64,000 bases of DNA from Mesorhizobium onobrychidis. Lineage in GTDB: Bacteria; Pseudomonadota; Alphaproteobacteria; Rhizobiales; Rhizobiaceae. A program made the position numbers and the translations under genes. Of this stretch, positions 1 to 64,000 are shown one piece after another. The notes below the pieces were generated by a model. That model saw only the letters and a program-made list of their open reading frames with translations. It did not search any database and was not told the DNA's origin. Position 1 is the first letter of the stretch, and each line of letters begins with the position of its first letter. The DNA is taken from positions 4,755,501-4,819,500 of the forward strand of contig NZ_CP062229.1 in the NCBI RefSeq assembly GCF_024707545.1. Direction: 5' to 3'.

Positions 1-1073
1 AGCACCGCGACGCCACCAACGACCAGGTGACCATCGATTCGGCCAATGCCATCAAGAAACATGGCGTCGGCGTGAAATGCGCGACGATCACGCCCGACGA
101 GCAGCGCGTTGAGGAATTCGGGCTGAAGAAGATGTGGAAGTCGCCGAACGGCACCATCCGCAACATCCTCGGCGGCACCATCTTTCGCGAGCCGATCATC
201 ATGAAGAACGTGCCGCGGCTGGTGCCCGGCTGGACCAAGCCGATCATCGTCGGCCGTCATGCCTTCGGCGACCAGTACCGCGCCACCGACTTCCGCTTTC
301 CCGGCAAGGGCAAGCTGACGATTAAGTTTGTCGGCGAGGACGGCAAGGTGATCGAGCATGACGTGTTCGATGCGCCGGCCGCCGGCGTCGCCATGGCCAT
401 GTACAATCTCGACGACTCGATCCGCGAATTCGCCCGCGCCTCGCTGAATTACGGCCTGCTGCGCAATTACCCGGTCTACCTCTCGACCAAGAACACCATC
501 CTCAAGGCCTATGACGGCCGCTTCAAGGACATTTTCCAGGAAGTCTACGAGGCGGAGTTCGAAGCCGAGTTCAAATCCAAGAAGCTCTGGTACGAGCACC
601 GGCTGATCGACGACATGGTCGCCTCCAGCCTGAAATGGTCGGGCGGCTATATCTGGGCCTGCAAGAACTATGATGGCGACGTGCAGTCGGACACGGTAGC
701 GCAAGGTTTTGGGTCGCTCGGCCTGATGACCTCGGTGCTGATGACGCCGGACGGCAAGACGGTGGAGGCGGAGGCCGCACATGGCACCGTCACCCGTCAC
801 TATCGCCAGCACCAGAAGGGCGAGGAAACCTCGACCAATTCGATCGCCTCGATCTTCGCCTGGACGCGCGGCCTCACCCATCGCGCCAAGCTCGACGACA
901 ATGCCGAGCTGAAGCGTTTTGCCGAGACGCTGGAAAAAGTCTGCATCCAGACCGTCGAGGCCGGTTTCATGACCAAGGATCTGTCGCTGCTGATCGGTCC
1001 CGACCAGCCATGGCTTTCGACCACCGGCTTCCTCGACAAGATCGACGAGAATCTGCAGAAGGCGATGGCCTGA
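1..1073 (+). CDS. icd: NADP-dependent isocitrate dehydrogenase, 5'-truncated by window edge
   Basis: Converts isocitrate to 2-oxoglutarate and CO2 with NADPH formation in the cytosolic TCA cycle. The frame is open from position 3, so the gene starts before the window; 356 residues are visible, against about 404 for the alphaproteobacterial dimeric enzyme. Seen: the substrate-binding stretch around SPNGTIRN, the conserved [14 protein letters not shown] block, the NYDGDVQSD metal-binding segment and the [11 protein letters not shown] segment near the C terminus. The GTG at 27 is internal, not the start. The next gene (GST) begins 13 bases downstream on the same strand. Family assignment is secure; only the N terminus is missing. 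Confidence 0.96.
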
Positions 1074-1086
1074 TCCGACGGGCGAC

Positions 1087-1707
1087 ATGAGCAAGCCCGT
1101 CGTCTACGGGGCGGACAACAGCGTCTATGTGCGCATGGTCCGCCTCGTGCTCGAGGAAAAAGGCATCGACTACGAACTTGTGCCGGTCGACATCTTTGCT
1201 GCGGACGGCGTACCGGGCTGGTATTTCGACCATCAGCCGTTCGGCCGCATCCCCGCCTTCGAGCATGACGCATTCCGCCTCTATGAGACCAGCGCGATCG
1301 CCCGCTATGTCGACGAAGCGTTCGACGGCCCGGCGTTGCAACCGATCGAAGCCCGACCTCGCGCGCGTATGAACCAGATCATCGGCATGCTCGACGCCTA
1401 TGCCTATCGGGCAATGGTCTGGGATGTCGCCGTCGAGCGGCTGGAGAAAGAAGCGCCCGACGAAACGCTGATTGCCGACGGGCTTCGGCGGGCGAGCACG
1501 GCGCTGCGGGCGCTTTCTTCGCTGAAAGCTCCCGGGCCATGGTTGATGGGAAACCAGCTTACGCTGGCCGACCTACATGCAGCACCGATCATCGGCTATT
1601 TCGTCAAGGTCACTGAGGGGCAAAACCTGCTGGCCGAGTTTGCAGACATTCACGATTGGTGGACGCGCATCGCAGGGCGTGCGAGCGTTGCCAACAATCT
1701 GACCTAA
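1087..1707 (+). CDS. Glutathione S-transferase family protein
   Basis: 206 residues, the usual length for a cytosolic GST. The N-terminal half (about residues 3-80) is thioredoxin-like, with a VYVRMVRLVLEEKGIDYE start and the FGRIPAFEHD plus LYETSAIARYVDE stretch that holds the cis-Pro and glutathione gamma-glutamyl contacts. The C-terminal half is an all-helical domain with the typical TLADLHAAPIIGYF segment. The ATG at 1087 follows icd closely and is the first in frame. Substrate is unknown; rhizobia carry many paralogous GSTs used in detoxification. It lies 15 bases before the Coq7-like gene and may be co-transcribed with it. Confidence 0.88.
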   Translation: MSKPVVYGADNSVYVRMVRLVLEEKGIDYELVPVDIFAADGVPGWYFDHQPFGRIPAFEHDAFRLYETSAIARYVDEAFDGPALQPIEARPRARMNQIIGMLDAYAYRAMVWDVAVERLEKEAPDETLIADGLRRASTALRALSSLKAPGPWLMGNQLTLADLHAAPIIGYFVKVTEGQNLLAEFADIHDWWTRIAGRASVANNLT

Positions 1708-1722
1708 CACCGGGGGCGCTCC

Positions 1723-2304
1723 ATGGTTGAACACTCTCACCAGGACGCGCTAACGGTGGCCAGAATAGTCAGGGTCAACCACGCCGGCGAGTTCGGCGCG
1801 ATCAGAATCTATTCGGCGCAGATTCTTGTCTCGAAGCGTTTCTGGCCGCGTTGCGTGCCGTCTTTGTCAGAGATGCTTGGGCATGAGCGCAGTCATTGCG
1901 CTGCTTTCCTAGCAGCGATGCCGTCGCGACATTCGCGACCGTGCCGCGTGATGCAATTCTGGAGCTGGGGCGGCTGGCTACTGGGTTTCCTCACTGCCCT
2001 GCTCGGCCCGCAAGGCATCTGGGCCTGCACCGCAGCGGTCGAAGCGGCGGTGCACCGCCATCTCGACGATCAGCTATTCTTTCTTGCCGGACGCGATCGC
2101 GAGTTGCACGGCATCATCCTGTCCATCCGCGAAGAAGAGCTTGCCCATCTCCGTCACGCCGAAGTGCAGCTGAGATCGCCCGGACCGTTGCTGAACCTCC
2201 TGCGCGCAGCGATCTCCGTCACCACCGACTGCCTGATCTGGTTGTCCCCCTGGGGCGACTCCACGCGAATGACGCGCGCCCTGAAGGCAGCAAAGCATGC
2301 CTGA
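1723..2304 (+). CDS. coq7: Coq7-family demethoxyubiquinone hydroxylase
   Basis: 193 residues matching the Coq7/CatF di-iron carboxylate hydroxylases, which hydroxylate demethoxyubiquinone in ubiquinone biosynthesis at the inner membrane. The ferritin-like iron ligands are visible as E in RVNHAGEFGA, the EMLGHERSH (ExxH) motif, E in CTAAVEAAV, and EEELAHLRH (ExxH). A hydrophobic GWLLGFLTALLG segment is the expected membrane-associated helix. The start at 1723 is the first ATG and gives an N terminus just ahead of the conserved ARIVRVNHAGE block. It is convergent with alaS, with stops only 6 bases apart and no terminator seen. Confidence 0.9.
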   Translation: MVEHSHQDALTVARIVRVNHAGEFGAIRIYSAQILVSKRFWPRCVPSLSEMLGHERSHCAAFLAAMPSRHSRPCRVMQFWSWGGWLLGFLTALLGPQGIWACTAAVEAAVHRHLDDQLFFLAGRDRELHGIILSIREEELAHLRHAEVQLRSPGPLLNLLRAAISVTTDCLIWLSPWGDSTRMTRALKAAKHA

Positions 2305-2310
2305 CGGGCG

Positions 2311-4977
<2,667 letters not shown>

Positions 4978-5123
4978 TAATACTGCCTTTTCGAGAGAAC
5001 CGCCGATTGCCGGCGGAAAACAGACATGGCCTTTTAGCGGTCGCACCGCACCCTGTCCAGAAACACGGAATTGCTCCAAATCGTAGCCTTGGCCGGCTGT
5101 TCGGAATGGCCAGAGCCACCGCC

Positions 5124-5155
5124 AAAAACGCAAACCGCCGGCCCAAGGCCGGCGG
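5124..5155 (-). terminator. Intrinsic terminator downstream of recA
   Basis: A perfect 9-bp stem (CCGCCGGCC / GGCCGGCGG, 5135-5143 and 5147-5155) with a 3-base loop. On the minus strand it is followed by a T-rich run (5134 down to 5124). It lies in the 255-base gap between recA and alaS and should separate the two transcripts. Confidence 0.8.
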
Positions 5156-5232
5156 CATGAACACATCGATACACCAACTCAATTCGGGATACGTGAACTC
5201 AAACGGATATTCTGGCTGGCACAGCCTGCATC

Positions 5233-6330
5233 CTACATCGCGCCCGCTTCGTCCTCGAAACCGTCGTCTCCGCCTTCGGAACCACCATTCTCGAGGAATT
5301 TCTCGGCGATAAGTCCGGCATTCTGCCTCAGCGCCAGCTCGATTTCGCGCGCCGTGTCGGGATTGTCGCGCAGGAACAGTTTTGCATTCTCGCGGCCCTG
5401 GCCGAGACGCTGCGAATTGTAGGAGAACCAGGCGCCCGACTTCTCGACCACGCCGGCCTTGACGCCGAGGTCGACCAGCTCGCCGGTCTTGGACACGCCC
5501 TCGCCATACATGATGTCGAATTCGACCACCTTGAAGGGCGGCGCCAGCTTGTTCTTGACCACCTTGACGCGGGTCTGGTTGCCGACAACCTCGTCGCGGT
5601 CCTTGACCGAGCCGATGCGGCGAATGTCGAGGCGCACCGAAGCGTAGAATTTCAGCGCGTTGCCGCCAGTCGTGGTCTCGGGCGAACCGAACATGACACC
5701 GATCTTCATGCGGATCTGGTTGATGAAGATGACCATGGTGTTGGAGCGCGAAATCGAGGCGGTCAGCTTGCGCAGCGCCTGGCTCATCAGGCGGGCCTGC
5801 AGGCCCGGCAGCGAATCGCCCATTTCGCCCTCGATTTCGGCGCGCGGCGTCAGCGCCGCGACCGAATCGACCACCAGCACGTCGATGGCGCCGGAACGCA
5901 CCAGCGTGTCGCAAATCTCCAGCGCTTGCTCGCCAGTGTCGGGCTGCGAAATCAGCAGGTTTTCGAGATCGACGCCGAGCTTGCGGGCATAGACCGGATC
6001 GAGCGCGTGCTCAGCATCCACGAAGGCGCAGATGCCGCCCTTCTTCTGGGCCTCGGCCACCGTGTGCAGCGCCAGCGTCGTCTTGCCCGAGCTTTCCGGC
6101 CCGTAGATCTCGACGATGCGGCCGCGCGGCAGGCCGCCGACGCCAAGCGCGATGTCGAGGCCAAGCGAACCGGTCGGCACCGTTTCGATCTCGACGACCT
6201 GCTCGTTTGCGCCGAGCCGCATGATCGAGCCCTTGCCGAAGGCACGCTCGATTTGCGACAGCGCCGCGTCCAGAGCCTTTGATTTATCCACTGCTTTGTC
6301 CTCTACAAGCCGCAAAGAATTCTGAGCCAT
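5233..6330 (-). CDS. recA: RecA recombinase
   Basis: 365 residues. ATP-dependent strand-exchange protein and co-protease for LexA self-cleavage in the SOS response. Walker A GPESSGKT at residues 77-84, Walker [11 protein letters not shown], and the [10 protein letters not shown] and [13 protein letters not shown]1/L2 region are all present. The acidic, glycine-rich C-terminal tail ([17 protein letters not shown]) is typical. The start at 6330 gives the standard length for the group. Two GTTC-N7-GTTC-like sites lie upstream (6389-6403 and 6455-6469), consistent with LexA control. Confidence 0.98.
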
Positions 6331-6388
6331 GATACATCACCCCTTGGTCGTCAATGAAGGCCGGACAATCCGTAATCCTTATCAATTT

Positions 6389-6403
6389 GTACCGTTTTTG
6401 TTC
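6389..6403. promoter_or_regulatory. Candidate LexA (SOS) site 1 upstream of recA
   Basis: GTAC-N7-GTTC, one mismatch from the alphaproteobacterial LexA direct-repeat site GTTC-N7-GTTC, 59 bases upstream of the recA start. Pattern match only. Confidence 0.45.
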
Positions 6404-6454
6404 TCGTCTGGCAAGGGGAGACAAACGATTGAAAAACAAACAATATCCGGATTT

Positions 6455-6469
6455 GTTCTTTTTTTGTTT
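6455..6469. promoter_or_regulatory. Candidate LexA (SOS) site 2 upstream of recA
   Basis: GTTC-N7-GTTT (spacer of seven T), one mismatch from GTTC-N7-GTTC and 125 bases from the recA start. The region 6340-6480 is A/T-rich and holds no gene; it also lies 135 bases before the divergent kinase gene. Confidence 0.5.
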
Positions 6470-6604
6470 CGTGTTTTCACCCCAGGATGTATCCCGCTTC
6501 ACCCGCAGGATTCTGCTGGGCATCTTGCGAATCGCGCCTCCGGTTGCCGGGTTCCGCCTGACAACCTAGTCTCACCCGGCAACAGCAAAGGTCATCTCGC
6601 CGGC

Positions 6605-7543
6605 ATGATGAAGTCGCCGACAATCCTGGCCGTGGGCGGCGCCTATATAGATCGGCGCGGCCAGGTTTCGGGCGCCTTCGTGCCGGCGGCGTCAAATCCC
6701 GGCACCATGCGCGAGGCTGTCGGCGGTGCCGTCTTCAATGCGCTGCGCAGCGCCGTGCGCCGCGGCGTCTCCGGTTCGCTGCTTTCGGTGCGCGGGGGTG
6801 ATGTTCTGGCCGATACGGTCTCGCGCGCCATCACTGCGGCCGGCATTGCCGATCTGTCCGTGGTGTTCCTCGATCGCACGACGCCGAGCAACACGGTACT
6901 GATCGACGGCGACGGCGCGCTGATCGTCGGCCTTGCCGACATGGCGCTCTACGACCTGGCGCTTCCCAAGCAGATCCGCCGTGCCAAGGTGCGCGAGGCG
7001 ATCAGCACCGCCGATGCGGTCCTGTGCGACGCCAACCTGCCGTCGACGGCGCTGGAGCGGCTGGTGACGCTTGCCGCCGGCAAGCCGGTCTTCGCCCTCG
7101 CAGTCTCGCCCAACAAGGCGGCGCGGCTCGCACCGGTGCTGGGCAGTCTGGCGATGGTCTTCATGGACCGGCGCGAGGCCATCGCACTCGCCGATGTCGG
7201 TATCGACACGGCGGAGCGAGATATCATCGACTGCCTGAGGCGCGCCGGCCTCAAAGGCGGCGTGGTGACGGCGGATGACGCTCCGGTGCTGGGTTTCGAC
7301 GAAGCCGGCGCCTTCTCGATCCTGCCGCCGAAAAAAGTTGCGGACGGCGCCGCCGATGCGCTGGCGGGCGCAACGGTCGCCGCCCTGCTGCGCGGCCTGA
7401 CGCTGCGCGCGGCGCTGCGCGACGGCGTTGCCGCAGCAATGCTCGCGATCGAAAGTGCCGAGCTTGTGCCGGTCTTTGCGGCGGCAGACTTTGCCGACGC
7501 GCTAGCCCTTGTGCCCGAGCCGCAGAAAATTGGCATGAGCTGA
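6605..7543 (+). CDS. PfkB-family carbohydrate or nucleoside kinase
   Basis: 312 residues. Ribokinase-like fold: ILAVGGAYIDRRG start, the EAVGGAVFNAL glycine-rich substrate lid, TPSNTVLIDGDGA mid-section, and a C-terminal ADGAADALAGATVAALL segment in the position of the family's GAGDAF anion-hole motif. That motif is usually GAGD; here it reads DGAAD, a moderate divergence with the catalytic Asp apparently kept. It most resembles PsuK-like pseudouridine kinases, but no psuG neighbour is present, so the substrate is not assigned. The start is set at ATG 6605 (ATGATG), where family similarity begins; the frame is open far upstream through the recA promoter region. Confidence 0.75.
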   Translation: MMKSPTILAVGGAYIDRRGQVSGAFVPAASNPGTMREAVGGAVFNALRSAVRRGVSGSLLSVRGGDVLADTVSRAITAAGIADLSVVFLDRTTPSNTVLIDGDGALIVGLADMALYDLALPKQIRRAKVREAISTADAVLCDANLPSTALERLVTLAAGKPVFALAVSPNKAARLAPVLGSLAMVFMDRREAIALADVGIDTAERDIIDCLRRAGLKGGVVTADDAPVLGFDEAGAFSILPPKKVADGAADALAGATVAALLRGLTLRAALRDGVAAAMLAIESAELVPVFAAADFADALALVPEPQKIGMS

Positions 7544-7562
7544 TGACCAGTGGAGAGGCAGC

Positions 7563-7886
7563 CTATTTGCCGGCACGCAGCCCCGCTTCATAGGCCCGGC
7601 GTGCCCAGACCGACATCTCATCCGGATCGTCGAAGGCGCTGTCGGGAACGCTCCAATACGGCATCGACACCAGCTTGCCGTGCCGCGACCCCGTATAGGT
7701 CCATTGCCGACAGCCGGCCGCCTCGAATTCGGGCGCGCTTTCCGCGTCGGCCTTCAGCATCAATTCGCCACGCACCACGATGGCGACGATAACGCCGTCA
7801 AAATAGATGCCCTTGCCGCCGAACATCTTGCGAATGCTGACCGGGCCGAGGCCCTCGAAAAGTTCGGCAATGCGTTCATTGTCCAT
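7563..7886 (-). CDS. TfoX/Sxy N-terminal domain protein
   Basis: 107 residues comprising only the TfoX N-terminal domain: IAELFEGLGPVSIRKMFGGKGIYFDGVI followed by GELMLKAD and a conserved MPYWSVPD segment. In gammaproteobacteria, full-length Sxy/TfoX co-activates competence genes with CRP. Single-domain alphaproteobacterial members lack the C-terminal domain and have no assigned role. It is convergent with the kinase gene (19 bases) and divergent from the GFA gene. Confidence 0.82.
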   Translation of the reverse strand: MDNERIAELFEGLGPVSIRKMFGGKGIYFDGVIVAIVVRGELMLKADAESAPEFEAAGCRQWTYTGSRHGKLVSMPYWSVPDSAFDDPDEMSVWARRAYEAGLRAGK

Positions 7887-7976
7887 GCCGCGATCATGTC
7901 ACCCGGATTTCCCCTTGTCATCGCCGCAACCGGCACCATCCTGACAAGTTGAAAATCAACTTTGTCGGAGTTTTTC

Positions 7977-8474
7977 ATGCCGCTTCTTCTCAAAGGGTCC
8001 TGCCGGTGCAATGCTGTCCGCTTCGAGGTGGAAAGCCACACGCCGGTGCCATTCATGCTCTGCTACTGCTCGATCTGCCGCAAGCAGCAGGGCGGCGGTG
8101 GCTTTGCCATCAATCTCGGCGCCGATTTCGAGACGCTGATAATCAAGGGCAAGCGCAATCTCGGCGTCTATCAAGCCGAGATCGAGGACGACGAGCATCC
8201 GCAATGCGAAATCTCGTCAGGCGAGCGGAATTTCTGCAGGAAATGCGGATCGGCACTCTGGCTCTACGACCCGACCTGGCCGGAGCTGGTCCACCCCTTC
8301 GCCTCGGCGATCGACACAGACCTGCCGAAACCGCCTGAAAAAGTGCACCTCATGCTGAAATACAAGGCGAACTGGGTCGTGCCCGAGATCGGCAAGGGCG
8401 ACAAGGTCTTCGATGTCTATCCGGAAGAATCAATCGCCAGATGGCACAAACGAACGGGAATGTGGGTGGATTAG
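7977..8474 (+). CDS. GFA-family (glutathione-dependent formaldehyde-activating-like) zinc protein
   Basis: 165 residues. The GFA fold is marked by zinc-ligand pairs: CRC near the start (GSCRCNAV), CYCSIC (residues about 31-36) and CRKCGS in the second half. The family includes Gfa, which speeds glutathione-formaldehyde adduct formation, but most members are uncharacterised; function here is inferred only at family level. ATG 7977 is preferred over TTG 7962 because GGAG lies 6 bases upstream of it. Confidence 0.8.
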   Translation: MPLLLKGSCRCNAVRFEVESHTPVPFMLCYCSICRKQQGGGGFAINLGADFETLIIKGKRNLGVYQAEIEDDEHPQCEISSGERNFCRKCGSALWLYDPTWPELVHPFASAIDTDLPKPPEKVHLMLKYKANWVVPEIGKGDKVFDVYPEESIARWHKRTGMWVD

Positions 8475-8564
8475 CTATTTGCGTGGCGCTGAAGTTTTGA
8501 CGAATCGGATGGTGCGGCGCTGGCGGATATTGTGCCCAGGCGATTGGCCGAAACCCTGTTCCGT

Positions 8565-8611
8565 CGTCATCCTGGGGCGTCGCTTCGCTCCTGCTTCGCC
8601 CAGGGATGACG
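8565..8611. repeat. Palindromic intergenic repeat (GTCATCC...GGATGAC type)
   Basis: Inverted arms reading CGTCATCCTGGGG and CCCAGGGATGACG with a loop containing CGCTTCGCTCCTGCTTCG. The form is that of the short hairpin repeats scattered through rhizobial genomes. It lies in the 195-base gap between the GFA gene and sufA and could act as a bidirectional hairpin between the converging genes. Confidence 0.7.
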
Positions 8612-8669
8612 AAGTTGAGAGTTTCGGGCAATCCCGACGTTTGCGTGTCGAGGAACTAGCGGGGCCAGA

Positions 8670-9050
8670 TCAGGCCGAAGCGCGCGCCTCGGCCAAGGCC
8701 TTCAGGTCGGCCGGCTTGAGCTCGACCGATTCGCCACAGCCGCAGGCCGAACTCTGGTTCGGGTTGCGAAAGGTGAAGCCGGTGCGCAGCGTCGTCTGCT
8801 CGAAATCCATCTCGGTGCCGAACAGGAAAAGCGCTGCCTCAGGCGCGACATAGACGTGGGCGCCGTCGCGCTCGATATGGTCGTCCTTGGTGTTGGGCTC
8901 AGTCACCAGGTCGACCGTATATTCCATGCCGGCGCAGCCGCCCTTCTTGATGCCAAGGCGAATGCCATGCGCATTCTCACGGGTTGCGACGATCTCGCGT
9001 ACCCGGTCGGCAGCCTTTTCGGTCATCGTGATGACGGCGAAGCGTCCCAT
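8670..9050 (-). CDS. sufA: HesB/IscA-type Fe-S cluster assembly A-type carrier (SufA)
   Basis: 126 residues. A-type carrier that receives Fe-S clusters and delivers them to apoproteins. The three conserved cysteines are seen in KKGGCAGMEY and SACGCGE. The start is set at ATG 9050 (MGRFAVITM) because GGAG lies 9 bases upstream; an in-frame ATG at 9065 has no such site. It is the last gene of the suf operon, 92 bases after sufT. Confidence 0.9.
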   Translation of the reverse strand: MGRFAVITMTEKAADRVREIVATRENAHGIRLGIKKGGCAGMEYTVDLVTEPNTKDDHIERDGAHVYVAPEAALFLFGTEMDFEQTTLRTGFTFRNPNQSSACGCGESVELKPADLKALAEARASA

Positions 9051-9142
9051 CTTTTCTTTCTCCATTACGTGCAGGTTTAAGGCCTGGCGAATGATTCCTC
9101 ACCTAAAATGGTGAAATTTTCGGCCTGGCGCAAGTGCGCCCA

Positions 9143-9544
9143 TTAATACCAACCCACCGCGACCTGCGCCTCTTCCGACATGCGGTCGGGCGACCAAGGC
9201 GGGTCGAAGGTCATGTTGACCTCGACGCCGGAAACGCCCTCGACCGCGCCGACGGCGTTCTCCACCCAGCCGGGCATTTCGCCGGCCACCGGACAGCCGG
9301 GCGCGGTCAGCGTCATGTCGATCTTGACCGAGCGGTCGTCTTCGATGTCGATCTTGTAGATCAGGCCGAGCTCGTAGATGTCGGCCGGGATTTCCGGGTC
9401 GTAGACCGTCTTCAGTGCCGAGACGATGTCGTCGGTCAGCCGCGCCAGTTCGTCGGCGGGAATGGCCGAGGCGGAAACCAGACCGTTGGCAGTCGTCTCC
9501 GAAGTGGTCTCAGCGGTGCGGCCTGCATCATCCATGATCGTCAT
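9143..9544 (-). CDS. sufT: SUF-associated MIP18/DUF59 protein SufT
   Basis: 133 residues. DUF59/MIP18 domain (about 38-130) with ALKTVYDPEIPADIYELGLIY and the conserved LTAPGCPVAGEMP loop with its reactive Cys. SufT-type proteins help Fe-S cluster maturation under iron limitation. The ATG overlaps the sufS stop (ATGA arrangement), which argues for translational coupling. The first 35 residues are Thr/Ala-rich and poorly conserved. Confidence 0.9.
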   Translation of the reverse strand: MTIMDDAGRTAETTSETTANGLVSASAIPADELARLTDDIVSALKTVYDPEIPADIYELGLIYKIDIEDDRSVKIDMTLTAPGCPVAGEMPGWVENAVGAVEGVSGVEVNMTFDPPWSPDRMSEEAQVAVGWY

Positions 9545-10782
9545 CCGAAGAACTTTCGCGCTTTTTCGAGCGCATCGGCCAAAGCGTCGACTTCGGCCCT
9601 GGTATTATACATGCCGAACGATGCCCTGCATGTGGAGGTTACGCCGAAGCGTTTCAACAGCGGCTGGGCGCAGTGGGTGCCGGCGCGCACGGCGACGCCT
9701 TGCCTATCGATCACCATCGACACGTCGTGGGCATGAATGCCCTGCAGTTCGAAGGAGATGATGGCGCCCTTATCCGGCGCATCGCCGAAGATGCGCAGCG
9801 AGTTGATGGCGCGCAACCGCTGATGGGCATAGTCCTTCAGATCCGCCTCGTGGGCGGCAATGCGCTCGCGGCCGATCTTTTCCATGTATTCGAGCGCCGC
9901 ACCCAGCCCGATCGCCTGGACGATCGGCGGCGTGCCGGCCTCGAAGCGGTGCGGCGGATCGTTGTAGGTGACGATCTCTTGCGTCACCTCCTCGATCATC
10001 TCGCCGCCGCCCATGAACGGACGCATGCGCTCCAGCATGTCCTTCTTGCCGTAGAGCACGCCGATGCCCGAGGGCCCGTAGACCTTATGGCCGGTGAAGA
10101 CGAAGAAATCGCAGTCGAGGTCCTGCACGTCGATCGGCATATGCACGGCGCTCTGGCTGCCGTCGACCAGCACCGGAATGCCGCGCGCGTGCGCGATGCG
10201 GACGATCTCTTTGATCGGCGTCACCGTGCCCAGCGCGTTCGACATGTGCGTGATGGCGACCAGTTTTGTGCGATCAGTCAGCCGCTTTTCGAACTCCTCG
10301 ATGTGGAATACGCCGAGATCGTCGACCGGCACCCAGACCAGCCTGGCGCCCTGGCGCTCGCGGATAAAATGCCACGGGACGATGTTGGAATGGTGCTCCA
10401 TGATCGACAGCACGATCTCGTCGCCCTCGCCGATGTTGGGCATACCGAAGCCGTAGGCGACGGTGTTGATCGCCGCGGTCGTGTTCGAGGTGAAAACGAT
10501 GTTGTCGGTATCAGGCGCGTTCAGAAATCTTTGCACTATCTTCCGCGCGTTCTCAAAGGCGTCGGTCGCGGCATTCGAAAGGAAATGTAGCCCGCGATGA
10601 ACATTGGCGTATTCCTGGGAATAAGCGTGCTGGATGGCGTCGAGCACGGCCTGCGGCTTCTGCGCCGAGGCGCCGTTGTCGAGATAGACCAGCGGTTTGC
10701 CGTAAACTTCCCGCGACAGAATCGGGAAGTCGCGGCGTATCGCCTCGACGTCGTAGGGGATGTTTTCGACTTTCTGGTCCAT
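9541..10782 (-). CDS. sufS: Cysteine desulfurase SufS (group II)
   Basis: 413 residues. PLP enzyme taking sulfur from L-cysteine for Fe-S assembly. YLDNGASAQKP near the N terminus, PLP-binding Lys in FFVFTGHKVYGPSGIG (about residue 226) and active-site Cys in RAGTHCAQPLL mark group II SufS. ATG 10782 is chosen over the adjacent GTG 10785. A repeat-rich gap of about 190 bases separates it from sufD. Confidence 0.95.
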   Translation of the reverse strand: MDQKVENIPYDVEAIRRDFPILSREVYGKPLVYLDNGASAQKPQAVLDAIQHAYSQEYANVHRGLHFLSNAATDAFENARKIVQRFLNAPDTDNIVFTSNTTAAINTVAYGFGMPNIGEGDEIVLSIMEHHSNIVPWHFIRERQGARLVWVPVDDLGVFHIEEFEKRLTDRTKLVAITHMSNALGTVTPIKEIVRIAHARGIPVLVDGSQSAVHMPIDVQDLDCDFFVFTGHKVYGPSGIGVLYGKKDMLERMRPFMGGGEMIEEVTQEIVTYNDPPHRFEAGTPPIVQAIGLGAALEYMEKIGRERIAAHEADLKDYAHQRLRAINSLRIFGDAPDKGAIISFELQGIHAHDVSMVIDRQGVAVRAGTHCAQPLLKRFGVTSTCRASFGMYNTRAEVDALADALEKARKFFG

Positions 10783-10819
10783 CACAAGCTCTCTCGAGGC
10801 ATCGCCTCATTCCGTCCAG

Positions 10820-10944
10820 CACCCCTCATCCGACCGAGCTTCGCTCGGCCACCTTCTCCCACAAGGGGAGAAGGTAAAGCGCTTTACCTTCTCCCCTTGT
10901 GGGAGAAGGTGGATTGGCGCGAAGCGCCAAGACGGATGAGGGGT
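10820..10944. repeat. Long palindromic intergenic repeat between sufD and sufS
   Basis: Outer arms CACCCCTCATCCG (from 10820) and CGGATGAGGGGTG (to 10944) enclose near-perfect inner arms ACCTTCTCCCACAAGGGGAG / CTCCCCTTGTGGGAGAAGGT around TAAAGCGCTTTA. A further CACCCCTCATCCGC copy follows at 10957-10970. The same unit recurs at 52810-52989. It lies inside the operon, so it may be a processing or attenuation point between sufD and sufS. Confidence 0.85.
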
Positions 10945-10972
10945 GTTGGCCGAAGCCACCCCTCATCCGCTG

Positions 10973-12241
10973 CTATCCGTGCGCCACGAACCAGCCGTCG
11001 AGCCTTGCTTCCAGCGCCTCGACGATCGCCTCGTCGTCCAGTTCCTCGATCACCTCGGCAACGAACGCCTTCACCAGCAGCCCCCGCGCGGTCTTCTCGT
11101 CAATGCCGCGCGCCATTAGGTAGAACAGGTGGCTATGATCGATCTCGGTGACGGTCGCGCCATGGCCGCAGACGACGTCGTCGGCGAAGATCTCAAGCTC
11201 AGGCTTGGTCGAGAACTCGCCGTCATCCGACAGAAGCAGCGTGTTGCAGGCCATCTTGGCGTTGGTCTTCTGCGCATATTGGTGGACGTTGATGCGCCCC
11301 TGGAAGACGCCGCGCGCTCTTCCCGTCACCACGTTGCGGATCACCTCGGTCGACGCCGTGTGCGGCACGGCATGGTCGAGCACCATGGTCACGTCGGTAT
11401 GGGTGTCGCCGGCAAGCAGGTTGATGCCGCGCAGCGTGAAATCGGCGCCTTCGCCGGTCGTTCTGACCACGACCTCCTGGCGCACCAGCTTGCCGCCGGC
11501 ATTCATCACGAACAGGGTCAGCTTCGCATCCTTGCCGAGATGCGCCTTGAACTGGGCAAGATGCGTGGCCGTATCCGCCTGCTCCTGCACGATCAGCCAC
11601 ATCACGTCGGCGCCCTCTTCAAGCAGAAGCTGGCTGACCGAGCTGACGAGTGCGGCGCCCTCGCCCGCCTGGCGCTCGACGATAACGGCCTTGGCGCCGG
11701 CGCCGACGCGGACGCTGAAGCGCACATGCGTCTGGCCGCCGGCCTGCAGGTTCTGCAATTCGATCGGCTTGTCCAGTTCGGTGCCGTCGGCGATGTCGAC
11801 AAAATAGCCGTCGGCCACGAAAGCGGTGTTCAGCGCGCCGATGGCATCGTCGGCGCCATAGGCATCGAGCCCCGGCGCGATGCTGCCGTCGGTCAGCTTT
11901 TCCGACAGGCGCTGCACGGCAACACCGTCGATATCAGGCAGTTTCGTGCTCGACACGCCGTTCAGCACCGGCAGAACAGCGGACCCTTCAACAACAGGCG
12001 CAATGGCTTTCGCGACGGCTGCGGGATCGAAGTCCGGCACCGAAGTCAGCAGGCGGCGCAGGTCGGTGTAGTGCCAGGATTCGATGCGTCGCGTCGGCAG
12101 GCCGCTCTTGATCGCCTCGATGGCGTCGTCGCGCTTCAACATCACCGTGCCGTCGCCGGGCAGCAGCGACAACCGGTCGCTGAAGGCGTCGATCAGCGCT
12201 GTTTCGGCCGGCGTTCGCTGGGGTGTCGTGTGTATGTTCAT
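10973..12241 (-). CDS. sufD: Fe-S scaffold complex subunit SufD
   Basis: 422 residues. Partner of SufB and SufC in the SufBC2D scaffold. C-terminal SUF beta-helix domain includes the GRINVHQYAQKTNAKMACNTLLLS and VCGHGATVTEIDHSHLFYLMARGID segments with the conserved His used at the SufB-SufD interface. ATG 12241 is preferred because AAGG lies 8 bases upstream; the alternative ATG 12283 directly abuts the sufC stop and adds 14 unlikely residues. Follows sufC in the operon. Confidence 0.93.
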   Translation of the reverse strand: MNIHTTPQRTPAETALIDAFSDRLSLLPGDGTVMLKRDDAIEAIKSGLPTRRIESWHYTDLRRLLTSVPDFDPAAVAKAIAPVVEGSAVLPVLNGVSSTKLPDIDGVAVQRLSEKLTDGSIAPGLDAYGADDAIGALNTAFVADGYFVDIADGTELDKPIELQNLQAGGQTHVRFSVRVGAGAKAVIVERQAGEGAALVSSVSQLLLEEGADVMWLIVQEQADTATHLAQFKAHLGKDAKLTLFVMNAGGKLVRQEVVVRTTGEGADFTLRGINLLAGDTHTDVTMVLDHAVPHTASTEVIRNVVTGRARGVFQGRINVHQYAQKTNAKMACNTLLLSDDGEFSTKPELEIFADDVVCGHGATVTEIDHSHLFYLMARGIDEKTARGLLVKAFVAEVIEELDDEAIVEALEARLDGWFVAHG

Positions 12242-12284
12242 CAGTTTCGCCTTGTTTGGCTTGCCTTCTGGGCCTTCTGGCATC

Positions 12285-13040
12285 TCACGCGGCTTGGCCG
12301 ATCACGCCGGCATAGCCATTGGCCTCGAGGTCGAGCGCCAGCGACTTGTCGCCCGACTTGACCACCTGGCCCCTGTACAGCACGTGCACACTATCCGGCA
12401 CGATGTACTGAAGCAGGCGCTGGTAGTGGGTGATGATGACGATGGCGCGGTCTGGCGCGCGCAACGCATTGACGCCTTCCGAGACGATCTTCAGCGCATC
12501 GATGTCGAGGCCGGAATCAGTCTCGTCGAGCACACAGAGTTTTGGCTCCAGAAGCTTCATCTGCAGGATCTCGGCGCGCTTCTTCTCCCCGCCGGAGAAG
12601 CCGACATTGAGCGGCCGCTTCAGCATCGCCATGTCCATGTCGAGCAAGGCGGCCGCGTCCTTCACGCGCTTCAGGAATTCCGGGATCTTCAGCGGCTCCT
12701 CGCCGCGCGCTTTGCGCTGCTCGTTCATCGCCACTTTCAGGAATTCCATCGTCGCCACGCCCGGTATCTCCATCGGATACTGGAAGGCGAGAAAAATGCC
12801 TGATGTGGCGCGCTCGGCCGGATCCATCTCGAGGATCGACTGGCCATTGTAGAGGATATCGCCTTCGGTCACTTCATAGTCCTCGCGACCGGCGAGGATG
12901 TAGGACAGCGTCGATTTTCCCGAGCCGTTGGGGCCCATGATGGCGGCGACCTCGCCGGCTTTCACCGTCAGGTTCAGGCCGCGGATGATCTCGGTGCCGT
13001 CATCGACGATGCGAGCATGCAGGTTTCTGATTTCAAGCAT
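12285..13040 (-). CDS. sufC: Fe-S assembly ATPase SufC
   Basis: 251 residues. ABC-type ATPase of the SufBC2D complex. Walker A GPNGSGKST at residues 36-44, signature FSGGEKKR, Walker B LCVLDETDSGLD. No membrane segment, as expected of a soluble ABC protein. AGGAAAAG precedes the start. Lies between sufB and sufD on the minus strand. Confidence 0.96.
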   Translation of the reverse strand: MLEIRNLHARIVDDGTEIIRGLNLTVKAGEVAAIMGPNGSGKSTLSYILAGREDYEVTEGDILYNGQSILEMDPAERATSGIFLAFQYPMEIPGVATMEFLKVAMNEQRKARGEEPLKIPEFLKRVKDAAALLDMDMAMLKRPLNVGFSGGEKKRAEILQMKLLEPKLCVLDETDSGLDIDALKIVSEGVNALRAPDRAIVIITHYQRLLQYIVPDSVHVLYRGQVVKSGDKSLALDLEANGYAGVIGQAA

Positions 13041-13070
13041 TTTTTCTTTTCCTGAAAATTTTCTGTCCGG

Positions 13071-14588
<1,518 letters not shown>

Positions 14589-14775
14589 TAGCGTTCTCCA
14601 TCCACGCCGGGGTCAAGGCCCGGCAGTTTTCAAACTATGGCACCGCGAAACCAGTACCCGTGAGGCACCCAAGGCGGCGTAAGTTCCATATAGTGCGTCC
14701 TTGCCGGAAATTCACCCGGCCACCATGAAACGCACGGCTCTACCAGGCCGGAAGGCCTGCATCATTCTGCCGCAC

Positions 14776-15939
14776 TCAGGCAGCTTCTTCCCTGCCCCCG
14801 CGGCGCGAGGCGATACCTGCCAGCGCAGCACCGAACAGTTCGATGTCCTCGGCGCTCGTTGCGTGGCCGATGGACACACGCAAAGCGCCAAGGCTGTCAT
14901 TGTATCCCATGGCTTTCAGCACATGGCTCGGGCCGACCTTGCCCGACGAACAGGCGGAACCGGCCGACAGCGCCACACCGGCGAGGTCGAAGGCGATCTG
15001 CGCCGTCTCGGCCTTGATGCCCGCAATAGCGAAGAATGTCGTATTGGCAAGCCTCGGCGCCCCGGTTCCGAAGATTTCCGCATCCGGCACCAGCGCTTTC
15101 ACGATGGCTTCGATCTCGTCGCGGCGGCTACCGACCGCATCGATGCTCTTCAATCCGATCAGGGCCTCCCGCGCCGCCGCGCCAAAACCAGCGATCGCGG
15201 CCAGATTTTCGGTGCCGCCACGATGACCCTTTTCCTGGCCGCCGCCGGCGATCAAGGGCCTAGGCATCATCAGGTCCGAGGCGGCGATAATGGCGCCAAC
15301 GCCCTTGGGACCGCCGATCTTGTGCGAGGACAGAATTAGGTAATCGGCGTAACTCGCTGACATATCGAGCGGAATGCGACCGGCTGCCTGCACGGCGTCG
15401 ACGACCAGGATGCCGCCCGCCGCCTTGACGATTTCGGCGATGCGGTCGACCGGCTGGATGACGCCGGTCTCGTTATTGGCGGCATGGATCGCCACCAACG
15501 GCAGACCGTCTGCCTTGTCATGACGGCCAAGTGCCGCCGCCAACGCGTCCAGCCGGACTATGCCGTCGGCGTCGACGCCGATGCGTGTCACCTGGACTGC
15601 CGGAAAACGCCCGCCGTTCAGCACACAAGGATGATCGGCTTCGCAGACATAGAGCCGGCTCATGCGGACAGTGCCGCGCCCCATCTGCCAATCCGGCGTC
15701 AGCAGCGTCGAGGCGGCTTCCGTCGCACCGGAGGTGAACACGACATGCTCGGCGCCGGCGTTGACCAGCGCCGCCACATCGCGCCTTGCATTCTCGATCA
15801 GCCGCCGTGCGGCGCGACCCTCGGCATGGACCGACGACGGGTTGCCGGCGGCATCGAGCGCGGCAATCATTGCCGCGCGCGCCGCGGCAAGCAGCGGCGC
15901 GCTGGCATTGTAGTCGAGATAGGCGCGTGGTCCGGCCAT
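14776..15939 (-). CDS. Cysteine desulfurase, IscS/NifS-like (group I)
   Basis: 387 residues. PLP-dependent sulfur donor distinct from SufS. YLDYNASAPL N terminus, PLP Lys in LILSSHKIGGPKGVGA, and the flexible-loop Cys in GSACSSGKVGPSHV typical of group I enzymes. First gene of the suf operon; alphaproteobacterial suf operons commonly carry this second desulfurase ahead of sufB. The frame is open upstream to 16068, but ATG 15939 (MAGPRAYLDYNASAP) fits the family. The operon promoter should lie between 15940 and 16180, where an ICE-like site is seen. Confidence 0.9.
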   Translation of the reverse strand: MAGPRAYLDYNASAPLLAAARAAMIAALDAAGNPSSVHAEGRAARRLIENARRDVAALVNAGAEHVVFTSGATEAASTLLTPDWQMGRGTVRMSRLYVCEADHPCVLNGGRFPAVQVTRIGVDADGIVRLDALAAALGRHDKADGLPLVAIHAANNETGVIQPVDRIAEIVKAAGGILVVDAVQAAGRIPLDMSASYADYLILSSHKIGGPKGVGAIIAASDLMMPRPLIAGGGQEKGHRGGTENLAAIAGFGAAAREALIGLKSIDAVGSRRDEIEAIVKALVPDAEIFGTGAPRLANTTFFAIAGIKAETAQIAFDLAGVALSAGSACSSGKVGPSHVLKAMGYNDSLGALRVSIGHATSAEDIELFGAALAGIASRRGGREEAA

Positions 15940-16072
15940 TTTCGCTTCAACTGGTCCCGTCAAAAGCCGTTCCGCGAGGATAGCGCGTAATTTCCTTGAA
16001 ATTGCAAGGCAAGACGTCCTATTTACGCGGCGTGCGGCGTGGGTAGCCGAGCCATTACGTTTGGCCACCCAG

Positions 16073-16089
16073 TTTTGAACAATTCTAAA
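16073..16089. promoter_or_regulatory. Candidate Irr box (ICE motif) in the suf promoter region
   Basis: TTTTGAACAATTCTAAA differs at one position from the rhizobial iron control element TTTAGAA-N3-TTCTAAA recognised by Irr. It is 134 bases before the first suf gene (-) and 91 bases before the divergent hydrolase (+). Suf operons of this order are known from comparative genomics to be candidate Irr/RirA targets. Binding is inferred from the match. Confidence 0.55.
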
Positions 16090-16179
16090 CTAGCTTCTAG
16101 AAAGACGCTCGCCCTGCGTCAAGGCCAGAGGAAGAGTTGTTCCGGGCGCCGCGCATTCTTATGCCATGTGGAGTATTTT

Positions 16180-16854
16180 ATGCCTGAGGTCATCTTCACC
16201 GGTCCGGCCGGCCGCCTGGAGGGTCGCTACCAGCCTTCCAAGGAAAAGAGCGCGCCGATTGCCATCATCCTGCACCCGCACCCGCAGTTCGGCGGCACGA
16301 TGAACAACAAGATCGTCTACGACCTCTTCTACATGTTTCAAAAGCGGGATTTCACCACGCTTCGCTTCAATTTCCGCGGCATCGGCCGCAGCCAGGGCGA
16401 ATTCGACCACGGCACCGGCGAATTGTCGGATGCGGCCGCGGCACTTGACTGGGTGCAGTCGCTGCATCCGGATTCCAAGAGCTGCTGGGTCGCCGGCTAT
16501 TCGTTCGGCTCGTGGATCGGCATGCAGCTTCTGATGCGCCGGCCGGAGATTGAAGGCTTCATCTCGATCGCGCCGCAGCCCAACACCTATGATTTCTCGT
16601 TCCTGGCGCCCTGCCCGTCGTCCGGCCTTATCATCCATGGCGACGCCGACAAGGTCGCGCCGCCTAAGGACGTGCAGGGGTTGGTCGACAAGCTGCACAC
16701 GCAAAAGGGCATCACCATCACCCAGAAGACCTTGCCCGGCGCCAACCATTTCTTCTCCAACGACGCGGACCTCCTGCTCCAGGAATGCGCGGACTATCTA
16801 GATCGCCGTCTGGCCGGCGAGTTGTCCGACCCGCGGCCGAAACGGTTGAGATAG
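16180..16854 (+). CDS. Alpha/beta hydrolase (COG2945-like)
   Basis: 224 residues. Alpha/beta-hydrolase fold with the family's HPHPQFGGTMNNK stretch, FNFRGIGRSQGEFD, nucleophile elbow GYSFGS (G-x-S-x-G), a late Asp in HGDADKVAP and His in LPGANHFFSNDADL, giving a complete Ser-Asp-His set. Substrate unknown. Start at ATG 16180 is supported by GGAG 7 bases upstream; the longer open frame from 16039 crosses the ICE-like site. Shares the intergenic region with the divergent suf operon. Confidence 0.85.
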   Translation: MPEVIFTGPAGRLEGRYQPSKEKSAPIAIILHPHPQFGGTMNNKIVYDLFYMFQKRDFTTLRFNFRGIGRSQGEFDHGTGELSDAAAALDWVQSLHPDSKSCWVAGYSFGSWIGMQLLMRRPEIEGFISIAPQPNTYDFSFLAPCPSSGLIIHGDADKVAPPKDVQGLVDKLHTQKGITITQKTLPGANHFFSNDADLLLQECADYLDRRLAGELSDPRPKRLR

Positions 16855-16867
16855 TCGGCAAACGGCG

Positions 16868-17518
16868 ATGTACCAGCCCCCGCATTTCCAGGAAACGCGG
16901 CAGGACGTCCTGCACGGGCTGATCCGGGCGCATCCGCTTGGCTTGCTGATTTCAAATGGAGCCGAGGGGCCGGTCGCGAACGCGATCCCGTTCCTGCTCG
17001 ACGCCGAAGTGCCGCCGAATGGCAGGCTGCGCGCCCATCTGGCGAGAGCCAATCCGCAATGGCGCCTGCTGGCCGACAGCCCGGCATCGCCCGTGCTGGT
17101 CGTCTTCCAGGGTACCGATGCCTATGTGACGCCGTCCTGGTACGAGACCAAGCGCGAGACCGGGAAGGTCGTGCCGACCTGGAACTACGCCATTGTCCAG
17201 GTGCGCGGTGCCGTCAGGGTGATCGAGGACCAGGACTGGCTGGCCCAGCAGATTTCCGATCTGACGATATCACAGGAAGCCGCTCGCGAAGCACCCTGGG
17301 CGGTGGCCGACGCACCAGCCAGCTTCATCCAGTCGCAGATCAAGGGCATTGTCGGGCTGGAAATCGAGATCACTGACTTGCAAGGCAAGTGGAAGGTCAG
17401 CCAGAACCGGCCCATCGCCGACCGTAGCGGTGTCGCCGAGGGGCTCGAGAGCGAGGATCCGAACTCGCCCGACATGGTTCGGCTTGTACGATCCTACGGC
17501 GGACTGGACGACAGATAG
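16868..17518 (+). CDS. PaiB-like FMN-binding protein
   Basis: 216 residues resembling Bacillus PaiB, an FMN-binding split-barrel protein described as a negative regulator. Seen: MYQPPHFQETR start, HPLGLLISNGAEGPVANAIPFLLD, VTPSWYETKRETGKVVPTWNY and IKGIVGLEIEITDLQGKWKVSQNRP, all hallmark positions. Whether it regulates transcription here or only binds flavin is not shown. It begins 13 bases after the hydrolase gene, probably in the same transcript. Confidence 0.85.
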   Translation: MYQPPHFQETRQDVLHGLIRAHPLGLLISNGAEGPVANAIPFLLDAEVPPNGRLRAHLARANPQWRLLADSPASPVLVVFQGTDAYVTPSWYETKRETGKVVPTWNYAIVQVRGAVRVIEDQDWLAQQISDLTISQEAAREAPWAVADAPASFIQSQIKGIVGLEIEITDLQGKWKVSQNRPIADRSGVAEGLESEDPNSPDMVRLVRSYGGLDDR

Positions 17519-17630
17519 GACCGACCTTGTGCAAGGTCGCAGCCGGAGACTCCCAGGGATTGCTGCGGCCAGGAAGGCATCGGTGTCGACCTTACCGGCG
17601 TGCGCCACGTCGCTCTGAGAGGCAGGTCGC

Positions 17631-17961
17631 TCAATCGACCTTCGTCATCGCCGCCTTGTGCTCGTTGGCGATCAACCACAGGTTGCGGATGTAGATGAAC
17701 AGGCCCAGGGCCTGGCCGGCGATGAACACCGGATCCTGCCGCTGGATGGCGTAGATCAGCAGCAGGCTGCCGCCGAACAGCGAAAGAACCAGAAAGCGAT
17801 CGGCACGACGCTGCGCTTGGCTTTTCCGATGCGATCCACTGCACGACGAAGCGCATGCTGAAGAAGAACTGGGCGACAAAGCCGAGCAGAATCCACGTAT
17901 CGAACTGCTTGACGAAGACGTCGTGAAGCCAGGTCGCCAGTTCCTGAAGCACGTTAGCCAT
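17631..17961 (-). pseudogene. Lipid-A-disaccharide synthase N-terminal-domain membrane protein, two frameshifts
   Basis: A small multi-helix membrane protein of the LAB_N family (about 110 residues), usually paired with a glycosyltransferase as here. Reading from ATG 17961 gives MANVLQELATWLHDV and then FVVQWIASEK, after which the frame is lost; LFGGSLLLIYAIQRQDP and the C terminus continue in another frame to 17631. Two single-base losses, near 17821 (GAAAAGCC where GAAAAGGCC is expected) and near 17792 (TTCTTTCG where TTCTTTTCG is expected), would restore one 110-residue protein. Both are in short homopolymers, so sequencing error is possible. The start overlaps the glycosyltransferase stop by 8 bases. 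Confidence 0.8.
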
Positions 17962-18682
17962 GCCGGATTTCCTGTGTTTTTGGCATTCTCCGGCGCCGGC
18001 GGCGCAGCCACCAGACACCGGCGAGATCAAGCACCCCTTGCAGGCCGCGATCGAAAATTCCGTAATTCGACTTGCCGTGGCGGCGAGAGCGGTCGACGAC
18101 GTCGCAATGCACGACGCGATACCCCTCCTGGATGACGAGGGCTGGAACAAAGCGGTGCGTGCCGTCGAAGAACGGCAATTTCCTGAGGATGTCGGTATGG
18201 ATCGCCTTCAGGCCGCAGCCCGTGTCGCGGGTCTCGTCATGCAGGACGGCCTTTCTCAGCCAGTTGGCAAAACGCGACGCCAGTTGCTTGATCTTGCTGT
18301 CGCGACGCTTCAGGCGCTGCCCCTGCGCAAGACCGAAACCGGGACCGGCGTGCCGCAGGGCATCGACGAGCGCCGGAATATATTTGGGATCGTTCTGGCC
18401 GTCGCCATCGATGGTGGCGACGATATCGTCGCGGGCCGCCCAGGCGCCCGAACGCACAGCGAAAGACTGGCCGGCGGATTTCTCATGCCGGAGGTGGCGA
18501 AGCGGAAACGGGCGAAGCACCGCCTGGGCGGCAAGCACCGAGGTGGTCTCGTCGGTCGAACCATCGTCGACGACGATCACCTCGAAGTCGCGCCCGACCA
18601 TCGCCGCCCCGATCTCGTCAAGCAGAAGCGGCAGGTTCGCCGCCTCGTTCCTGCAAGGAATGACGATGGATATCTCCGGCAT
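17954..18682 (-). CDS. Family 2 glycosyltransferase (dolichol-phosphate mannosyltransferase-like)
   Basis: 242 residues. GT2 fold: MPEISIVIPCRNEAANL, the VIVVDDGSTD nucleotide-binding motif and a DGDGQNDP catalytic DxD-like stretch, followed by RDTGCGLKAI and RRHGKSNYGI of the DPM1/ArnC-like group. Likely makes a polyprenyl-phosphate sugar at the inner face of the membrane. The coupled LAB_N gene downstream supports an envelope-lipid role. Start taken at ATG 18682; the frame is open upstream, but that part has no family similarity. C terminus is Arg-rich. Confidence 0.87.
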   Translation of the reverse strand: MPEISIVIPCRNEAANLPLLLDEIGAAMVGRDFEVIVVDDGSTDETTSVLAAQAVLRPFPLRHLRHEKSAGQSFAVRSGAWAARDDIVATIDGDGQNDPKYIPALVDALRHAGPGFGLAQGQRLKRRDSKIKQLASRFANWLRKAVLHDETRDTGCGLKAIHTDILRKLPFFDGTHRFVPALVIQEGYRVVHCDVVDRSRRHGKSNYGIFDRGLQGVLDLAGVWWLRRRRRRMPKTQEIRHG

Positions 18683-19003
18683 TTCGCGTCGGGCTCTGTC
18701 ACAGGATATTGGCATTCGATTCGATGCCGTGCGGTGCCGTTCCAGCGGGTCATGTGCGGCGAGAATCCGCTGGCGCGGCGCCTCATTACGCCAGCCCAAA
18801 CGATGAAGCAAGGATGCAGCCGGAAGGCGAGCTTGCGCCGTTTCAAGGCGCCGTGATTGCGTTCGCACCGAACCGATCATGTAAAACGCGATCGAACGCA
18901 AAACCGGATTCCGCTTTTGCTGACCGCGCTTGGATGCTAAACGCCCGCGTTCACGCATACCACGCCCGATCCACTTCGGTTGGGCGCTTTCGGGAAAGAT
19001 AAA
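18683..19003. other. Intergenic region between glycosyltransferase and tyrS
   Basis: 321 bases between divergent genes. It must hold both promoters, but I see no convincing -35/-10 pair, repeat or short gene. GGGAAAG at 18992-18998 is the tyrS ribosome-binding site. Confidence 0.5.
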
Positions 19004-20257
19004 ATGTCCGCCTTCAAATCCGATTTCCTGCGCATAATGAGCGAGCGCGGTTTCATCCACCAGATTTCGGACGATGCCGGCCTCGACCAGCTTTTCGCCA
19101 AGGAAACGGTGACCGCCTATGTCGGCTACGACGCCACGGCGACCAGCCTGCATATCGGCAATCTGATTTCCGCGACCATGCTCTACTGGCTGCAGGAAAC
19201 CGGCCACCGGCCGATCGCGCTGATGGGCGGCGGCACCTCGATGATCGGCGACCCGTCCTTCCGCGACGACCAGCGCAAGCTTTTGACGCCTGAGGCCATC
19301 GCCACCAACATCGAGGGCATCAAGCGCATCTTTGGCCGCATCCTGCGTTTCGGCGACGGTCCGAACGACGCGATCATGGTCAACAATGCCGACTGGCTGA
19401 TGAAGCTCAACTATGTCGAGTTCCTGCGCGATGTCGGCCGGCATTTTTCGGTCAACCGCATGCTGACCTTCGACAGCGTCAAGCTGAGGCTCGAGCGCGA
19501 ACAATCACTGTCGTTCCTTGAATTCAACTACATGATCCTGCAGGGCTATGATTTCGTCGAGCTCAGCCGGCGATATGGCTGCCGCCTGCAGATGGGCGGA
19601 TCGGACCAGTGGGGCAACATCATCAACGGCGTCGATCTCGGACACCGCATGGGTACGCCGCAGCTTTATGCCCTGACCACACCGCTGCTGACGACGTCCT
19701 CAGGCGCCAAGATGGGCAAATCGGCGAAGGGCGCGGTCTGGCTGAACGGCGATCTCTACTCGCCCTATGATTTCTGGCAGTACTGGCGCAACACCGAGGA
19801 CGCCGACGTCACGCTCTTCCTCAAGATTTTCACCCGCCTGCCGCTCACCGAGATCGCCCGGCTCGCCGCGCTTGGCGGCTCCGAGATCAACGAGGCCAAG
19901 AAGGTCCTGGCCACGGAAACGACGGCCATCGTGCACGGCCGCGAGGCAGCCGAGCAAGCCGAGGAAACCGCGCGCAAGACGTTCGAAGAAGGCGCGCTGG
20001 CCCAAACGCTGCCGACGGTCGAGGTGGGCAAGGCCGATCTGGAAAGCGGCGTCGGCATATTGTCGCTGTTCGTCACCGCCGGGCTTGCCGCGTCCAACGG
20101 CGAGGCGCGGCGACACATCCAGGGCGGCGCGGTGCGTCTGAACGACCAACCCGTGTCCGACGATCGCCGGTTGGTGACACTTCAGGATCTCGGCCCGGAA
20201 CAAGTCGCAAAACTGTCGCTCGGCAAGAAAAAACACGTTCTGGTGCGGCCGGTCTGA
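19004..20257 (+). CDS. tyrS: Tyrosyl-tRNA synthetase
   Basis: 417 residues. Class I synthetase charging tRNA-Tyr. HIGH-type motif HIGN at residue 50, GGSDQWGNI tyrosine-binding loop, KMSKS-type motif KMGKS, and a C-terminal S4 RNA-binding domain (about 350-415) with [19 protein letters not shown] 19004 has GGGAAAG just upstream; GTG/ATG codons further upstream are not needed. Downstream lies a small hairpin (ATCCCGAT / ATCGGGAT, near 20274-20292) without a T tract. Confidence 0.97.
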
Positions 20258-20409
20258 CCAGCGCCTGATCGATCCCGATGGAATCGGGATGGGGCTCCAT
20301 TAGACCTTTTCCGAAACCGGTTTCACTTCTTGCTGCGCTGACCTTCGGTTCGCCCAAATTGCTGGATTTGGCAGCCCAGGAAGGATAGGCTTGGTTTTTG
20401 GTTCAAGCG

Positions 20410-22140
20410 ATGGAACAGAGACTAGCCGCAATTCTGGCTGCCGATATGGCGGGCTACAGTCGGCTAATGGAGGCCGACGAATCCGGCACGCTCGCACGCC
20501 TTCGGACCCATCGCATAGAACTGGTCGATCCCGCCATCGCGAAGAACAAGGGCCGCATCATCAAGACCACCGGAGACGGCATGCTCGTTGAGTTCCAGAG
20601 CGTGACCGATGCCGTGAAATGCGCCGTGGAAATCCAACAGCGCATGAAACGGCGCAATTCGGATGTGCCGCAAGAACGGCGTATCGAATTCAGGATCGGC
20701 ATAAATCTCGGCGACATCATTTTCGACGATGAGGACATTTTCGGCGACGGCGTCAATATTGCCTCGCGCATCGAGCAACTCGCCGACGTCGGCGGTATCT
20801 GCGTGACCGCAGCGGTGGCGACCCAAATTGCCGACCGTCTCGAAATTGCCATGGAGGACCTGGGCGAGAAGACGTTAAAGAACATCAGCCGCCCGGTTCG
20901 CCTCTATCGCATTGGGTTTGACAGTCATGTCCTGCCAGAAGTCGAGGCAAAGCGATCCATCTCGAAACCTTCGATAGTGGTGCTGCCATTCAACAACATG
21001 AGCGGCGACCCCGAGCAGGAATTTTTCGCGGACGGACTGACCGAGGACATCATCACCGAACTGTCCCGCCACCATGAGCTGTTCGTCATCTCGCGCAATT
21101 CCAGCTTCGTCTACAAGAACCACGCCGTGAATGTGCGCGAGGTGGCCGAGAAACTCGACGTCCAATACCTGGTGGAGGGAAGCGTCCGCAAGATCGGCGA
21201 CAGGGTGCGCGTGACGGTTCAGCTCATCGACACGGCGAATGACGCTCATATTTGGGCAGACAAGTATGACCGGAAGCTGGACGACATATTCGCGATTCAG
21301 GATGAGGTGACCGCGGCGATCGCAGCCACGCTGCCCGGTCGTGTCGAGGCGGCTCAGCGGGACCAGCTCGCGCGGGCGAAACCTGCAAACATGGCCGCGT
21401 ATGAATGTGTGCTTGCTGCCAAGGTGCTGCATCACCGAAGCACGATTGCGGATAGTGAACGCGCGCAAACCTTGATAGACAGGGCCGTCGCGCTCGACCC
21501 CGATTATGCCCATGCCCATGCCTGGCGGGCCTGCATTCTTGGCCAGGCCTGGGTCCATAACTGGTGCGAAGACAGGGATGCCGTCTGGAACGACATCATG
21601 GCAGCGCTGGACAGGGCGCTGGCGCTGGACGACAACGATGCCGATGTCCACCGCATCCTCGCTGCAGTGAACGTGAACAACAATGAGCTGACCACAGCGC
21701 GCTACCATCAAGAGCGCGCCCTCGCCCTCAATCCCAATTACGACCTCGTGGTGGTGCAGCAAGGCGAGTTATTGACGTGGCTGGGGAGGCCGGAAGAGGG
21801 AATTGAATGGATCCGCAAGGCAATGCAGTTGAACCCGCACCACCCGGAGAGGTTCTGGAGCCATCTGGGAAAGGCGCATTTCGCCGCGCGCCAGTATGGC
21901 GAGGCGATCGAAGCTTTCATGCATCTGTCAACCATGGACTCGGTTCAGCACGCTTTCGCCGCTGCCTGCTACGGCTGGCTCGGCGACGAAATCGCGGCCG
22001 CGGCGCATCTAGGCAAGATCAGAACGCTCGATCCCCAATTCGACCTCGATTCATTTATCGCCACCCTGCACTATGCCCAGGAGTCTGATGTGCAGCACGT
22101 CCGCGAAGGACTGCTGAAAGCCGGTATTGCCCACCTGTAG
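20410..22140 (+). CDS. Class III adenylate/guanylate cyclase with TolB-like and TPR domains
   Basis: 576 residues. The N-terminal class III cyclase domain (about 5-165) keeps metal Asp residues D12 (AADMAGYS) and D56 (TTGDGMLVEF) and the transition-state Asn/Arg in GDGVNIASRIE, so activity is expected. A middle domain (about 185-325; SIVVLPFNNMSGDPEQEFFADGLTEDI) is the TolB/FlgO-like module common in rhizobial cyclases. TPR-like helices fill the rest. No signal peptide or membrane segment, so probably cytosolic. Mesorhizobium-type genomes carry many such proteins. Start uncertain: TTG 20398 is 12 bases from AAGGA, ATG 20410 is 24. Confidence 0.85.
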   Translation: MEQRLAAILAADMAGYSRLMEADESGTLARLRTHRIELVDPAIAKNKGRIIKTTGDGMLVEFQSVTDAVKCAVEIQQRMKRRNSDVPQERRIEFRIGINLGDIIFDDEDIFGDGVNIASRIEQLADVGGICVTAAVATQIADRLEIAMEDLGEKTLKNISRPVRLYRIGFDSHVLPEVEAKRSISKPSIVVLPFNNMSGDPEQEFFADGLTEDIITELSRHHELFVISRNSSFVYKNHAVNVREVAEKLDVQYLVEGSVRKIGDRVRVTVQLIDTANDAHIWADKYDRKLDDIFAIQDEVTAAIAATLPGRVEAAQRDQLARAKPANMAAYECVLAAKVLHHRSTIADSERAQTLIDRAVALDPDYAHAHAWRACILGQAWVHNWCEDRDAVWNDIMAALDRALALDDNDADVHRILAAVNVNNNELTTARYHQERALALNPNYDLVVVQQGELLTWLGRPEEGIEWIRKAMQLNPHHPERFWSHLGKAHFAARQYGEAIEAFMHLSTMDSVQHAFAAACYGWLGDEIAAAAHLGKIRTLDPQFDLDSFIATLHYAQESDVQHVREGLLKAGIAHL

Positions 22141-22319
22141 CCAGCCCGTAACTACGAACCAGATCCAATCGGGGACAGGCAAAAAAGACCCGCCCCCACC
22201 CGATACGGACCTTGTGGCATGACCGTACGACGGGCGGCTTAGGGTCATGGGCGTGAATTCGGCCGGGGCGATCCACTTAGGGTCAAGACTCGGTCGCTCG
22301 AAGTGATTGGGTTTTGACC

Positions 22320-25300
22320 TTACCGATACTCGAAGATCGACCTGAAAATCCCGGGGGCGATCACCGACAGCGGATTGACGTCCAGTTTCGGCTTGTTGGC
22401 ATCGCCCCTGAGCCGGTAAGTCACGCCGATCAGGCCGCGATCGCGGCCATTGCCGAGCAGCGCGCCGAACAGCGGCAGTTCGCCGAAGATGCGGTTGAGG
22501 CCATAGACCGGCATGAAGGTGCCGGTCATGTCCATGTTGTTGTTCCGGTCGTAGAGCGTGCCCTGGAAGGTGGTGCCGATGCGCGGGCCGCGCAGCACCC
22601 CATTGGCCAGCTTCAGATAGCCGGCGCCCTTTTCGATCTCGGAAAAGCCGCGCTCGAACTTCACTCTCGACGTGTCGATATTGGCTTTGACAGCTTCGTT
22701 GAGGCTGCGGCTGTCGCCCGCCGGCGTCGTCGATACCAGCGAGGCGAGTTTCGGCTCGTTGACCACGAAGAAGTCGTGCGAGTCGACCTGACCCTTCATC
22801 GGCCCATCGCTTGACCCGGCGAGCGCCAGCGTGATCGAACCGCCCTCCATATGCTCGTAGATGTTGAGGAACCGCAGGATGGCGCCCGCATCGGCCGACC
22901 TTACGTTGAGGGCGCGCTTGCCGGCGCCGGTCGTATTGCTGATGCTTATGGCAGCACCCGAACTTGCCGTGGCGCTCACCTTGAGCCCATTCACCCTGGA
23001 GCCGGCGGCGCTGTAGTCGAGCTTAAGGTTCGACAGCGTCTCGTTGTGGAAGCCGGTCAGGGAATTGACATCGGCGCTGACCGAAATCGCGTCGGAACCC
23101 GTGGCCTTGGTGGCGGTGTCGACATCGGACGTGAATTGCTTGATCAACGAGCGGGCGTCCAGCGCGCTGCCGCTGATGTCGATCGCGTAGCCCTTGCCCG
23201 ATCGCTTCACGGAAACGGCAACATCGTCTCCCCGGTTCAACTTGACGTTGCTGAACCGCGCCGAGGACAGCGCGCCGTTGACCAGCACCACGCCGCCGTC
23301 GATCGAAAAAGTCTTTCCATTCAGGTCGAAGTCGGACAGCGTCGTGGTGTCGCCGGACTTGGCCATGGCAAATGTGACATTGGCTGAAATGCCAGGCCCC
23401 TTGCTCCAGCCCGCCCAGGGAATGTCCAGCCTGGCATTGGTCAGGTCCGCCGAAACAGTCTCGTTGCCCGTGCCGCTCTTGTCGATCTCAACCTTGATGG
23501 TTCCGGAAAGTAGCGCCGACAGGCCAGGCATGGCGGCTGCACGCATCTTGTCGTCGAGCACCAGCGCCACTTTCCGGCTGCGTGGCGGTCCGCCATCCCT
23601 GAGCGGTTCGATCAGGTCGAGTTCGGCTGGAATGCCGTTGAGCAGCGCCTTGGCGGAGATCACGGCCTTCTCAGGCTCCACACTGATCGAACCGTCGGCG
23701 TCGGTCACCGTCTGGCCTTCGAACGGCTTGCCCAGCGACAGGTCCTTGTAATCGAGCGTCACCAGCCAATCGAGTTTCGACCTGTCGACGCCGGACTGTA
23801 GCGGAATGTCCGCCTTGACGTGGCCGGTCACCGTGCCCGACAGATCTTCCGGCAGCAGGCCGACATGGCGCATGGCATTGATCGGATCATAGGAGGCGAG
23901 TTCGGCGATTGCGGACGCTTCCCCGGCGACGTCGATATCGAGCGCGCCGATCACCGGCGGGCGGTTCGCCGCCTTGATCGTCATCGTGCCGTTGCTTGCC
24001 GCCACCGTGCGGCCGCTGCCCATATAGACGTTGCCCGAGGACAAGGCGATGTCGACGTCGTTGCCGTGGAATTCGGCGACGCCCACGGCATCGCGTATCG
24101 GCGGGATGTGGCCGGCCGTATCGAAACGCGATCCCTCGATCTGGAAACGGCCGAACACTTCATCTGATGAAAGCGGGATCCCGTTGCCGAGACGCCCTGG
24201 CACGACCTGGAATTGCAGGCTCGCATCGACGACGCGGCCGCCGAACAGGTTCTTCAGCACCCAAAGGCGAGCCTTTCGCGCGGAAAACCAGGGCCACAAC
24301 TGCTTGACATGCGAGACCGGCATGTCGTGGACATTGAAGGCAACAGATATGCCCGGCACCTTTCCCTCGACGAACTCAACCGAAGCCGTGCCCAACGCCT
24401 CGCTGGCGGACCCCGACCTGATGCCGATCTGCTCGGCCACGAGCTTGTGGCTGCGGGTCTGGTAGACGCCGGCGACGCGGGCGATGAAATCGAGCGCAGG
24501 TTCGGACGATTCCGAAGGCGCCAGCGTCGAACGGTCGCTGGTCAGGTCGTAGCGATAGGACGGCTCCTCGCCCGCTGTCCCGGTCGCAGGCTTCGGCCCG
24601 ATCGAACCGGCGAAATTGAAGATCGAGCGATCGGTTTTCAACAGCAGCTTGTCGACATGGATCTTGTTCGACCCGGCGACAAGTGTCGCATCCAGATCGG
24701 CGTCTGCTGTAAGCGAGCCACGCGAGCCAAAATCGAGCACGGAACCGGCGAACGACAACGAGGCCGTCAGCCGCGACGCGTTCTCGCCGGATCCTTCCGA
24801 CCCCGCCAGCTTCAAGGCAATCGCACCCAGCGTCCCGCCCGGCGCGGCCGCAGCCTTGTCGGCCTGCGCTATCTCGACGCTGGCATCCAACGCCGTCACG
24901 CGCTGTGTCGTCGTATCCCGGGTGGCTGAGGCAGCGATGGTGAGCGCCCTGCCGTCGATATCCGCGTCGGATGAAAACTCCATGCCGCCCGGCCCCGACT
25001 GCGCAACGGCGGCATCTGTGATCCTGACCAGTTTGACCGACCCCGCCTCGGGCAGAACGAGGTCGACATTGTGGAGGTCGATCTGGCGCATCGAATCCTC
25101 GCGCACCGCATCGAGCGCGTGGTTGATGTTGGCAAAGACCGCATCGGACAGTCTTTCCGGATCGACGAGGCCGTCTTCATTGCGCAGCGCCGCCGTCCAG
25201 TCGCCGCCCGACGGCAGCGCCGCCATCACGATGCGTGCATCGGAAATCCTGGCGCTGGTGAGCCGCACCTCGCCCGAAAGCAGCGGTATCAGCCTTATGC

Positions 25301-25754
25301 CGAAGCGGACACGCCCGGCGTCGGCCATTGGCTTGCCGTCGGCGGCTTTGAGGCTGACGTCGCTGACCTGCAGCGCGATGAAGCTCGACCCGTCGAGCGT
25401 GAGACGGGCCGGCCCAACCGCAACATCGACGTCGACGCCGGCCAGTTTCTCGATGGCCGCTTCCGCTTCGGCCCGCAGCCGCTCGGCGCCGAAACCGGAC
25501 ATGCCGATCGCATACACAGCGGCGGTGGCCAGCAGCACAAGGACCACAAGGCCGGCAAACAGCCGCGCAATAATACGAACGCCGCGGCCGATCGACGCCT
25601 GGCCGAGCGGCGGTACGCGGCACGCGGACGGGAAGGCACCCAGGTCGGTGATCTCATCACGCCTGAATCTGATCTTCTCGTGCTGCGGCTGCTCCTGATC
25701 CACGCAATTTTCCGTTGAACGAACTCGACCGGTGGACGAATCCCAGTTTGACAT
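22320..25754 (-). CDS. AsmA/YhdP-like envelope protein (DUF3971-type)
   Basis: 1144 residues. One N-terminal transmembrane segment (about 60-84, LFAGLVVLVLLATAAVYAIG) followed by a long beta-rich periplasmic part, with DUF3971-like repeats in the middle and an AsmA-like C-terminal region (YLKLANGVLRGPRIGTTFQGTLYD). AsmA-like proteins are bridge-like lipid-transport factors between the inner and outer membranes. ATG 25754 is chosen; the frame is open to 25835 but that would overlap the divergent bcp start. No strong Shine-Dalgarno is visible. The bcp remnant starts 45 bases away on the other strand. Confidence 0.82.
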   Translation of the reverse strand: MSNWDSSTGRVRSTENCVDQEQPQHEKIRFRRDEITDLGAFPSACRVPPLGQASIGRGVRIIARLFAGLVVLVLLATAAVYAIGMSGFGAERLRAEAEAAIEKLAGVDVDVAVGPARLTLDGSSFIALQVSDVSLKAADGKPMADAGRVRFGIRLIPLLSGEVRLTSARISDARIVMAALPSGGDWTAALRNEDGLVDPERLSDAVFANINHALDAVREDSMRQIDLHNVDLVLPEAGSVKLVRITDAAVAQSGPGGMEFSSDADIDGRALTIAASATRDTTTQRVTALDASVEIAQADKAAAAPGGTLGAIALKLAGSEGSGENASRLTASLSFAGSVLDFGSRGSLTADADLDATLVAGSNKIHVDKLLLKTDRSIFNFAGSIGPKPATGTAGEEPSYRYDLTSDRSTLAPSESSEPALDFIARVAGVYQTRSHKLVAEQIGIRSGSASEALGTASVEFVEGKVPGISVAFNVHDMPVSHVKQLWPWFSARKARLWVLKNLFGGRVVDASLQFQVVPGRLGNGIPLSSDEVFGRFQIEGSRFDTAGHIPPIRDAVGVAEFHGNDVDIALSSGNVYMGSGRTVAASNGTMTIKAANRPPVIGALDIDVAGEASAIAELASYDPINAMRHVGLLPEDLSGTVTGHVKADIPLQSGVDRSKLDWLVTLDYKDLSLGKPFEGQTVTDADGSISVEPEKAVISAKALLNGIPAELDLIEPLRDGGPPRSRKVALVLDDKMRAAAMPGLSALLSGTIKVEIDKSGTGNETVSADLTNARLDIPWAGWSKGPGISANVTFAMAKSGDTTTLSDFDLNGKTFSIDGGVVLVNGALSSARFSNVKLNRGDDVAVSVKRSGKGYAIDISGSALDARSLIKQFTSDVDTATKATGSDAISVSADVNSLTGFHNETLSNLKLDYSAAGSRVNGLKVSATASSGAAISISNTTGAGKRALNVRSADAGAILRFLNIYEHMEGGSITLALAGSSDGPMKGQVDSHDFFVVNEPKLASLVSTTPAGDSRSLNEAVKANIDTSRVKFERGFSEIEKGAGYLKLANGVLRGPRIGTTFQGTLYDRNNNMDMTGTFMPVYGLNRIFGELPLFGALLGNGRDRGLIGVTYRLRGDANKPKLDVNPLSVIAPGIFRSIFEYR

Positions 25755-25799
25755 TATATCGATGCGGCTTGGCGCGTAACCACAAACAAGGGCATCGAT

Positions 25800-26251
25800 A
25801 TGGCTGATCTCGACGTCGGCGATCTGGCGCCGCAATTCGATCTTCCCCGCGATGGCGGCGGATCGCTCAGCCTCGCGGCCTTGCTGGGAACGCCGGTCCG
25901 CAAGACGACACCACAGGCTGTACCAATGAGGCGATTGGCTTTTCGCAGTTGAAGCCGGAGTTCGAAAAGCTCGGCGCCGCCGTCATCGGCCTGTCGCCGG
26001 ACAGCGTCCGAAAACACGACAAATTCAAATCAAAATACGATCTGACCATCGACCTTGTCGCCGACGAGGAGCGCAAGGTGATCGAAGCCTATCACCTGTG
26101 GGTCGAGAAGAAGCTTTATGGCCGCCGCTATATGGGCGTCGAGCGTGCAACGTTCCTGATTGGCAGCGACGGACGGATTGCCAGGATCTGGCGAAACGTT
26201 CGGGTCAAAGGCCATGCCGAGGCGGTGCTGGAGGCGGTACGCGCGCTTTGA
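25800..26251 (+). pseudogene. bcp: Bcp-type peroxiredoxin broken by a short internal deletion
   Basis: Thiol peroxidase remnant. From ATG 25800 the frame gives MADLDVGDLAPQFDLPRDGG and then GTPV, after which it runs out of frame and stops at 25952 (50 residues). The correct continuation PQDDTTGCTNEAIGFSQLKP is in another frame and stays open to 26251. The family has a beta-strand of the form VLYFYP between these blocks, which is missing; about 16 bases (3k+1) appear deleted at 25890-25896. The peroxidatic Cys in TTGCT is encoded but not joined to the N terminus. The downstream frame could start only at TTG 25949, after that Cys. Confidence 0.82.
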
Positions 26252-26436
26252 CGTAAACACCGGCTGTGGCCTGATGCCCCATGTGAGGCATCAGGCGCCG
26301 GAGCCTGCGCCTCAGCCCTGATGCCAATTCGGCTGCAACCCATGGGCTGCAAAGAGCTGGGCGCTAGCAACCGACCGTTAACCTTAATGATGTGTAATCA
26401 GGCTTGTCGTTGGTGTCGTAACGAAAGCTTGGTCCC

Positions 26437-27726
26437 GTGAACGTAGCCGGTCAGTCAACGGTCTTTGGCAGGCGCAAGGAGCCCCACACGGTCATTATCG
26501 CCCGGGGCAACGAGATAAGGCATTTCACCATACGGCCATGGGTAGCCGCATTTTGCGGCTCCGCGCTGGCGGCGATGGCCATAGGCTATCTGCTGGCGAC
26601 CTCCTACCTCGTGCTGCGCGACGACCTGATCGGCGCGACCACGGCACGGCAGGCGCGCATGCAGCAGGCCTATGAGGACCGCATCTCGGCACTGCGCGCC
26701 CAGGTCGACCGGATCACCAGCCGCCAGCTTCTCGACCAGCAGCTCATGGAAACCAAGGTTGGCGAACTGCTGGAACGACAGACCCAGCTCAGCCTGCGCC
26801 ATGGCCGTCTCGGCCCGCTCCTCGAACGCAGCGAGAACGACGTTGGAACGCCACCTGCCGCAGGCACTGCTGTGTCGGCAAAGTCGGATAAACGCGCCGA
26901 CGCGACCGACGCCCAGCCGCAGGCCTATTCGGTTGCCGGCGTCGGCGCCAACCTTGGCGCCGGCGACACCAGGCCGTTCTCCTTGTGGTCGACCCGCTCC
27001 GATCCGCTGCCGAGCGACACGGCGGCCGATCGTGCCGACAGACTGTTCGTATCGATCAACGAGTCGCTCAAGGCGATAGAGAGCCAGCAGCTCACCCGCA
27101 TCACCACGCTGGCCGACAACGCCTACAGAAACGCCGATGCAATTTCTCAGGCGCTCGAGGCGGCTGGCCTGCCGGTCGACAGCGATTTCGGCAAGAGCGA
27201 TGCCGGCGGTCCGCTGATACCGCTCGACAGTTCGATGACGTTCGACAGCAAGGTCAAAGAACTCGACGAGGCGCTAGACGCGCTCGACCGGCTGAAGACG
27301 GAGGCGCGACGGCTGCCGCTTGCCAATCCCGCCCCCGGTCGCTCGGTCACCAGCCCGTTCGGCGTGCGCACCGACCCGCTGCTCGGCACCGCCGCGCTGC
27401 ATTCAGGGATGGATTTCAGGGCGCCGACCGGAATGCCCGCCAAGGTCACGGCGCCCGGCATCGTCGTCAAGGCCGGCTGGAACGGCGGCTATGGCCGCAT
27501 GGTCGAGGTCGACCATGGCAATGGCTTTGCGACGCGCTATGGACACCTCAGCAAAATCAACGTGACCGTCGGCGAGAGGCTCAACGCCGGCGACGTCATC
27601 GGCAAGACCGGCAGCAGCGGCCGCTCGACCGGCCCGCACCTGCACTACGAGATCCGCCACAATGGCGAAGCCATCGACCCGCTGCGCTTCCTGAGGGTCG
27701 GCAAGAAGGTCGCGCAGTATCTTTAG
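26437..27726 (+). CDS. M23-family peptidoglycan metallopeptidase
   Basis: 429 residues. One N-terminal membrane anchor (about 33-57, VAAFCGSALAAMAIGYLLATSY), a coiled coil (about 65-125), then a C-terminal M23 LytM domain with HSGMDFRAP (HxxxD zinc ligands), GYGRMVEVDHGNG, RYGHLSK and GPHLHYEIR (HxH). All zinc ligands are present, so it is likely an active endopeptidase or an EnvC-like septal hydrolase in the periplasm. The start GTG 26437 is the first in frame. Its upstream gap (26252-26436) has no gene. Confidence 0.9.
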   Translation: MNVAGQSTVFGRRKEPHTVIIARGNEIRHFTIRPWVAAFCGSALAAMAIGYLLATSYLVLRDDLIGATTARQARMQQAYEDRISALRAQVDRITSRQLLDQQLMETKVGELLERQTQLSLRHGRLGPLLERSENDVGTPPAAGTAVSAKSDKRADATDAQPQAYSVAGVGANLGAGDTRPFSLWSTRSDPLPSDTAADRADRLFVSINESLKAIESQQLTRITTLADNAYRNADAISQALEAAGLPVDSDFGKSDAGGPLIPLDSSMTFDSKVKELDEALDALDRLKTEARRLPLANPAPGRSVTSPFGVRTDPLLGTAALHSGMDFRAPTGMPAKVTAPGIVVKAGWNGGYGRMVEVDHGNGFATRYGHLSKINVTVGERLNAGDVIGKTGSSGRSTGPHLHYEIRHNGEAIDPLRFLRVGKKVAQYL

Positions 27727-27813
27727 TCCCCGGCAGGGGTCCTTCTGACAAGTCGGAGGCCTGTCGGCTGCGAGCGTCACGTCGGTGCAGGACCTTTGAT
27801 GCTGGCGGGACAG

Positions 27814-27967
27814 CGCCCCCCTCTGTCCTGCCGGACATCTCCCCCACTTGGGGGGAGATCGTGCTCACGGCGGCTTTCGCCAATCTCCACCGCAAGAAGA
27901 GCGCCACCGGCGAAGCTGCCAATCTCCCCACTTGTGGGGGAGATGTCCGGCAGGACAGAGGGGGGCG
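27814..27967. repeat. Large inverted repeat (CGCCCCCCTCTGTCCTGCCGG type)
   Basis: Left arm 27814-27846 and right arm 27935-27967 are near-perfect reverse complements of about 33 bases; left begins CGCCCCCCTCTGTCCTGCCG, right ends CGGCAGGACAGAGGGGGGCG. A second short pair around ACTTGGGG / CCCCACTTG lies inside. Typical of rhizobial intergenic palindromes. It fills much of the 395-base gap between the peptidase and the ROK gene and may end the peptidase transcript. Confidence 0.82.
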
Positions 27968-28074
27968 CGAAGGATCGCTACAGAACGGCTTAATTCTGCG
28001 CCGCTTTGAGGCTCCCGCGCCTTCGTCGCTGCGACGGCAAGCAAACCGATTTTATTTTTGAATTCCATTTGACT

Positions 28075-28086
28075 GAATAAATATTC
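28075..28086. promoter_or_regulatory. Candidate operator upstream of the ROK operon
   Basis: Perfect 12-base palindrome GAATAAATATTC in an A/T-rich stretch, 36 bases before the ROK regulator ATG. ROK repressors of the NagC/Mlc type bind A/T-rich palindromes, so this could be an autoregulatory site. Position and symmetry only. Confidence 0.4.
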
Positions 28087-28121
28087 GGTGCGAACCTCAA
28101 TGTCTCCTAGGGACGCAAGAC

Positions 28122-29288
28122 ATGGCACTGCGGGGGACCAATCAGGAATTCGGGCGGCCTTACAACAGGCGCATCGTCCTCGAATCCATCCGCCTTCACG
28201 GTCCGATCGCCCGCGGCGACATTGCCCGGCGGGTCGGGCTCACCGTGCAAACGGTATCGACCATCGTTCGCGAGCTGGAAGAACACGGCTACGTTCTGTC
28301 CATGCGCGAAGAGCCGCGGGGGCGCGGGCTGCCTCCGGCGACCCTGCGGATCAACCCGGAGGGCGGCTATGCCGTCGGCATCCACGTCACCCCGCTGGGT
28401 ATCAATGCGGCGCTGATCAATTTGAGCGGAGACGTGATCGAGAGCACCTACCGCGAGGCCCACAACGCAACGCCCGATCATGCCTTCGACCTGATCGGCG
28501 CGATGGTTCTTGAATTGACCCGACTGCGGCCTGGCGGTCGCGTTCTCGGCATCGGCATGGCGCTGCCCGGCCCTTTCGGCGTGGAGTCGATGAGCTTTAT
28601 CGGCCCGACGACGATGACCGGCTGGAAGGACGTGGCGCTTCGGGAACGGCTGGAGGCCTCGACCGGGCTGCCCGCGTTTTTTGAGACCGACATGGCGGCC
28701 GCGGCAATGGGCGAGCGCCTGTATGGCCTCGGGACGGGGTATTCCGAATACTACTATCTCTATTTCGGTGTCGGTCTTGGCGGCGTCATGGTGCATGAGG
28801 GAAGCGCGTTGCGCGGCGCCTGGGGAAATGCCGGCGAAATCGGACACATCCCTGTCGTGCCTGGTGGCGAGCCGTGCCCCTGCGGCAATCGCGGCTGCCT
28901 CGAACGGTACCTCTCGCTTGAGGCGCTGCGGCGCCGGAACATCAGCGACGCCGACTGGGTCAGCGAAATCGGGCCAATCTTCCGCAACGCCATCACCATC
29001 ATCGAGAACCTGTTCGATCCCGAAACCATCATCCTCGGCGGACTGGCTTCCACCGATTTGCTTGAACGGCTGGCCGGTTCGGTTGCGAACCTTCCCAACT
29101 CGATCTCGGCGCGAAAGGACCGCACGGCGCCCCGTGTCACCGTCGCACGCGGCGGCCAGCATGCGGTGCTGCGCGGGGCCGCAGCGCTTGCCGTCTCAGG
29201 GGTGCTTTCGCCACGCTTCGGCCAGATATTCGCCGCCGAGCGCGAACGCGGGCGAGATATCCTGCAAGGCAAGGGGATCGCGGCATGA
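28122..29288 (+). CDS. ROK-family transcriptional regulator
   Basis: 388 residues. Winged helix-turn-helix (about 15-70; GDIARRVGLTVQTVSTIVRELE) followed by a ROK sugar-kinase-like domain with GIGMALPGPFGVES, the GNAGEIGH motif and the zinc-binding CPCGNRGCLERY (CxCGxxGCxE). Mlc/NagC/XylR-type repressor that senses the sugar imported by the adjacent transporter. The stop overlaps the ATPase start (ATGA), so regulator and transporter are probably co-transcribed. The Walker-like phosphate loop of true ROK kinases is not seen. Confidence 0.9.
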   Translation: MALRGTNQEFGRPYNRRIVLESIRLHGPIARGDIARRVGLTVQTVSTIVRELEEHGYVLSMREEPRGRGLPPATLRINPEGGYAVGIHVTPLGINAALINLSGDVIESTYREAHNATPDHAFDLIGAMVLELTRLRPGGRVLGIGMALPGPFGVESMSFIGPTTMTGWKDVALRERLEASTGLPAFFETDMAAAAMGERLYGLGTGYSEYYYLYFGVGLGGVMVHEGSALRGAWGNAGEIGHIPVVPGGEPCPCGNRGCLERYLSLEALRRRNISDADWVSEIGPIFRNAITIIENLFDPETIILGGLASTDLLERLAGSVANLPNSISARKDRTAPRVTVARGGQHAVLRGAAALAVSGVLSPRFGQIFAAERERGRDILQGKGIAA

Positions 29289-30049
29289 GTGAACCTCTGC
29301 TGGTGCTCGACAACGTCGCCAAGAACTATGGCGCGATCGAAGCGCTCAAGGGCATCAGCTTCTCGATCGGCAAGGGCGAGGTGGTGGCGCTTTTGGGCGA
29401 CAACGGCGCCGGCAAATCGACACTGGTCAAGATCATCGCCGGCGGCCTGGAGCCGACCTCCGGTCGCATGCTGTTCGAGGGAAAGGAATACCTGGCCAAA
29501 TCTCCCGCCGAGGCCAAGGCAGCAGGGATCGAGACCGTCTACCAGGACCTCTCGCTTTGCACCAATGTCGACGTGGTGGCCAATTTCTTCATGGGCCGCG
29601 AGATCATCAGGAAATTTCTTGGTGTTGCCGTGCTTGACGAACCCGCCATGGAGCAGGTGGTCGAAAAGGCGCTGGCCCGCGCAGGCACGCGCATCCCTTC
29701 GCTCAGAACCAATGTCGAGCACCTCTCGGGCGGGCAGCGGCAGGCCATCGAGCTCAACCGGTTCGTGCATTTTGGCGGCAAGCTCGTGCTTCTCGACGAG
29801 CCGTTCGCAGCACTCGGTGTCGAGCAGACGCGGCGCGGTCTCGACATGATCCGCCAGGTGGCGAGCCAAGGTATCGGCGTCGTCATTATCACCCATATCA
29901 TGCAACAGGCCTTCCAGGTCGCCGACCGGATCGTGGTGATCCGGCAAGGCGTCGTGGCGGGCGATGTCGCGCGCAACAAAACAAGTCCCGACGCGGTGGT
30001 CAACATGATCACCGGAGAGACGCTCGCTGGTGCCGGACCGGCAGGCTGA
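29285..30049 (+). CDS. Sugar ABC transporter ATPase (FrcA-like, single domain)
   Basis: 254 residues with one nucleotide-binding domain. Walker A GDNGAGKST (about 38-46), Q-loop VYQDLSLC, signature LSGGQRQA, Walker B LVLLDEPFAALG. CUT2-type sugar importers usually have a fused double ATPase of about 500 residues; the single-domain form is that of the rhizobial fructose transporter FrcA. Presumably works as a homodimer at the inner face of the permease. Confidence 0.9.
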   Translation: MSEPLLVLDNVAKNYGAIEALKGISFSIGKGEVVALLGDNGAGKSTLVKIIAGGLEPTSGRMLFEGKEYLAKSPAEAKAAGIETVYQDLSLCTNVDVVANFFMGREIIRKFLGVAVLDEPAMEQVVEKALARAGTRIPSLRTNVEHLSGGQRQAIELNRFVHFGGKLVLLDEPFAALGVEQTRRGLDMIRQVASQGIGVVIITHIMQQAFQVADRIVVIRQGVVAGDVARNKTSPDAVVNMITGETLAGAGPAG

Positions 30050-30088
30050 GGGACAAACGAGGGGTCCGGCGCAAAAGGAGCGAACGAC

Positions 30089-31129
30089 ATGAAGAAAATA
30101 CTTCTTGCTGTCTTCGGTATCCTGGCACTGGCCTTTGCCACGCTCACGCCGGCATTCGCCCAGTCCAAGGGCACCGTCTACTACCTGGTGCCGACATTGC
30201 TCGACGAATTCCAGACCGGCTCGGTGAGCGCTCTGGAGATGTTCCTGAAGCAGGTCGGCTACGAGATGAAGACGCTGAACGCCGATAACAAGACCGACGC
30301 TCAGCAATCGCAAATGAACGACGTTATCGCGCTCAAGCCGTCAGCGATCATTCTCGCTGCCGTCGATTTCAATGCGTTGAAGCCGTCTATCGAGGCCGCC
30401 CGCGCCGCCGGCATCCCGGTGGTCGAGTTCGATCGCCAGATCACCTCGACACCGTCCGACTTCACGTCGGTGGCGGGAACGGTCGAGATCGGCCAGATTG
30501 CCGCCGATCAGGCCGAGAAGCTCTTGAAGGCGAAGCACGGATCGGTGAAAGGCAAGATCCTCCAGGTGCTCGGCGATCCCGGCGACCCCTACACGCTCGA
30601 CATCCAGAAGGGTTTCGAGGAGAAGATGAAGGCGTTCCCGGACGTCAAGATCATCTCGGTTCCGGCCATGCAATGGGCGGCGGATGCAGCCGGGACCATC
30701 GTCAACGACCAGATGCTAGCCAACCCTGATATCGACCTGATCTTCAGCCATGCGGCTCACCTCTCGGTCGCCGCCGTCGCCTCGCTCGAGGCCGCCGGCA
30801 AGAAGCCGGGCGACGTCATGCTGATGAGCTCGAACGGTGCGCCGGTCGGCCTCGACCTGATCCGCAAAGGCTGGCTCAACGTCGAAGTCGAGCAGCCGCT
30901 CTACGCTCAGGCCGCCGCCGTCGCCATGTTCATGGACAAGGTCGTCAACAAGCAGGAGATCAAGCCGGGCGAGTACGACGTGCTCGGCCTGAAGTCGACC
31001 GTGACCATTGAAGCCTGGGGACCGAACATCAAGATCCCCGGCGCTGCGATTACCAAGGAAAACGTCGACAACCCGGCCTTCTGGGGCAATCTGAAGCCGC
31101 CCTCGGGCACCGTGAAGCCGGTTGAATAG
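30089..31129 (+). CDS. Sugar ABC transporter substrate-binding protein (periplasmic type 1)
   Basis: 346 residues. Cleavable signal peptide (about 1-25, [20 protein letters not shown]). Peripla_BP type 1 fold with [35 protein letters not shown] and [19 protein letters not shown] stretches, as in RbsB/FrcB proteins. AAAGGAG lies 10 bases before ATG 30089. A stable hairpin follows in the gap before the permease gene, a common device for keeping the binding protein more abundant. Confidence 0.9.
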
Positions 31130-31147
31130 CAAAGTCGCCTAGGGCTT

Positions 31148-31164
31148 CGGGCCACGCTGGCCCG
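31148..31164 (+). other. Intra-operon hairpin after the binding-protein gene
   Basis: CGGGCC / GGCCCG arms with a 5-base loop, 18 bases after the stop. No T tract, so more likely an mRNA 3'-end stabiliser or attenuator than a full terminator. A repeat-like GCATGATCC stretch follows at 31225-31260. Confidence 0.5.
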
Positions 31165-31268
31165 GAGCTCAACCGGCGCGTTCGAACGGACGCGCAAAGG
31201 GAAGCTGGAGCAATTTTCAATCCGCGCATGATCCTTTCGGAGAATCGATGCGCTAGACGGATCAGCAC

Positions 31269-32264
31269 ATGAATCCCCGCACGCGCCACGCCCTCGAGTT
31301 CGTCCTCGACAACCTCGTCTGGTTCATGCTGGTCTTCGTGCTGGTGGTCTTCTCCATCTCCATTCCGAACTATTTCCAGCTCGGCATCTTCGCCAACATC
31401 ATAGAGGCGTCGAGCGTGCTTGGCGTCATGTCGATCGGCCTGGCGCTGGTCATCATCACCGGCCACATGGACCTGTCGGTCGAATCCGTGGCGGCGCTCA
31501 GTGCGATGGCGGTCGGTATCCTGTTCTGCTCGGCGGGCATCGGTCTTGGCGTCCAATTGCATCCGGAATGGCTGATGGTTCCGGTTTCTCTGCTTATTGC
31601 CCTTGCTGTCGGCGGCATCATCGGCGCCATCAACGGCTACCTGGTCGTCAAGGTGAAGATGAGTGCTTTCATCATCACGCTGGCGTCCTACATCTGGGTG
31701 CGCGGCCTCGTGCTGGTTATTTCGGGCGGCCGTTCCGCACAGGATCTTGCGCCGGCAATCCGCTGGTTCGGCATTCAGCGCCTTCTTGGCCTGCCGCTCA
31801 CCGCCTGGATCGCCATTTCGTGTTTCGTGGTCTTCTCGCTGATCATGGCCAAGACCCCCTTCGGCAGGCATCTCGTCATGATCGGCGGCAGCGAGACCGC
31901 AACCTTCCGCGCCGGCATCCGCGTCAACCGCAACCTCGTCATTGCCTTCGTTCTCGCCGGCGCCATCGCCGGCCTTGCCGGCTGGCTGCTGGCGATCCGC
32001 ACCTCCGGCGCCACCGCCAATCTCGGCGTCGGCCTGCTGTTCAACGCCTTCGCCGCCGTCGTCATCGGCGGCGTCAGCCTGAAGGGCGGCGTCGGCACCC
32101 TGCCCGGCGTCTATGCCGGCGTGCTTTTGCTGTCGGCCATCAACACCGCGATCAACCTCATGGGCCTTCCGGCCAACTTCACCCAGGTGATCCACGGCCT
32201 GCTGGTGCTTGCTGCCGTGCTGCTCGACGCTTTCAAGCAAACCATTCGCCAGAGGCTGGCATGA
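31269..32264 (+). CDS. Sugar ABC transporter permease (CUT2, RbsC/FrcC-like)
   Basis: 331 residues with about eight to ten hydrophobic helices. BPD_transp_2 family: VLGVMSIGLALVIITGHMDLSVES, GAINGYLVVKVKMSAFIITL and FNAFAAVVIGGVSLKGGVGT are conserved blocks of ribose/fructose permeases. Works with the ATPase and binding protein upstream. The stop overlaps the ATG of the SDR gene. Confidence 0.9.
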   Translation: MNPRTRHALEFVLDNLVWFMLVFVLVVFSISIPNYFQLGIFANIIEASSVLGVMSIGLALVIITGHMDLSVESVAALSAMAVGILFCSAGIGLGVQLHPEWLMVPVSLLIALAVGGIIGAINGYLVVKVKMSAFIITLASYIWVRGLVLVISGGRSAQDLAPAIRWFGIQRLLGLPLTAWIAISCFVVFSLIMAKTPFGRHLVMIGGSETATFRAGIRVNRNLVIAFVLAGAIAGLAGWLLAIRTSGATANLGVGLLFNAFAAVVIGGVSLKGGVGTLPGVYAGVLLLSAINTAINLMGLPANFTQVIHGLLVLAAVLLDAFKQTIRQRLA

Positions 32265-33031
32265 CCGGCCGTCTCGAAGACAAGATCGCGCTGATCGTCG
32301 GCAGTGCGCGCGGCATCGGCAAGGGCATCGCACAGCGCTTTGCCGAAGAGGGCGCGAAACTGGTCCTGGCCGATACCGAGGTCGAGGCCGGGCAAGCGGC
32401 CGCGGACGAGGTCGGCGCTGCCTTCATCCGCACCGACATCTCGCAGATGCCCGATGCGGAGGCCGCCGTTGCGCTGGCGCTCGACCATCACGGCTGTCTC
32501 GACATCATGGTCCAGAATGCCGGCATCTATCCGTGGCAGTTGCTGGAAAACACCAGTCCGGAGGACTGGGACCGTGTCATGGCGGTCAATTTGCGCGGCA
32601 GCTTCAATGCCGCCCGTGCCGCACTGGTTCCGATGAAGGCGCAGCACTTTGGCCGCATGCTGTTCACCTCCTCCATCACCGGCCCGCACGTCACCAGCCC
32701 TGGTCACGGCCACTATTCGGCGACCAAGGCCGGCATCAACGGCCTGATCCGGTCGGCCGCTCTCGAATTCTCGGCCTATGGCATCACCGTCAACGGCGTC
32801 GAACCCGGCAATATCCTCACCGAAGCAATCCAGCTGCATCGCGGCGCCGCCTATATAAAGAACATGGAGGACTCCATACCGCTCGGCCGCCTCGGCAGCC
32901 CGCGCGACGTGGCCAATGCTTTCCTGTTCCTGGCCTCGGACGACGCCAGCTACATCACCGGCACGACTATAATCGTCGACGGCGGGCAGCTGCTGCCCGA
33001 AGGCAAGGATTTCCGGCTCCTTCCGCCATGA
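32261..33031 (+). CDS. Short-chain dehydrogenase/reductase
   Basis: 256 residues, classical SDR. Cofactor loop VGSARGIGKG (about 11-20), NAG motif VQNAGIYPW, catalytic Ser in LFTSSITG, YxxxK as HYSATKAGI, and IIVDGGQLLPEG C terminus. Asp at the end of strand 2 (VLADTE) suggests NAD rather than NADP preference. The ATG at 32261 overlaps the permease stop (ATGA), placing it in the sugar operon; it likely oxidises the imported sugar or polyol. Confidence 0.88.
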   Translation: MTGRLEDKIALIVGSARGIGKGIAQRFAEEGAKLVLADTEVEAGQAAADEVGAAFIRTDISQMPDAEAAVALALDHHGCLDIMVQNAGIYPWQLLENTSPEDWDRVMAVNLRGSFNAARAALVPMKAQHFGRMLFTSSITGPHVTSPGHGHYSATKAGINGLIRSAALEFSAYGITVNGVEPGNILTEAIQLHRGAAYIKNMEDSIPLGRLGSPRDVANAFLFLASDDASYITGTTIIVDGGQLLPEGKDFRLLPP

Positions 33032-33460
33032 TCCTCGATTTCGGCGCCGGTTTTTTTCCTGCACCAGGCAACAGCGGCAGATCATGCAGCACTTGCCATG
33101 GTTCGTCTCAAGACCGGCGACGCGGGCCAGGATGGTAGCCAAGCGACTTGGCTTCGCGCCGGAAGTTGCAGACTGAGGCTTCGCCGGACGTGCGGCGGCG
33201 CCCCCGATAAAACTCGATTCGCTACCAATACTTCAACATCGGTTTACCCGAAGTTGGTAACAGCAACGACGCTCGTTTTCATGATCAAGCAAAGGGCCTA
33301 CCTTGTCGCAGCATTGCAGCTCTCGTTTCGGCCGTCGGGGCGATTGCAACTGGTCGAGATTGTACCGCTATGAACACCTGACGGTCGCCGCGATGGCCGA
33401 TGGGAAGCCTGGCCTTGCCATGGTCTGGAAACGCGGGGACTCCGGTGCCGGGAGCGGGGC
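33032..33460. other. Intergenic region without a recognised gene
   Basis: 429 bases. Short open frames exist on both strands but none has protein-like composition or a good start site. GGAGCGGGG at 33451-33459 serves as ribosome-binding site for the next gene. Confidence 0.5.
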
Positions 33461-34576
33461 TTGAGCGTCATTCGCGCCCTGGAAGGTGCCGATCTTCCGG
33501 CAGTCGCGGGCATGTTTCAACGCGTGCTGCGCAAAGAGCGGACCGAAGCACCGGCCGCGCTCATCGACTATATGAGACGGTTTTATCTGGAGGCGCCCGG
33601 TTGCGGAGGCGAACTCCGCTCGCTTGTCCATGTCAACGACGCCGGCCGCATCTCCGGGTTTGTCGGCGTTCACGTGTTGCCGATGCAATTCAACGGCCGA
33701 CAATTACGCGCCGCCATCTGCAGCTCGCTCATGGTCGAGGATCATGAGCGCGACCCGATGGCCGGAGCCCGCTTGTTGAAAGCTTACCTGGACGGTCCGC
33801 AGGACATCTCCTTCAGCGAGACGGCCAATGATATTTCCACGAAATTGTGGACCCGGCTGCGCGGCGTTGTCCTGCCGCAATACAGCCTTGACTGGGTACG
33901 CGTGATGCGGCCGTCGAGCTTTGTGCTCGGCCTTTCCGCCAGTCGCATGAAGCTTGCCAGAATGCTTAATCCGTTTGCGCATGCCCTCGACCGATTTTAT
34001 TGCAGGCGAATGAAGTCAAGCGAACGACGCTGGTCCGGTGTGGCGGCGGACGGGGCAGGCCATGGCGCTTTTCGGACGTCGGAAATCGACAGCGGCACAT
34101 TTGCCACGCTCGTCGAACCGTTGACCGCCCAGTTCGCCCTGCGCCCGGCGTGGGCGGAAAGCCAACTTGCTCATATCCTGACCGATGCGGCACAAAAGCT
34201 GGATCTGGGCGAGCTTGTCTACGTTTCCGTGGCATCGCCAGTCGGCAGCAATGTCGGCGCATTCGCCTATCACGTACGGGCGGGTGAAATCGGTCGCGTG
34301 CTGCAGATCCTCGCCCTCCCCGGCCAGGCGGGTTCCGTCATCGACTGCCTGATCGATCATGCCGCCGTACGCGGCGTCAGCGGCCTGCGCGGACGCATTC
34401 AACCCGCACTTCTGGAAGCAATGCTTGGGCGACGCATAGCTTTCCTAACCGTTGCCTCGACCGTGGTGCATTCACGCGATCCCGAGCTTTTGGATGCCAT
34501 GAAGAACTCGCAAGCTTTCCTGAACGGGCTTGCGGGCGAGCAGTGGAGCCGCCTGATCGGCGGCCGCTTCACCTGA
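33461..34576 (+). CDS. GNAT-like acyltransferase of unknown function
   Basis: 371 residues. N-terminal half (about 1-110) has a GNAT-like pattern: IRALEGADLPAVAGMFQRVLR, FVGVHVLPMQFNGRQLRAAIC and a SLMVEDHERDPMAGARLLKAY stretch in the acetyl-CoA-binding position. The rest is unassigned. I recall similar proteins near asnB-type genes in polysaccharide or natural-product clusters, which fits the neighbourhood. The start is TTG 33461, supported by GGAG 6 bases upstream; no ATG is well placed. It converges on the monooxygenase gene and could act in the same pathway. No signal peptide. Confidence 0.6.
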   Translation: MSVIRALEGADLPAVAGMFQRVLRKERTEAPAALIDYMRRFYLEAPGCGGELRSLVHVNDAGRISGFVGVHVLPMQFNGRQLRAAICSSLMVEDHERDPMAGARLLKAYLDGPQDISFSETANDISTKLWTRLRGVVLPQYSLDWVRVMRPSSFVLGLSASRMKLARMLNPFAHALDRFYCRRMKSSERRWSGVAADGAGHGAFRTSEIDSGTFATLVEPLTAQFALRPAWAESQLAHILTDAAQKLDLGELVYVSVASPVGSNVGAFAYHVRAGEIGRVLQILALPGQAGSVIDCLIDHAAVRGVSGLRGRIQPALLEAMLGRRIAFLTVASTVVHSRDPELLDAMKNSQAFLNGLAGEQWSRLIGGRFT

Positions 34577-34765
34577 AGCATTCAGTCGTGCGGGAGCGAA
34601 GTTATTGGCTGATCGTTGGAGGCCTTTGCCTTCGCTCAGTGGGAACGTCGCTAAGGGGCGAGACGTGACCTGGTGGCGGCGCAAGGCGGTGGCTGACGAT
34701 CTGCCGGCCTCTGACACTGATCCCGGCCCTGACTGTCAGGAGCTTCTTGACTATGCCAAAGGCGG

Positions 34766-36022
34766 TCACGAATGCCCTGCGATATGTTCGACAAGGCGAG
34801 GTGCTTCCTCGGCGATCACCAAGATGATGCCTGACTTGCGTGTGGAGGCGAAGTCCAGCCCTGCGAAGTAAAGGCCCGGCAGGGCGGCCACGCCATCCAC
34901 GTGAACAGGCTGTCCCGCGTTGTCGAGCGCACCGGGAAGCCTCATCCAACTGAAATCGCCCTTAAAGCCCGTGCACCACACCACGCTCGTTACGCCGGAG
35001 CGGGAGAGATCGAGCGAACCGATCGTCGGGTTCGGCTGACGCATCGCGACCGTCTCCGCCGGGTCGGGCTCCGCAACGGGTGCATCGATCCCCATGCGGC
35101 TGATATAGTCGTCGACATGGCGTTTGACATTTTCGGAGGCTTCATCCGCAAAGCGGACATTCGCTTCGAGATCGTCGGCAAACGAGAGGTTGCCGCCATC
35201 CTCGATGCCGGTGAGACGCCCAAGCAGCACGACACCTCGGGCGCTGAGCGCTTGAAGGCTTATCGTGTGCACCGACCCGAGCACGCCACGCGGCGGGATG
35301 CGTCCCGCAAGTCGAATGACATCCTCCCGGCAGACGTCGAGAAACCCGCTTTCGAGCAGCCAGACCATGATGTCGCGACCCCGGTAGCGCCGTGGAAGCC
35401 GTCCGACACGACTGGTCGCAAGGAAGACCGTTCGACCCGTGTCTGCCAATTCCTCCGCGATCTGAGCACCAGATTGGCCGCTTCCGACCACCAGCACCGC
35501 TCCATCGGGCAGATCGGCAGCGCTGCGGTAGCCGGAAGCGTCGATCTGGCGGAGAGCTGGCGACAACGCGGCGGCCCAGACCGGGCGCACCGGACAATTC
35601 AGGCTGCCGCTTGCGACGATCACATTGCGCGCCCAAAGCGTGCCCTGTGAGGTGGTCAGCCGATAGGCGCCATTCTCGTGCGTGAGTTCGCTTACCGCAG
35701 TATCCGGTTCGATCGGTAGCGCGTTGCGCCCGGCGAAATCCTCAAGGAGAGTGACGAACTGATCGCGCGTCAGGGCACCATCCGGATCCGGACCGTCATA
35801 GCAATCGCCCGGCATGACGGTCTGCACGTTGGGAGTATTCATCCGAAATAAATCCCATCGCTGTGTGCGCCAGGTCTCTCCTATGCGGCCCCGCTCCAAT
35901 ACGCTGTGGCGCAGGCCCCGTCGCGCCAGCCAATAGCTGACACCCAGGCCGGCCCAGCCGGCCCCGATGACGACAGCATCGAGAACATCGCCGCCATCGG
36001 TCATTTGCTGCGGTGATCTCAT
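34766..36022 (-). CDS. FAD-dependent monooxygenase (flavin-containing monooxygenase-like)
   Basis: About 418 residues. FAD-binding AVVIGAGWAGLG near the N terminus, a second NAD(P)-binding GxGxxG in VLVVGSGQSGAQIAEEL, and late VVWCTGFKGDFSWM matching the ATG-type motif of FMO/Baeyer-Villiger-like enzymes. Probable N- or S-hydroxylase or ketone monooxygenase; substrate unknown. Start uncertain among ATG 36046, 36022 and 36004; 36022 is chosen for a GGGGGCG stretch upstream. Lies 364 bases beyond the nadE-like gene and its terminator, so it is a separate transcript. Confidence 0.75.
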   Translation of the reverse strand: MRSPQQMTDGGDVLDAVVIGAGWAGLGVSYWLARRGLRHSVLERGRIGETWRTQRWDLFRMNTPNVQTVMPGDCYDGPDPDGALTRDQFVTLLEDFAGRNALPIEPDTAVSELTHENGAYRLTTSQGTLWARNVIVASGSLNCPVRPVWAAALSPALRQIDASGYRSAADLPDGAVLVVGSGQSGAQIAEELADTGRTVFLATSRVGRLPRRYRGRDIMVWLLESGFLDVCREDVIRLAGRIPPRGVLGSVHTISLQALSARGVVLLGRLTGIEDGGNLSFADDLEANVRFADEASENVKRHVDDYISRMGIDAPVAEPDPAETVAMRQPNPTIGSLDLSRSGVTSVVWCTGFKGDFSWMRLPGALDNAGQPVHVDGVAALPGLYFAGLDFASTRKSGIILVIAEEAPRLVEHIAGHS

Positions 36023-36349
36023 AATCGCCCCCGGCAATCTCGCCATCCCCGCGCAGCATTAAGCCTTGTCCACGGCAACGAGTCCAGCACCGCCGATTTC
36101 CGTCCGACTGGCCGAGCGCATTCCGGTTCGCCAGCCTCTCGCCAGACCACAAGGCGAACCCGAGAACCTCCAACGTAGTCTCCATCGAGAAACTCCCTTT
36201 GCTCGTCCACGGAAAGCCGATCACAGATCAAGACGGGACAGGGCAATGTGGGGGCGGAACATCGGTCACCCTGAAGCGCTCGCCGTGGCTAATGCATGTC
36301 GCGCAAAAGTGTGCAGCGGTTTTGCGATAACGACATGCATAAAAACAAC

Positions 36350-36399
36350 AACCTAAAGCGCACCGCATGAGGCCGGTCAAACGCGACGCGCTTTAGGTT
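36350..36399 (-). terminator. Terminator after the asnB-ACP-ligase-nadE operon
   Basis: 12-bp perfect arms AACCTAAAGCGC (36350-36361) and GCGCTTTAGGTT (36388-36399) with a 26-base loop. On the minus strand it is followed by TTGTTGTTTTT. It sits 11 bases after the nadE-like stop. The rest of the gap 36023-36410 shows no gene. Confidence 0.7.
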
Positions 36400-36410
36400 G
36401 GAGAGGCAGC

Positions 36411-37418
36411 TCAGGTATCGACTTCCTCGACCTCATTAACGAGTTGCGGACGCAGGTGCAGATAGCGCGTCGCCTTGCGCTTGGCCGCGATGTCGGTCCA
36501 GACGCGTTCAACTTGCGAGGCAGTCAGTCCCGCCGCCTGCCCCACCACTTCGGCGGCCACGCCGTTGTTGAGGCCGCAAAGGCAAAGATCCATGCGGTCA
36601 TAGGGAAGCGAGAAGTAGAACTCCTCCTGCGTCTGTGCCAGCGAATAGGTATCGGTGGTCGGCGGCCGGATACGGATTTCCTCGGGAACGCCGAGATAGG
36701 CCGCGAGCGTGTAGACCTGCGTTTTATAGAGGTGGGCGATCGGCTTGACGTCCGCCGCGCCGTCACCGTTCTTGACGAAGAAGCCCTGATCGTATTCCAG
36801 CCGGTTGGGCGTTCCAAGAACGGCGAAGTTCAGGCGGTCGGCATGAAAATATTCGATCTGTTTGCGGGTGCGCTGCTTCATGTTGGTTGCGGCGACGATA
36901 CCGAGATAGACCTGGAGTGGCATTCTTATTTTGGTCTGCTTGCCATTGGGGTCCTGCACCACCAGCGACGAAATATTGTAGCCCTCGCCCTCGAGGGCGT
37001 TCGCAATCACGATCTTCGAGGCCCAGCCTTCGCCGTATTCCGGGACCAATTCGCGGATGAAAGCGTCGCGACGATCGTAGCAGCCCATCGCACGCAGGGC
37101 CGGCCCGATATCCTCTGCGATAGCCTCGACACCGAAAGTATCGGCGACAAGGCGGCCGAGCCGTAGACTTTCCGGATCGGAATCGTTTTCCGGCATGAAG
37201 AGGCAAAGTACATTCTGGTGGCCGACGGCGCGCGCGGCCAAGGCGACCGAAACGCTGGAATCGATCCCGCCGGAAAGACCGAGCACGAGGCCGCGCTTGC
37301 GGATGCCGCGCAACTGCTTGCGCAAGGCCGTCACGATCCTGTCCGTTTCGACGGCGGGGTCGATCGCCAGAGCCTGCGCCAGAAAGGTCTGCGCGTCCTG
37401 GGTCGGGCGAACACTCAC
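36411..37418 (-). CDS. nadE: NAD synthetase-like (NadE) ATP-pyrophosphatase without a glutaminase domain
   Basis: 335 residues. PP-loop GLSGGIDSSVSVAL (about 47-60), FAVLGTPNRLEYDQGFFVKNGDGAAD, and IRIRPPTTDTYSLAQTQEEFYFSLPY as in ammonia-dependent NAD synthetases. It lacks the N-terminal nitrilase/glutaminase domain, so it needs free ammonia or a partner. The ATG overlaps the stop of the acyl ligase gene (ATGA). Either a genuine NAD synthetase or a co-opted amidating enzyme for the product of this cluster; context favours the second, sequence cannot decide. Confidence 0.82.
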   Translation of the reverse strand: MSVRPTQDAQTFLAQALAIDPAVETDRIVTALRKQLRGIRKRGLVLGLSGGIDSSVSVALAARAVGHQNVLCLFMPENDSDPESLRLGRLVADTFGVEAIAEDIGPALRAMGCYDRRDAFIRELVPEYGEGWASKIVIANALEGEGYNISSLVVQDPNGKQTKIRMPLQVYLGIVAATNMKQRTRKQIEYFHADRLNFAVLGTPNRLEYDQGFFVKNGDGAADVKPIAHLYKTQVYTLAAYLGVPEEIRIRPPTTDTYSLAQTQEEFYFSLPYDRMDLCLCGLNNGVAAEVVGQAAGLTASQVERVWTDIAAKRKATRYLHLRPQLVNEVEEVDT

Positions 37419-38962
37419 TGCGCGGCCTCCATCATCTCTGCCGCAAGCCGACGGCTGACCTTGCCCGTATCCGTCTTCGGCAGTTCCCGGCGGAACTCGA
37501 TGACCTTGGGGACCATGAAGTCCTCAAGGTGACGTGCGCAATGGCGCATGACATCTTTTTCGCTGAGCTTCGGGTCCGAGCGTACGACGAATGCGCCGAT
37601 CGCATGCCCGAGCACCGGATCCGGCACGCCGACGACAACGGCTTCCGCGACGCCGGGATGGGCGTGAAGCACGGCTTCCACTTCCTTCGGGGCCACCTTC
37701 TCTCCCCGCGTCTTTATGATGTCGTCCTTGCGGCCGACGAAATAGAGAAAGCCGTCCTCATCGGTCCTGAACAGGTCACCGGTGTAGAGAACCTTCTCCC
37801 AAGGAACCGGGCCCGCTCTGAGCACTCGTTCCGTCGCAGCTTCGTTTCGCCAATAACCTTGCATGACGTGCGGTCCGCGAATGACCAGTTCACCCGCTAC
37901 GCCTGGCGGCACGCGTTGCCCGTGGTCGTCGACGACAAAGGCTTCGGTGTTCGGGATGGCTATTCCGACCGACCCCGGCCGGCGATCGAGCTCCTCGGGC
38001 GGCAGGTAGGTGCAGCGCTTGCATTCCGTCAGGCCATACATCGAATAGAGCCTGACACCGGGAAAAAGGAATCGCAGACGTTCTATATGAGCCGGCGGCA
38101 AGGCAGCCGCCGTGTTGGAAATATAGCGAACGCTGGGCAGGAAGCCCGGCGTCAGGTCACGCATCTGCAGGATCATCGCTGCCATCGTGGGCACAAGCGG
38201 AAAACCGGTGGCGCCTTCCTCGCGGATACGCTCAAAGATCGCTTGAGGAAAGGCGAAGGACTTCTCGAGCACGAGCGTGGCGCCGAGCCTGACGGCCATC
38301 AGCAACTGATAGAGGCCATAGTCGAAAGAGAGTGGAAGGACATTCAGAATGATGTCATCGGGCGTGTTACGCAGATAGGTGGTGATGGAGTCCGCTGCCG
38401 CGTCGCAATTGCGGTGCGTCATCATCACGCCCTTGGGCCGGCCCGTTGAGCCTGAGGTGTAGATCAACATCGCAAGATCGACGTCAATGCCACGGTGGTC
38501 TATCTCTCTGGCTTCGAGCGTCAGGCAGTCCGCCAGGGATGCAGCCCCTACCGGGCATTGGCCATCGGCACCAGCGGTCGAAGCCACGAAGATGCCGGTT
38601 TTGCCGTGCGATCCGCAGGCTTCAGCGACCACGGGCATCAGTTTTGCTTGCGTGAGGATCGCCGCAGCGTCGCAATCGGCAATAATGTAGGCAAGCTTGT
38701 CGGCCTTGGTGGATGGGTTGACCGGACTGAAGGTCGCACCTGCCTTGAGGACGGCGAAAATCGAAACCGCGGCCTCCCAGCAATTGTCCATGAAAACGAT
38801 GACGCGGTCATCGCGCCTGACGCCGTTCAGGAAAAGGGCTGCGGCAAGGCGGCTCGAAAGATCGTCCAGTTCTTCGTAGCGCAGCCTTTTATGCGTGGTG
38901 ATCAATGCCGTTTTGGCGGGATGGGCAGCGGCCTTTGCGGCCAGAAAATGTTCGATCCGCAC
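37415..38962 (-). CDS. AMP-dependent acyl ligase (acyl-CoA/ACP synthetase)
   Basis: 515 residues of the ANL superfamily. P-loop YTSGSTGRPKG, SMYGLTECKR (A5), YTGDLFRTDEDGFLYF (A7), GRKDDIIKTRGEKVAPKEVE (A8) and catalytic Lys in LPKTDTGKVSRR. It adenylates a carboxylic acid and, with an ACP gene directly upstream, probably loads it onto that carrier. Start GTG 38962 (VRIEHFLAAKAA) is supported by GAGGAG 6 bases before it; the open frame to 39100 overlaps the ACP gene and lacks similarity. Resembles ligases found in exopolysaccharide and exosortase-type clusters. Confidence 0.87.
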   Translation of the reverse strand: MRIEHFLAAKAAAHPAKTALITTHKRLRYEELDDLSSRLAAALFLNGVRRDDRVIVFMDNCWEAAVSIFAVLKAGATFSPVNPSTKADKLAYIIADCDAAAILTQAKLMPVVAEACGSHGKTGIFVASTAGADGQCPVGAASLADCLTLEAREIDHRGIDVDLAMLIYTSGSTGRPKGVMMTHRNCDAAADSITTYLRNTPDDIILNVLPLSFDYGLYQLLMAVRLGATLVLEKSFAFPQAIFERIREEGATGFPLVPTMAAMILQMRDLTPGFLPSVRYISNTAAALPPAHIERLRFLFPGVRLYSMYGLTECKRCTYLPPEELDRRPGSVGIAIPNTEAFVVDDHGQRVPPGVAGELVIRGPHVMQGYWRNEAATERVLRAGPVPWEKVLYTGDLFRTDEDGFLYFVGRKDDIIKTRGEKVAPKEVEAVLHAHPGVAEAVVVGVPDPVLGHAIGAFVVRSDPKLSEKDVMRHCARHLEDFMVPKVIEFRRELPKTDTGKVSRRLAAEMMEAAQ

Positions 38963-38984
38963 GGACGCTCCTCGCCGATGGCGC

Positions 38985-39248
38985 CTACGCTGCCAGCGTT
39001 TCTGCTTTCGCCTTGATGAAGGACGAAATACGGTCAACCGAATCCAGGTTGGCCGGTACAATGTCGGAATCGACCATCGCAATACCGAAATTGTCCTCAA
39101 TGAAAGCCACGAGTTCCACCACGGCGGTCGAGTCGATGATGTCGTTCTCGATCAGCGAGGCTGTATCTGCAAGTTCGTACGACGTGTCGCCAAACAAGAA
39201 GTTGTCAACGATAAAGGCTCTGACCTTGTCCTTGATTGTTATCATCAT
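38985..39248 (-). CDS. Acyl carrier protein
   Basis: 87 residues. Four-helix carrier with the phosphopantetheine attachment Ser in ENDIIDSTAVVELVAFIE (DS motif). Acidic throughout, as usual for ACPs. ATG 39248 (MMITIKD) follows AAGGA with 5-base spacing; the upstream open frame overlaps asnB. It needs a 4'-phosphopantetheinyl transferase encoded elsewhere. Too divergent from AcpP to be the housekeeping copy; a dedicated carrier for the adjacent ligase. Confidence 0.87.
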   Translation of the reverse strand: MMITIKDKVRAFIVDNFLFGDTSYELADTASLIENDIIDSTAVVELVAFIEDNFGIAMVDSDIVPANLDSVDRISSFIKAKAETLAA

Positions 39249-39268
39249 TTTTTCCTTCCCTGGATTTC

Positions 39269-41206
39269 TCAGGCCGCTCGTGCTGCGCTGACTTCTTGGC
39301 TGGTGAAATTTTTCTGCCACAGTTGGGTCGATAGGATGCCGACGAAGGCCGCGTTGTCGCGGAACCCGGACGCTGGCTGCGTGCGGCATTTCTCATGAAG
39401 GTTCGCCACCGCCTTGGCGTTGAACAGTCCGCCGGCAGCGATGCTCGCTTCACTCAGCAAGTCGCGGACATAGTCCAGTTCCCCGGCTCCAACGAAGGAG
39501 CGGGCTTCTGGAGCCCGGTAAGGCTGTTTGGTACGCTCCCGGATCGCGGTGGGAAGCAGGTGCTTGGCTGCCTTGCGCAGTATGTGCTTTTCGACCAATC
39601 CCTTCAGCTTCATTTCCGGCGGAAGTCTCCCTGCGAACTCCACCAAGCGATGGTCGAGGAAAGGGAACCGTCCTTCGATACCGTGCGCCATGGCCATGCG
39701 ATCGCCTTGGCTGGACAGGATATAACCCGGCAGGAGGAAGCGGGTTTCGAGATATTGCGCCTGATGCAGCGGGTGCCACAGGGAAAATGCTTGGGGCAAC
39801 CGGCTGACCAGGTCCTCGGCGGCATCATAGCCCTTCAACGTCGCACGCAGGTCGCCGGAAAAGAAAATCTTTGCCGCCGCCGTCGTCTTGAAGCGCGGCC
39901 GATGCGAGAACAGCGGATCGTCGAGGGCAGCGTTGCCGGTGCCAAAGAATGCAGACAGGTACTCCACGGATTGCTGTTGCAGACCAGGCAGATAGGGATA
40001 AAGCCTGCGGAACAGCTGCGGCCTCATGCGCGATGCCGGCTGACGTCCGCAGAACCGCCGAACACGCGCTTCCCTAAAGACATCGTAGCCGGCGAAGACC
40101 TCGTCGGCGCCCTCGCCGGTCAGCACCACTTTGAGGCCAGCCTGCCGAACAAGGCCGGACAACTGGTAGAGAGGTGCCGGTGCCGTGCGGATGATCGGCC
40201 GCTCGGCAAAGCGGATGACTTCGGGGAAGACGCCGGCGATATCGCCGGCACGGCAGGCAACGGTTCGATGCCGGGCGCCAAGTGCTGAAGCCATTTCGGT
40301 CTGGAAAGCGCTCTCGTCGTGCTCGGCGCTGTCGAACGTCACGGAAAACGTCTGCAGTCTCCGAGGAGTCATGCCGGCGGCAAGCGCCGAAACAAGAGAT
40401 GAATCGAGCCCGCCCGAAAGATAAGAACCGACTGGCACGTCGGCGCGCATGCGAAGCCTCACCGCATCGGTCAAAAGGGCCTGCAGTTCGTCGGCCGCAT
40501 CGTCCTCGTTCGTGACCTTCGACGGCGCATCCCGATGCGGATAGTCGAGGTGCCAATAGCGTTTGACCGTGACTTGCTCCTGTGTCGCGATCAACACGCT
40601 TGCCGGCTCCAGCTCGTGGATATTGCGGAAAGCCGTGCGGGGAGCGATCGGCGCCCACAGCGTAAAGATCTGGTCGAGTGCAATCGGATCGATTTCGGCC
40701 GAGACGCCGGGGACCTTCAGGAGGGCTTTGATCTCCGACGCAAAGTAAAGCACGCCGTCCTTGCTCGTGTAGAACAGCGGCCGGACACCCATCCGGTCTC
40801 GGGCAAGCACCATACGCCGATGCCTGTTATCCCATATCGCGAAGGCGAAATCACCGTTCAGAAGCGACAGGCAGTCTTCGCCCATCTCGTCATACAGGTG
40901 CAGGATGACCTCTGTGTCGCTCGACGTACGGAAGCGCCGGCCCTTGGCTATCAGCCCTTCGCGCAGTTCCAGGTAGTTGAAAATCTCGCCGTTGAACGCA
41001 ATCGTCAAATTGCCTGACACGTCGGACATCGGCTGCTGGCCATCACCGATCCCGATCACCGACAGCCGCGCATGCCCGAGCCCAGCGTCCGGTGTTACAA
41101 ATTTCCCTTGCTCATCCGGCCCGCGATGGGCGATCGCAGCTATCATGCGCGCAAGCAAAGCTTCCGCATCCCGGATCGAACCGAAATAGCCCCCGAATCC
41201 GCACAT
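39269..41206 (-). CDS. asnB: Glutamine-hydrolysing asparagine synthetase-like amidotransferase
   Basis: 645 residues. Class II glutaminase domain begins at Cys2 (MCGFGGYFGS) with AHRGPDEQG, FNGEIFNYLELR and the SDTEVILHLYDE motif. The synthetase domain has the PP-loop SYLSGGLDSSLVSAL (about 265) and VLTGEGADEVFAGYD. Complete for ammonia release and amide transfer. Standard AsnB is about 550-650 residues. In natural-product clusters such proteins amidate carboxylates other than aspartate. First gene of a four-gene operon whose promoter should lie in the A/T-rich stretch 41260-41360. Confidence 0.9.
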   Translation of the reverse strand: MCGFGGYFGSIRDAEALLARMIAAIAHRGPDEQGKFVTPDAGLGHARLSVIGIGDGQQPMSDVSGNLTIAFNGEIFNYLELREGLIAKGRRFRTSSDTEVILHLYDEMGEDCLSLLNGDFAFAIWDNRHRRMVLARDRMGVRPLFYTSKDGVLYFASEIKALLKVPGVSAEIDPIALDQIFTLWAPIAPRTAFRNIHELEPASVLIATQEQVTVKRYWHLDYPHRDAPSKVTNEDDAADELQALLTDAVRLRMRADVPVGSYLSGGLDSSLVSALAAGMTPRRLQTFSVTFDSAEHDESAFQTEMASALGARHRTVACRAGDIAGVFPEVIRFAERPIIRTAPAPLYQLSGLVRQAGLKVVLTGEGADEVFAGYDVFREARVRRFCGRQPASRMRPQLFRRLYPYLPGLQQQSVEYLSAFFGTGNAALDDPLFSHRPRFKTTAAAKIFFSGDLRATLKGYDAAEDLVSRLPQAFSLWHPLHQAQYLETRFLLPGYILSSQGDRMAMAHGIEGRFPFLDHRLVEFAGRLPPEMKLKGLVEKHILRKAAKHLLPTAIRERTKQPYRAPEARSFVGAGELDYVRDLLSEASIAAGGLFNAKAVANLHEKCRTQPASGFRDNAAFVGILSTQLWQKNFTSQEVSAARAA

Positions 41207-41830
41207 TTCCTACGACTCATCTATCAGCGAGGTCCGAAACATAACCTCAATAGTTGCCTCAAGCGTTAACCGGATAATTTCGCCCAGCACGTGGTTAACA
41301 ATATTTAAACAACAAAGGTACCCTTTTAGTTCTATTCTTACCTATAACATGGAAGTATATTTCAAAGCTAAATGCAACTTTGTTCGAGTTAGGGCGGCGC
41401 CGTCGCGTTGCCGCACATGGACGGCCAGTGGGTCCGTCACAGATCGCTTGTTCGCTCGATGGATTTGCAATCCCGAACCGCCCCGCTCTAACCCGACAAA
41501 ACGTGCGGAAACTAAAAGCGATTAGGTTTGCCCCGAAGTCAGCGAGCGCCTGTCGATCCGCTCACGTGCAACCTTAAGCGCTGATAGTCGAATGAACCGG
41601 CGGAGATGTCCAGGAGGGAACCGAGGGGCATTTCTGCCAGCTCAACTGGAACCCGGAGGAGTCATTCTGGGTTGCCAGTGCGGCCTAACGCAGTCCGGCC
41701 CTGATCTGTTCCGCGTCTAGAGCCCGCAACAACCCTGAGATCGTGTTGGGTAGCCGGTCCCCGTGATACCATTCGGCGGCGTGGCCTGTGGCCACTCCCG
41801 AGGACTGGCGCTACTTCGGGTCAAACGGTA
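41207..41830. promoter_or_regulatory. Long intergenic region with A/T-rich promoter stretch upstream of asnB
   Basis: 624 bases without a recognised gene. 41260-41370 is strikingly A/T-rich (GTTAACAATATTTAAACAAC and similar), unlike the flanks, and is the likely asnB promoter region. No defined -35/-10 pair is claimed. Confidence 0.45.
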
Positions 41831-42114
41831 GTGCCAGCCGCCCCACCGCCGTCTGCCGGAACAAATTTGATCGTGCCGCCGTTGATCCACCGTCGCACCG
41901 CGAAACACGAGATATGGCCAGCGAAGCCGGAAATGAAGGGAGCGATTGCCGAGGAAATGTACACGGCCGCGCAACGGCTCGGCGCTAAGAGCGACTGCTC
42001 GGCCTCATCGGGTCGTTTGGCGACATGGTGGATGAAGACTGGGCTTTGGCGCAGTTGAGCCGGTGGGTCGCATTTTGCCAAATAGAGCCGCAAACATGTT
42101 GGGATGGCGAATAA
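41831..42114 (+). pseudogene. Frameshifted remnant of a small rhizobial protein gene
   Basis: Reading from about 41831, one frame gives HEIWPAKPEMKGAIAEEMYT and then AAQRLGAK. After a presumed loss of one C near 41997, the next frame continues DLLGLIGSFGDMVDEDWALA and QLSRWVAF to a stop at 42112-42114. The joined sequence looks like a real small soluble protein (helix-rich, acidic C terminus), whereas neither frame alone does. I do not know a function. The end overlaps the pentapeptide gene start by 11 bases. Confidence 0.4.
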
Positions 42115-42607
42115 AACAACTGATAGTTCCACTGTGCTGGCCGTTGGCCTGGGCACTTCTTACTCGACTGCGTTCGATTTGGATGCGGTTGAGCGTCTCA
42201 GGTCCAAGCCAATATGCGCAGACTGCGACCTATCGGGCGCCAGCATGACGGGGAGCTATCTGCCGGGCGCGATTCTGACGAACCTGACGGGCGCCGACCT
42301 TAAAGAAGCAAACATGAATGGTGCGGACCTTCTCGGTGCGAATCTCTCCGGCGCGGAACTACCTGGCGCGAATCTGTCGAATGCGAACCTGTCGAAGGCG
42401 AGCCTTTCTGGCGCAAACCTGTCAAACGCGAGCCTGTCAGGAGCGGTCTTGACTGTCGCAAGCCTAAGGGGCGCGCGCCTTGCGCAAGTGCAGCTGTCGG
42501 GCGCAAACCTGGAGGGAGCAAACTTGCATTTGGTGCTAAACTTAGACGCGGCGCTGCTTGGACGCGAAACTTTGCAACACAACAATGCCGGACGGCCTCA
42601 TAGATAA
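42104..42607 (+). CDS. Pentapeptide-repeat protein
   Basis: 167 residues. About 18 tandem A(D/N)LXX repeats from residue 40 to 145 (for example GADLLGANLSGAELPGANLS), predicting a right-handed quadrilateral beta-helix. A CADCDLSGA motif opens the repeats. Pentapeptide proteins include DNA-gyrase mimics (Qnr/MfpA) and many of unknown role; nothing here points to gyrase protection. ATG 42104 has only a weak GTTGGG upstream. Followed by convergent tRNA-Val. Confidence 0.8.
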   Translation: MANKTTDSSTVLAVGLGTSYSTAFDLDAVERLRSKPICADCDLSGASMTGSYLPGAILTNLTGADLKEANMNGADLLGANLSGAELPGANLSNANLSKASLSGANLSNASLSGAVLTVASLRGARLAQVQLSGANLEGANLHLVLNLDAALLGRETLQHNNAGRPHR

Positions 42608-42728
42608 CAGAGGGTGCTAGGTGTTTAGTCCCGGCATTTGATGGAGAGGGGGTGCCGTTTTGAATTGCCTCCGAGTTCAATGAACCCGGAGGTAACTTCG
42701 TCTTCTGGGCGGAAGTTATTGATTTTTA

Positions 42729-42804
<76 letters not shown>

Positions 42805-43019
42805 GCTCCGGGCCGGACCTTTAAGCAGTTAGGACGGGGTTCGCAAGGCCAAATGAGCGCACGATGCCCTCGCCGCTGGTCGTTTTCGGCAACAAAATTC
42901 GCCTTGTCAAAAAACCTTCTCCTGTTTGCTGTTATGCTGTCGCGCTCCGCTTGACACCCGGTGGCTTACGCCTTATCCACCGCCCCAACGACGAACACGG
43001 CTGACCGTGCTCGTCTTGC

Positions 43020-43096
43020 GCGGGTGTAGCTCAGTTGGTTAGAGTGCCGGCCTGTCACGCCGGAGGTCGCGGGTTCGAGCCCCGTCACTCGCGCCA
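43020..43096 (+). tRNA. tRNA-Asp (anticodon GTC)
   Basis: Complete cloverleaf: acceptor GCGGGTG/CACTCGC, D-arm with GCTCAGTTGGTTAGAGTGC, anticodon stem CCGGC/GCCGG with loop CTGTCAC (anticodon GTC), T-loop TTCGAGC, encoded CCA. Its anticodon-arm region is repeated as a fragment at 44873-44897 in front of the second channel copy. Confidence 0.96.
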
Positions 43097-43124
43097 TTCC
43101 TTTTGAATGGCTCAAGTCCTTTCG

Positions 43125-43172
43125 TACAAAAAGTTTCAACTTTCAGTTTCCTGAGAGTTTCAACTTTTTGTA
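43125..43172. repeat. Dyad (TACAAAAAGTT / AACTTTTTGTA), copy 1
   Basis: 11-bp perfect arms (43125-43135 and 43162-43172) just after tRNA-Asp and before channel copy 1. Repeated at 44915-44962 before copy 2. May terminate the tRNA transcript or be an operator for the channel gene. Confidence 0.55.
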
Positions 43173-43198
43173 TTCGGTGCGTCACAACCCGGCCATAT

Positions 43199-43256
43199 GC
43201 GTTTGAGCATTGGATTTTCCCAAGCCCGGTCCCACTTTTGGGTCCGATGCTCTAAC
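43199..43256. repeat. Rhizobial intergenic palindromic element (GCGTTTGAGCAT...ATGCTCTAAC), copy 1
   Basis: Degenerate palindrome GCGTTTGAGCAT ... CGGTCCCACTTTTGGGTCCG ... GATGCTCTAAC, similar in form to the GCATGATCCCGAAAA-type elements seen at 47571-47605 and 55650-55695. The equivalent element in front of channel copy 2 is at 44990-45046. Any reading frame starting here is not the channel's real N terminus. Confidence 0.55.
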
Positions 43257-43268
43257 GGAGAAGAAGCC

Positions 43269-44043
43269 TTGGATGCCCTGAAGTCGCTCATCGAATCGCG
43301 CCGCTTCGACCTCGCGATCATGGTCCTGATCCTGATCAACGCTGTCACGGCCTCGAAACCTCGCCCGACGCGATTGCTGCTTTTGGCCCGCTTCTAACGG
43401 CCATCGACCGCGCGATCCTCGGCGTCTTCGTGCTCGAACTCGCGATCCGGGCGGTCGTCTACAGGACGCGTTTCTTCCGCGATCCATGGCGCATCTTCGA
43501 CCTCTTCGTAGTCGGTTTCGCGCTCATCCCCGCGACCGGTTCGCTCTCCGTGCTGCGGGCGCTGCGCATCCTGCGGGTCCTGCGCCTGATCAGCATCGTT
43601 CCGTCGCTGCGCCGTGTCGTCACCGGCTTCATCACCGCCTTGCCCGGCATGGGCTCGATCATGCTGTTGCTCGGGTTGGTGTTCTACGTCTTTGCGGTGA
43701 TGGCGACGAAGCTCTACGGCTCGTCCTTTCCCGAACTGTTCGGCGGCAATCGCTCTTCACGCTTCTCCAGGTCATGACTCTCGAAGGCTGGTCGGACGGC
43801 GTGGTGCGCCCGGTCATGGAGGTCTACCCGACCGCCTGGCTGTTCTTCATCCCGTTCATCATCGCGACCTCGTTCACCGTGCTCAATCTGTTCATCGGCG
43901 TAATCGTTTCGGCGATGGAGGCCGAGCATGAAGCCGCGGAATCGGCCGATCGGGCGACGCTGCATAGCGATCAGGCCATCATCCTGGCGGAGTTACAGGC
44001 GCTGCGGGCAGAAGTCCGCGAATTGTCCGGCGTTCGCGGCTAG
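43269..44043 (+). pseudogene. Voltage-gated ion channel (NaChBac-like), copy 1, two frameshifts
   Basis: Six-helix voltage-gated channel remnant. The S4-like helix with Arg every third residue ([19 protein letters not shown]) and the selectivity-filter region [13 protein letters not shown] (TLE-x-W, as in bacterial sodium channels) are clear. Compared with copy 2, a 4-base loss near 43350 (CACGGCC instead of CACGCTCGGCC) breaks the frame after LILINAVT. A second break lies at 43745-43760, between FPELFGG and SLFTLLQVM, and is shared with copy 2. Start set at TTG 43269 after GGAG, beyond the palindromic element. Non-functional unless recoded. Confidence 0.82.
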
Positions 44044-44060
44044 ATCGCCTCATTCGGCGC

Positions 44061-44162
44061 CTCGACCTCCTGCAGTGACAGAATCGACGGCGCCGTGCCG
44101 GGCCGCGTCACCGAAATGGCGGCAACGGCGCAGGCGAAGCGCACCGCCCGCAGCGGTTCCAT
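44061..44162 (-). pseudogene. Fragment of the 3' end of rbsK
   Basis: About 100 bases closely matching 46170-46272, the C-terminal coding end of the ribokinase gene (shared stretches such as CGACGGCGCCGTGCCGGGCC and GCGCAGGCGAAGCG), in the same orientation. It is joined directly to the end of channel copy 1. Marks the right edge of a duplicated unit. Confidence 0.8.
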
Positions 44163-44170
44163 CTGCGGGT

Positions 44171-44671
44171 TTATTCACCCGTTTCGTCGGCACCTCCGTG
44201 GAAGAAGGATCGGATTTCCTCCCTGTCGACGCTGTCATCGCCGTTCTCGTCGACGGCGTTGAATATCCGCTCGATGAAATCCTGAACCTCGGTTTGAGAA
44301 AGCGCGCCATCGCCGTCGGCGTCGACTATGGCGAACATCATTCGCATCCGTGCGCCATGCATCACCCCGCCTCCCATCCGGCGCCCGTCATGTGGACCTC
44401 TTCGGAAATCGCGATGCCAACGATCGCCACCTCGTCGTTCTGCTCGGGGGCGGCGATGCTCCTGCATTCTCTCCTCCAGCATCTCAGTCATCATCTCACG
44501 CATCGTATTGCGCATGGAGTCTTCGGTTGGCCCGCTCACTCCTGGCGCTGGCTCTGAGCCACGATCCGGTGCAGGTGCGGCGGGCGCAGGTGAACTCGTC
44601 TGGGATAGTGCCGGCGAAGCCAGCATAGCCAACGCCGCGGCAACTGCTGTGGTCTTGCTTGCTAATGTCAT
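44171..44671 (-). CDS. Secreted EF-hand protein
   Basis: 166 residues. Signal peptide (about 1-24, [20 protein letters not shown] then ALSQ). A Pro/Ala-rich linker and a charged, Met/Arg-rich helical region ([29 protein letters not shown]) precede two EF-hand loops, [12 protein letters not shown] and [12 protein letters not shown], each with the acidic residues at positions 1, 3, 5 and 12. Likely a periplasmic calcium-binding protein. ATG 44671 has a perfect AAGGAG 6 bases upstream. Located between the two channel copies, opposite in strand. Confidence 0.85.
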
Positions 44672-44872
44672 CGTATTCTCCTTGGAGAATGGTGAACCGA
44701 ACGTGTCGGCATCCAGCCAAACCCGCTGCTCCCCCGCATGGTTCCTGGCGACTTGGTAGATGATCGCTGCGTGCCGCTTCATCCTTCGCGCTGCCGTAGA
44801 AAAATGCAGTCCCTGCAGCGACATAGAGTAGTGATTGGCTTTGACAGCGGGCCAGAGGCCATTTCCGGCCGG

Positions 44873-44897
44873 GGCCTGTCACGCTGGAGGTCGCGGA
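44873..44897 (+). pseudogene. tRNA-Asp fragment (anticodon-arm region)
   Basis: GGCCTGTCACGCTGGAGGTCGCGG matches the anticodon arm and variable loop of tRNA-Asp (about 43050-43072) with one mismatch. The T-arm and acceptor are deleted (about 34 bases missing), and homology resumes with ATGGCCCAGG versus ATGGCTCAAG after the real tRNA. Shows that copy 2 derives from a duplication starting inside tRNA-Asp. Confidence 0.8.
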
Positions 44898-44914
44898 TGG
44901 CCCAGGTTCCTTAA

Positions 44915-44962
44915 TACAAAAAGTTTCGACTTTCGGTTTCCTGAGAGTTTCAACTTTTTGTA
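44915..44962. repeat. Dyad (TACAAAAAGTT / AACTTTTTGTA), copy 2
   Basis: Same 11-bp arms as at 43125-43172, kept in front of channel copy 2. Conservation of both arms, while the loop has two substitutions, suggests a retained structure or recent duplication. Confidence 0.55.
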
Positions 44963-45058
44963 TTTGTTGCGTTCCAAGCCTGTCATATGCGTTTGAGCAT
45001 TGGATTTTCCCGAACCCGGTTCCCACTTTGGGTCCGATGCTCTAACGGAGAAGAAGCC

Positions 45059-45837
45059 TTGGACGCCCTGAAATCGCACATCGAATCGCGCCATTTCGAC
45101 CTCACGATCATGGTCCTGATCCTGATCAACGCCGTCACGCTCGGCCTCGAAACCTCGCCCGATGCGATTGCTGTTTTTGGCCCGCTTCTAACGGCCATCG
45201 ACCGCGCGATCCTCGGCGTCTTCGTCCTCGAACTCGCGATCCGGGTGGTCGTCTACAGAACGCATTTCTTCCGCGATCCATGGCGCATCTTCGACCTCTT
45301 GGTCGTCGGTTTCGCGCTTATCCCCGCGACCGGTTCGCTCTCCGTGTTAAGGGCGCTGCGCATCCTGCGGGTCCTGCGCCTGATCAGCATCGTTCCGTCG
45401 CTGCGCCGTGTCGTCACCGGCTTCATCACCGCCTTGCCCGGCATGGGCTCGATCATGCTGTTGCTCGGGCTGGTGTTCTATGTCTTTGCGGTGATGGCGA
45501 CGAAGCTCTACGGCTCGTCCTTTCCCGAACTGTTCGGCGGCAATCGCTCTTCACGCTTCTCCAGGTCATGACTCTCGAAGGCTGGTCGGACGGCGTGGTG
45601 CGCCCGGTCATGGAGGTCTACCCGACCGCCTGGCTGTTCTTCATCCCATTCATCATCGCGACCTCGTTCACCGTGCTCAATCTGTTCATCGGCGTGATCG
45701 TTTCGGCGATGGAGGCCGAGCATGAAGCCGTAGAATCGGCCGACAGGGCAACGCTGCACAGCGATCAGGCCACCATCCTTGCGGAGATACAGGCGCTACG
45801 GGCGGAGGTCCGGGAATTGTCGAGCGTTCGCGGCTAG
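45059..45837 (+). pseudogene. Voltage-gated ion channel (NaChBac-like), copy 2, pore frameshift
   Basis: From TTG 45059 (GGAG 8 bases upstream) the frame runs through S1-S5: [20 protein letters not shown], voltage sensor [19 protein letters not shown], and [19 protein letters not shown]. It fails after FPELFGG, ending at 45571. The rest ([20 protein letters not shown], then S6 [20 protein letters not shown] and a coiled-coil tail) is in the next frame to 45837. One extra base (or 3k+1) at about 45540 would give a 259-residue channel, the usual size. Copy 1 has the same pore break, so it predates the duplication. Confidence 0.84.
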
Positions 45838-46149
45838 ATCGCCTCCGCGAGCATTGCAAAACACAGCCATTCCTATCCGTCGGCGGCATGTGATGGTGTG
45901 GTGCCGTGAAAGAGCCCGCCGCTCCATTTGCGAAGCGGCGGGGCCCCCCGATTACCCCCCCCGATTGACAGGTCAAGATCGCCCCCCGGCATCGCCGACC
46001 GTGCATTGCGGCGCCAGACCCAGTGACCCATTACAGGACACCTATGCCAATGACGCAAGATAGGTTTTCCGATTTACATTAACTGTGGCTAATATGTCAC
46101 CGTGGTCGGAACGGACTAAAGTCGAGACCGCCGGCGAGGCTGCGCGGCC
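45838..46149. other. Intergenic region after channel copy 2
   Basis: 312 bases between copy 2 and the convergent rbsK stop. Contains C-runs (CCCCCC at 45946-45965) but no gene. This segment is absent after copy 1, where the rbsK fragment follows the channel directly. Confidence 0.5.
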
Positions 46150-47076
46150 TCACCCCTTGGCGAGCAATGCCTCGACCTCTTGCAGCGTCGGCATCGACGG
46201 CGCCGTGCCGGGCCGCGTCACCGAAATGCCGGCGACGGCGCAGGCGAAGCGGACCGCCTGCAGCGGTTCCACCCCTCTCGCAAGTGCAGCGGCCAGGCCG
46301 CCATTGAAGGCGTCGCCTGCTCCGGTGGTCTCGACCACCGGGCCGGCATTGATCGCGCCGACATGGTCGGAGCGGCTGGCCGTGTGCAACAGCGCGCCTT
46401 TTTCGCCGAGCGTCACGATAACCGCGCCGACGCCCTTCTGGAGCAGACTGTCGGCGGCGCGGCGGGCGTCGTCGATGGACGACACCTTGATGCCGGTCAG
46501 TTCCTCGGCCTCGGTCTCGTTGGGCGTGACATAGTCGCAAAGCGTGTAGATGCGCTCGGGCAGGCTTGCCGCGGGCGCCGGATTGAGGATGGTCGTCACC
46601 CCTGCCCCGCGCGCGATCTCCAGCGCCCGCAGCGCCGCCTCGATCGGCTGTTCGAGCTGGGTGACGAAGACGCCGGCCGAGCGGATCAGGCCGGCGTTAG
46701 CCTCGATGTCGTCGGGCGAAATCAGCATAGCCGCACCCGGGCTGACGATGATGGCGTTGTTGCCGGTCTTCTCCTCGACGAAGATATAAGCCGCCCCCGT
46801 GTAGCTTTCCGGCGTGTCGATGACGGCGCTCTTCACGTCGGCCTGCGCCCAGGTTTGCCTGGCCATGTCGGCAAAGGGATCGACGCCGAGGCGCGTCAGG
46901 AAGGTGATGTCGGCACCGAGACGGCCGGCCGCAACCGCCTGGTTGGAGCCCTTGCCGCCCGGGCCGAGGGTGAAGGATGTGCCAAGGAGCGTCTCGCCCA
47001 TGCGCGGCTGGCGGGCGGCCCGGTAGGCGGTGTCGGCGACGAAGACACCCAATATGACGACAGGCTTGCCTGGCAT
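46150..47076 (-). CDS. rbsK: Ribokinase (PfkB family)
   Basis: 308 residues. Phosphorylates a pentose/hexose at the 5/6 position in the cytosol. VADTAYRAARQPRMGETLLG start, GPGGKGSNQAVAAGRLG substrate motif, TILNPAPAASL, and GAGDAFNGGLAAAL with the catalytic Asp. ATG 47076 (MPGKPVVILG) is chosen over longer in-frame starts. It directly follows the RbsD/FucU gene (4 bases), the usual RbsD-RbsK pairing. Its 3' end is duplicated at 44061-44162. Confidence 0.92.
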   Translation of the reverse strand: MPGKPVVILGVFVADTAYRAARQPRMGETLLGTSFTLGPGGKGSNQAVAAGRLGADITFLTRLGVDPFADMARQTWAQADVKSAVIDTPESYTGAAYIFVEEKTGNNAIIVSPGAAMLISPDDIEANAGLIRSAGVFVTQLEQPIEAALRALEIARGAGVTTILNPAPAASLPERIYTLCDYVTPNETEAEELTGIKVSSIDDARRAADSLLQKGVGAVIVTLGEKGALLHTASRSDHVGAINAGPVVETTGAGDAFNGGLAAALARGVEPLQAVRFACAVAGISVTRPGTAPSMPTLQEVEALLAKG

Positions 47077-47080
47077 CCTG

Positions 47081-47533
47081 CTACTCCCCGTCCGGCGGCA
47101 CGACGCCCTTGCGGAAGGCGAAACAGCCATAGAAACGACGCTCGCCGGTCTGGATGACGCAATAGGCTTTCTTGGCACGTTCGTAGAAGGCGTAGCGCTC
47201 GACCGGGATCATCGGCCATGCCTTGCCCTCCGCCGCGTCGATCTCTCTTTGCACTTCCGTCTGCACTGCGGGAATCTCGTCCGGCTTGCCGACGATCTCC
47301 ATGCGGGCGGCCGCGTCGTCTACGAAATTGTCCAGCGGATAGAGCGACAGCACCGCCTTGACCACGTCCGCGGCCGGCGCATCGATACGCAGCAGCCGGC
47401 CGAGGACGGTCTGGCGCGCCACCGAATCGGAGGGGAAGTTGGTGTCGGCGATAATCAAATCGTCGCCATGGCCCATCGCCCTCAGCGCCTGGAGCACGTC
47501 GGCATTGAGCAGCGGATTGATCCCTTTGAGCAT
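47081..47533 (-). CDS. RbsD/FucU-family sugar mutarotase
   Basis: 150 residues. Interconverts sugar anomers before phosphorylation or oxidation. MLKGINPLLNADVLQALRAM and the catalytic-region GHGDDLIIADTNFPSDS are the family signature; YAFYERAKKAYCVIQTGERR marks the second conserved block. ATG 47533 has GGGAGG about 5 bases upstream. The FucU versus RbsD split is not resolved by eye; sequence length and the ADTNFP block lean to FucU. Confidence 0.88.
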   Translation of the reverse strand: MLKGINPLLNADVLQALRAMGHGDDLIIADTNFPSDSVARQTVLGRLLRIDAPAADVVKAVLSLYPLDNFVDDAAARMEIVGKPDEIPAVQTEVQREIDAAEGKAWPMIPVERYAFYERAKKAYCVIQTGERRFYGCFAFRKGVVPPDGE

Positions 47534-47570
47534 AATTCCCTCCCGAACGGGCTTTTTTTGATGCGAAACC

Positions 47571-47610
47571 TGGCGCATGATCCCGAAAAGTGTTGTCGGT
47601 TTTCAGGCGC
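47571..47610. repeat. Intergenic palindromic element (GCATGATCCCGAAAA type)
   Basis: GGCGCATGATCCCGAAAAGTG followed by GGTTTTCAGGCGC, a short degenerate palindrome of a type frequent between rhizobial genes; another is at 55650-55695. It separates the ABC ATPase gene from the mutarotase gene. Confidence 0.5.
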
Positions 47611-47622
47611 AAATTCAAAGTG

Positions 47623-48681
<1,059 letters not shown>

Positions 48682-48767
48682 CGGCCCCCCTTTCGTTGCG
48701 GTGAAGCTAAACAACGCAAACGGCGAGGGCAAGTCAGTCTTTTATAGATAAAAAACCCCATTCTCGT

Positions 48768-48796
48768 TTGACACGGCACTTGGTTGTGAGAATAGT
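48768..48796 (+). promoter_or_regulatory. Candidate sigma-70 promoter for the binding-protein operon
   Basis: TTGACA at 48768-48773, a 17-base spacer, and AATAGT at 48791-48796 (4 of 6 to TATAAT). Lies about 180 bases before the binding-protein ATG. Pattern match only. Confidence 0.4.
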
Positions 48797-48974
48797 GAAA
48801 GGGCTCGGGTTTTGACCCTGTTCCGGGCGCGCCGGCACAGTTCGGACTACGGAAATCGAAGTGTCGCGGGAGGAAAACTTGGGCCGCTATTTCCAGGAGT
48901 CGCTGTTGTTGGGGAACACGTCCAGCGCTCCAAACACCCGAAACAATCACCATTGAGATTCTGGGAGGAACGAA

Positions 48975-50639
48975 ATGAAAGTCAGCCTTTACAACCAATT
49001 TATGCGCGCGGGAGCCACTCGCCGCGATGTCCTCAAGGGCGCGGCCAGCATGGCCGCGATCGCCGCGGCATCCGGCGCCGGGCTTGGCGCACTGACGCGC
49101 CCTGCTTCCGCCGCAAGCGAGCTGCGTGCGCAGATCCTGCAGATCCCCGGTGTCGGCAAGGGCCAGCCGACCGATGCCGACTTCCAGCAGGTCGGCGAGC
49201 TTTGCCTGGAGGCGACCAAGGCCAGCGTCAAGGAAGGCGAATTCGCCGGTGTCCAGCTCACCTTCATGGGGCTCAACAACCAGAACCTGCATAATGTGCT
49301 GTTTCGCGGCTTCCTGAAGCCGTGGGAGACCTATACCGGCGCCAAGATCAACTGGATCGACCTGGCGCAGGCGGACTACAACGCCCGCCTGCAGCAGTCG
49401 ATCGCCACCGGCACCGTCGATTTCGACATCATCGAGATGGGCGCGCCGTTCGAAGGCGACGTCTGCGGCAAGGGCCTGACCTCCGAAATGCCGGACTGGG
49501 TCAAGGACCAGATCGACATGAAGGACGTCGTGGCCTATCTGCAGCCACCGGTCGGCACCTGGGACGGCAAGCAGTACCGCGTGACCGTCGACGGCGACGC
49601 GCACAACTTCAACTACCGCACCGACGTGTTTGCCGATGCCGACCTCGCCAAGGCGTGGAAGGACGGCGGCGGCGGCGGTGAATGGGGCGTGCCGAAGACC
49701 TGGCAGCAGGTGCAGGCGGTGACCAAGTTCCTCAAGGGCAAACAGTTCCAGGGCCAGGACGTCTTCGGCTATCTCGACGCGCCCAAGGCGTGGGGCGGCT
49801 TCGGCTTCTACTTCCTCGGCAGCCGCGCCAGCGCCTATGCCAAGCATCCCGACGACAAGGCCTGGCTGTTCGATGCCGATACGATGAAGCCGCGCATCAA
49901 CAATCCAGCCTGGGTGCGGGCGATCCAGGACGTGATCGACGCGCTGCCTTCCGAGCCTGCCGATCAGATCAACGCCGACCCGAACACCACCGCCTTCCAG
50001 CAGTTCCTGGCCGGCACCGGTTCGATGGTCACCTGGTGGGGCGACGTCGGCTCCAACGTCAAGACCAACGACAGTTCTGTCGTCGGCGACGTCACCGGCT
50101 TCTCGATCCTGCCGGGCTCGGATGACGTCTACAATTCCAAGACCGGCCAGTGGGACAAGCTGGCCAGCGGCCCGAACCATGCGCCGAACTGCGCCTATCT
50201 CGGCTGGGGCGTCTACGTCATGGCTCGTGTCGATTCGGATGAAAAGAAGAAGAAGGCGGCCTGGTCTGCCGCCGCCCATCTCGGCGGCAAGGACCTGTCG
50301 CTCTGGTGCGCGGCATATCCGTCCGGCTTCCAGCCCTACCGCAACTCGCATTTCGACGTTCCAGAATGGGTGGCGGCCGGTTACGACGAGGCGTTCATCA
50401 CCTCGTATCTGAAGTCGGAGGCCGACAGCTACAATCATCCGAACGCCGCAATCGAGCCACGCATCCCCGGCATCTTCCAGTATTACAGCGCCGCCGAGGA
50501 CATCCTGGCCAACACATTCGCCGGCAAGATGACGGCGCAGGAAGGCGCCGACGCCATCGCAGCCGCCTGGGAGAAGCTGACCGACCAGATCGGCCGCGAA
50601 AACCAGATCAAGCTCTACAAGGCCTCGCTTGGCATGTAG
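48975..50639 (+). CDS. Sugar ABC transporter substrate-binding protein, Tat-exported
   Basis: 554 residues, longer than the usual 400-450 for this class. The N terminus carries a twin-arginine motif (ATRRDVLKGAAS) and hydrophobic stretch ending in RPASA, so it is probably exported folded by Tat. Body is of the extracellular solute-binding family 1 type (VQLTFMGLNNQNLHNVLFRG, MVTWWGDVGSNVK, WCAAYPSGFQPYRNSHFD). Precedes two permease genes. GGGAGG lies upstream of ATG 48975. Substrate not assigned. Confidence 0.88.
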   Translation: MKVSLYNQFMRAGATRRDVLKGAASMAAIAAASGAGLGALTRPASAASELRAQILQIPGVGKGQPTDADFQQVGELCLEATKASVKEGEFAGVQLTFMGLNNQNLHNVLFRGFLKPWETYTGAKINWIDLAQADYNARLQQSIATGTVDFDIIEMGAPFEGDVCGKGLTSEMPDWVKDQIDMKDVVAYLQPPVGTWDGKQYRVTVDGDAHNFNYRTDVFADADLAKAWKDGGGGGEWGVPKTWQQVQAVTKFLKGKQFQGQDVFGYLDAPKAWGGFGFYFLGSRASAYAKHPDDKAWLFDADTMKPRINNPAWVRAIQDVIDALPSEPADQINADPNTTAFQQFLAGTGSMVTWWGDVGSNVKTNDSSVVGDVTGFSILPGSDDVYNSKTGQWDKLASGPNHAPNCAYLGWGVYVMARVDSDEKKKKAAWSAAAHLGGKDLSLWCAAYPSGFQPYRNSHFDVPEWVAAGYDEAFITSYLKSEADSYNHPNAAIEPRIPGIFQYYSAAEDILANTFAGKMTAQEGADAIAAAWEKLTDQIGRENQIKLYKASLGM

Positions 50640-50709
50640 GCTGAGATTCTAGGAACCGTGGTCCGGCGACGCAAAGCCGCCGGACCGCAGCTTGACCGGC
50701 CAGCCGGTC

Positions 50710-51861
50710 ATGAAAGCTTTCAGTGAACGGACGAGACGCGTGGCTGACCAGACTTTGCCCACCAATGCGTGGCCGGCAGACGCCGCTCCATCCGATCTGA
50801 TATCGCCGGGCCGTAAGCGGCTCGGCCGGGCGTTGATGGCCGCTGCGACGCTCGGCCTGCTGGCGGTGATCGCAGTTCAGATCCTCTACAAGACAGAGGT
50901 CAACACGATCGGCTTCGAGACCTGGCGGCCGGTCGTTTATGCCTATGTGCTGTGGGGTATAGCACTCGGCATCGGCCAGGTGCTGACGCGCGGCGAAGAC
51001 GGCCAGCGCGCGCTGTTCCTGCTGCCGGCGCTGCTATTCACCATCGCGATGGTGATCTTCCCGACGCTGTTCGGCTTCTACATCGCGCTGACCGACTGGA
51101 ACCTCAGTTCCTTCTCTGGCCGGAAGTTCAACGGGCTCGACAATTTCTGGCAGATGCTGGCCGACCCCTACTACCGCAACGCGCTGTTCAACATGGTGCT
51201 CTATGTGCTTGCGGTGCTGGTCGAATATGTCATCGCCTTTGGCCTCGCCCTGTTGCTCAACGCACAGATCAAGGCGCGCAAATTCTTCCGTGTCGTCTTC
51301 CTCATGCCGTTGATGCTGTCGCCGGTCGCGGTGTCGTGGATGATCGGCAAGTCGCTGATGGAATACCGGTTCGGGCCTGCCGCGGCGCTGGCGCGCCAGC
51401 TCGGCTGGGAAAATCCCGCCTTCTTTTCAAACCCGATCACCGCCCGCATCTCGATCATGGTGCTGGATGCCTGGACGTTCATCCCGTTCATGATGATCAT
51501 GCTGCTCGCCGGCCTTCAGGCGATGTCACGCGAGGTTCTTGAGGCGGCCAGGGTAGACGGCGCCAATGCCTGGCAGACCTTCTGGCAGGTCACCTTCCCG
51601 CTGATGCTGCCGGTGTCGGTGACGGCGATCATCCTGCGCATCATCTTCAAATTGAAGCTTGCCGACATCATCATCACCGTTACCTCGGGCGGCCCGGGCG
51701 GTGCAACCGATTCCGTGTCGAGCTTCATCTACCGCGAGTATCGCGACCGCTCGAATGTCGGCTACGGCACCATGCTGGCGATGGCCTACCTCATCATCAT
51801 CATCGTGTTCGTGACGTGGCTGTTGAAATTCGCCAACCGCTTCGTGCGCAACGTCAACTGA
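50710..51861 (+). CDS. Sugar ABC transporter permease (CUT1, MalF-like)
   Basis: About 383 residues. Several transmembrane helices with an N-terminal hydrophobic pair (LMAAATLGLLAVIAVQILY). The EAA loop is clear: EAARVDGANAWQTFWQVTFPLM. First of two permeases; forms a heterodimer with the next gene product. Start is ATG 50710; TTG 50692 and GTG 50740 are alternatives, none with a strong ribosome-binding site. Confidence 0.9.
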   Translation: MKAFSERTRRVADQTLPTNAWPADAAPSDLISPGRKRLGRALMAAATLGLLAVIAVQILYKTEVNTIGFETWRPVVYAYVLWGIALGIGQVLTRGEDGQRALFLLPALLFTIAMVIFPTLFGFYIALTDWNLSSFSGRKFNGLDNFWQMLADPYYRNALFNMVLYVLAVLVEYVIAFGLALLLNAQIKARKFFRVVFLMPLMLSPVAVSWMIGKSLMEYRFGPAAALARQLGWENPAFFSNPITARISIMVLDAWTFIPFMMIMLLAGLQAMSREVLEAARVDGANAWQTFWQVTFPLMLPVSVTAIILRIIFKLKLADIIITVTSGGPGGATDSVSSFIYREYRDRSNVGYGTMLAMAYLIIIIVFVTWLLKFANRFVRNVN

Positions 51862-51874
51862 TAGGGGCGGCGAC

Positions 51875-52792
51875 ATGAGCGTTCAGACCACCGACTATGC
51901 CGCTTCCGAAATCCGCTCGCCGGCGAGCTTTTTCGCCAATCGCGTCTTCATCTATGGCGCGCTGGTGTTCTGGGCCTTCATCTGCCTGTTCCCGATCTAC
52001 TGGACGATAACCACCTCGTTCAAAACCGCGGTCGACGTCACCCAGGGCCATCTCATCCCGTTCGTCGACTTTCGGCCGGACTGGAAGGGCTGGCGCTCGC
52101 TCGGCCTGTCGCCGGACTCGATCTTCCGGACCTCGACGGTGCGCGATGAATTCATCAAGCGCTTCATGAACTCGGTCATCACCTCGGTCGGCGCGTCAAG
52201 CCTCGCCATTATCATCGGCAGTCTCGCCGCCTATGGCCTCACCCGCTACCGCTATCACTTCGCCTGGTTCAAGAATGAGGACATCTCCTTCTTCTTCCTG
52301 TCGCAGCTGATCCTGCCGCCGGTCGTGCTCGCCCTGCCCTTTCTCGTGCTGTATCGGGAAGTCGGCATGCTCGACACGCGCATCGGGCTGATCCTGCTCT
52401 ACACGCTGATGGTGCTGCCGATCGTCATCTGGATCATGCGCGACCAGTTCAATTCGATCCCGGTCGAACTGGAGGAAGCAGCCCTCGTCGACGGCCTGTC
52501 GATCTGGGGCGCCTTCTTCCGCATCGTCATGCCGATCGCGCTGCCGGGCATGGTTGCCGCCTTCATCCTGGCGATGGTGCTGTGCTGGAACGAGTATTTC
52601 TTCGCCGCACTGCTGACCTCGACCGATGCCAAGACCATTCCCGTGATGGTGGCGAGCCAGACCGGCTCGCAGGGCATCAACTGGTGGTCGATGGCGGCGC
52701 TGGCCACCGCCGCGATCACGCCGCTTGCCGTCATCGGCATCGCGCTGGAGCGTTATCTGATCATGGGCATGACCGCGGGCGCGGTGAAGTAG
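51875..52792 (+). CDS. Sugar ABC transporter permease (CUT1, MalG-like)
   Basis: 305 residues with about six membrane helices. EAA loop EEAALVDGLSIWGAFFRIVMP is present, and the C terminus IGIALERYLIMGMTAGAVK is typical of MalG-type partners. Starts 13 bases after the preceding permease, same operon. Confidence 0.92.
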   Translation: MSVQTTDYAASEIRSPASFFANRVFIYGALVFWAFICLFPIYWTITTSFKTAVDVTQGHLIPFVDFRPDWKGWRSLGLSPDSIFRTSTVRDEFIKRFMNSVITSVGASSLAIIIGSLAAYGLTRYRYHFAWFKNEDISFFFLSQLILPPVVLALPFLVLYREVGMLDTRIGLILLYTLMVLPIVIWIMRDQFNSIPVELEEAALVDGLSIWGAFFRIVMPIALPGMVAAFILAMVLCWNEYFFAALLTSTDAKTIPVMVASQTGSQGINWWSMAALATAAITPLAVIGIALERYLIMGMTAGAVK

Positions 52793-52809
52793 CGCCTCCT
52801 TCTTCCCTT

Positions 52810-52989
52810 TTCCCCTTGTGGGAGAAGGTGGATCGGCGCGTAGCGCCGAGACGGTTGAGGGGTGCTGGACGGAGCGCTGTTGGTGCCAAGCTGGAACACC
52901 CCTCATCCGACCGAGCGGAGCCTGTCCTCGGGCTTGCCGGAGGCAAGACCCGTGGGCTCGGCCACCTTCTCCCACAAGGGGAGAAGGCA
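52810..52989. repeat. Long palindromic intergenic repeat, second copy of the sufD-sufS type
   Basis: Left part TTCCCCTTGTGGGAGAAGGT with GGTTGAGGGGTG; right part CACCCCTCATCCGACCGAGC ending CACCTTCTCCCACAAGGGGAG (arms inverted). Same unit as 10820-10944. Lies in the convergent gap between the permease and the creatininase-like gene. Confidence 0.82.
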
Positions 52990-52997
52990 GAGCCACG

Positions 52998-53741
52998 CTA
53001 GGCCGACAATATCGCCCGCAGGTGATCGAGGATCATCGCGACGCCCTTTTGCCCCAGTTCCATCGAAGCCTCAGGGGCGGTCGCCGTGTACCATCCCGTA
53101 TTGTCGGCGAAGTGGCCGGCGTCCACCGCTTCCGGGCACAGCGCCAGCATCAGCGACGTCTCGCCGACGCCGGCATGATCGAAGGGATACTGGCCGTCCG
53201 TCACCGTCGGCATCAGCGGATGCACCTGCACCCAGTTGAAGAAATTGGCGCCTTCGGCGTGTTCGGCATAATAGCCTGCCATCGCCTCGGAGCCCCACCA
53301 GCCCTCGCCGCGCTCCTTCTCCAGAAAACGGAAGATCGCCTGGCGGCCGGCGGTCTTGAAGGCGAGATCGGTCGGCATACCGGCGGCAAAATTCTCGGTC
53401 TGGTGGTGGATGATGGCGTGGATGTTGCGAAAACCGATGCGCAATAGGCTGTAGAACAGTTCCTCCGCGAACGGTGCCAGCGCCCTGCCGCCGACCTGAA
53501 CCGAGCCATTGCCCTCCGGCGGCGCCACCGCGTAGCTCGCCGCGCCATAGTAGAAGGCTGGCAGGATGACGATGTCGGCTTCCTTTTCGAACAGCTCCAG
53601 CATCTTGACCACCGCCAGCGTATCCATGCCGACGGCCATGTGCTCACCGTGGTATTCGAGCACGCCGAGCGGGAGCGCGACCGGCCAGTTCTCGGCGATC
53701 GCAGCGCGGATCTGGTGCGGCAGCATCAGCTCGTAGCGCAT
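52998..53741 (-). CDS. Creatininase-family amidohydrolase
   Basis: 247 residues. Creatinine amidohydrolase fold: VALPLGVLEYHGEHMAVGMDT with metal-ligand Glu, His and Asp, YYGAASYAVAPPEGNGSV, a His pair in IHAIIHHQTENFAAG and a late Glu in DHAGVGETSLML. The family includes creatininase, MftE peptidases and enzymes opening lactam/lactone-like rings. Here in a sugar cluster, so a lactonase-like role is possible but unproven. ATG 53741 chosen. Confidence 0.83.
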   Translation of the reverse strand: MRYELMLPHQIRAAIAENWPVALPLGVLEYHGEHMAVGMDTLAVVKMLELFEKEADIVILPAFYYGAASYAVAPPEGNGSVQVGGRALAPFAEELFYSLLRIGFRNIHAIIHHQTENFAAGMPTDLAFKTAGRQAIFRFLEKERGEGWWGSEAMAGYYAEHAEGANFFNWVQVHPLMPTVTDGQYPFDHAGVGETSLMLALCPEAVDAGHFADNTGWYTATAPEASMELGQKGVAMILDHLRAILSA

Positions 53742-54042
53742 GACGCCTACTCCATGTTGGTGTGGCGGGCTGCGTCGATACGGCTTTCGCCGATCCGAGC
53801 CAGCACAGTGCCAAGCTCGTCGAGCCCAATTCTGAACAGATCTGTGCCGGCATTGGTCACGATGGTTCCACCAATTTCCCGGAACCCGAAACTTGCCTGA
53901 ATGTTTGGGCCATTTTTTCCCGAACAGCTTGTTTTTGCTCATGCTATCACCGTGAAAGTTCGTGTCCAACGGCTCGGAGTGCTTTTGCAGCGCCCCAGGT
54001 GATAGTGTCGTGGCAATTGCGTACGTGAGGAAACAACAGGAC

Positions 54043-55065
54043 ATGAAGACACGGCATTTCGACCGCATCGGCAATGGCGGCATCAGTTTCACTGAACTCG
54101 GCTTCGGCACGGCGCCGCTCGGAAACCTCTATCGCGCCGTCTCCGACGAGGATGCCAACGCCACCCTGGAGACCGCCTGGCGGGTCGGCTGCCGCTACTA
54201 CGACACCGCGCCGCTCTACGGGCTTGGCCTGTCGGAAACGCGGCTCAATCCGTTCCTGCGCTCGAAAAAGCGCGACGACTACGTGCTGTCGAGCAAGGTC
54301 GGCCGCATCATGCGCGCCTGCCCGCCGGACCAACGCACCGGCATCGGCAAGTTCTTCGACACGCCGTCGCGCCGCGAGGTCTACGACTACAGCTATGACG
54401 GCGTCATGCGCTCCTTCGAAGCCTCGCTCGAGCGCCTCGGCGTCGACCGCATCGACATCCTTTTCGTGCATGACGTCGACATCTTCACGCACGGCAGCAA
54501 GGAGGCCTCGGACCAACGCATCGAGGAGTTCATGCGCTCGGGCTATTACGGGCTGCTGGCCTTGCGTGATCAGGGCGTCATCAAGGCGTTCGGCGGCGGC
54601 ATCAACGAATGGCAGGTTGCCGAGACACTTGCCGAGCGTGGCGACTTCGACCTTTTCCTGCTTGCCGGGCGCTATACGCTGCTGGAGCAGGAGGCACTGC
54701 AATCCTTCCTGCCGCTATGCCAGAAGCGCGGCATAGGCATCGTTCTCGGCGGGCCGTATAATTCGGGCATCCTGGCAACCGGACCGAAGCCCGGCGCCCA
54801 TTACAATTATTCCGAGGCGCCGCAGGACATCCTCGACCGCGTCGCGCGCATCGAGGCCATCTGCAAACGCCACGGCGTACGCCTGATCGAGGCGGCACTG
54901 CAATTTCCGCTGCTGCACCCTTCGGTCGTGTCGGTGATCCCCGGCGGCCAGCGGCCGAGCGAGGTCGAAAGCAACCGGTCGCTGCTCGACGCGAAACTGC
55001 CATCAGCACTCTGGGCCGATCTCAAAAAGGAAGGGCTGATGCGCGCGGATGCGCCGACGGCATAG
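54043..55065 (+). CDS. Aldo/keto reductase (L-fucose/D-threo-aldose 1-dehydrogenase or pyridoxal dehydrogenase-like)
   Basis: 340 residues. AKR barrel with ISFTELGFGTAPLGNL start, catalytic Asp/Tyr in YYDTAPLYGLGLSE, DRIDILFVHDVD with the HxD active-site strand, and C-terminal VSVIPGGQRPSEVESN NADP-site segment. Subfamily resembles D-threo-aldose 1-dehydrogenase and rhizobial pyridoxal 4-dehydrogenase. With the mutarotase and transporter nearby, oxidation of an aldose at C1 is the likeliest role. ATG 54043 preferred to upstream in-frame starts. Confidence 0.85.
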   Translation: MKTRHFDRIGNGGISFTELGFGTAPLGNLYRAVSDEDANATLETAWRVGCRYYDTAPLYGLGLSETRLNPFLRSKKRDDYVLSSKVGRIMRACPPDQRTGIGKFFDTPSRREVYDYSYDGVMRSFEASLERLGVDRIDILFVHDVDIFTHGSKEASDQRIEEFMRSGYYGLLALRDQGVIKAFGGGINEWQVAETLAERGDFDLFLLAGRYTLLEQEALQSFLPLCQKRGIGIVLGGPYNSGILATGPKPGAHYNYSEAPQDILDRVARIEAICKRHGVRLIEAALQFPLLHPSVVSVIPGGQRPSEVESNRSLLDAKLPSALWADLKKEGLMRADAPTA

Positions 55066-55121
55066 AGCCGTCAACTGTCAACTATTCTAGACAATATGAG
55101 CCCACCAAAGTGGGTGCAAAA

Positions 55122-55147
55122 GAAAAGCCGGGCATGCCCGGCTTTTC
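55122..55147. terminator. Bidirectional terminator between the AKR and HU genes
   Basis: Perfect palindrome with arms GAAAAGCCGGGC and GCCCGGCTTTTC around AT. A/T runs on both sides fit termination of both converging genes. Confidence 0.85.
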
Positions 55148-55175
55148 TGATCTCTGAAAAGGGTAAGAAGGCCGC

Positions 55176-55448
55176 TTAGTTGACTGCGTCCTTGAGGCCC
55201 TTGCCGGCCGAAAACTTCGGCACGGTGCGCGCCGGAATCTGCACTTCCGCGCCGGTCTGCGGATTGCGGCCGGTCGAGGCAGCGCGTTTTGACACTGTGA
55301 AATTTCCGAAGCCGACAAGCCGGACATCGCCGCCCTTCTTCAGTTCGCCGGTGATGACGGAGAACACCGCATCGACCGCCGACTGCGCGTCACCCTTCGA
55401 AATACTCGCGGCATCGGCGACAGCGGACACCAGTTCGTTCTTGTTCAT
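55176..55448 (-). CDS. hup: DNA-binding protein HU
   Basis: 90 residues. Histone-like dimer that bends and compacts DNA. MNKNELVSAVADAASISKGD start, DVRLVGFGNFTVSKRAA beta-arm base and RNPQTGAEVQIPA arm tip with the intercalating Pro. Length and order (lon then HU) match the standard alphaproteobacterial arrangement. AAGGGAA lies before ATG 55448. Confidence 0.97.
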   Translation of the reverse strand: MNKNELVSAVADAASISKGDAQSAVDAVFSVITGELKKGGDVRLVGFGNFTVSKRAASTGRNPQTGAEVQIPARTVPKFSAGKGLKDAVN

Positions 55449-55554
55449 AAAAATTCCCTTCCATGAGAAACCGGAACGTACGACTCGTCCGGCAGGAAAC
55501 GGACTTTAGAAAGAAGCGCTTCCGCAACCAAGTCGAAAAGCGTCAACAGGGTCG

Positions 55555-55611
55555 AAAAAACCCCGGAATTCCGGGGTTTTTCACATGAAAAGGCCGGGCG
55601 CTAGGCCCGGC
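55555..55611 (-). terminator. Two hairpins between lon and HU
   Basis: First, 55555-55581: AAAAAACCCCGG / CCGGGGTTTTT around AATT, a strong terminator for lon on the minus strand. Second, 55593-55611: GCCGGGC / GCCCGGC with a 5-base loop. A degenerate palindromic element (GTCCGAAAACCGGTTTCGG) follows at 55650-55695. Confidence 0.8.
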
Positions 55612-55746
55612 TCTCTCTTGTGCATTGCAACCTTAGCGGATGCTAATGCACGAGTCCGAAAACCGGTTTCGGTTTTCGCTGGGGATCATGCATAGACTCA
55701 GTAGCGTTAGAGCGTCCTTTGCGCGTCCAATTGGACGCGCGGCGCT

Positions 55747-58158
55747 CTAATGGGCAAGTGACTTGCTGGCGTCGTCTCCGGCATCCACCGCAGCCGGCGC
55801 ATTGACCGGTTCAACCCAATCGATCGGCTCCGGCATACGCACCAGCGCATGGCGCAAGACTTCACCGACCCGGCCGACCGGAACGATCTCCATACCGTTC
55901 TTCACGTTGTCCGGAATCTCCGCCAGATCCTTGGCGTTGTCTTCCGGGATCAGTACCTTCTTGATGCCGCCGCGCAGTGCTGCAAGCAGCTTCTCCTTGA
56001 GCCCGCCGATCGGCAGCACCCTGCCGCGCAGCGTGATCTCGCCGGTCATCGCCACGTCCGCCCTGACCGGGATGCCGGTCAGCACCGAGACGATCGCGGT
56101 CGCCATCGCCACACCCGCCGACGGTCCGTCCTTGGGCGTTGCGCCTTCGGGCACGTGGACGTGGATGTCGCGCTTGTCGAACAGCGGCGGCTCGACGCCG
56201 AAATCGATAGCCCGCGAGCGGACGTAGGAGGCCGCCGCCGAGATCGATTCCTTCATCACGTCGCGCAGATTGCCGGTCACCGTCATGCGGCCCTTGCCGG
56301 GCATCATGACGCCTTCGATCGTCAGCAGCTCGCCACCGACTTCCGTCCAGGCGAGCCCGGTGACGACGCCGACCTGATCGTCGGCCTCGACCTGACCGAA
56401 GCGGAAGCGCGGAACACCGAGGTAATCGGCGAGATTGTCCGCCGTGATGTCGACCGTCTTCTTCTTCGTCTTCAGGATCTCGGTCACCGCCTTGCGGCCG
56501 AGCTTCATCAGCTCGCGCTCCAGGCTCCTGACGCCCGCTTCACGGGTGTAGGTCTGGATGATGCCGCGGATCGCGTCCTCGCCGACGGAGAACTCCTTCG
56601 GCTGCAGCGCATGATCGCGGATCACCTTGGGCATCAGGTGGCGCTTGGCGATCTCGATCTTCTCGTCCTCGGTGTAGCCGGCGATACGGATGATTTCCAT
56701 GCGGTCCATCAAGGGCGCAGGGATGTTCAGCGTGTTCGCCGTCGTCACGAACATCACGCTCGACAGGTCGTATTCGACTTCGAGGTAGTGGTCCATGAAG
56801 GTCGAGTTCTGCTCGGGATCCAGCACCTCAAGCAAGGCCGAGGACGGGTCGCCGCGGAAATCCTGGCCCATCTTGTCGATCTCGTCGAGCAGGAAGAGCG
56901 GGTTGGACTTCTTCGCCTTCTTCATCGACTGGATGACTTTGCCGGGCATCGAGCCGATATAGGTGCGCCGGTGACCGCGGATTTCGGCCTCGTCGCGCAC
57001 GCCGCCCAGCGCCATGCGGATAAACTCGCGGCCGGTCGCCTTGGCGATCGACTTGCCGAGCGAGGTCTTGCCGACGCCGGGAGGTCCGACGAGGCACAGG
57101 ATCGGCCCCTTCAGCTTCTTCTGGCGGCTCTGCACGGCGAGGTATTCGACGATGCGGTCCTTGACCTTGTCGAGGCCGAAATGGTCGGTGTCGAGCACGT
57201 TCTGCGCGAAGGCCAAATCCTGCTTGACCTTGGAGTTCTTGCCCCACGGTATCGACAGGATCCAGTCGAGATAGTTGCGCACGACGGTCGATTCAGCCGA
57301 CATCGGCGACATCGTCCGCAGCTTCTTCAGCTCGGCTTCCGCCTTTTCGCGGGCCTCCTTGGAGAGCTTGGTCTTCTTGATGCGCGCCTCGATCTCGGCG
57401 GCCTCGTCGCGGCCGTCCTCGCCTTCGCCGAGCTCCTTCTGGATCGCCTTCATCTGCTCGTTGAGGTAGTATTCGCGCTGCGTCTTCTCCATCTGGCGCT
57501 TGACGCGTGAGCGGATGCGCTTCTCGACCTGCAGGACGGAGATTTCGGCTTCCATGAAGCCCATCGCCTTTTCCAGCCGCTCCTTGACCGAAAGCGTGGC
57601 CAGCATCTCCTGCTTCTCGGGGATCTTGATGGCAAGATGCGAGGCAACCGTGTCGGCGAGCTTGGAATAGTCGTCGATCTGGCTGGCGGCACCAACCACT
57701 TCGGGCGAGATCTTCTTGTTAAGCTTGACGTAGTTCTCGAAGTCGGTGACGACGGAACGGGCCAGCGCCTCGACCTCGACCTCTTCCTCATCCGGTTCGA
57801 CCAGCGCCGCGGCGTGGGCCTCGTGGAAGTCGGGACGGTCGGTGAACGAAACGATTTTCGCGCGCGAGGCGCCTTCGACCAGCACCTTCACGGTGCCGTC
57901 CGGCAGCTTCAGCAACTGCAGCACATTGGCGAGCGTGCCGATGTCGAAGATCGCATCAGACTCGGGATCGTCATCGGCGGCATTCATCTGGGTCGCAAGC
58001 AGGATCTGCTTTTCCTGACCCATCACCTCCTCCAGCGCCTTGATCGACTTTTCACGCCCGACAAAGAGCGGAACGATCATGTGCGGGAACACCACGATGT
58101 CGCGCAGTGGGAGGACTGCGAAGACGCCGTCGCTGGGAGCCTTGGATACTTTGGCCAT
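55747..58158 (-). CDS. lon: ATP-dependent protease Lon
   Basis: 803 residues. Lon N-terminal substrate-binding domain (about 12-205; [20 protein letters not shown]), AAA+ module with Walker [14 protein letters not shown] and Walker [14 protein letters not shown], and C-terminal protease domain with Ser in [13 protein letters not shown] and Lys in [14 protein letters not shown]. Degrades misfolded and regulatory proteins. ATG 58158 ([10 protein letters not shown]) is preferred, with AAGG 8 bases upstream; the ATG at 58173 has none. Third in the clpP-clpX-lon-HU row. Confidence 0.96.
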
Positions 58159-58336
58159 TGTCCAACCTTTCATGTCGCGACCGCCAATCGGCCAACCGCG
58201 AATCTCATATTAACGACCGAGGATCGTTCCGCCTACCACCGTTTGTGACGGGAGTTTTACAGCACAGAATTCGGCACCCCGGCCTTCCTCAGTTAGTTGG
58301 AGGCACGGGGGGCAAAGATCAAGGGTCAACACGAAA

Positions 58337-58414
58337 CCGTTCATCCAATCTGTCACAATCCGTTCATCCAATCTGTCACAATCCGTTCATCCAATCTGTC
58401 ACAATCCGTTCATC
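58337..58414. repeat. Tandem repeat of a 23-bp unit between clpX and lon
   Basis: Three exact 23-base units (CCGTTCATCCAATCTGTCACAAT) at 58337-58359, 58360-58382 and 58383-58405, then a partial CCGTTCATC to 58414. It lies 179-256 bases upstream of lon in a gap of 329 bases with no gene. Confidence 0.9.
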
Positions 58415-58426
58415 ACAAGTCGGCCC

Positions 58427-58461
58427 TCCGCAAAACAAAACGGCGCCTCACGGCGCCGTTT
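58427..58461 (-). terminator. Terminator after clpX
   Basis: Perfect stem AAACGGCGCC / GGCGCCGTTT (58438-58461) with a 4-base loop; minus-strand continuation is TTTTGTTTTG. Confidence 0.82.
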
Positions 58462-58487
58462 GAAGAATTCCACTGCAGAGGCTCACG

Positions 58488-59762
58488 TCAGGCGCTGACG
58501 TTGCCCTTCTTTTCCTTCTGCTCGGAATAGATGTAGAGCGGCCTGGCGTTGCCGGACACCACCTCTTCCGAAATAACCACTTCGCGCACGCCTTCCAGCG
58601 CCGGCAGCTCGAACATCGTGTCGAGCAGGATCGCTTCCATGATCGAGCGCAGGCCGCGCGCGCCGGTCTTGCGCTCGATGGCGCGCTTGGCGATCGCCGA
58701 CAGCGCATTCTCGTGGAAGGTCAGGTCGACATTCTCCATCTCGAACAGCCGCTGATACTGCTTGACCAGCGCGTTCTTCGGCTCGGTCAGGATCTGGATC
58801 AGCGCCGGCTCGTCGAGGTCCTCCAGCGTCGCCAGGACCGGCAGACGGCCGACGAACTCGGGAATGAGGCCGAACTTCAACAGATCCTCGGGCTCGACCA
58901 GGCGGAAAACATCGCCGGTGCGGCGATCCTCGGGCGAAGCGACGGTGGCGCCGAAGCCGATCGAGGTCTTGCGGCCGCGATCCGAGATGATCTTGTCGAG
59001 GCCGGCGAAGGCGCCGCCGCAGATGAACAGGATGTTGGCGGTGTCGACCTGCAGGAATTCCTGCTGCGGATGTTTCCTGCCGCCCTGCGGCGGCACGGAG
59101 GCGACCGTGCCTTCCATGATCTTCAACAGCGCCTGCTGCACGCCTTCGCCCGACACGTCGCGGGTGATCGAAGGATTGTCCGACTTGCGCGAGATCTTGT
59201 CGATCTCGTCGATGTAGACGATACCGCGCTGGGCGCGCTCGACATTGTAGTCGGCCGACTGCAACAGCTTCAGGATGATGTTCTCGACATCCTCGCCGAC
59301 ATAGCCCGCCTCGGTCAGTGTCGTCGCGTCGGCCATGGTGAACGGCACATCGATGATGCGGGCCAGCGTCTGCGCAAGCAGCGTCTTGCCGCAACCGGTC
59401 GGGCCGATCAGCAAAATGTTGGACTTCGCCAGCTCGACGTCGTTGTTCTTGCCGGCATGCGCGAGGCGCTTGTAATGGTTGTGGACGGCCACCGACAGCA
59501 CGCGCTTGGCGTAGGGCTGGCCGATGACGTAGTCGTCGAGAACCTTGAGGATCTCCTGCGGGGTCGGCACGCCCTCGCGAGACTTCACCATCGAGGTCTT
59601 GTTCTCCTCGCGGATGATGTCCATGCAGAGCTCGACGCATTCGTCGCAGATGAACACCGTCGGGCCGGCGATTAGCTTGCGGACTTCGTGCTGGCTTTTG
59701 CCGCAAAACGAGCAATAAAGCGTGTTCTTGGAATCACCGCCGCTGTTGCCGACCTTGCTCAT
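58488..59762 (-). CDS. clpX: ClpX ATPase subunit of ClpXP
   Basis: 424 residues. Zinc-binding N-terminal domain (C17, C20, C39, C42), Walker A GPTGCGKT, Walker [10 protein letters not shown], sensor region [14 protein letters not shown] and the C-terminal domain with [15 protein letters not shown]. Unfolds substrates for ClpP. ATG 59762 (MSKVGNS) is preferred because AAGGA has correct spacing to it and is too close to ATG 59768. Follows clpP with a 293-base gap containing a small hairpin (60003-60018) and no gene. Confidence 0.97.
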
Positions 59763-60002
59763 TTTCATGTCCTTTCATAGCCGCCCGCCGATGGTCTGGT
59801 TGAAAGGGCGCATATCTCAATCTATCGCGGGAAATCGCCGCCGCCAGTATTCCGGCTCCCGCAACGCATTCCATACGAAACACATATCAGAAAACGTCGC
59901 AATGATTCGCACCAACCCCGCACAAAGCTAAGCCGTCGAAAATCAACATAGGCTTAACGTAGGCAATTGCTCCCGTCGAGGGAACAGCCAATTGTGGCCG
60001 AA

Positions 60003-60018
60003 ATGCCGCAAGCGGCAT
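60003..60018. other. Hairpin between clpP and clpX
   Basis: ATGCCGC / GCGGCAT arms with a 2-base loop, 37 bases after the clpP stop. No T tract; possibly a partial terminator or mRNA stabiliser. Nothing else is seen in 59763-60055. Confidence 0.45.
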
Positions 60019-60055
60019 CAAAAGCGTGTTTTCCCACCATCCAACTGCCACGGGC

Positions 60056-60685
60056 TTATGCGGCGGCAACCTCAGCCGGCTCGCGCGACGAAATGACCTT
60101 GTCGATGAGACCGAAATCCTTCGCCTCGTCAGCGGTCATGAAGTGGTCGCGGTCGAGCGTCTTCTCGATCTCGTCGTAGCTCTTGCCGGTGTGCTTGACA
60201 TAGACCTCGTTGAGACGACGCTTCAGCTTGATGATGTCCTGGGCGTGGCGCTCGATGTCGGAAGCCTGGCCCTGGAAGCCACCGGAAGGCTGGTGGACCA
60301 TGATGCGGGCGTTCGGCGTGGCGAAGCGCATGCCCTTCTCGCCTGCGGTCAAGAGCAGCGAGCCCATCGAGGCCGCCTGGCCGATGCACAGCGTCGCCAC
60401 AGCCGGCTTGATGAACTGCATGGTGTCGTAGATCGCCATGCCCGAGGTGACGACGCCGCCGGGCGAATTGATGTAGAGGTTGATTTCCTTCTTCGGATTC
60501 TCCGCCTCGAGGAACAGGAGCTGCGCGCAGACCAGCGTCGCCATGCCGTCCTCGACCGGGCCGGTGATGAAAATGATGCGCTCTTTCAGCAGCCGCGAGA
60601 AAATGTCGTAGGCCCGCTCGCCGCGATTGGTCTGTTCGACCACCATCGGAACGAGGTTCATGTAGGTTTCGACGGGGTTCTTCAT
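60056..60685 (-). CDS. clpP: ClpP protease subunit
   Basis: 209 residues. Self-compartmentalised serine protease used with ClpX and ClpA. Triad visible: S106 (GQAASMGS), H131 (MVHQPSGG), D180 (LDRDHF). N-terminal [20 protein letters not shown] and IYINSPGG-type segment ([11 protein letters not shown]) are conserved. Heads the clpP-clpX-lon-HU row. Confidence 0.97.
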
Positions 60686-60767
60686 GGACTATCCCTTTTC
60701 AAAGGTGGGATTCCGGCGCCGGGAGATTAGCAAGTCGGGCAGAATCGGTTCTGGATCGTTGTCCTGT

Positions 60768-60797
60768 AAATAGGATGTCGGCTCACCCTAGCGCAAG
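60768..60797 (-). promoter_or_regulatory. Possible heat-shock (sigma-32) promoter for clpP
   Basis: On the minus strand CTTG (60797-60794), a 19-base spacer, then CCTATTT (60774-60768), about 83 bases before clpP. Alphaproteobacterial sigma-32 promoters read CTTG, 17-18 bases, then CYTATNT, so spacing is slightly long. The remainder of 60686-61018 holds no gene. Confidence 0.3.
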
Positions 60798-61018
60798 GCC
60801 GCCCCTCCTAGCCATCCGGTTAAGTCGAATCAAGGTTTCTGCACAGGATTCGCCCGAGGCTATGTCGGCAGCCCTCTGCTGCTGTTGAAGCAGCACGGCT
60901 GGGTAGCAGTTTCTTAACCGCGTCGCTTACGAAATATCTCGAAACTGCTTTCCCGCGATACGGCTTCCCCTACAATTCAACGTTGAGCTTGAATTGAAGG
61001 TTCAACAGGGGGAGTGCC

Positions 61019-61609
61019 ATGATCAGGAAAACTGCTTCCTCCGCCATCGCCAGCCTTGCCGTTCTCGGCATGGTGTCCGAAACGGCTGCCGGCGGACGCG
61101 CCGTCGAATGCTACGAACAGGTCAACACGCCGGCCGTCTACGAAACAGTCTACGAAAATTTGCTCGTCAGCCCGGCCGGCCAGCAGGTGGAGTATGTTCC
61201 CGCGATCTACGGGACGCGCGAGCGGGTGGTGCAGATCGCGCCCCAGCGTGTCAGCTACGAGATCGTGCCTGCCATCACCCGCACCATCTACCGAACGGTG
61301 AAGGTCAATGACGGCGGCTACTCCTGGGAATGGCGCGTCATCCATGGCCGCCAGGTGCTGTGCAAGATCAGGCACAAGGCGCGCTATGAACGCGTGGCCG
61401 AGACCGTGGTGGTGCAGCCGGAGCGCCGACGGCGCGTCGTCATCCCCGCCGAGTATGAGAGCGTGGCCGAAGAGGTTTTGGTGCAGCCGGAGCAGCGAGG
61501 CATCATCGAGGTTCCCGCCTCCTACCAGACAGTGGCGCGACGCGTGGTGGTCAGGGAAGGCTCGTCAGGCTGGCGGCGTGTGCATGTTCCACGGCACTGC
61601 CGGTATTAG
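61019..61609 (+). CDS. Secreted repeat protein of unknown function
   Basis: 196 residues. Signal peptide (about 1-24, ending ETAAGG). The mature part is built from imperfect repeats of the form PAxYExVxExVLVxP (for example TPAVYETVYENLLVSPAG, IPAEYESVAEEVLVQPEQ, VPASYQTVARRVVV), rich in Val, Glu, Tyr and Arg, predicting alternating beta-strands. Two Cys residues (C32 and one in VLCKIRH) plus a third near the C terminus. ATG 61019 has GGGGGAG upstream. I recognise no enzyme motif; likely periplasmic or surface-located. Confidence 0.75.
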   Translation: MIRKTASSAIASLAVLGMVSETAAGGRAVECYEQVNTPAVYETVYENLLVSPAGQQVEYVPAIYGTRERVVQIAPQRVSYEIVPAITRTIYRTVKVNDGGYSWEWRVIHGRQVLCKIRHKARYERVAETVVVQPERRRRVVIPAEYESVAEEVLVQPEQRGIIEVPASYQTVARRVVVREGSSGWRRVHVPRHCRY

Positions 61610-61610
61610 G

Positions 61611-62714
61611 TCAGGCCACCTCGGCCCGCAGCCATTTCTTTAGACCGTCGACATCGCCATCGCCGATGGAAGCTGCAACACGCCGGCCGACCGCTGCGCC
61701 GAATTTGTAGCCGTGGCCGGAGCAGGCCGAGACGATCAGGCACTTGCCTTTCTGGTGGGCCAGGAACTTCTCGTCGGCGGTGAAGGTGTAGGCGCAGGTG
61801 ACGACCTCGGTCACCCGATACTCCTCGATGCGGGCGATCGGCGGCGAAAACAGGTCGCGGATCGCCTCGCCCTCGCCCGCCACCGGCTGGCGGTTCCAGT
61901 CGGCGTCGCTGGTCGGCACCCTGTGCAGCCCTGAGCCGAATTTCATGCCGGCGCCGCCGGACGGCGGGATCACGTGGCCGTCGACGGCGCCGCCGACATC
62001 GAGGATGACCGGGGCTGCCTGCCATGCCGCTTTCAGATCCGCCGGCGGTTCGACATAGGCGAGCGCGGTGCGCCAGGTCTTCAGTTCGCCGTCCAGTTCC
62101 GGAAACAGTTTCAGCACCCAGGCGCCGGCGGTGACGACGATGCGGTCGGCCTGCATCGTCTCGCCGCTTTCAAGCACGATGCGGCCGGCCTCGGCGTCGA
62201 CTTCCGTCACCTTGCTGTTCTCGTAGACATTGGCGCCGTTAGCCCGCAGCCATTTGGCGAGACCGGCGGCGATCCTGCGGCAATGCAGCGCACCGCCATC
62301 CGGTGAAAAATACGCGTAGCGGAAAGAGCCGGGCTCCAGGAACAGCCAGCGTCTAGCCGCGGCGTCCGGCTCGAACAGTTCGAATGGATAGTTTCCGGCT
62401 TCCATGCCCTCGCGGTATTCCTCGGCTTCGTCTCCCGGCTCCCGCGAAATGCAGATGAAGCCGCGCCGGTCGAGATGGTTTTCGCCGAGATCGGCCCACA
62501 TCTCGTCCCAGGCCTCATAGGCCTCGGTGATCAGCCGGCCATAGCCCGCCGCTGCACCATAGGCGCGGCGGATGATGCGGTGATGGTCGCCTGAGGCAGC
62601 AAGCGGATTGGGAATCGACCCCTGCTCGACGATCGAGACCCGGTGCCCTGCCTTGACCAGCGACCAGGCCGTCGAAAGCCCTGCAATGCCTGCGCCAACC
62701 ACGATCACATTCAT
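61611..62714 (-). CDS. DAO-family FAD-dependent oxidoreductase (sarcosine oxidase-like)
   Basis: 367 residues. FAD-binding VIVVGAGIAGLSTAWSLVKAG at the N terminus followed by a VSIVEQ acidic strand end; RIVVTAGAWVLKLFPEL and late VSACSGHGYKFGAAVG as in monomeric sarcosine oxidase/DAO enzymes. Cys in SACSGHGYK is the position of covalent FAD attachment in MSOX-type enzymes. Substrate unknown amine or amino acid. ATG 62714 chosen (TTG 62717 adjacent). Convergent with the secreted-protein gene. Confidence 0.85.
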   Translation of the reverse strand: MNVIVVGAGIAGLSTAWSLVKAGHRVSIVEQGSIPNPLAASGDHHRIIRRAYGAAAGYGRLITEAYEAWDEMWADLGENHLDRRGFICISREPGDEAEEYREGMEAGNYPFELFEPDAAARRWLFLEPGSFRYAYFSPDGGALHCRRIAAGLAKWLRANGANVYENSKVTEVDAEAGRIVLESGETMQADRIVVTAGAWVLKLFPELDGELKTWRTALAYVEPPADLKAAWQAAPVILDVGGAVDGHVIPPSGGAGMKFGSGLHRVPTSDADWNRQPVAGEGEAIRDLFSPPIARIEEYRVTEVVTCAYTFTADEKFLAHQKGKCLIVSACSGHGYKFGAAVGRRVAASIGDGDVDGLKKWLRAEVA

Positions 62715-62872
62715 CAAGTCAGTCTTTCCGCAGCCGCTTCGGCTGGCTCAACGCGCTTTTGTGCATGTCGTTGTCCCAAAACCGATTCACACTTTTGGGC
62801 GACACGCATCAGATTGCCGGGCGCCAACATACGGTCTGGCATCAAGCTGGCAAGCCGCGTTAATTGTCTGGC

Positions 62873-64000
62873 ATGACCAAATTGATGCTGACCTATCTTG
62901 CCTTCGATTCCTCGACCCGCCATGTGCGACTGGACCCGCACGTGCCGGCTTTCTTCCAGAACCCCTATGAGGCCTATGCCTTCATGCATGGCGCATCGAA
63001 TGTCTTCTTCTGGGAAGAGTTCGGCTTCTGGTGCTTCGGCGGCTTCGACGACGTTAGCCGGCTGCTGCGCGACCGCCGCTTCGGCCGCCAGAACCCGGCC
63101 GGCATCCCGGACAGAAGCGGCATCGGCCGGGATCGCACGCATCTCAACGCCTTCGACGGAATCGAGGCCAATTCGATGCTGGAGCTGGAACCGCCCGTTC
63201 ACACCAGGCTCAGAACGCTGGTCAACCGCGCCTTCGTCTCGCGCCAGGTCGAGCGGCTGCGTCCGCGCGTCGAGGCGCTGGCCAACGAGCTGATCGACCG
63301 TTTCGAAGCGGACCAGGTCGACCTGCTGCCGGCTTTCGCATCGCCTTTGCCGATCACCATCATTGCCGAAATGCTCGGCGTGCCGGTCGAGATGGGGCCG
63401 CAACTGCTCGACTGGTCGCATCAGATGGTTGCCATGTACATGCATGGCCGCACACGCGAAACGGAAGAGACAGCCAATCGCGCCGCGCGCGACTTTTCGG
63501 GGTTCCTGCGCGGCTATGTTGCCGAGCGGCGCAAAAACCCCGGCGACGATCTATTGTCGCTGCTGATCTCGGCGCAGGAGGACAACCAAAAACTCTCGGA
63601 GGTTGAACTAGTGTCCTCGGCTATCCTGCTGCTCAATGCCGGCCACGAGGCAACCGTCCATCAGACCGGCAATGCGGTTCGCGCGATCCTCGCGCAAGGC
63701 GGCGACCCGCGCCGCTTCTTCCCCTCGCCTCAAACGACAGCCGCCACAGTCGAGGAATGCCTGCGCTTCGACGCGCCGCTGCACATGTTTACGCGTTATG
63801 CCTATGAAGAGATCGAAGTCGGCTCCGGTGTCATCGTGCGGCCGGGCGAGACGATCGGCCTGCTGCTCGGCATGGCCAACCACGACCCGGCAGCGTTTGC
63901 CGAGCCCCTCGCCTTTCGGCCCGATCGTGCGGACCAGAAGAACGTCTCGTTCGGCGCCGGCATTCATTTCTGCATCGGCGCGCCGCTCGCCCGGCTCGAA
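62873..64000 (+). CDS. Cytochrome P450, 3'-truncated by window edge
   Basis: 376 residues visible, open to the window end. I-helix LLLNAGHEATVHQTGN, ExxR as EECLR, and heme-binding FGAGIHFCIGAPLARLE with the proximal ligand Cys at codon 367. Bacterial soluble class (no membrane anchor), about 30-40 residues short of the usual 410. The first ATG (62873, MTKLMLTYLAFD) is used; ATG 62885 is an alternative. It is divergent from the oxidoreductase. Needs ferredoxin partners encoded elsewhere. Substrate unknown. Confidence 0.92.
   Translation, partial: MTKLMLTYLAFDSSTRHVRLDPHVPAFFQNPYEAYAFMHGASNVFFWEEFGFWCFGGFDDVSRLLRDRRFGRQNPAGIPDRSGIGRDRTHLNAFDGIEANSMLELEPPVHTRLRTLVNRAFVSRQVERLRPRVEALANELIDRFEADQVDLLPAFASPLPITIIAEMLGVPVEMGPQLLDWSHQMVAMYMHGRTRETEETANRAARDFSGFLRGYVAERRKNPGDDLLSLLISAQEDNQKLSEVELVSSAILLLNAGHEATVHQTGNAVRAILAQGGDPRRFFPSPQTTAATVEECLRFDAPLHMFTRYAYEEIEVGSGVIVRPGETIGLLLGMANHDPAAFAEPLAFRPDRADQKNVSFGAGIHFCIGAPLARLE

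Follow-up and report, generated by a model that had tools for sequence, protein, structure and literature searches.

The window analysed here, a stretch of 64,000 nucleotides of the Mesorhizobium onobrychidis genome (contig NZ_CP062229.1, positions 4,755,501 to 4,819,500), carries genes for an asparagine synthetase-like protein, a carrier protein, an acyl-activating ligase and an NAD synthetase-like protein in immediate succession. This raises the question of what such a set of enzymes makes, and of which neighbouring genes take part. A preliminary description, made from the sequence alone, proposed an undescribed amide-forming pathway that would also include a nearby monooxygenase and a GNAT-like gene. 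The features concerned are the following:

33461..34576, plus strand: acyltransferase-like gene with a tandem GNAT fold, pointing towards the operon (convergent) and a recurrent partner of it (structure model, locus comparison)
34766..36046, minus strand: flavin-dependent monooxygenase-like gene between nadE and the GNAT-like gene, a probable bystander
36350..36399, minus strand: intrinsic terminator ending the operon (folding compared with shuffles)
36411..37418, minus strand: NadE-like ammonia-type synthetase, subfamily NF002048/PRK00876, 335 aa, GTG start
37415..38962, minus strand: ANL ligase, 515 aa, GTG start; in PDB it is matched best by NRPS adenylation domains
38985..39248, minus strand: acyl/peptidyl carrier protein (ACP), 87 aa, with a D-S-T phosphopantetheine site (Ser40)
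39269..41206, minus strand: asnB-like glutamine amidotransferase/synthetase, 645 aa, with Cys2 glutaminase, SGGLDSS loop and module-typical RTAP motif (residues 340-343)

The operon and its four proteins

The genes asnB-acp-ligase-nadE form a real, conserved operon. As had been described, they are packed on the minus strand, with gaps of 20 bases between asnB and the ACP gene and 22 bases between the ACP and ligase genes and a 4-base overlap of the ligase and nadE genes; the overlap, given as ATGA, is actually GTGA, the start codon of NadE being GTG. Because exactly this gene order recurs among the 116 loci described below, the arrangement is not due to chance. The proposed terminator is borne out by folding: on the minus strand, 36340-36412 forms a long stem with a T tract after it. 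The folding energy is -31.9 kcal/mol, compared with an average of -19.0 for shuffled sequences (z -4.3), and none of 200 shuffles folded equally well. A simple terminator scan did not list the 36350-36399 hairpin, and a promoter scan found no promoters, which is fewer than its chance mean.

Domain and PDB matches agree with the enzyme types assigned in the preliminary description. AsnB consists of glutaminase and synthetase domains and scores above the cut-off of the asparagine synthase family TIGR01536 (513.8 bits vs 267); its second-best NCBIfam match, the XrtA-associated TIGR03108, is below cut-off (443 bits vs 817). Among solved structures it is matched best, over nearly its whole length, by a distant relative, the hydroxyamidotransferase 7ylz of the AsnB family (231 bits). 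The R, T and A of the RTAP motif are found in 116/116 aligned rows, unlike in E. coli AsnB, where the stretch TTIRASTP, two residues longer, is presumably the aspartate site; a further AsnB-like protein from this genome also lacks the E. coli stretch. The ligase contains an AMP-binding domain, and its best NCBIfam match is the XrtA-associated TIGR03098, again below cut-off (462 bits vs 592). No Pfam match was obtained for the ACP, and its NCBIfam matches to ACP families are all below cut-off, the best being the ornithine-lipid ACP NF052616 (55 bits vs 130); in PDB it matches carrier proteins, peptidyl carriers best. The PDB matches include stand-alone pairs of adenylation enzyme and peptidyl carrier (prolyl-carrier ligase 6o6e, PltL, PigG). 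In contrast to pairs of the prolyl ligase/PltL and PigG type, the pair in the window is linked to two amide-forming enzymes. The earlier view of a dedicated ligase/carrier pair sharing one operon with two amide-forming ATP pyrophosphatases is supported.

The NadE-like protein has the NAD_synthase domain without a glutaminase and scores well above the cut-off of the NF002048/PRK00876 NAD(+) synthase subfamily (523.9 bits vs 313). The ATP-site motifs are kept in the alignment, so the protein may still be capable of NAD synthesis. Around residues 110-178 it carries a stretch some 50 residues longer than in NadE 2e18, which includes invariant residues. Both AsnB and NadE retain the catalytic motifs and show changes specific to the module. 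A change of substrate has a precedent in the NadE family: Francisella NMN synthetase (3fiu), which is much shorter between the two matching blocks, belongs to it, and a NadE homologue acting as an NMN synthetase is reported in PMC3376133; PMC7196632 concerns other NadE types. A search of the genome for additional nadE and asnB genes, one of the checks suggested in the preliminary description, found both. The second NadE (583 codons) combines a carbon-nitrogen hydrolase domain with an NAD synthase domain, which marks it as a glutamine-dependent NadE. In addition, two more AsnB-like genes exceed the family cut-off. The window NadE is not the sole NAD synthetase of this organism and is predicted to be an accessory enzyme, not the housekeeping one.

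Conservation of the module and its partners

For comparison we used 116 loci chosen by their NadE hit: the best 80 of 328 named genome loci, six annotated plasmid stretches taken from 116 plasmid records with a match, and 30 NadE hits over cut-off, which were all further such loci from searches of 61 near genomes and 398 genomes of the phylum, taken with their surroundings. Since the 80 loci are the best of 328, close relatives prevail among the 116, which also contain at least four genome or record duplicates (L076/L097, L074/L107, L078/L165, L136/L177). A gene was counted as present if tblastn gave a match within the stretch, strict adjacency not being required. By this measure NadE, ligase and ACP are represented in 116/116 loci and AsnB in 115/116, and two main gene orders are seen, AsnB-ACP-ligase-NadE and NadE-AsnB-ligase-ACP (15 loci). 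The evolutionary distances of five proteins correlate pairwise with r from 0.86 to 0.97, values to which shared host ancestry contributes; for each of the ten pairs, 0/500 permutations reached as high a correlation.

The NF002048 subfamily itself has a patchy distribution, being over cut-off in 17/61 near genomes and in 15/398 genomes sampled from the phylum (own genome counted in each). The 16 nearest named loci by NadE are all from Mesorhizobium, with up to 96% identity. The wider family is large: at least 7,994 of 8,000 scored candidates pass E 1e-60 to one divergent member, a count that reflects the score to this single NadE and not membership of the module.

Sinorhizobium meliloti pSymB carries an operon with the same AsnB, ACP, ligase, NadE order. 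In the S. meliloti stretch L173 this order is accompanied by a GNAT match, and pSymB of strain 1021 encodes a NadE about 82% identical to that of the window; the comparison brought out no difference in the core. The S. meliloti operon was reportedly described by Ramos-Vega in 2009 as asnB, ACP, ligase and nadE1. The 1021 genes SMb20651 (ACP) and SMb20650 (ligase) probably lie at the matched place on pSymB. According to PMC7232532, SMb20650 is cotranscribed with SMb20651 and does not substitute for FadD; when it is expressed, SMb20651 becomes acylated in E. coli. The work as described there concerns carrier and ligase. Elsewhere, smb20650 is listed among the genes down-regulated under predation (PMC10315480). 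With the S. meliloti genes already published, the word "undescribed" was only partly right; for the pathway, no description was found in open-access literature on the gene set, on NadE-like enzymes or on such enzymes in polysaccharide clusters.

The product of the GNAT-like gene has no Pfam or NCBIfam match. Structure modelling predicts a tandem GNAT acyltransferase fold resembling N-myristoyltransferase and Eis-type enzymes. A match of any quality was found, in several positions, in 91/116 loci, a count that misses an annotated GNAT gene in L176; restricting it to matches that cover 75% or more at 33% identity or higher gives 87/116 (88 rows with the window). Among the 61 near genomes, all eight with a strong match (>300 bits) carry this NadE, and nine of the 17 with this NadE are devoid of a strong match. 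By its recurrence the GNAT-like gene is a real partner of the operon, as the preliminary description had supposed. In one genome (L204, L073) the GNAT gene is broken in two; the parts are on opposite strands of the same contig, separated by about 0.42 Mb, as if by an inversion. A distant paralogue (~230 bits, ~30% identity) occurs in 15 genus mates, in 13 of them some 4-5 kb from the housekeeping nadE; it was dropped as a lead to the module because three stretches searched with the module proteins (L197-L199) matched only GNAT and NadE.

The monooxygenase fared differently. It is present in only 7/116 loci, all of them Mesorhizobium and two of them from the same genome, and was rejected as a pathway member, so the N-oxidation attributed to it has no comparative support and the gene is best regarded as a local neighbour. 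Its assignment to the most similar named family, the MSMEG_0569 flavoprotein, was also rejected (333 bits vs cut-off 498).

Clustering of the neighbouring genes identified a partner that the preliminary description does not mention, a PrmC-like methyltransferase found in 74/116 loci and in both architectures. The M. ciceri copy is over the cut-off of the HemK/PrmC family (158 bits vs 115.5) and below that of PrmC proper (180 vs 199). True PrmC, by its NCBI family name, methylates a glutamine amide nitrogen, and by analogy the PrmC-like relative may methylate an amide as well. The window has no match to it better than E 0.2; a 55% homologue is encoded elsewhere in the same genome, beside a stray ACP. 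This methyltransferase, at 9436-10440 of the stretch L213 (C1:4228000-4247900), is 75% identical to a second-architecture copy and convergent with the ACP, and the stretch has no AsnB, ligase or NadE match; it looks like a remnant of a lost second-architecture cluster.

In the second architecture, nadE is preceded by a gene whose product has an adenylation domain, a carrier-like part recognised by eye, and a thioesterase domain, in this order; a second ligase-like match lies upstream of nadE in 12/15 of these loci. GNAT matches were found in none of the 15. In Mesorhizobium sp. AR07 (L175, 9235-12972), the adenylation-thioesterase reading frame continues in frame into NadE, giving 1245 codons.

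Polysaccharide genes around the module

A second recurrent feature beyond the preliminary description is the setting of the module. Genes for Wzx, Wzy, Wzz, glycosyltransferases or a deacetylase lie within about 12 kb of it in 62/116 loci at a threshold of 100 bits, with query proteins taken from the same loci; the threshold was settled after an earlier, differently filtered count with fewer queries had given 51/116, and annotated polysaccharide genes in L175 are outside the 62. At least two classes are present in 54/116 loci. An equal number, 54/116, lack any such class at 100 bits; S. meliloti is one of them, as are other close relatives. Ten stretches that lack the four-gene module served as controls, with one class in 2/10 and two classes in 0/10; they were picked for GNAT, NadE or AsnB matches and are therefore not random.

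The families found beside the module in the best 80 of 328 named loci, each named from one representative, are Wzz (40 loci), Wzx (39), Wzy (36), glycosyltransferase (32) and deacetylase (31). In seventeen loci, namely those of the second architecture and two with some other order, the neighbour families include a Wza-like export protein in 11/17, a DegT aminotransferase in 9/17 and an epimerase in 7/17. Strains with the module next to Wzx/Wzy genes occur in Bosea, Rhizobium and Chelativorans. Glycosyltransferases adjoin the module in the Azospirillum stretch; of two Shinella stretches, one has them beside the module and the other has none. In four loci outside the taxonomic class of M. onobrychidis, the module is placed among glycosyltransferases, Wzy, deacetylases or acyltransferases; one of them, from Alkalilimnicola (L072), is an XrtA-type exopolysaccharide locus with a TIGR03006 deacetylase (391 bits vs cut-off 276). 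The linkage recurs across several lineages, gene orders and kinds of machinery (Wzx/Wzy, XrtA-type, DegT/Wza). Among the open reading frames of the window, polysaccharide genes were not seen near the operon, and a search of the genome for the linked Wzx, run without a positive control, gave no match. Two asparagine synthetase genes are reported from an exopolysaccharide cluster of floc-forming bacteria (PMC9012009), which may be viewed as a parallel and not as proof.

XrtA/PEP-CTERM polysaccharide loci possess relatives of the window AsnB and ligase, the amidotransferase TIGR03108 and the ligase TIGR03098. The module proteins differ from these in scoring below both cut-offs, even in L072, and the exosortase PF09721 has no match in the M. 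onobrychidis genome (one of 14 control genomes matched). Membership of an exosortase (XrtA) system was rejected on these grounds.

A candidate pathway and its alternatives

The surroundings of the module in other genomes suggest that it serves to decorate a polysaccharide. We propose, giving the reading about an even chance of being correct, that the operon and the convergent tandem-GNAT gene constitute a recurrent pathway in which an amide-bearing acyl group is built on a dedicated carrier and passed to an amino sugar, or a similar amine, of a cell-surface polysaccharide. The ligase would adenylate an acid and load it on the ACP, a step seen for the S. meliloti orthologue as carrier acylation in E. 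coli. AsnB, drawing on glutamine, and the NadE-like enzyme, drawing on ammonia, could amidate carboxylates of the acid or of a precursor; where present, the PrmC-like enzyme might N-methylate the amide; and the tandem GNAT protein would transfer the carrier-bound acyl group to an amine, a role that the adenylation-carrier-thioesterase protein may take over in the second architecture. The substrate, the product, the order of the steps and everything past carrier loading are what we infer. Relative to the preliminary scheme, the model should lose the monooxygenase and gain the tandem GNAT gene and, for loci other than this one, the PrmC-like methyltransferase; the idea that AsnB supplies ammonia to NadE is not supported by any result here.

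It is rather unlikely that the product is instead a small molecule or lipid, such as an acyl amide or an aminoacyl conjugate, whose genes merely hitch-hike in surface-related islands. The 54 loci without a nearby polysaccharide class, S. meliloti among them, would fit such a product, as would the ornithine-lipid ACP as best, below-cut-off match of the carrier and the S. meliloti ligase, whose expression yields acylated carrier in E. coli and which is termed long-chain acyl-CoA ligase-like in PMC7232532; the recurrence of the polysaccharide linkage with differing gene orders and machinery argues against it. Ordinary metabolism, in which an asparagine synthetase and an auxiliary NAD synthetase that uses ammonia lie beside an unrelated ACP/ligase pair, is improbable: the four genes are together in 115/116 loci, which would be unexpected for unrelated metabolic genes, the genome already has its glutamine-dependent NadE and further AsnB-like genes, and the AsnB and NadE of the module bear conserved changes of their own. 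The full scheme first suggested, in which NadE forms an amide from AsnB-derived ammonia and N-oxidation by the monooxygenase and acylation follow, can hardly be right, for all its genes being together in the window, given a monooxygenase found in so few loci and below the cut-off of its nearest named family.

If the polysaccharide reading is right, many database entries named NAD(+) synthase or asparagine synthase would represent surface-sugar chemistry, and a known and unexplained rhizobial carrier protein would gain a testable role and a tie to cell-surface polysaccharides. A bolder form of it, which we consider unlikely to hold in full, is a widespread and unrecognised surface-sugar chemistry in which an acid held on the carrier is amidated by NadE- and AsnB-derived enzymes, the amide is N-methylated by an enzyme derived from PrmC, and the tandem GNAT protein attaches the group with this N-methylamide to an amino sugar. 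One polysaccharide decoration pathway would then have recruited enzymes of three housekeeping kinds, those of NAD synthesis, asparagine synthesis and release-factor methylation.

Apart from these genes, the open reading frame list of the window includes at 43430-45837 a duplicated ion-channel-like gene, with one copy in frames 43430-43777 and 43486-44043 and the other in 44987-45571 and 45280-45837. The frame changes at apparently the same place in each copy, and an EF-hand-like reading frame (44171-44824, minus strand) lies between the two.
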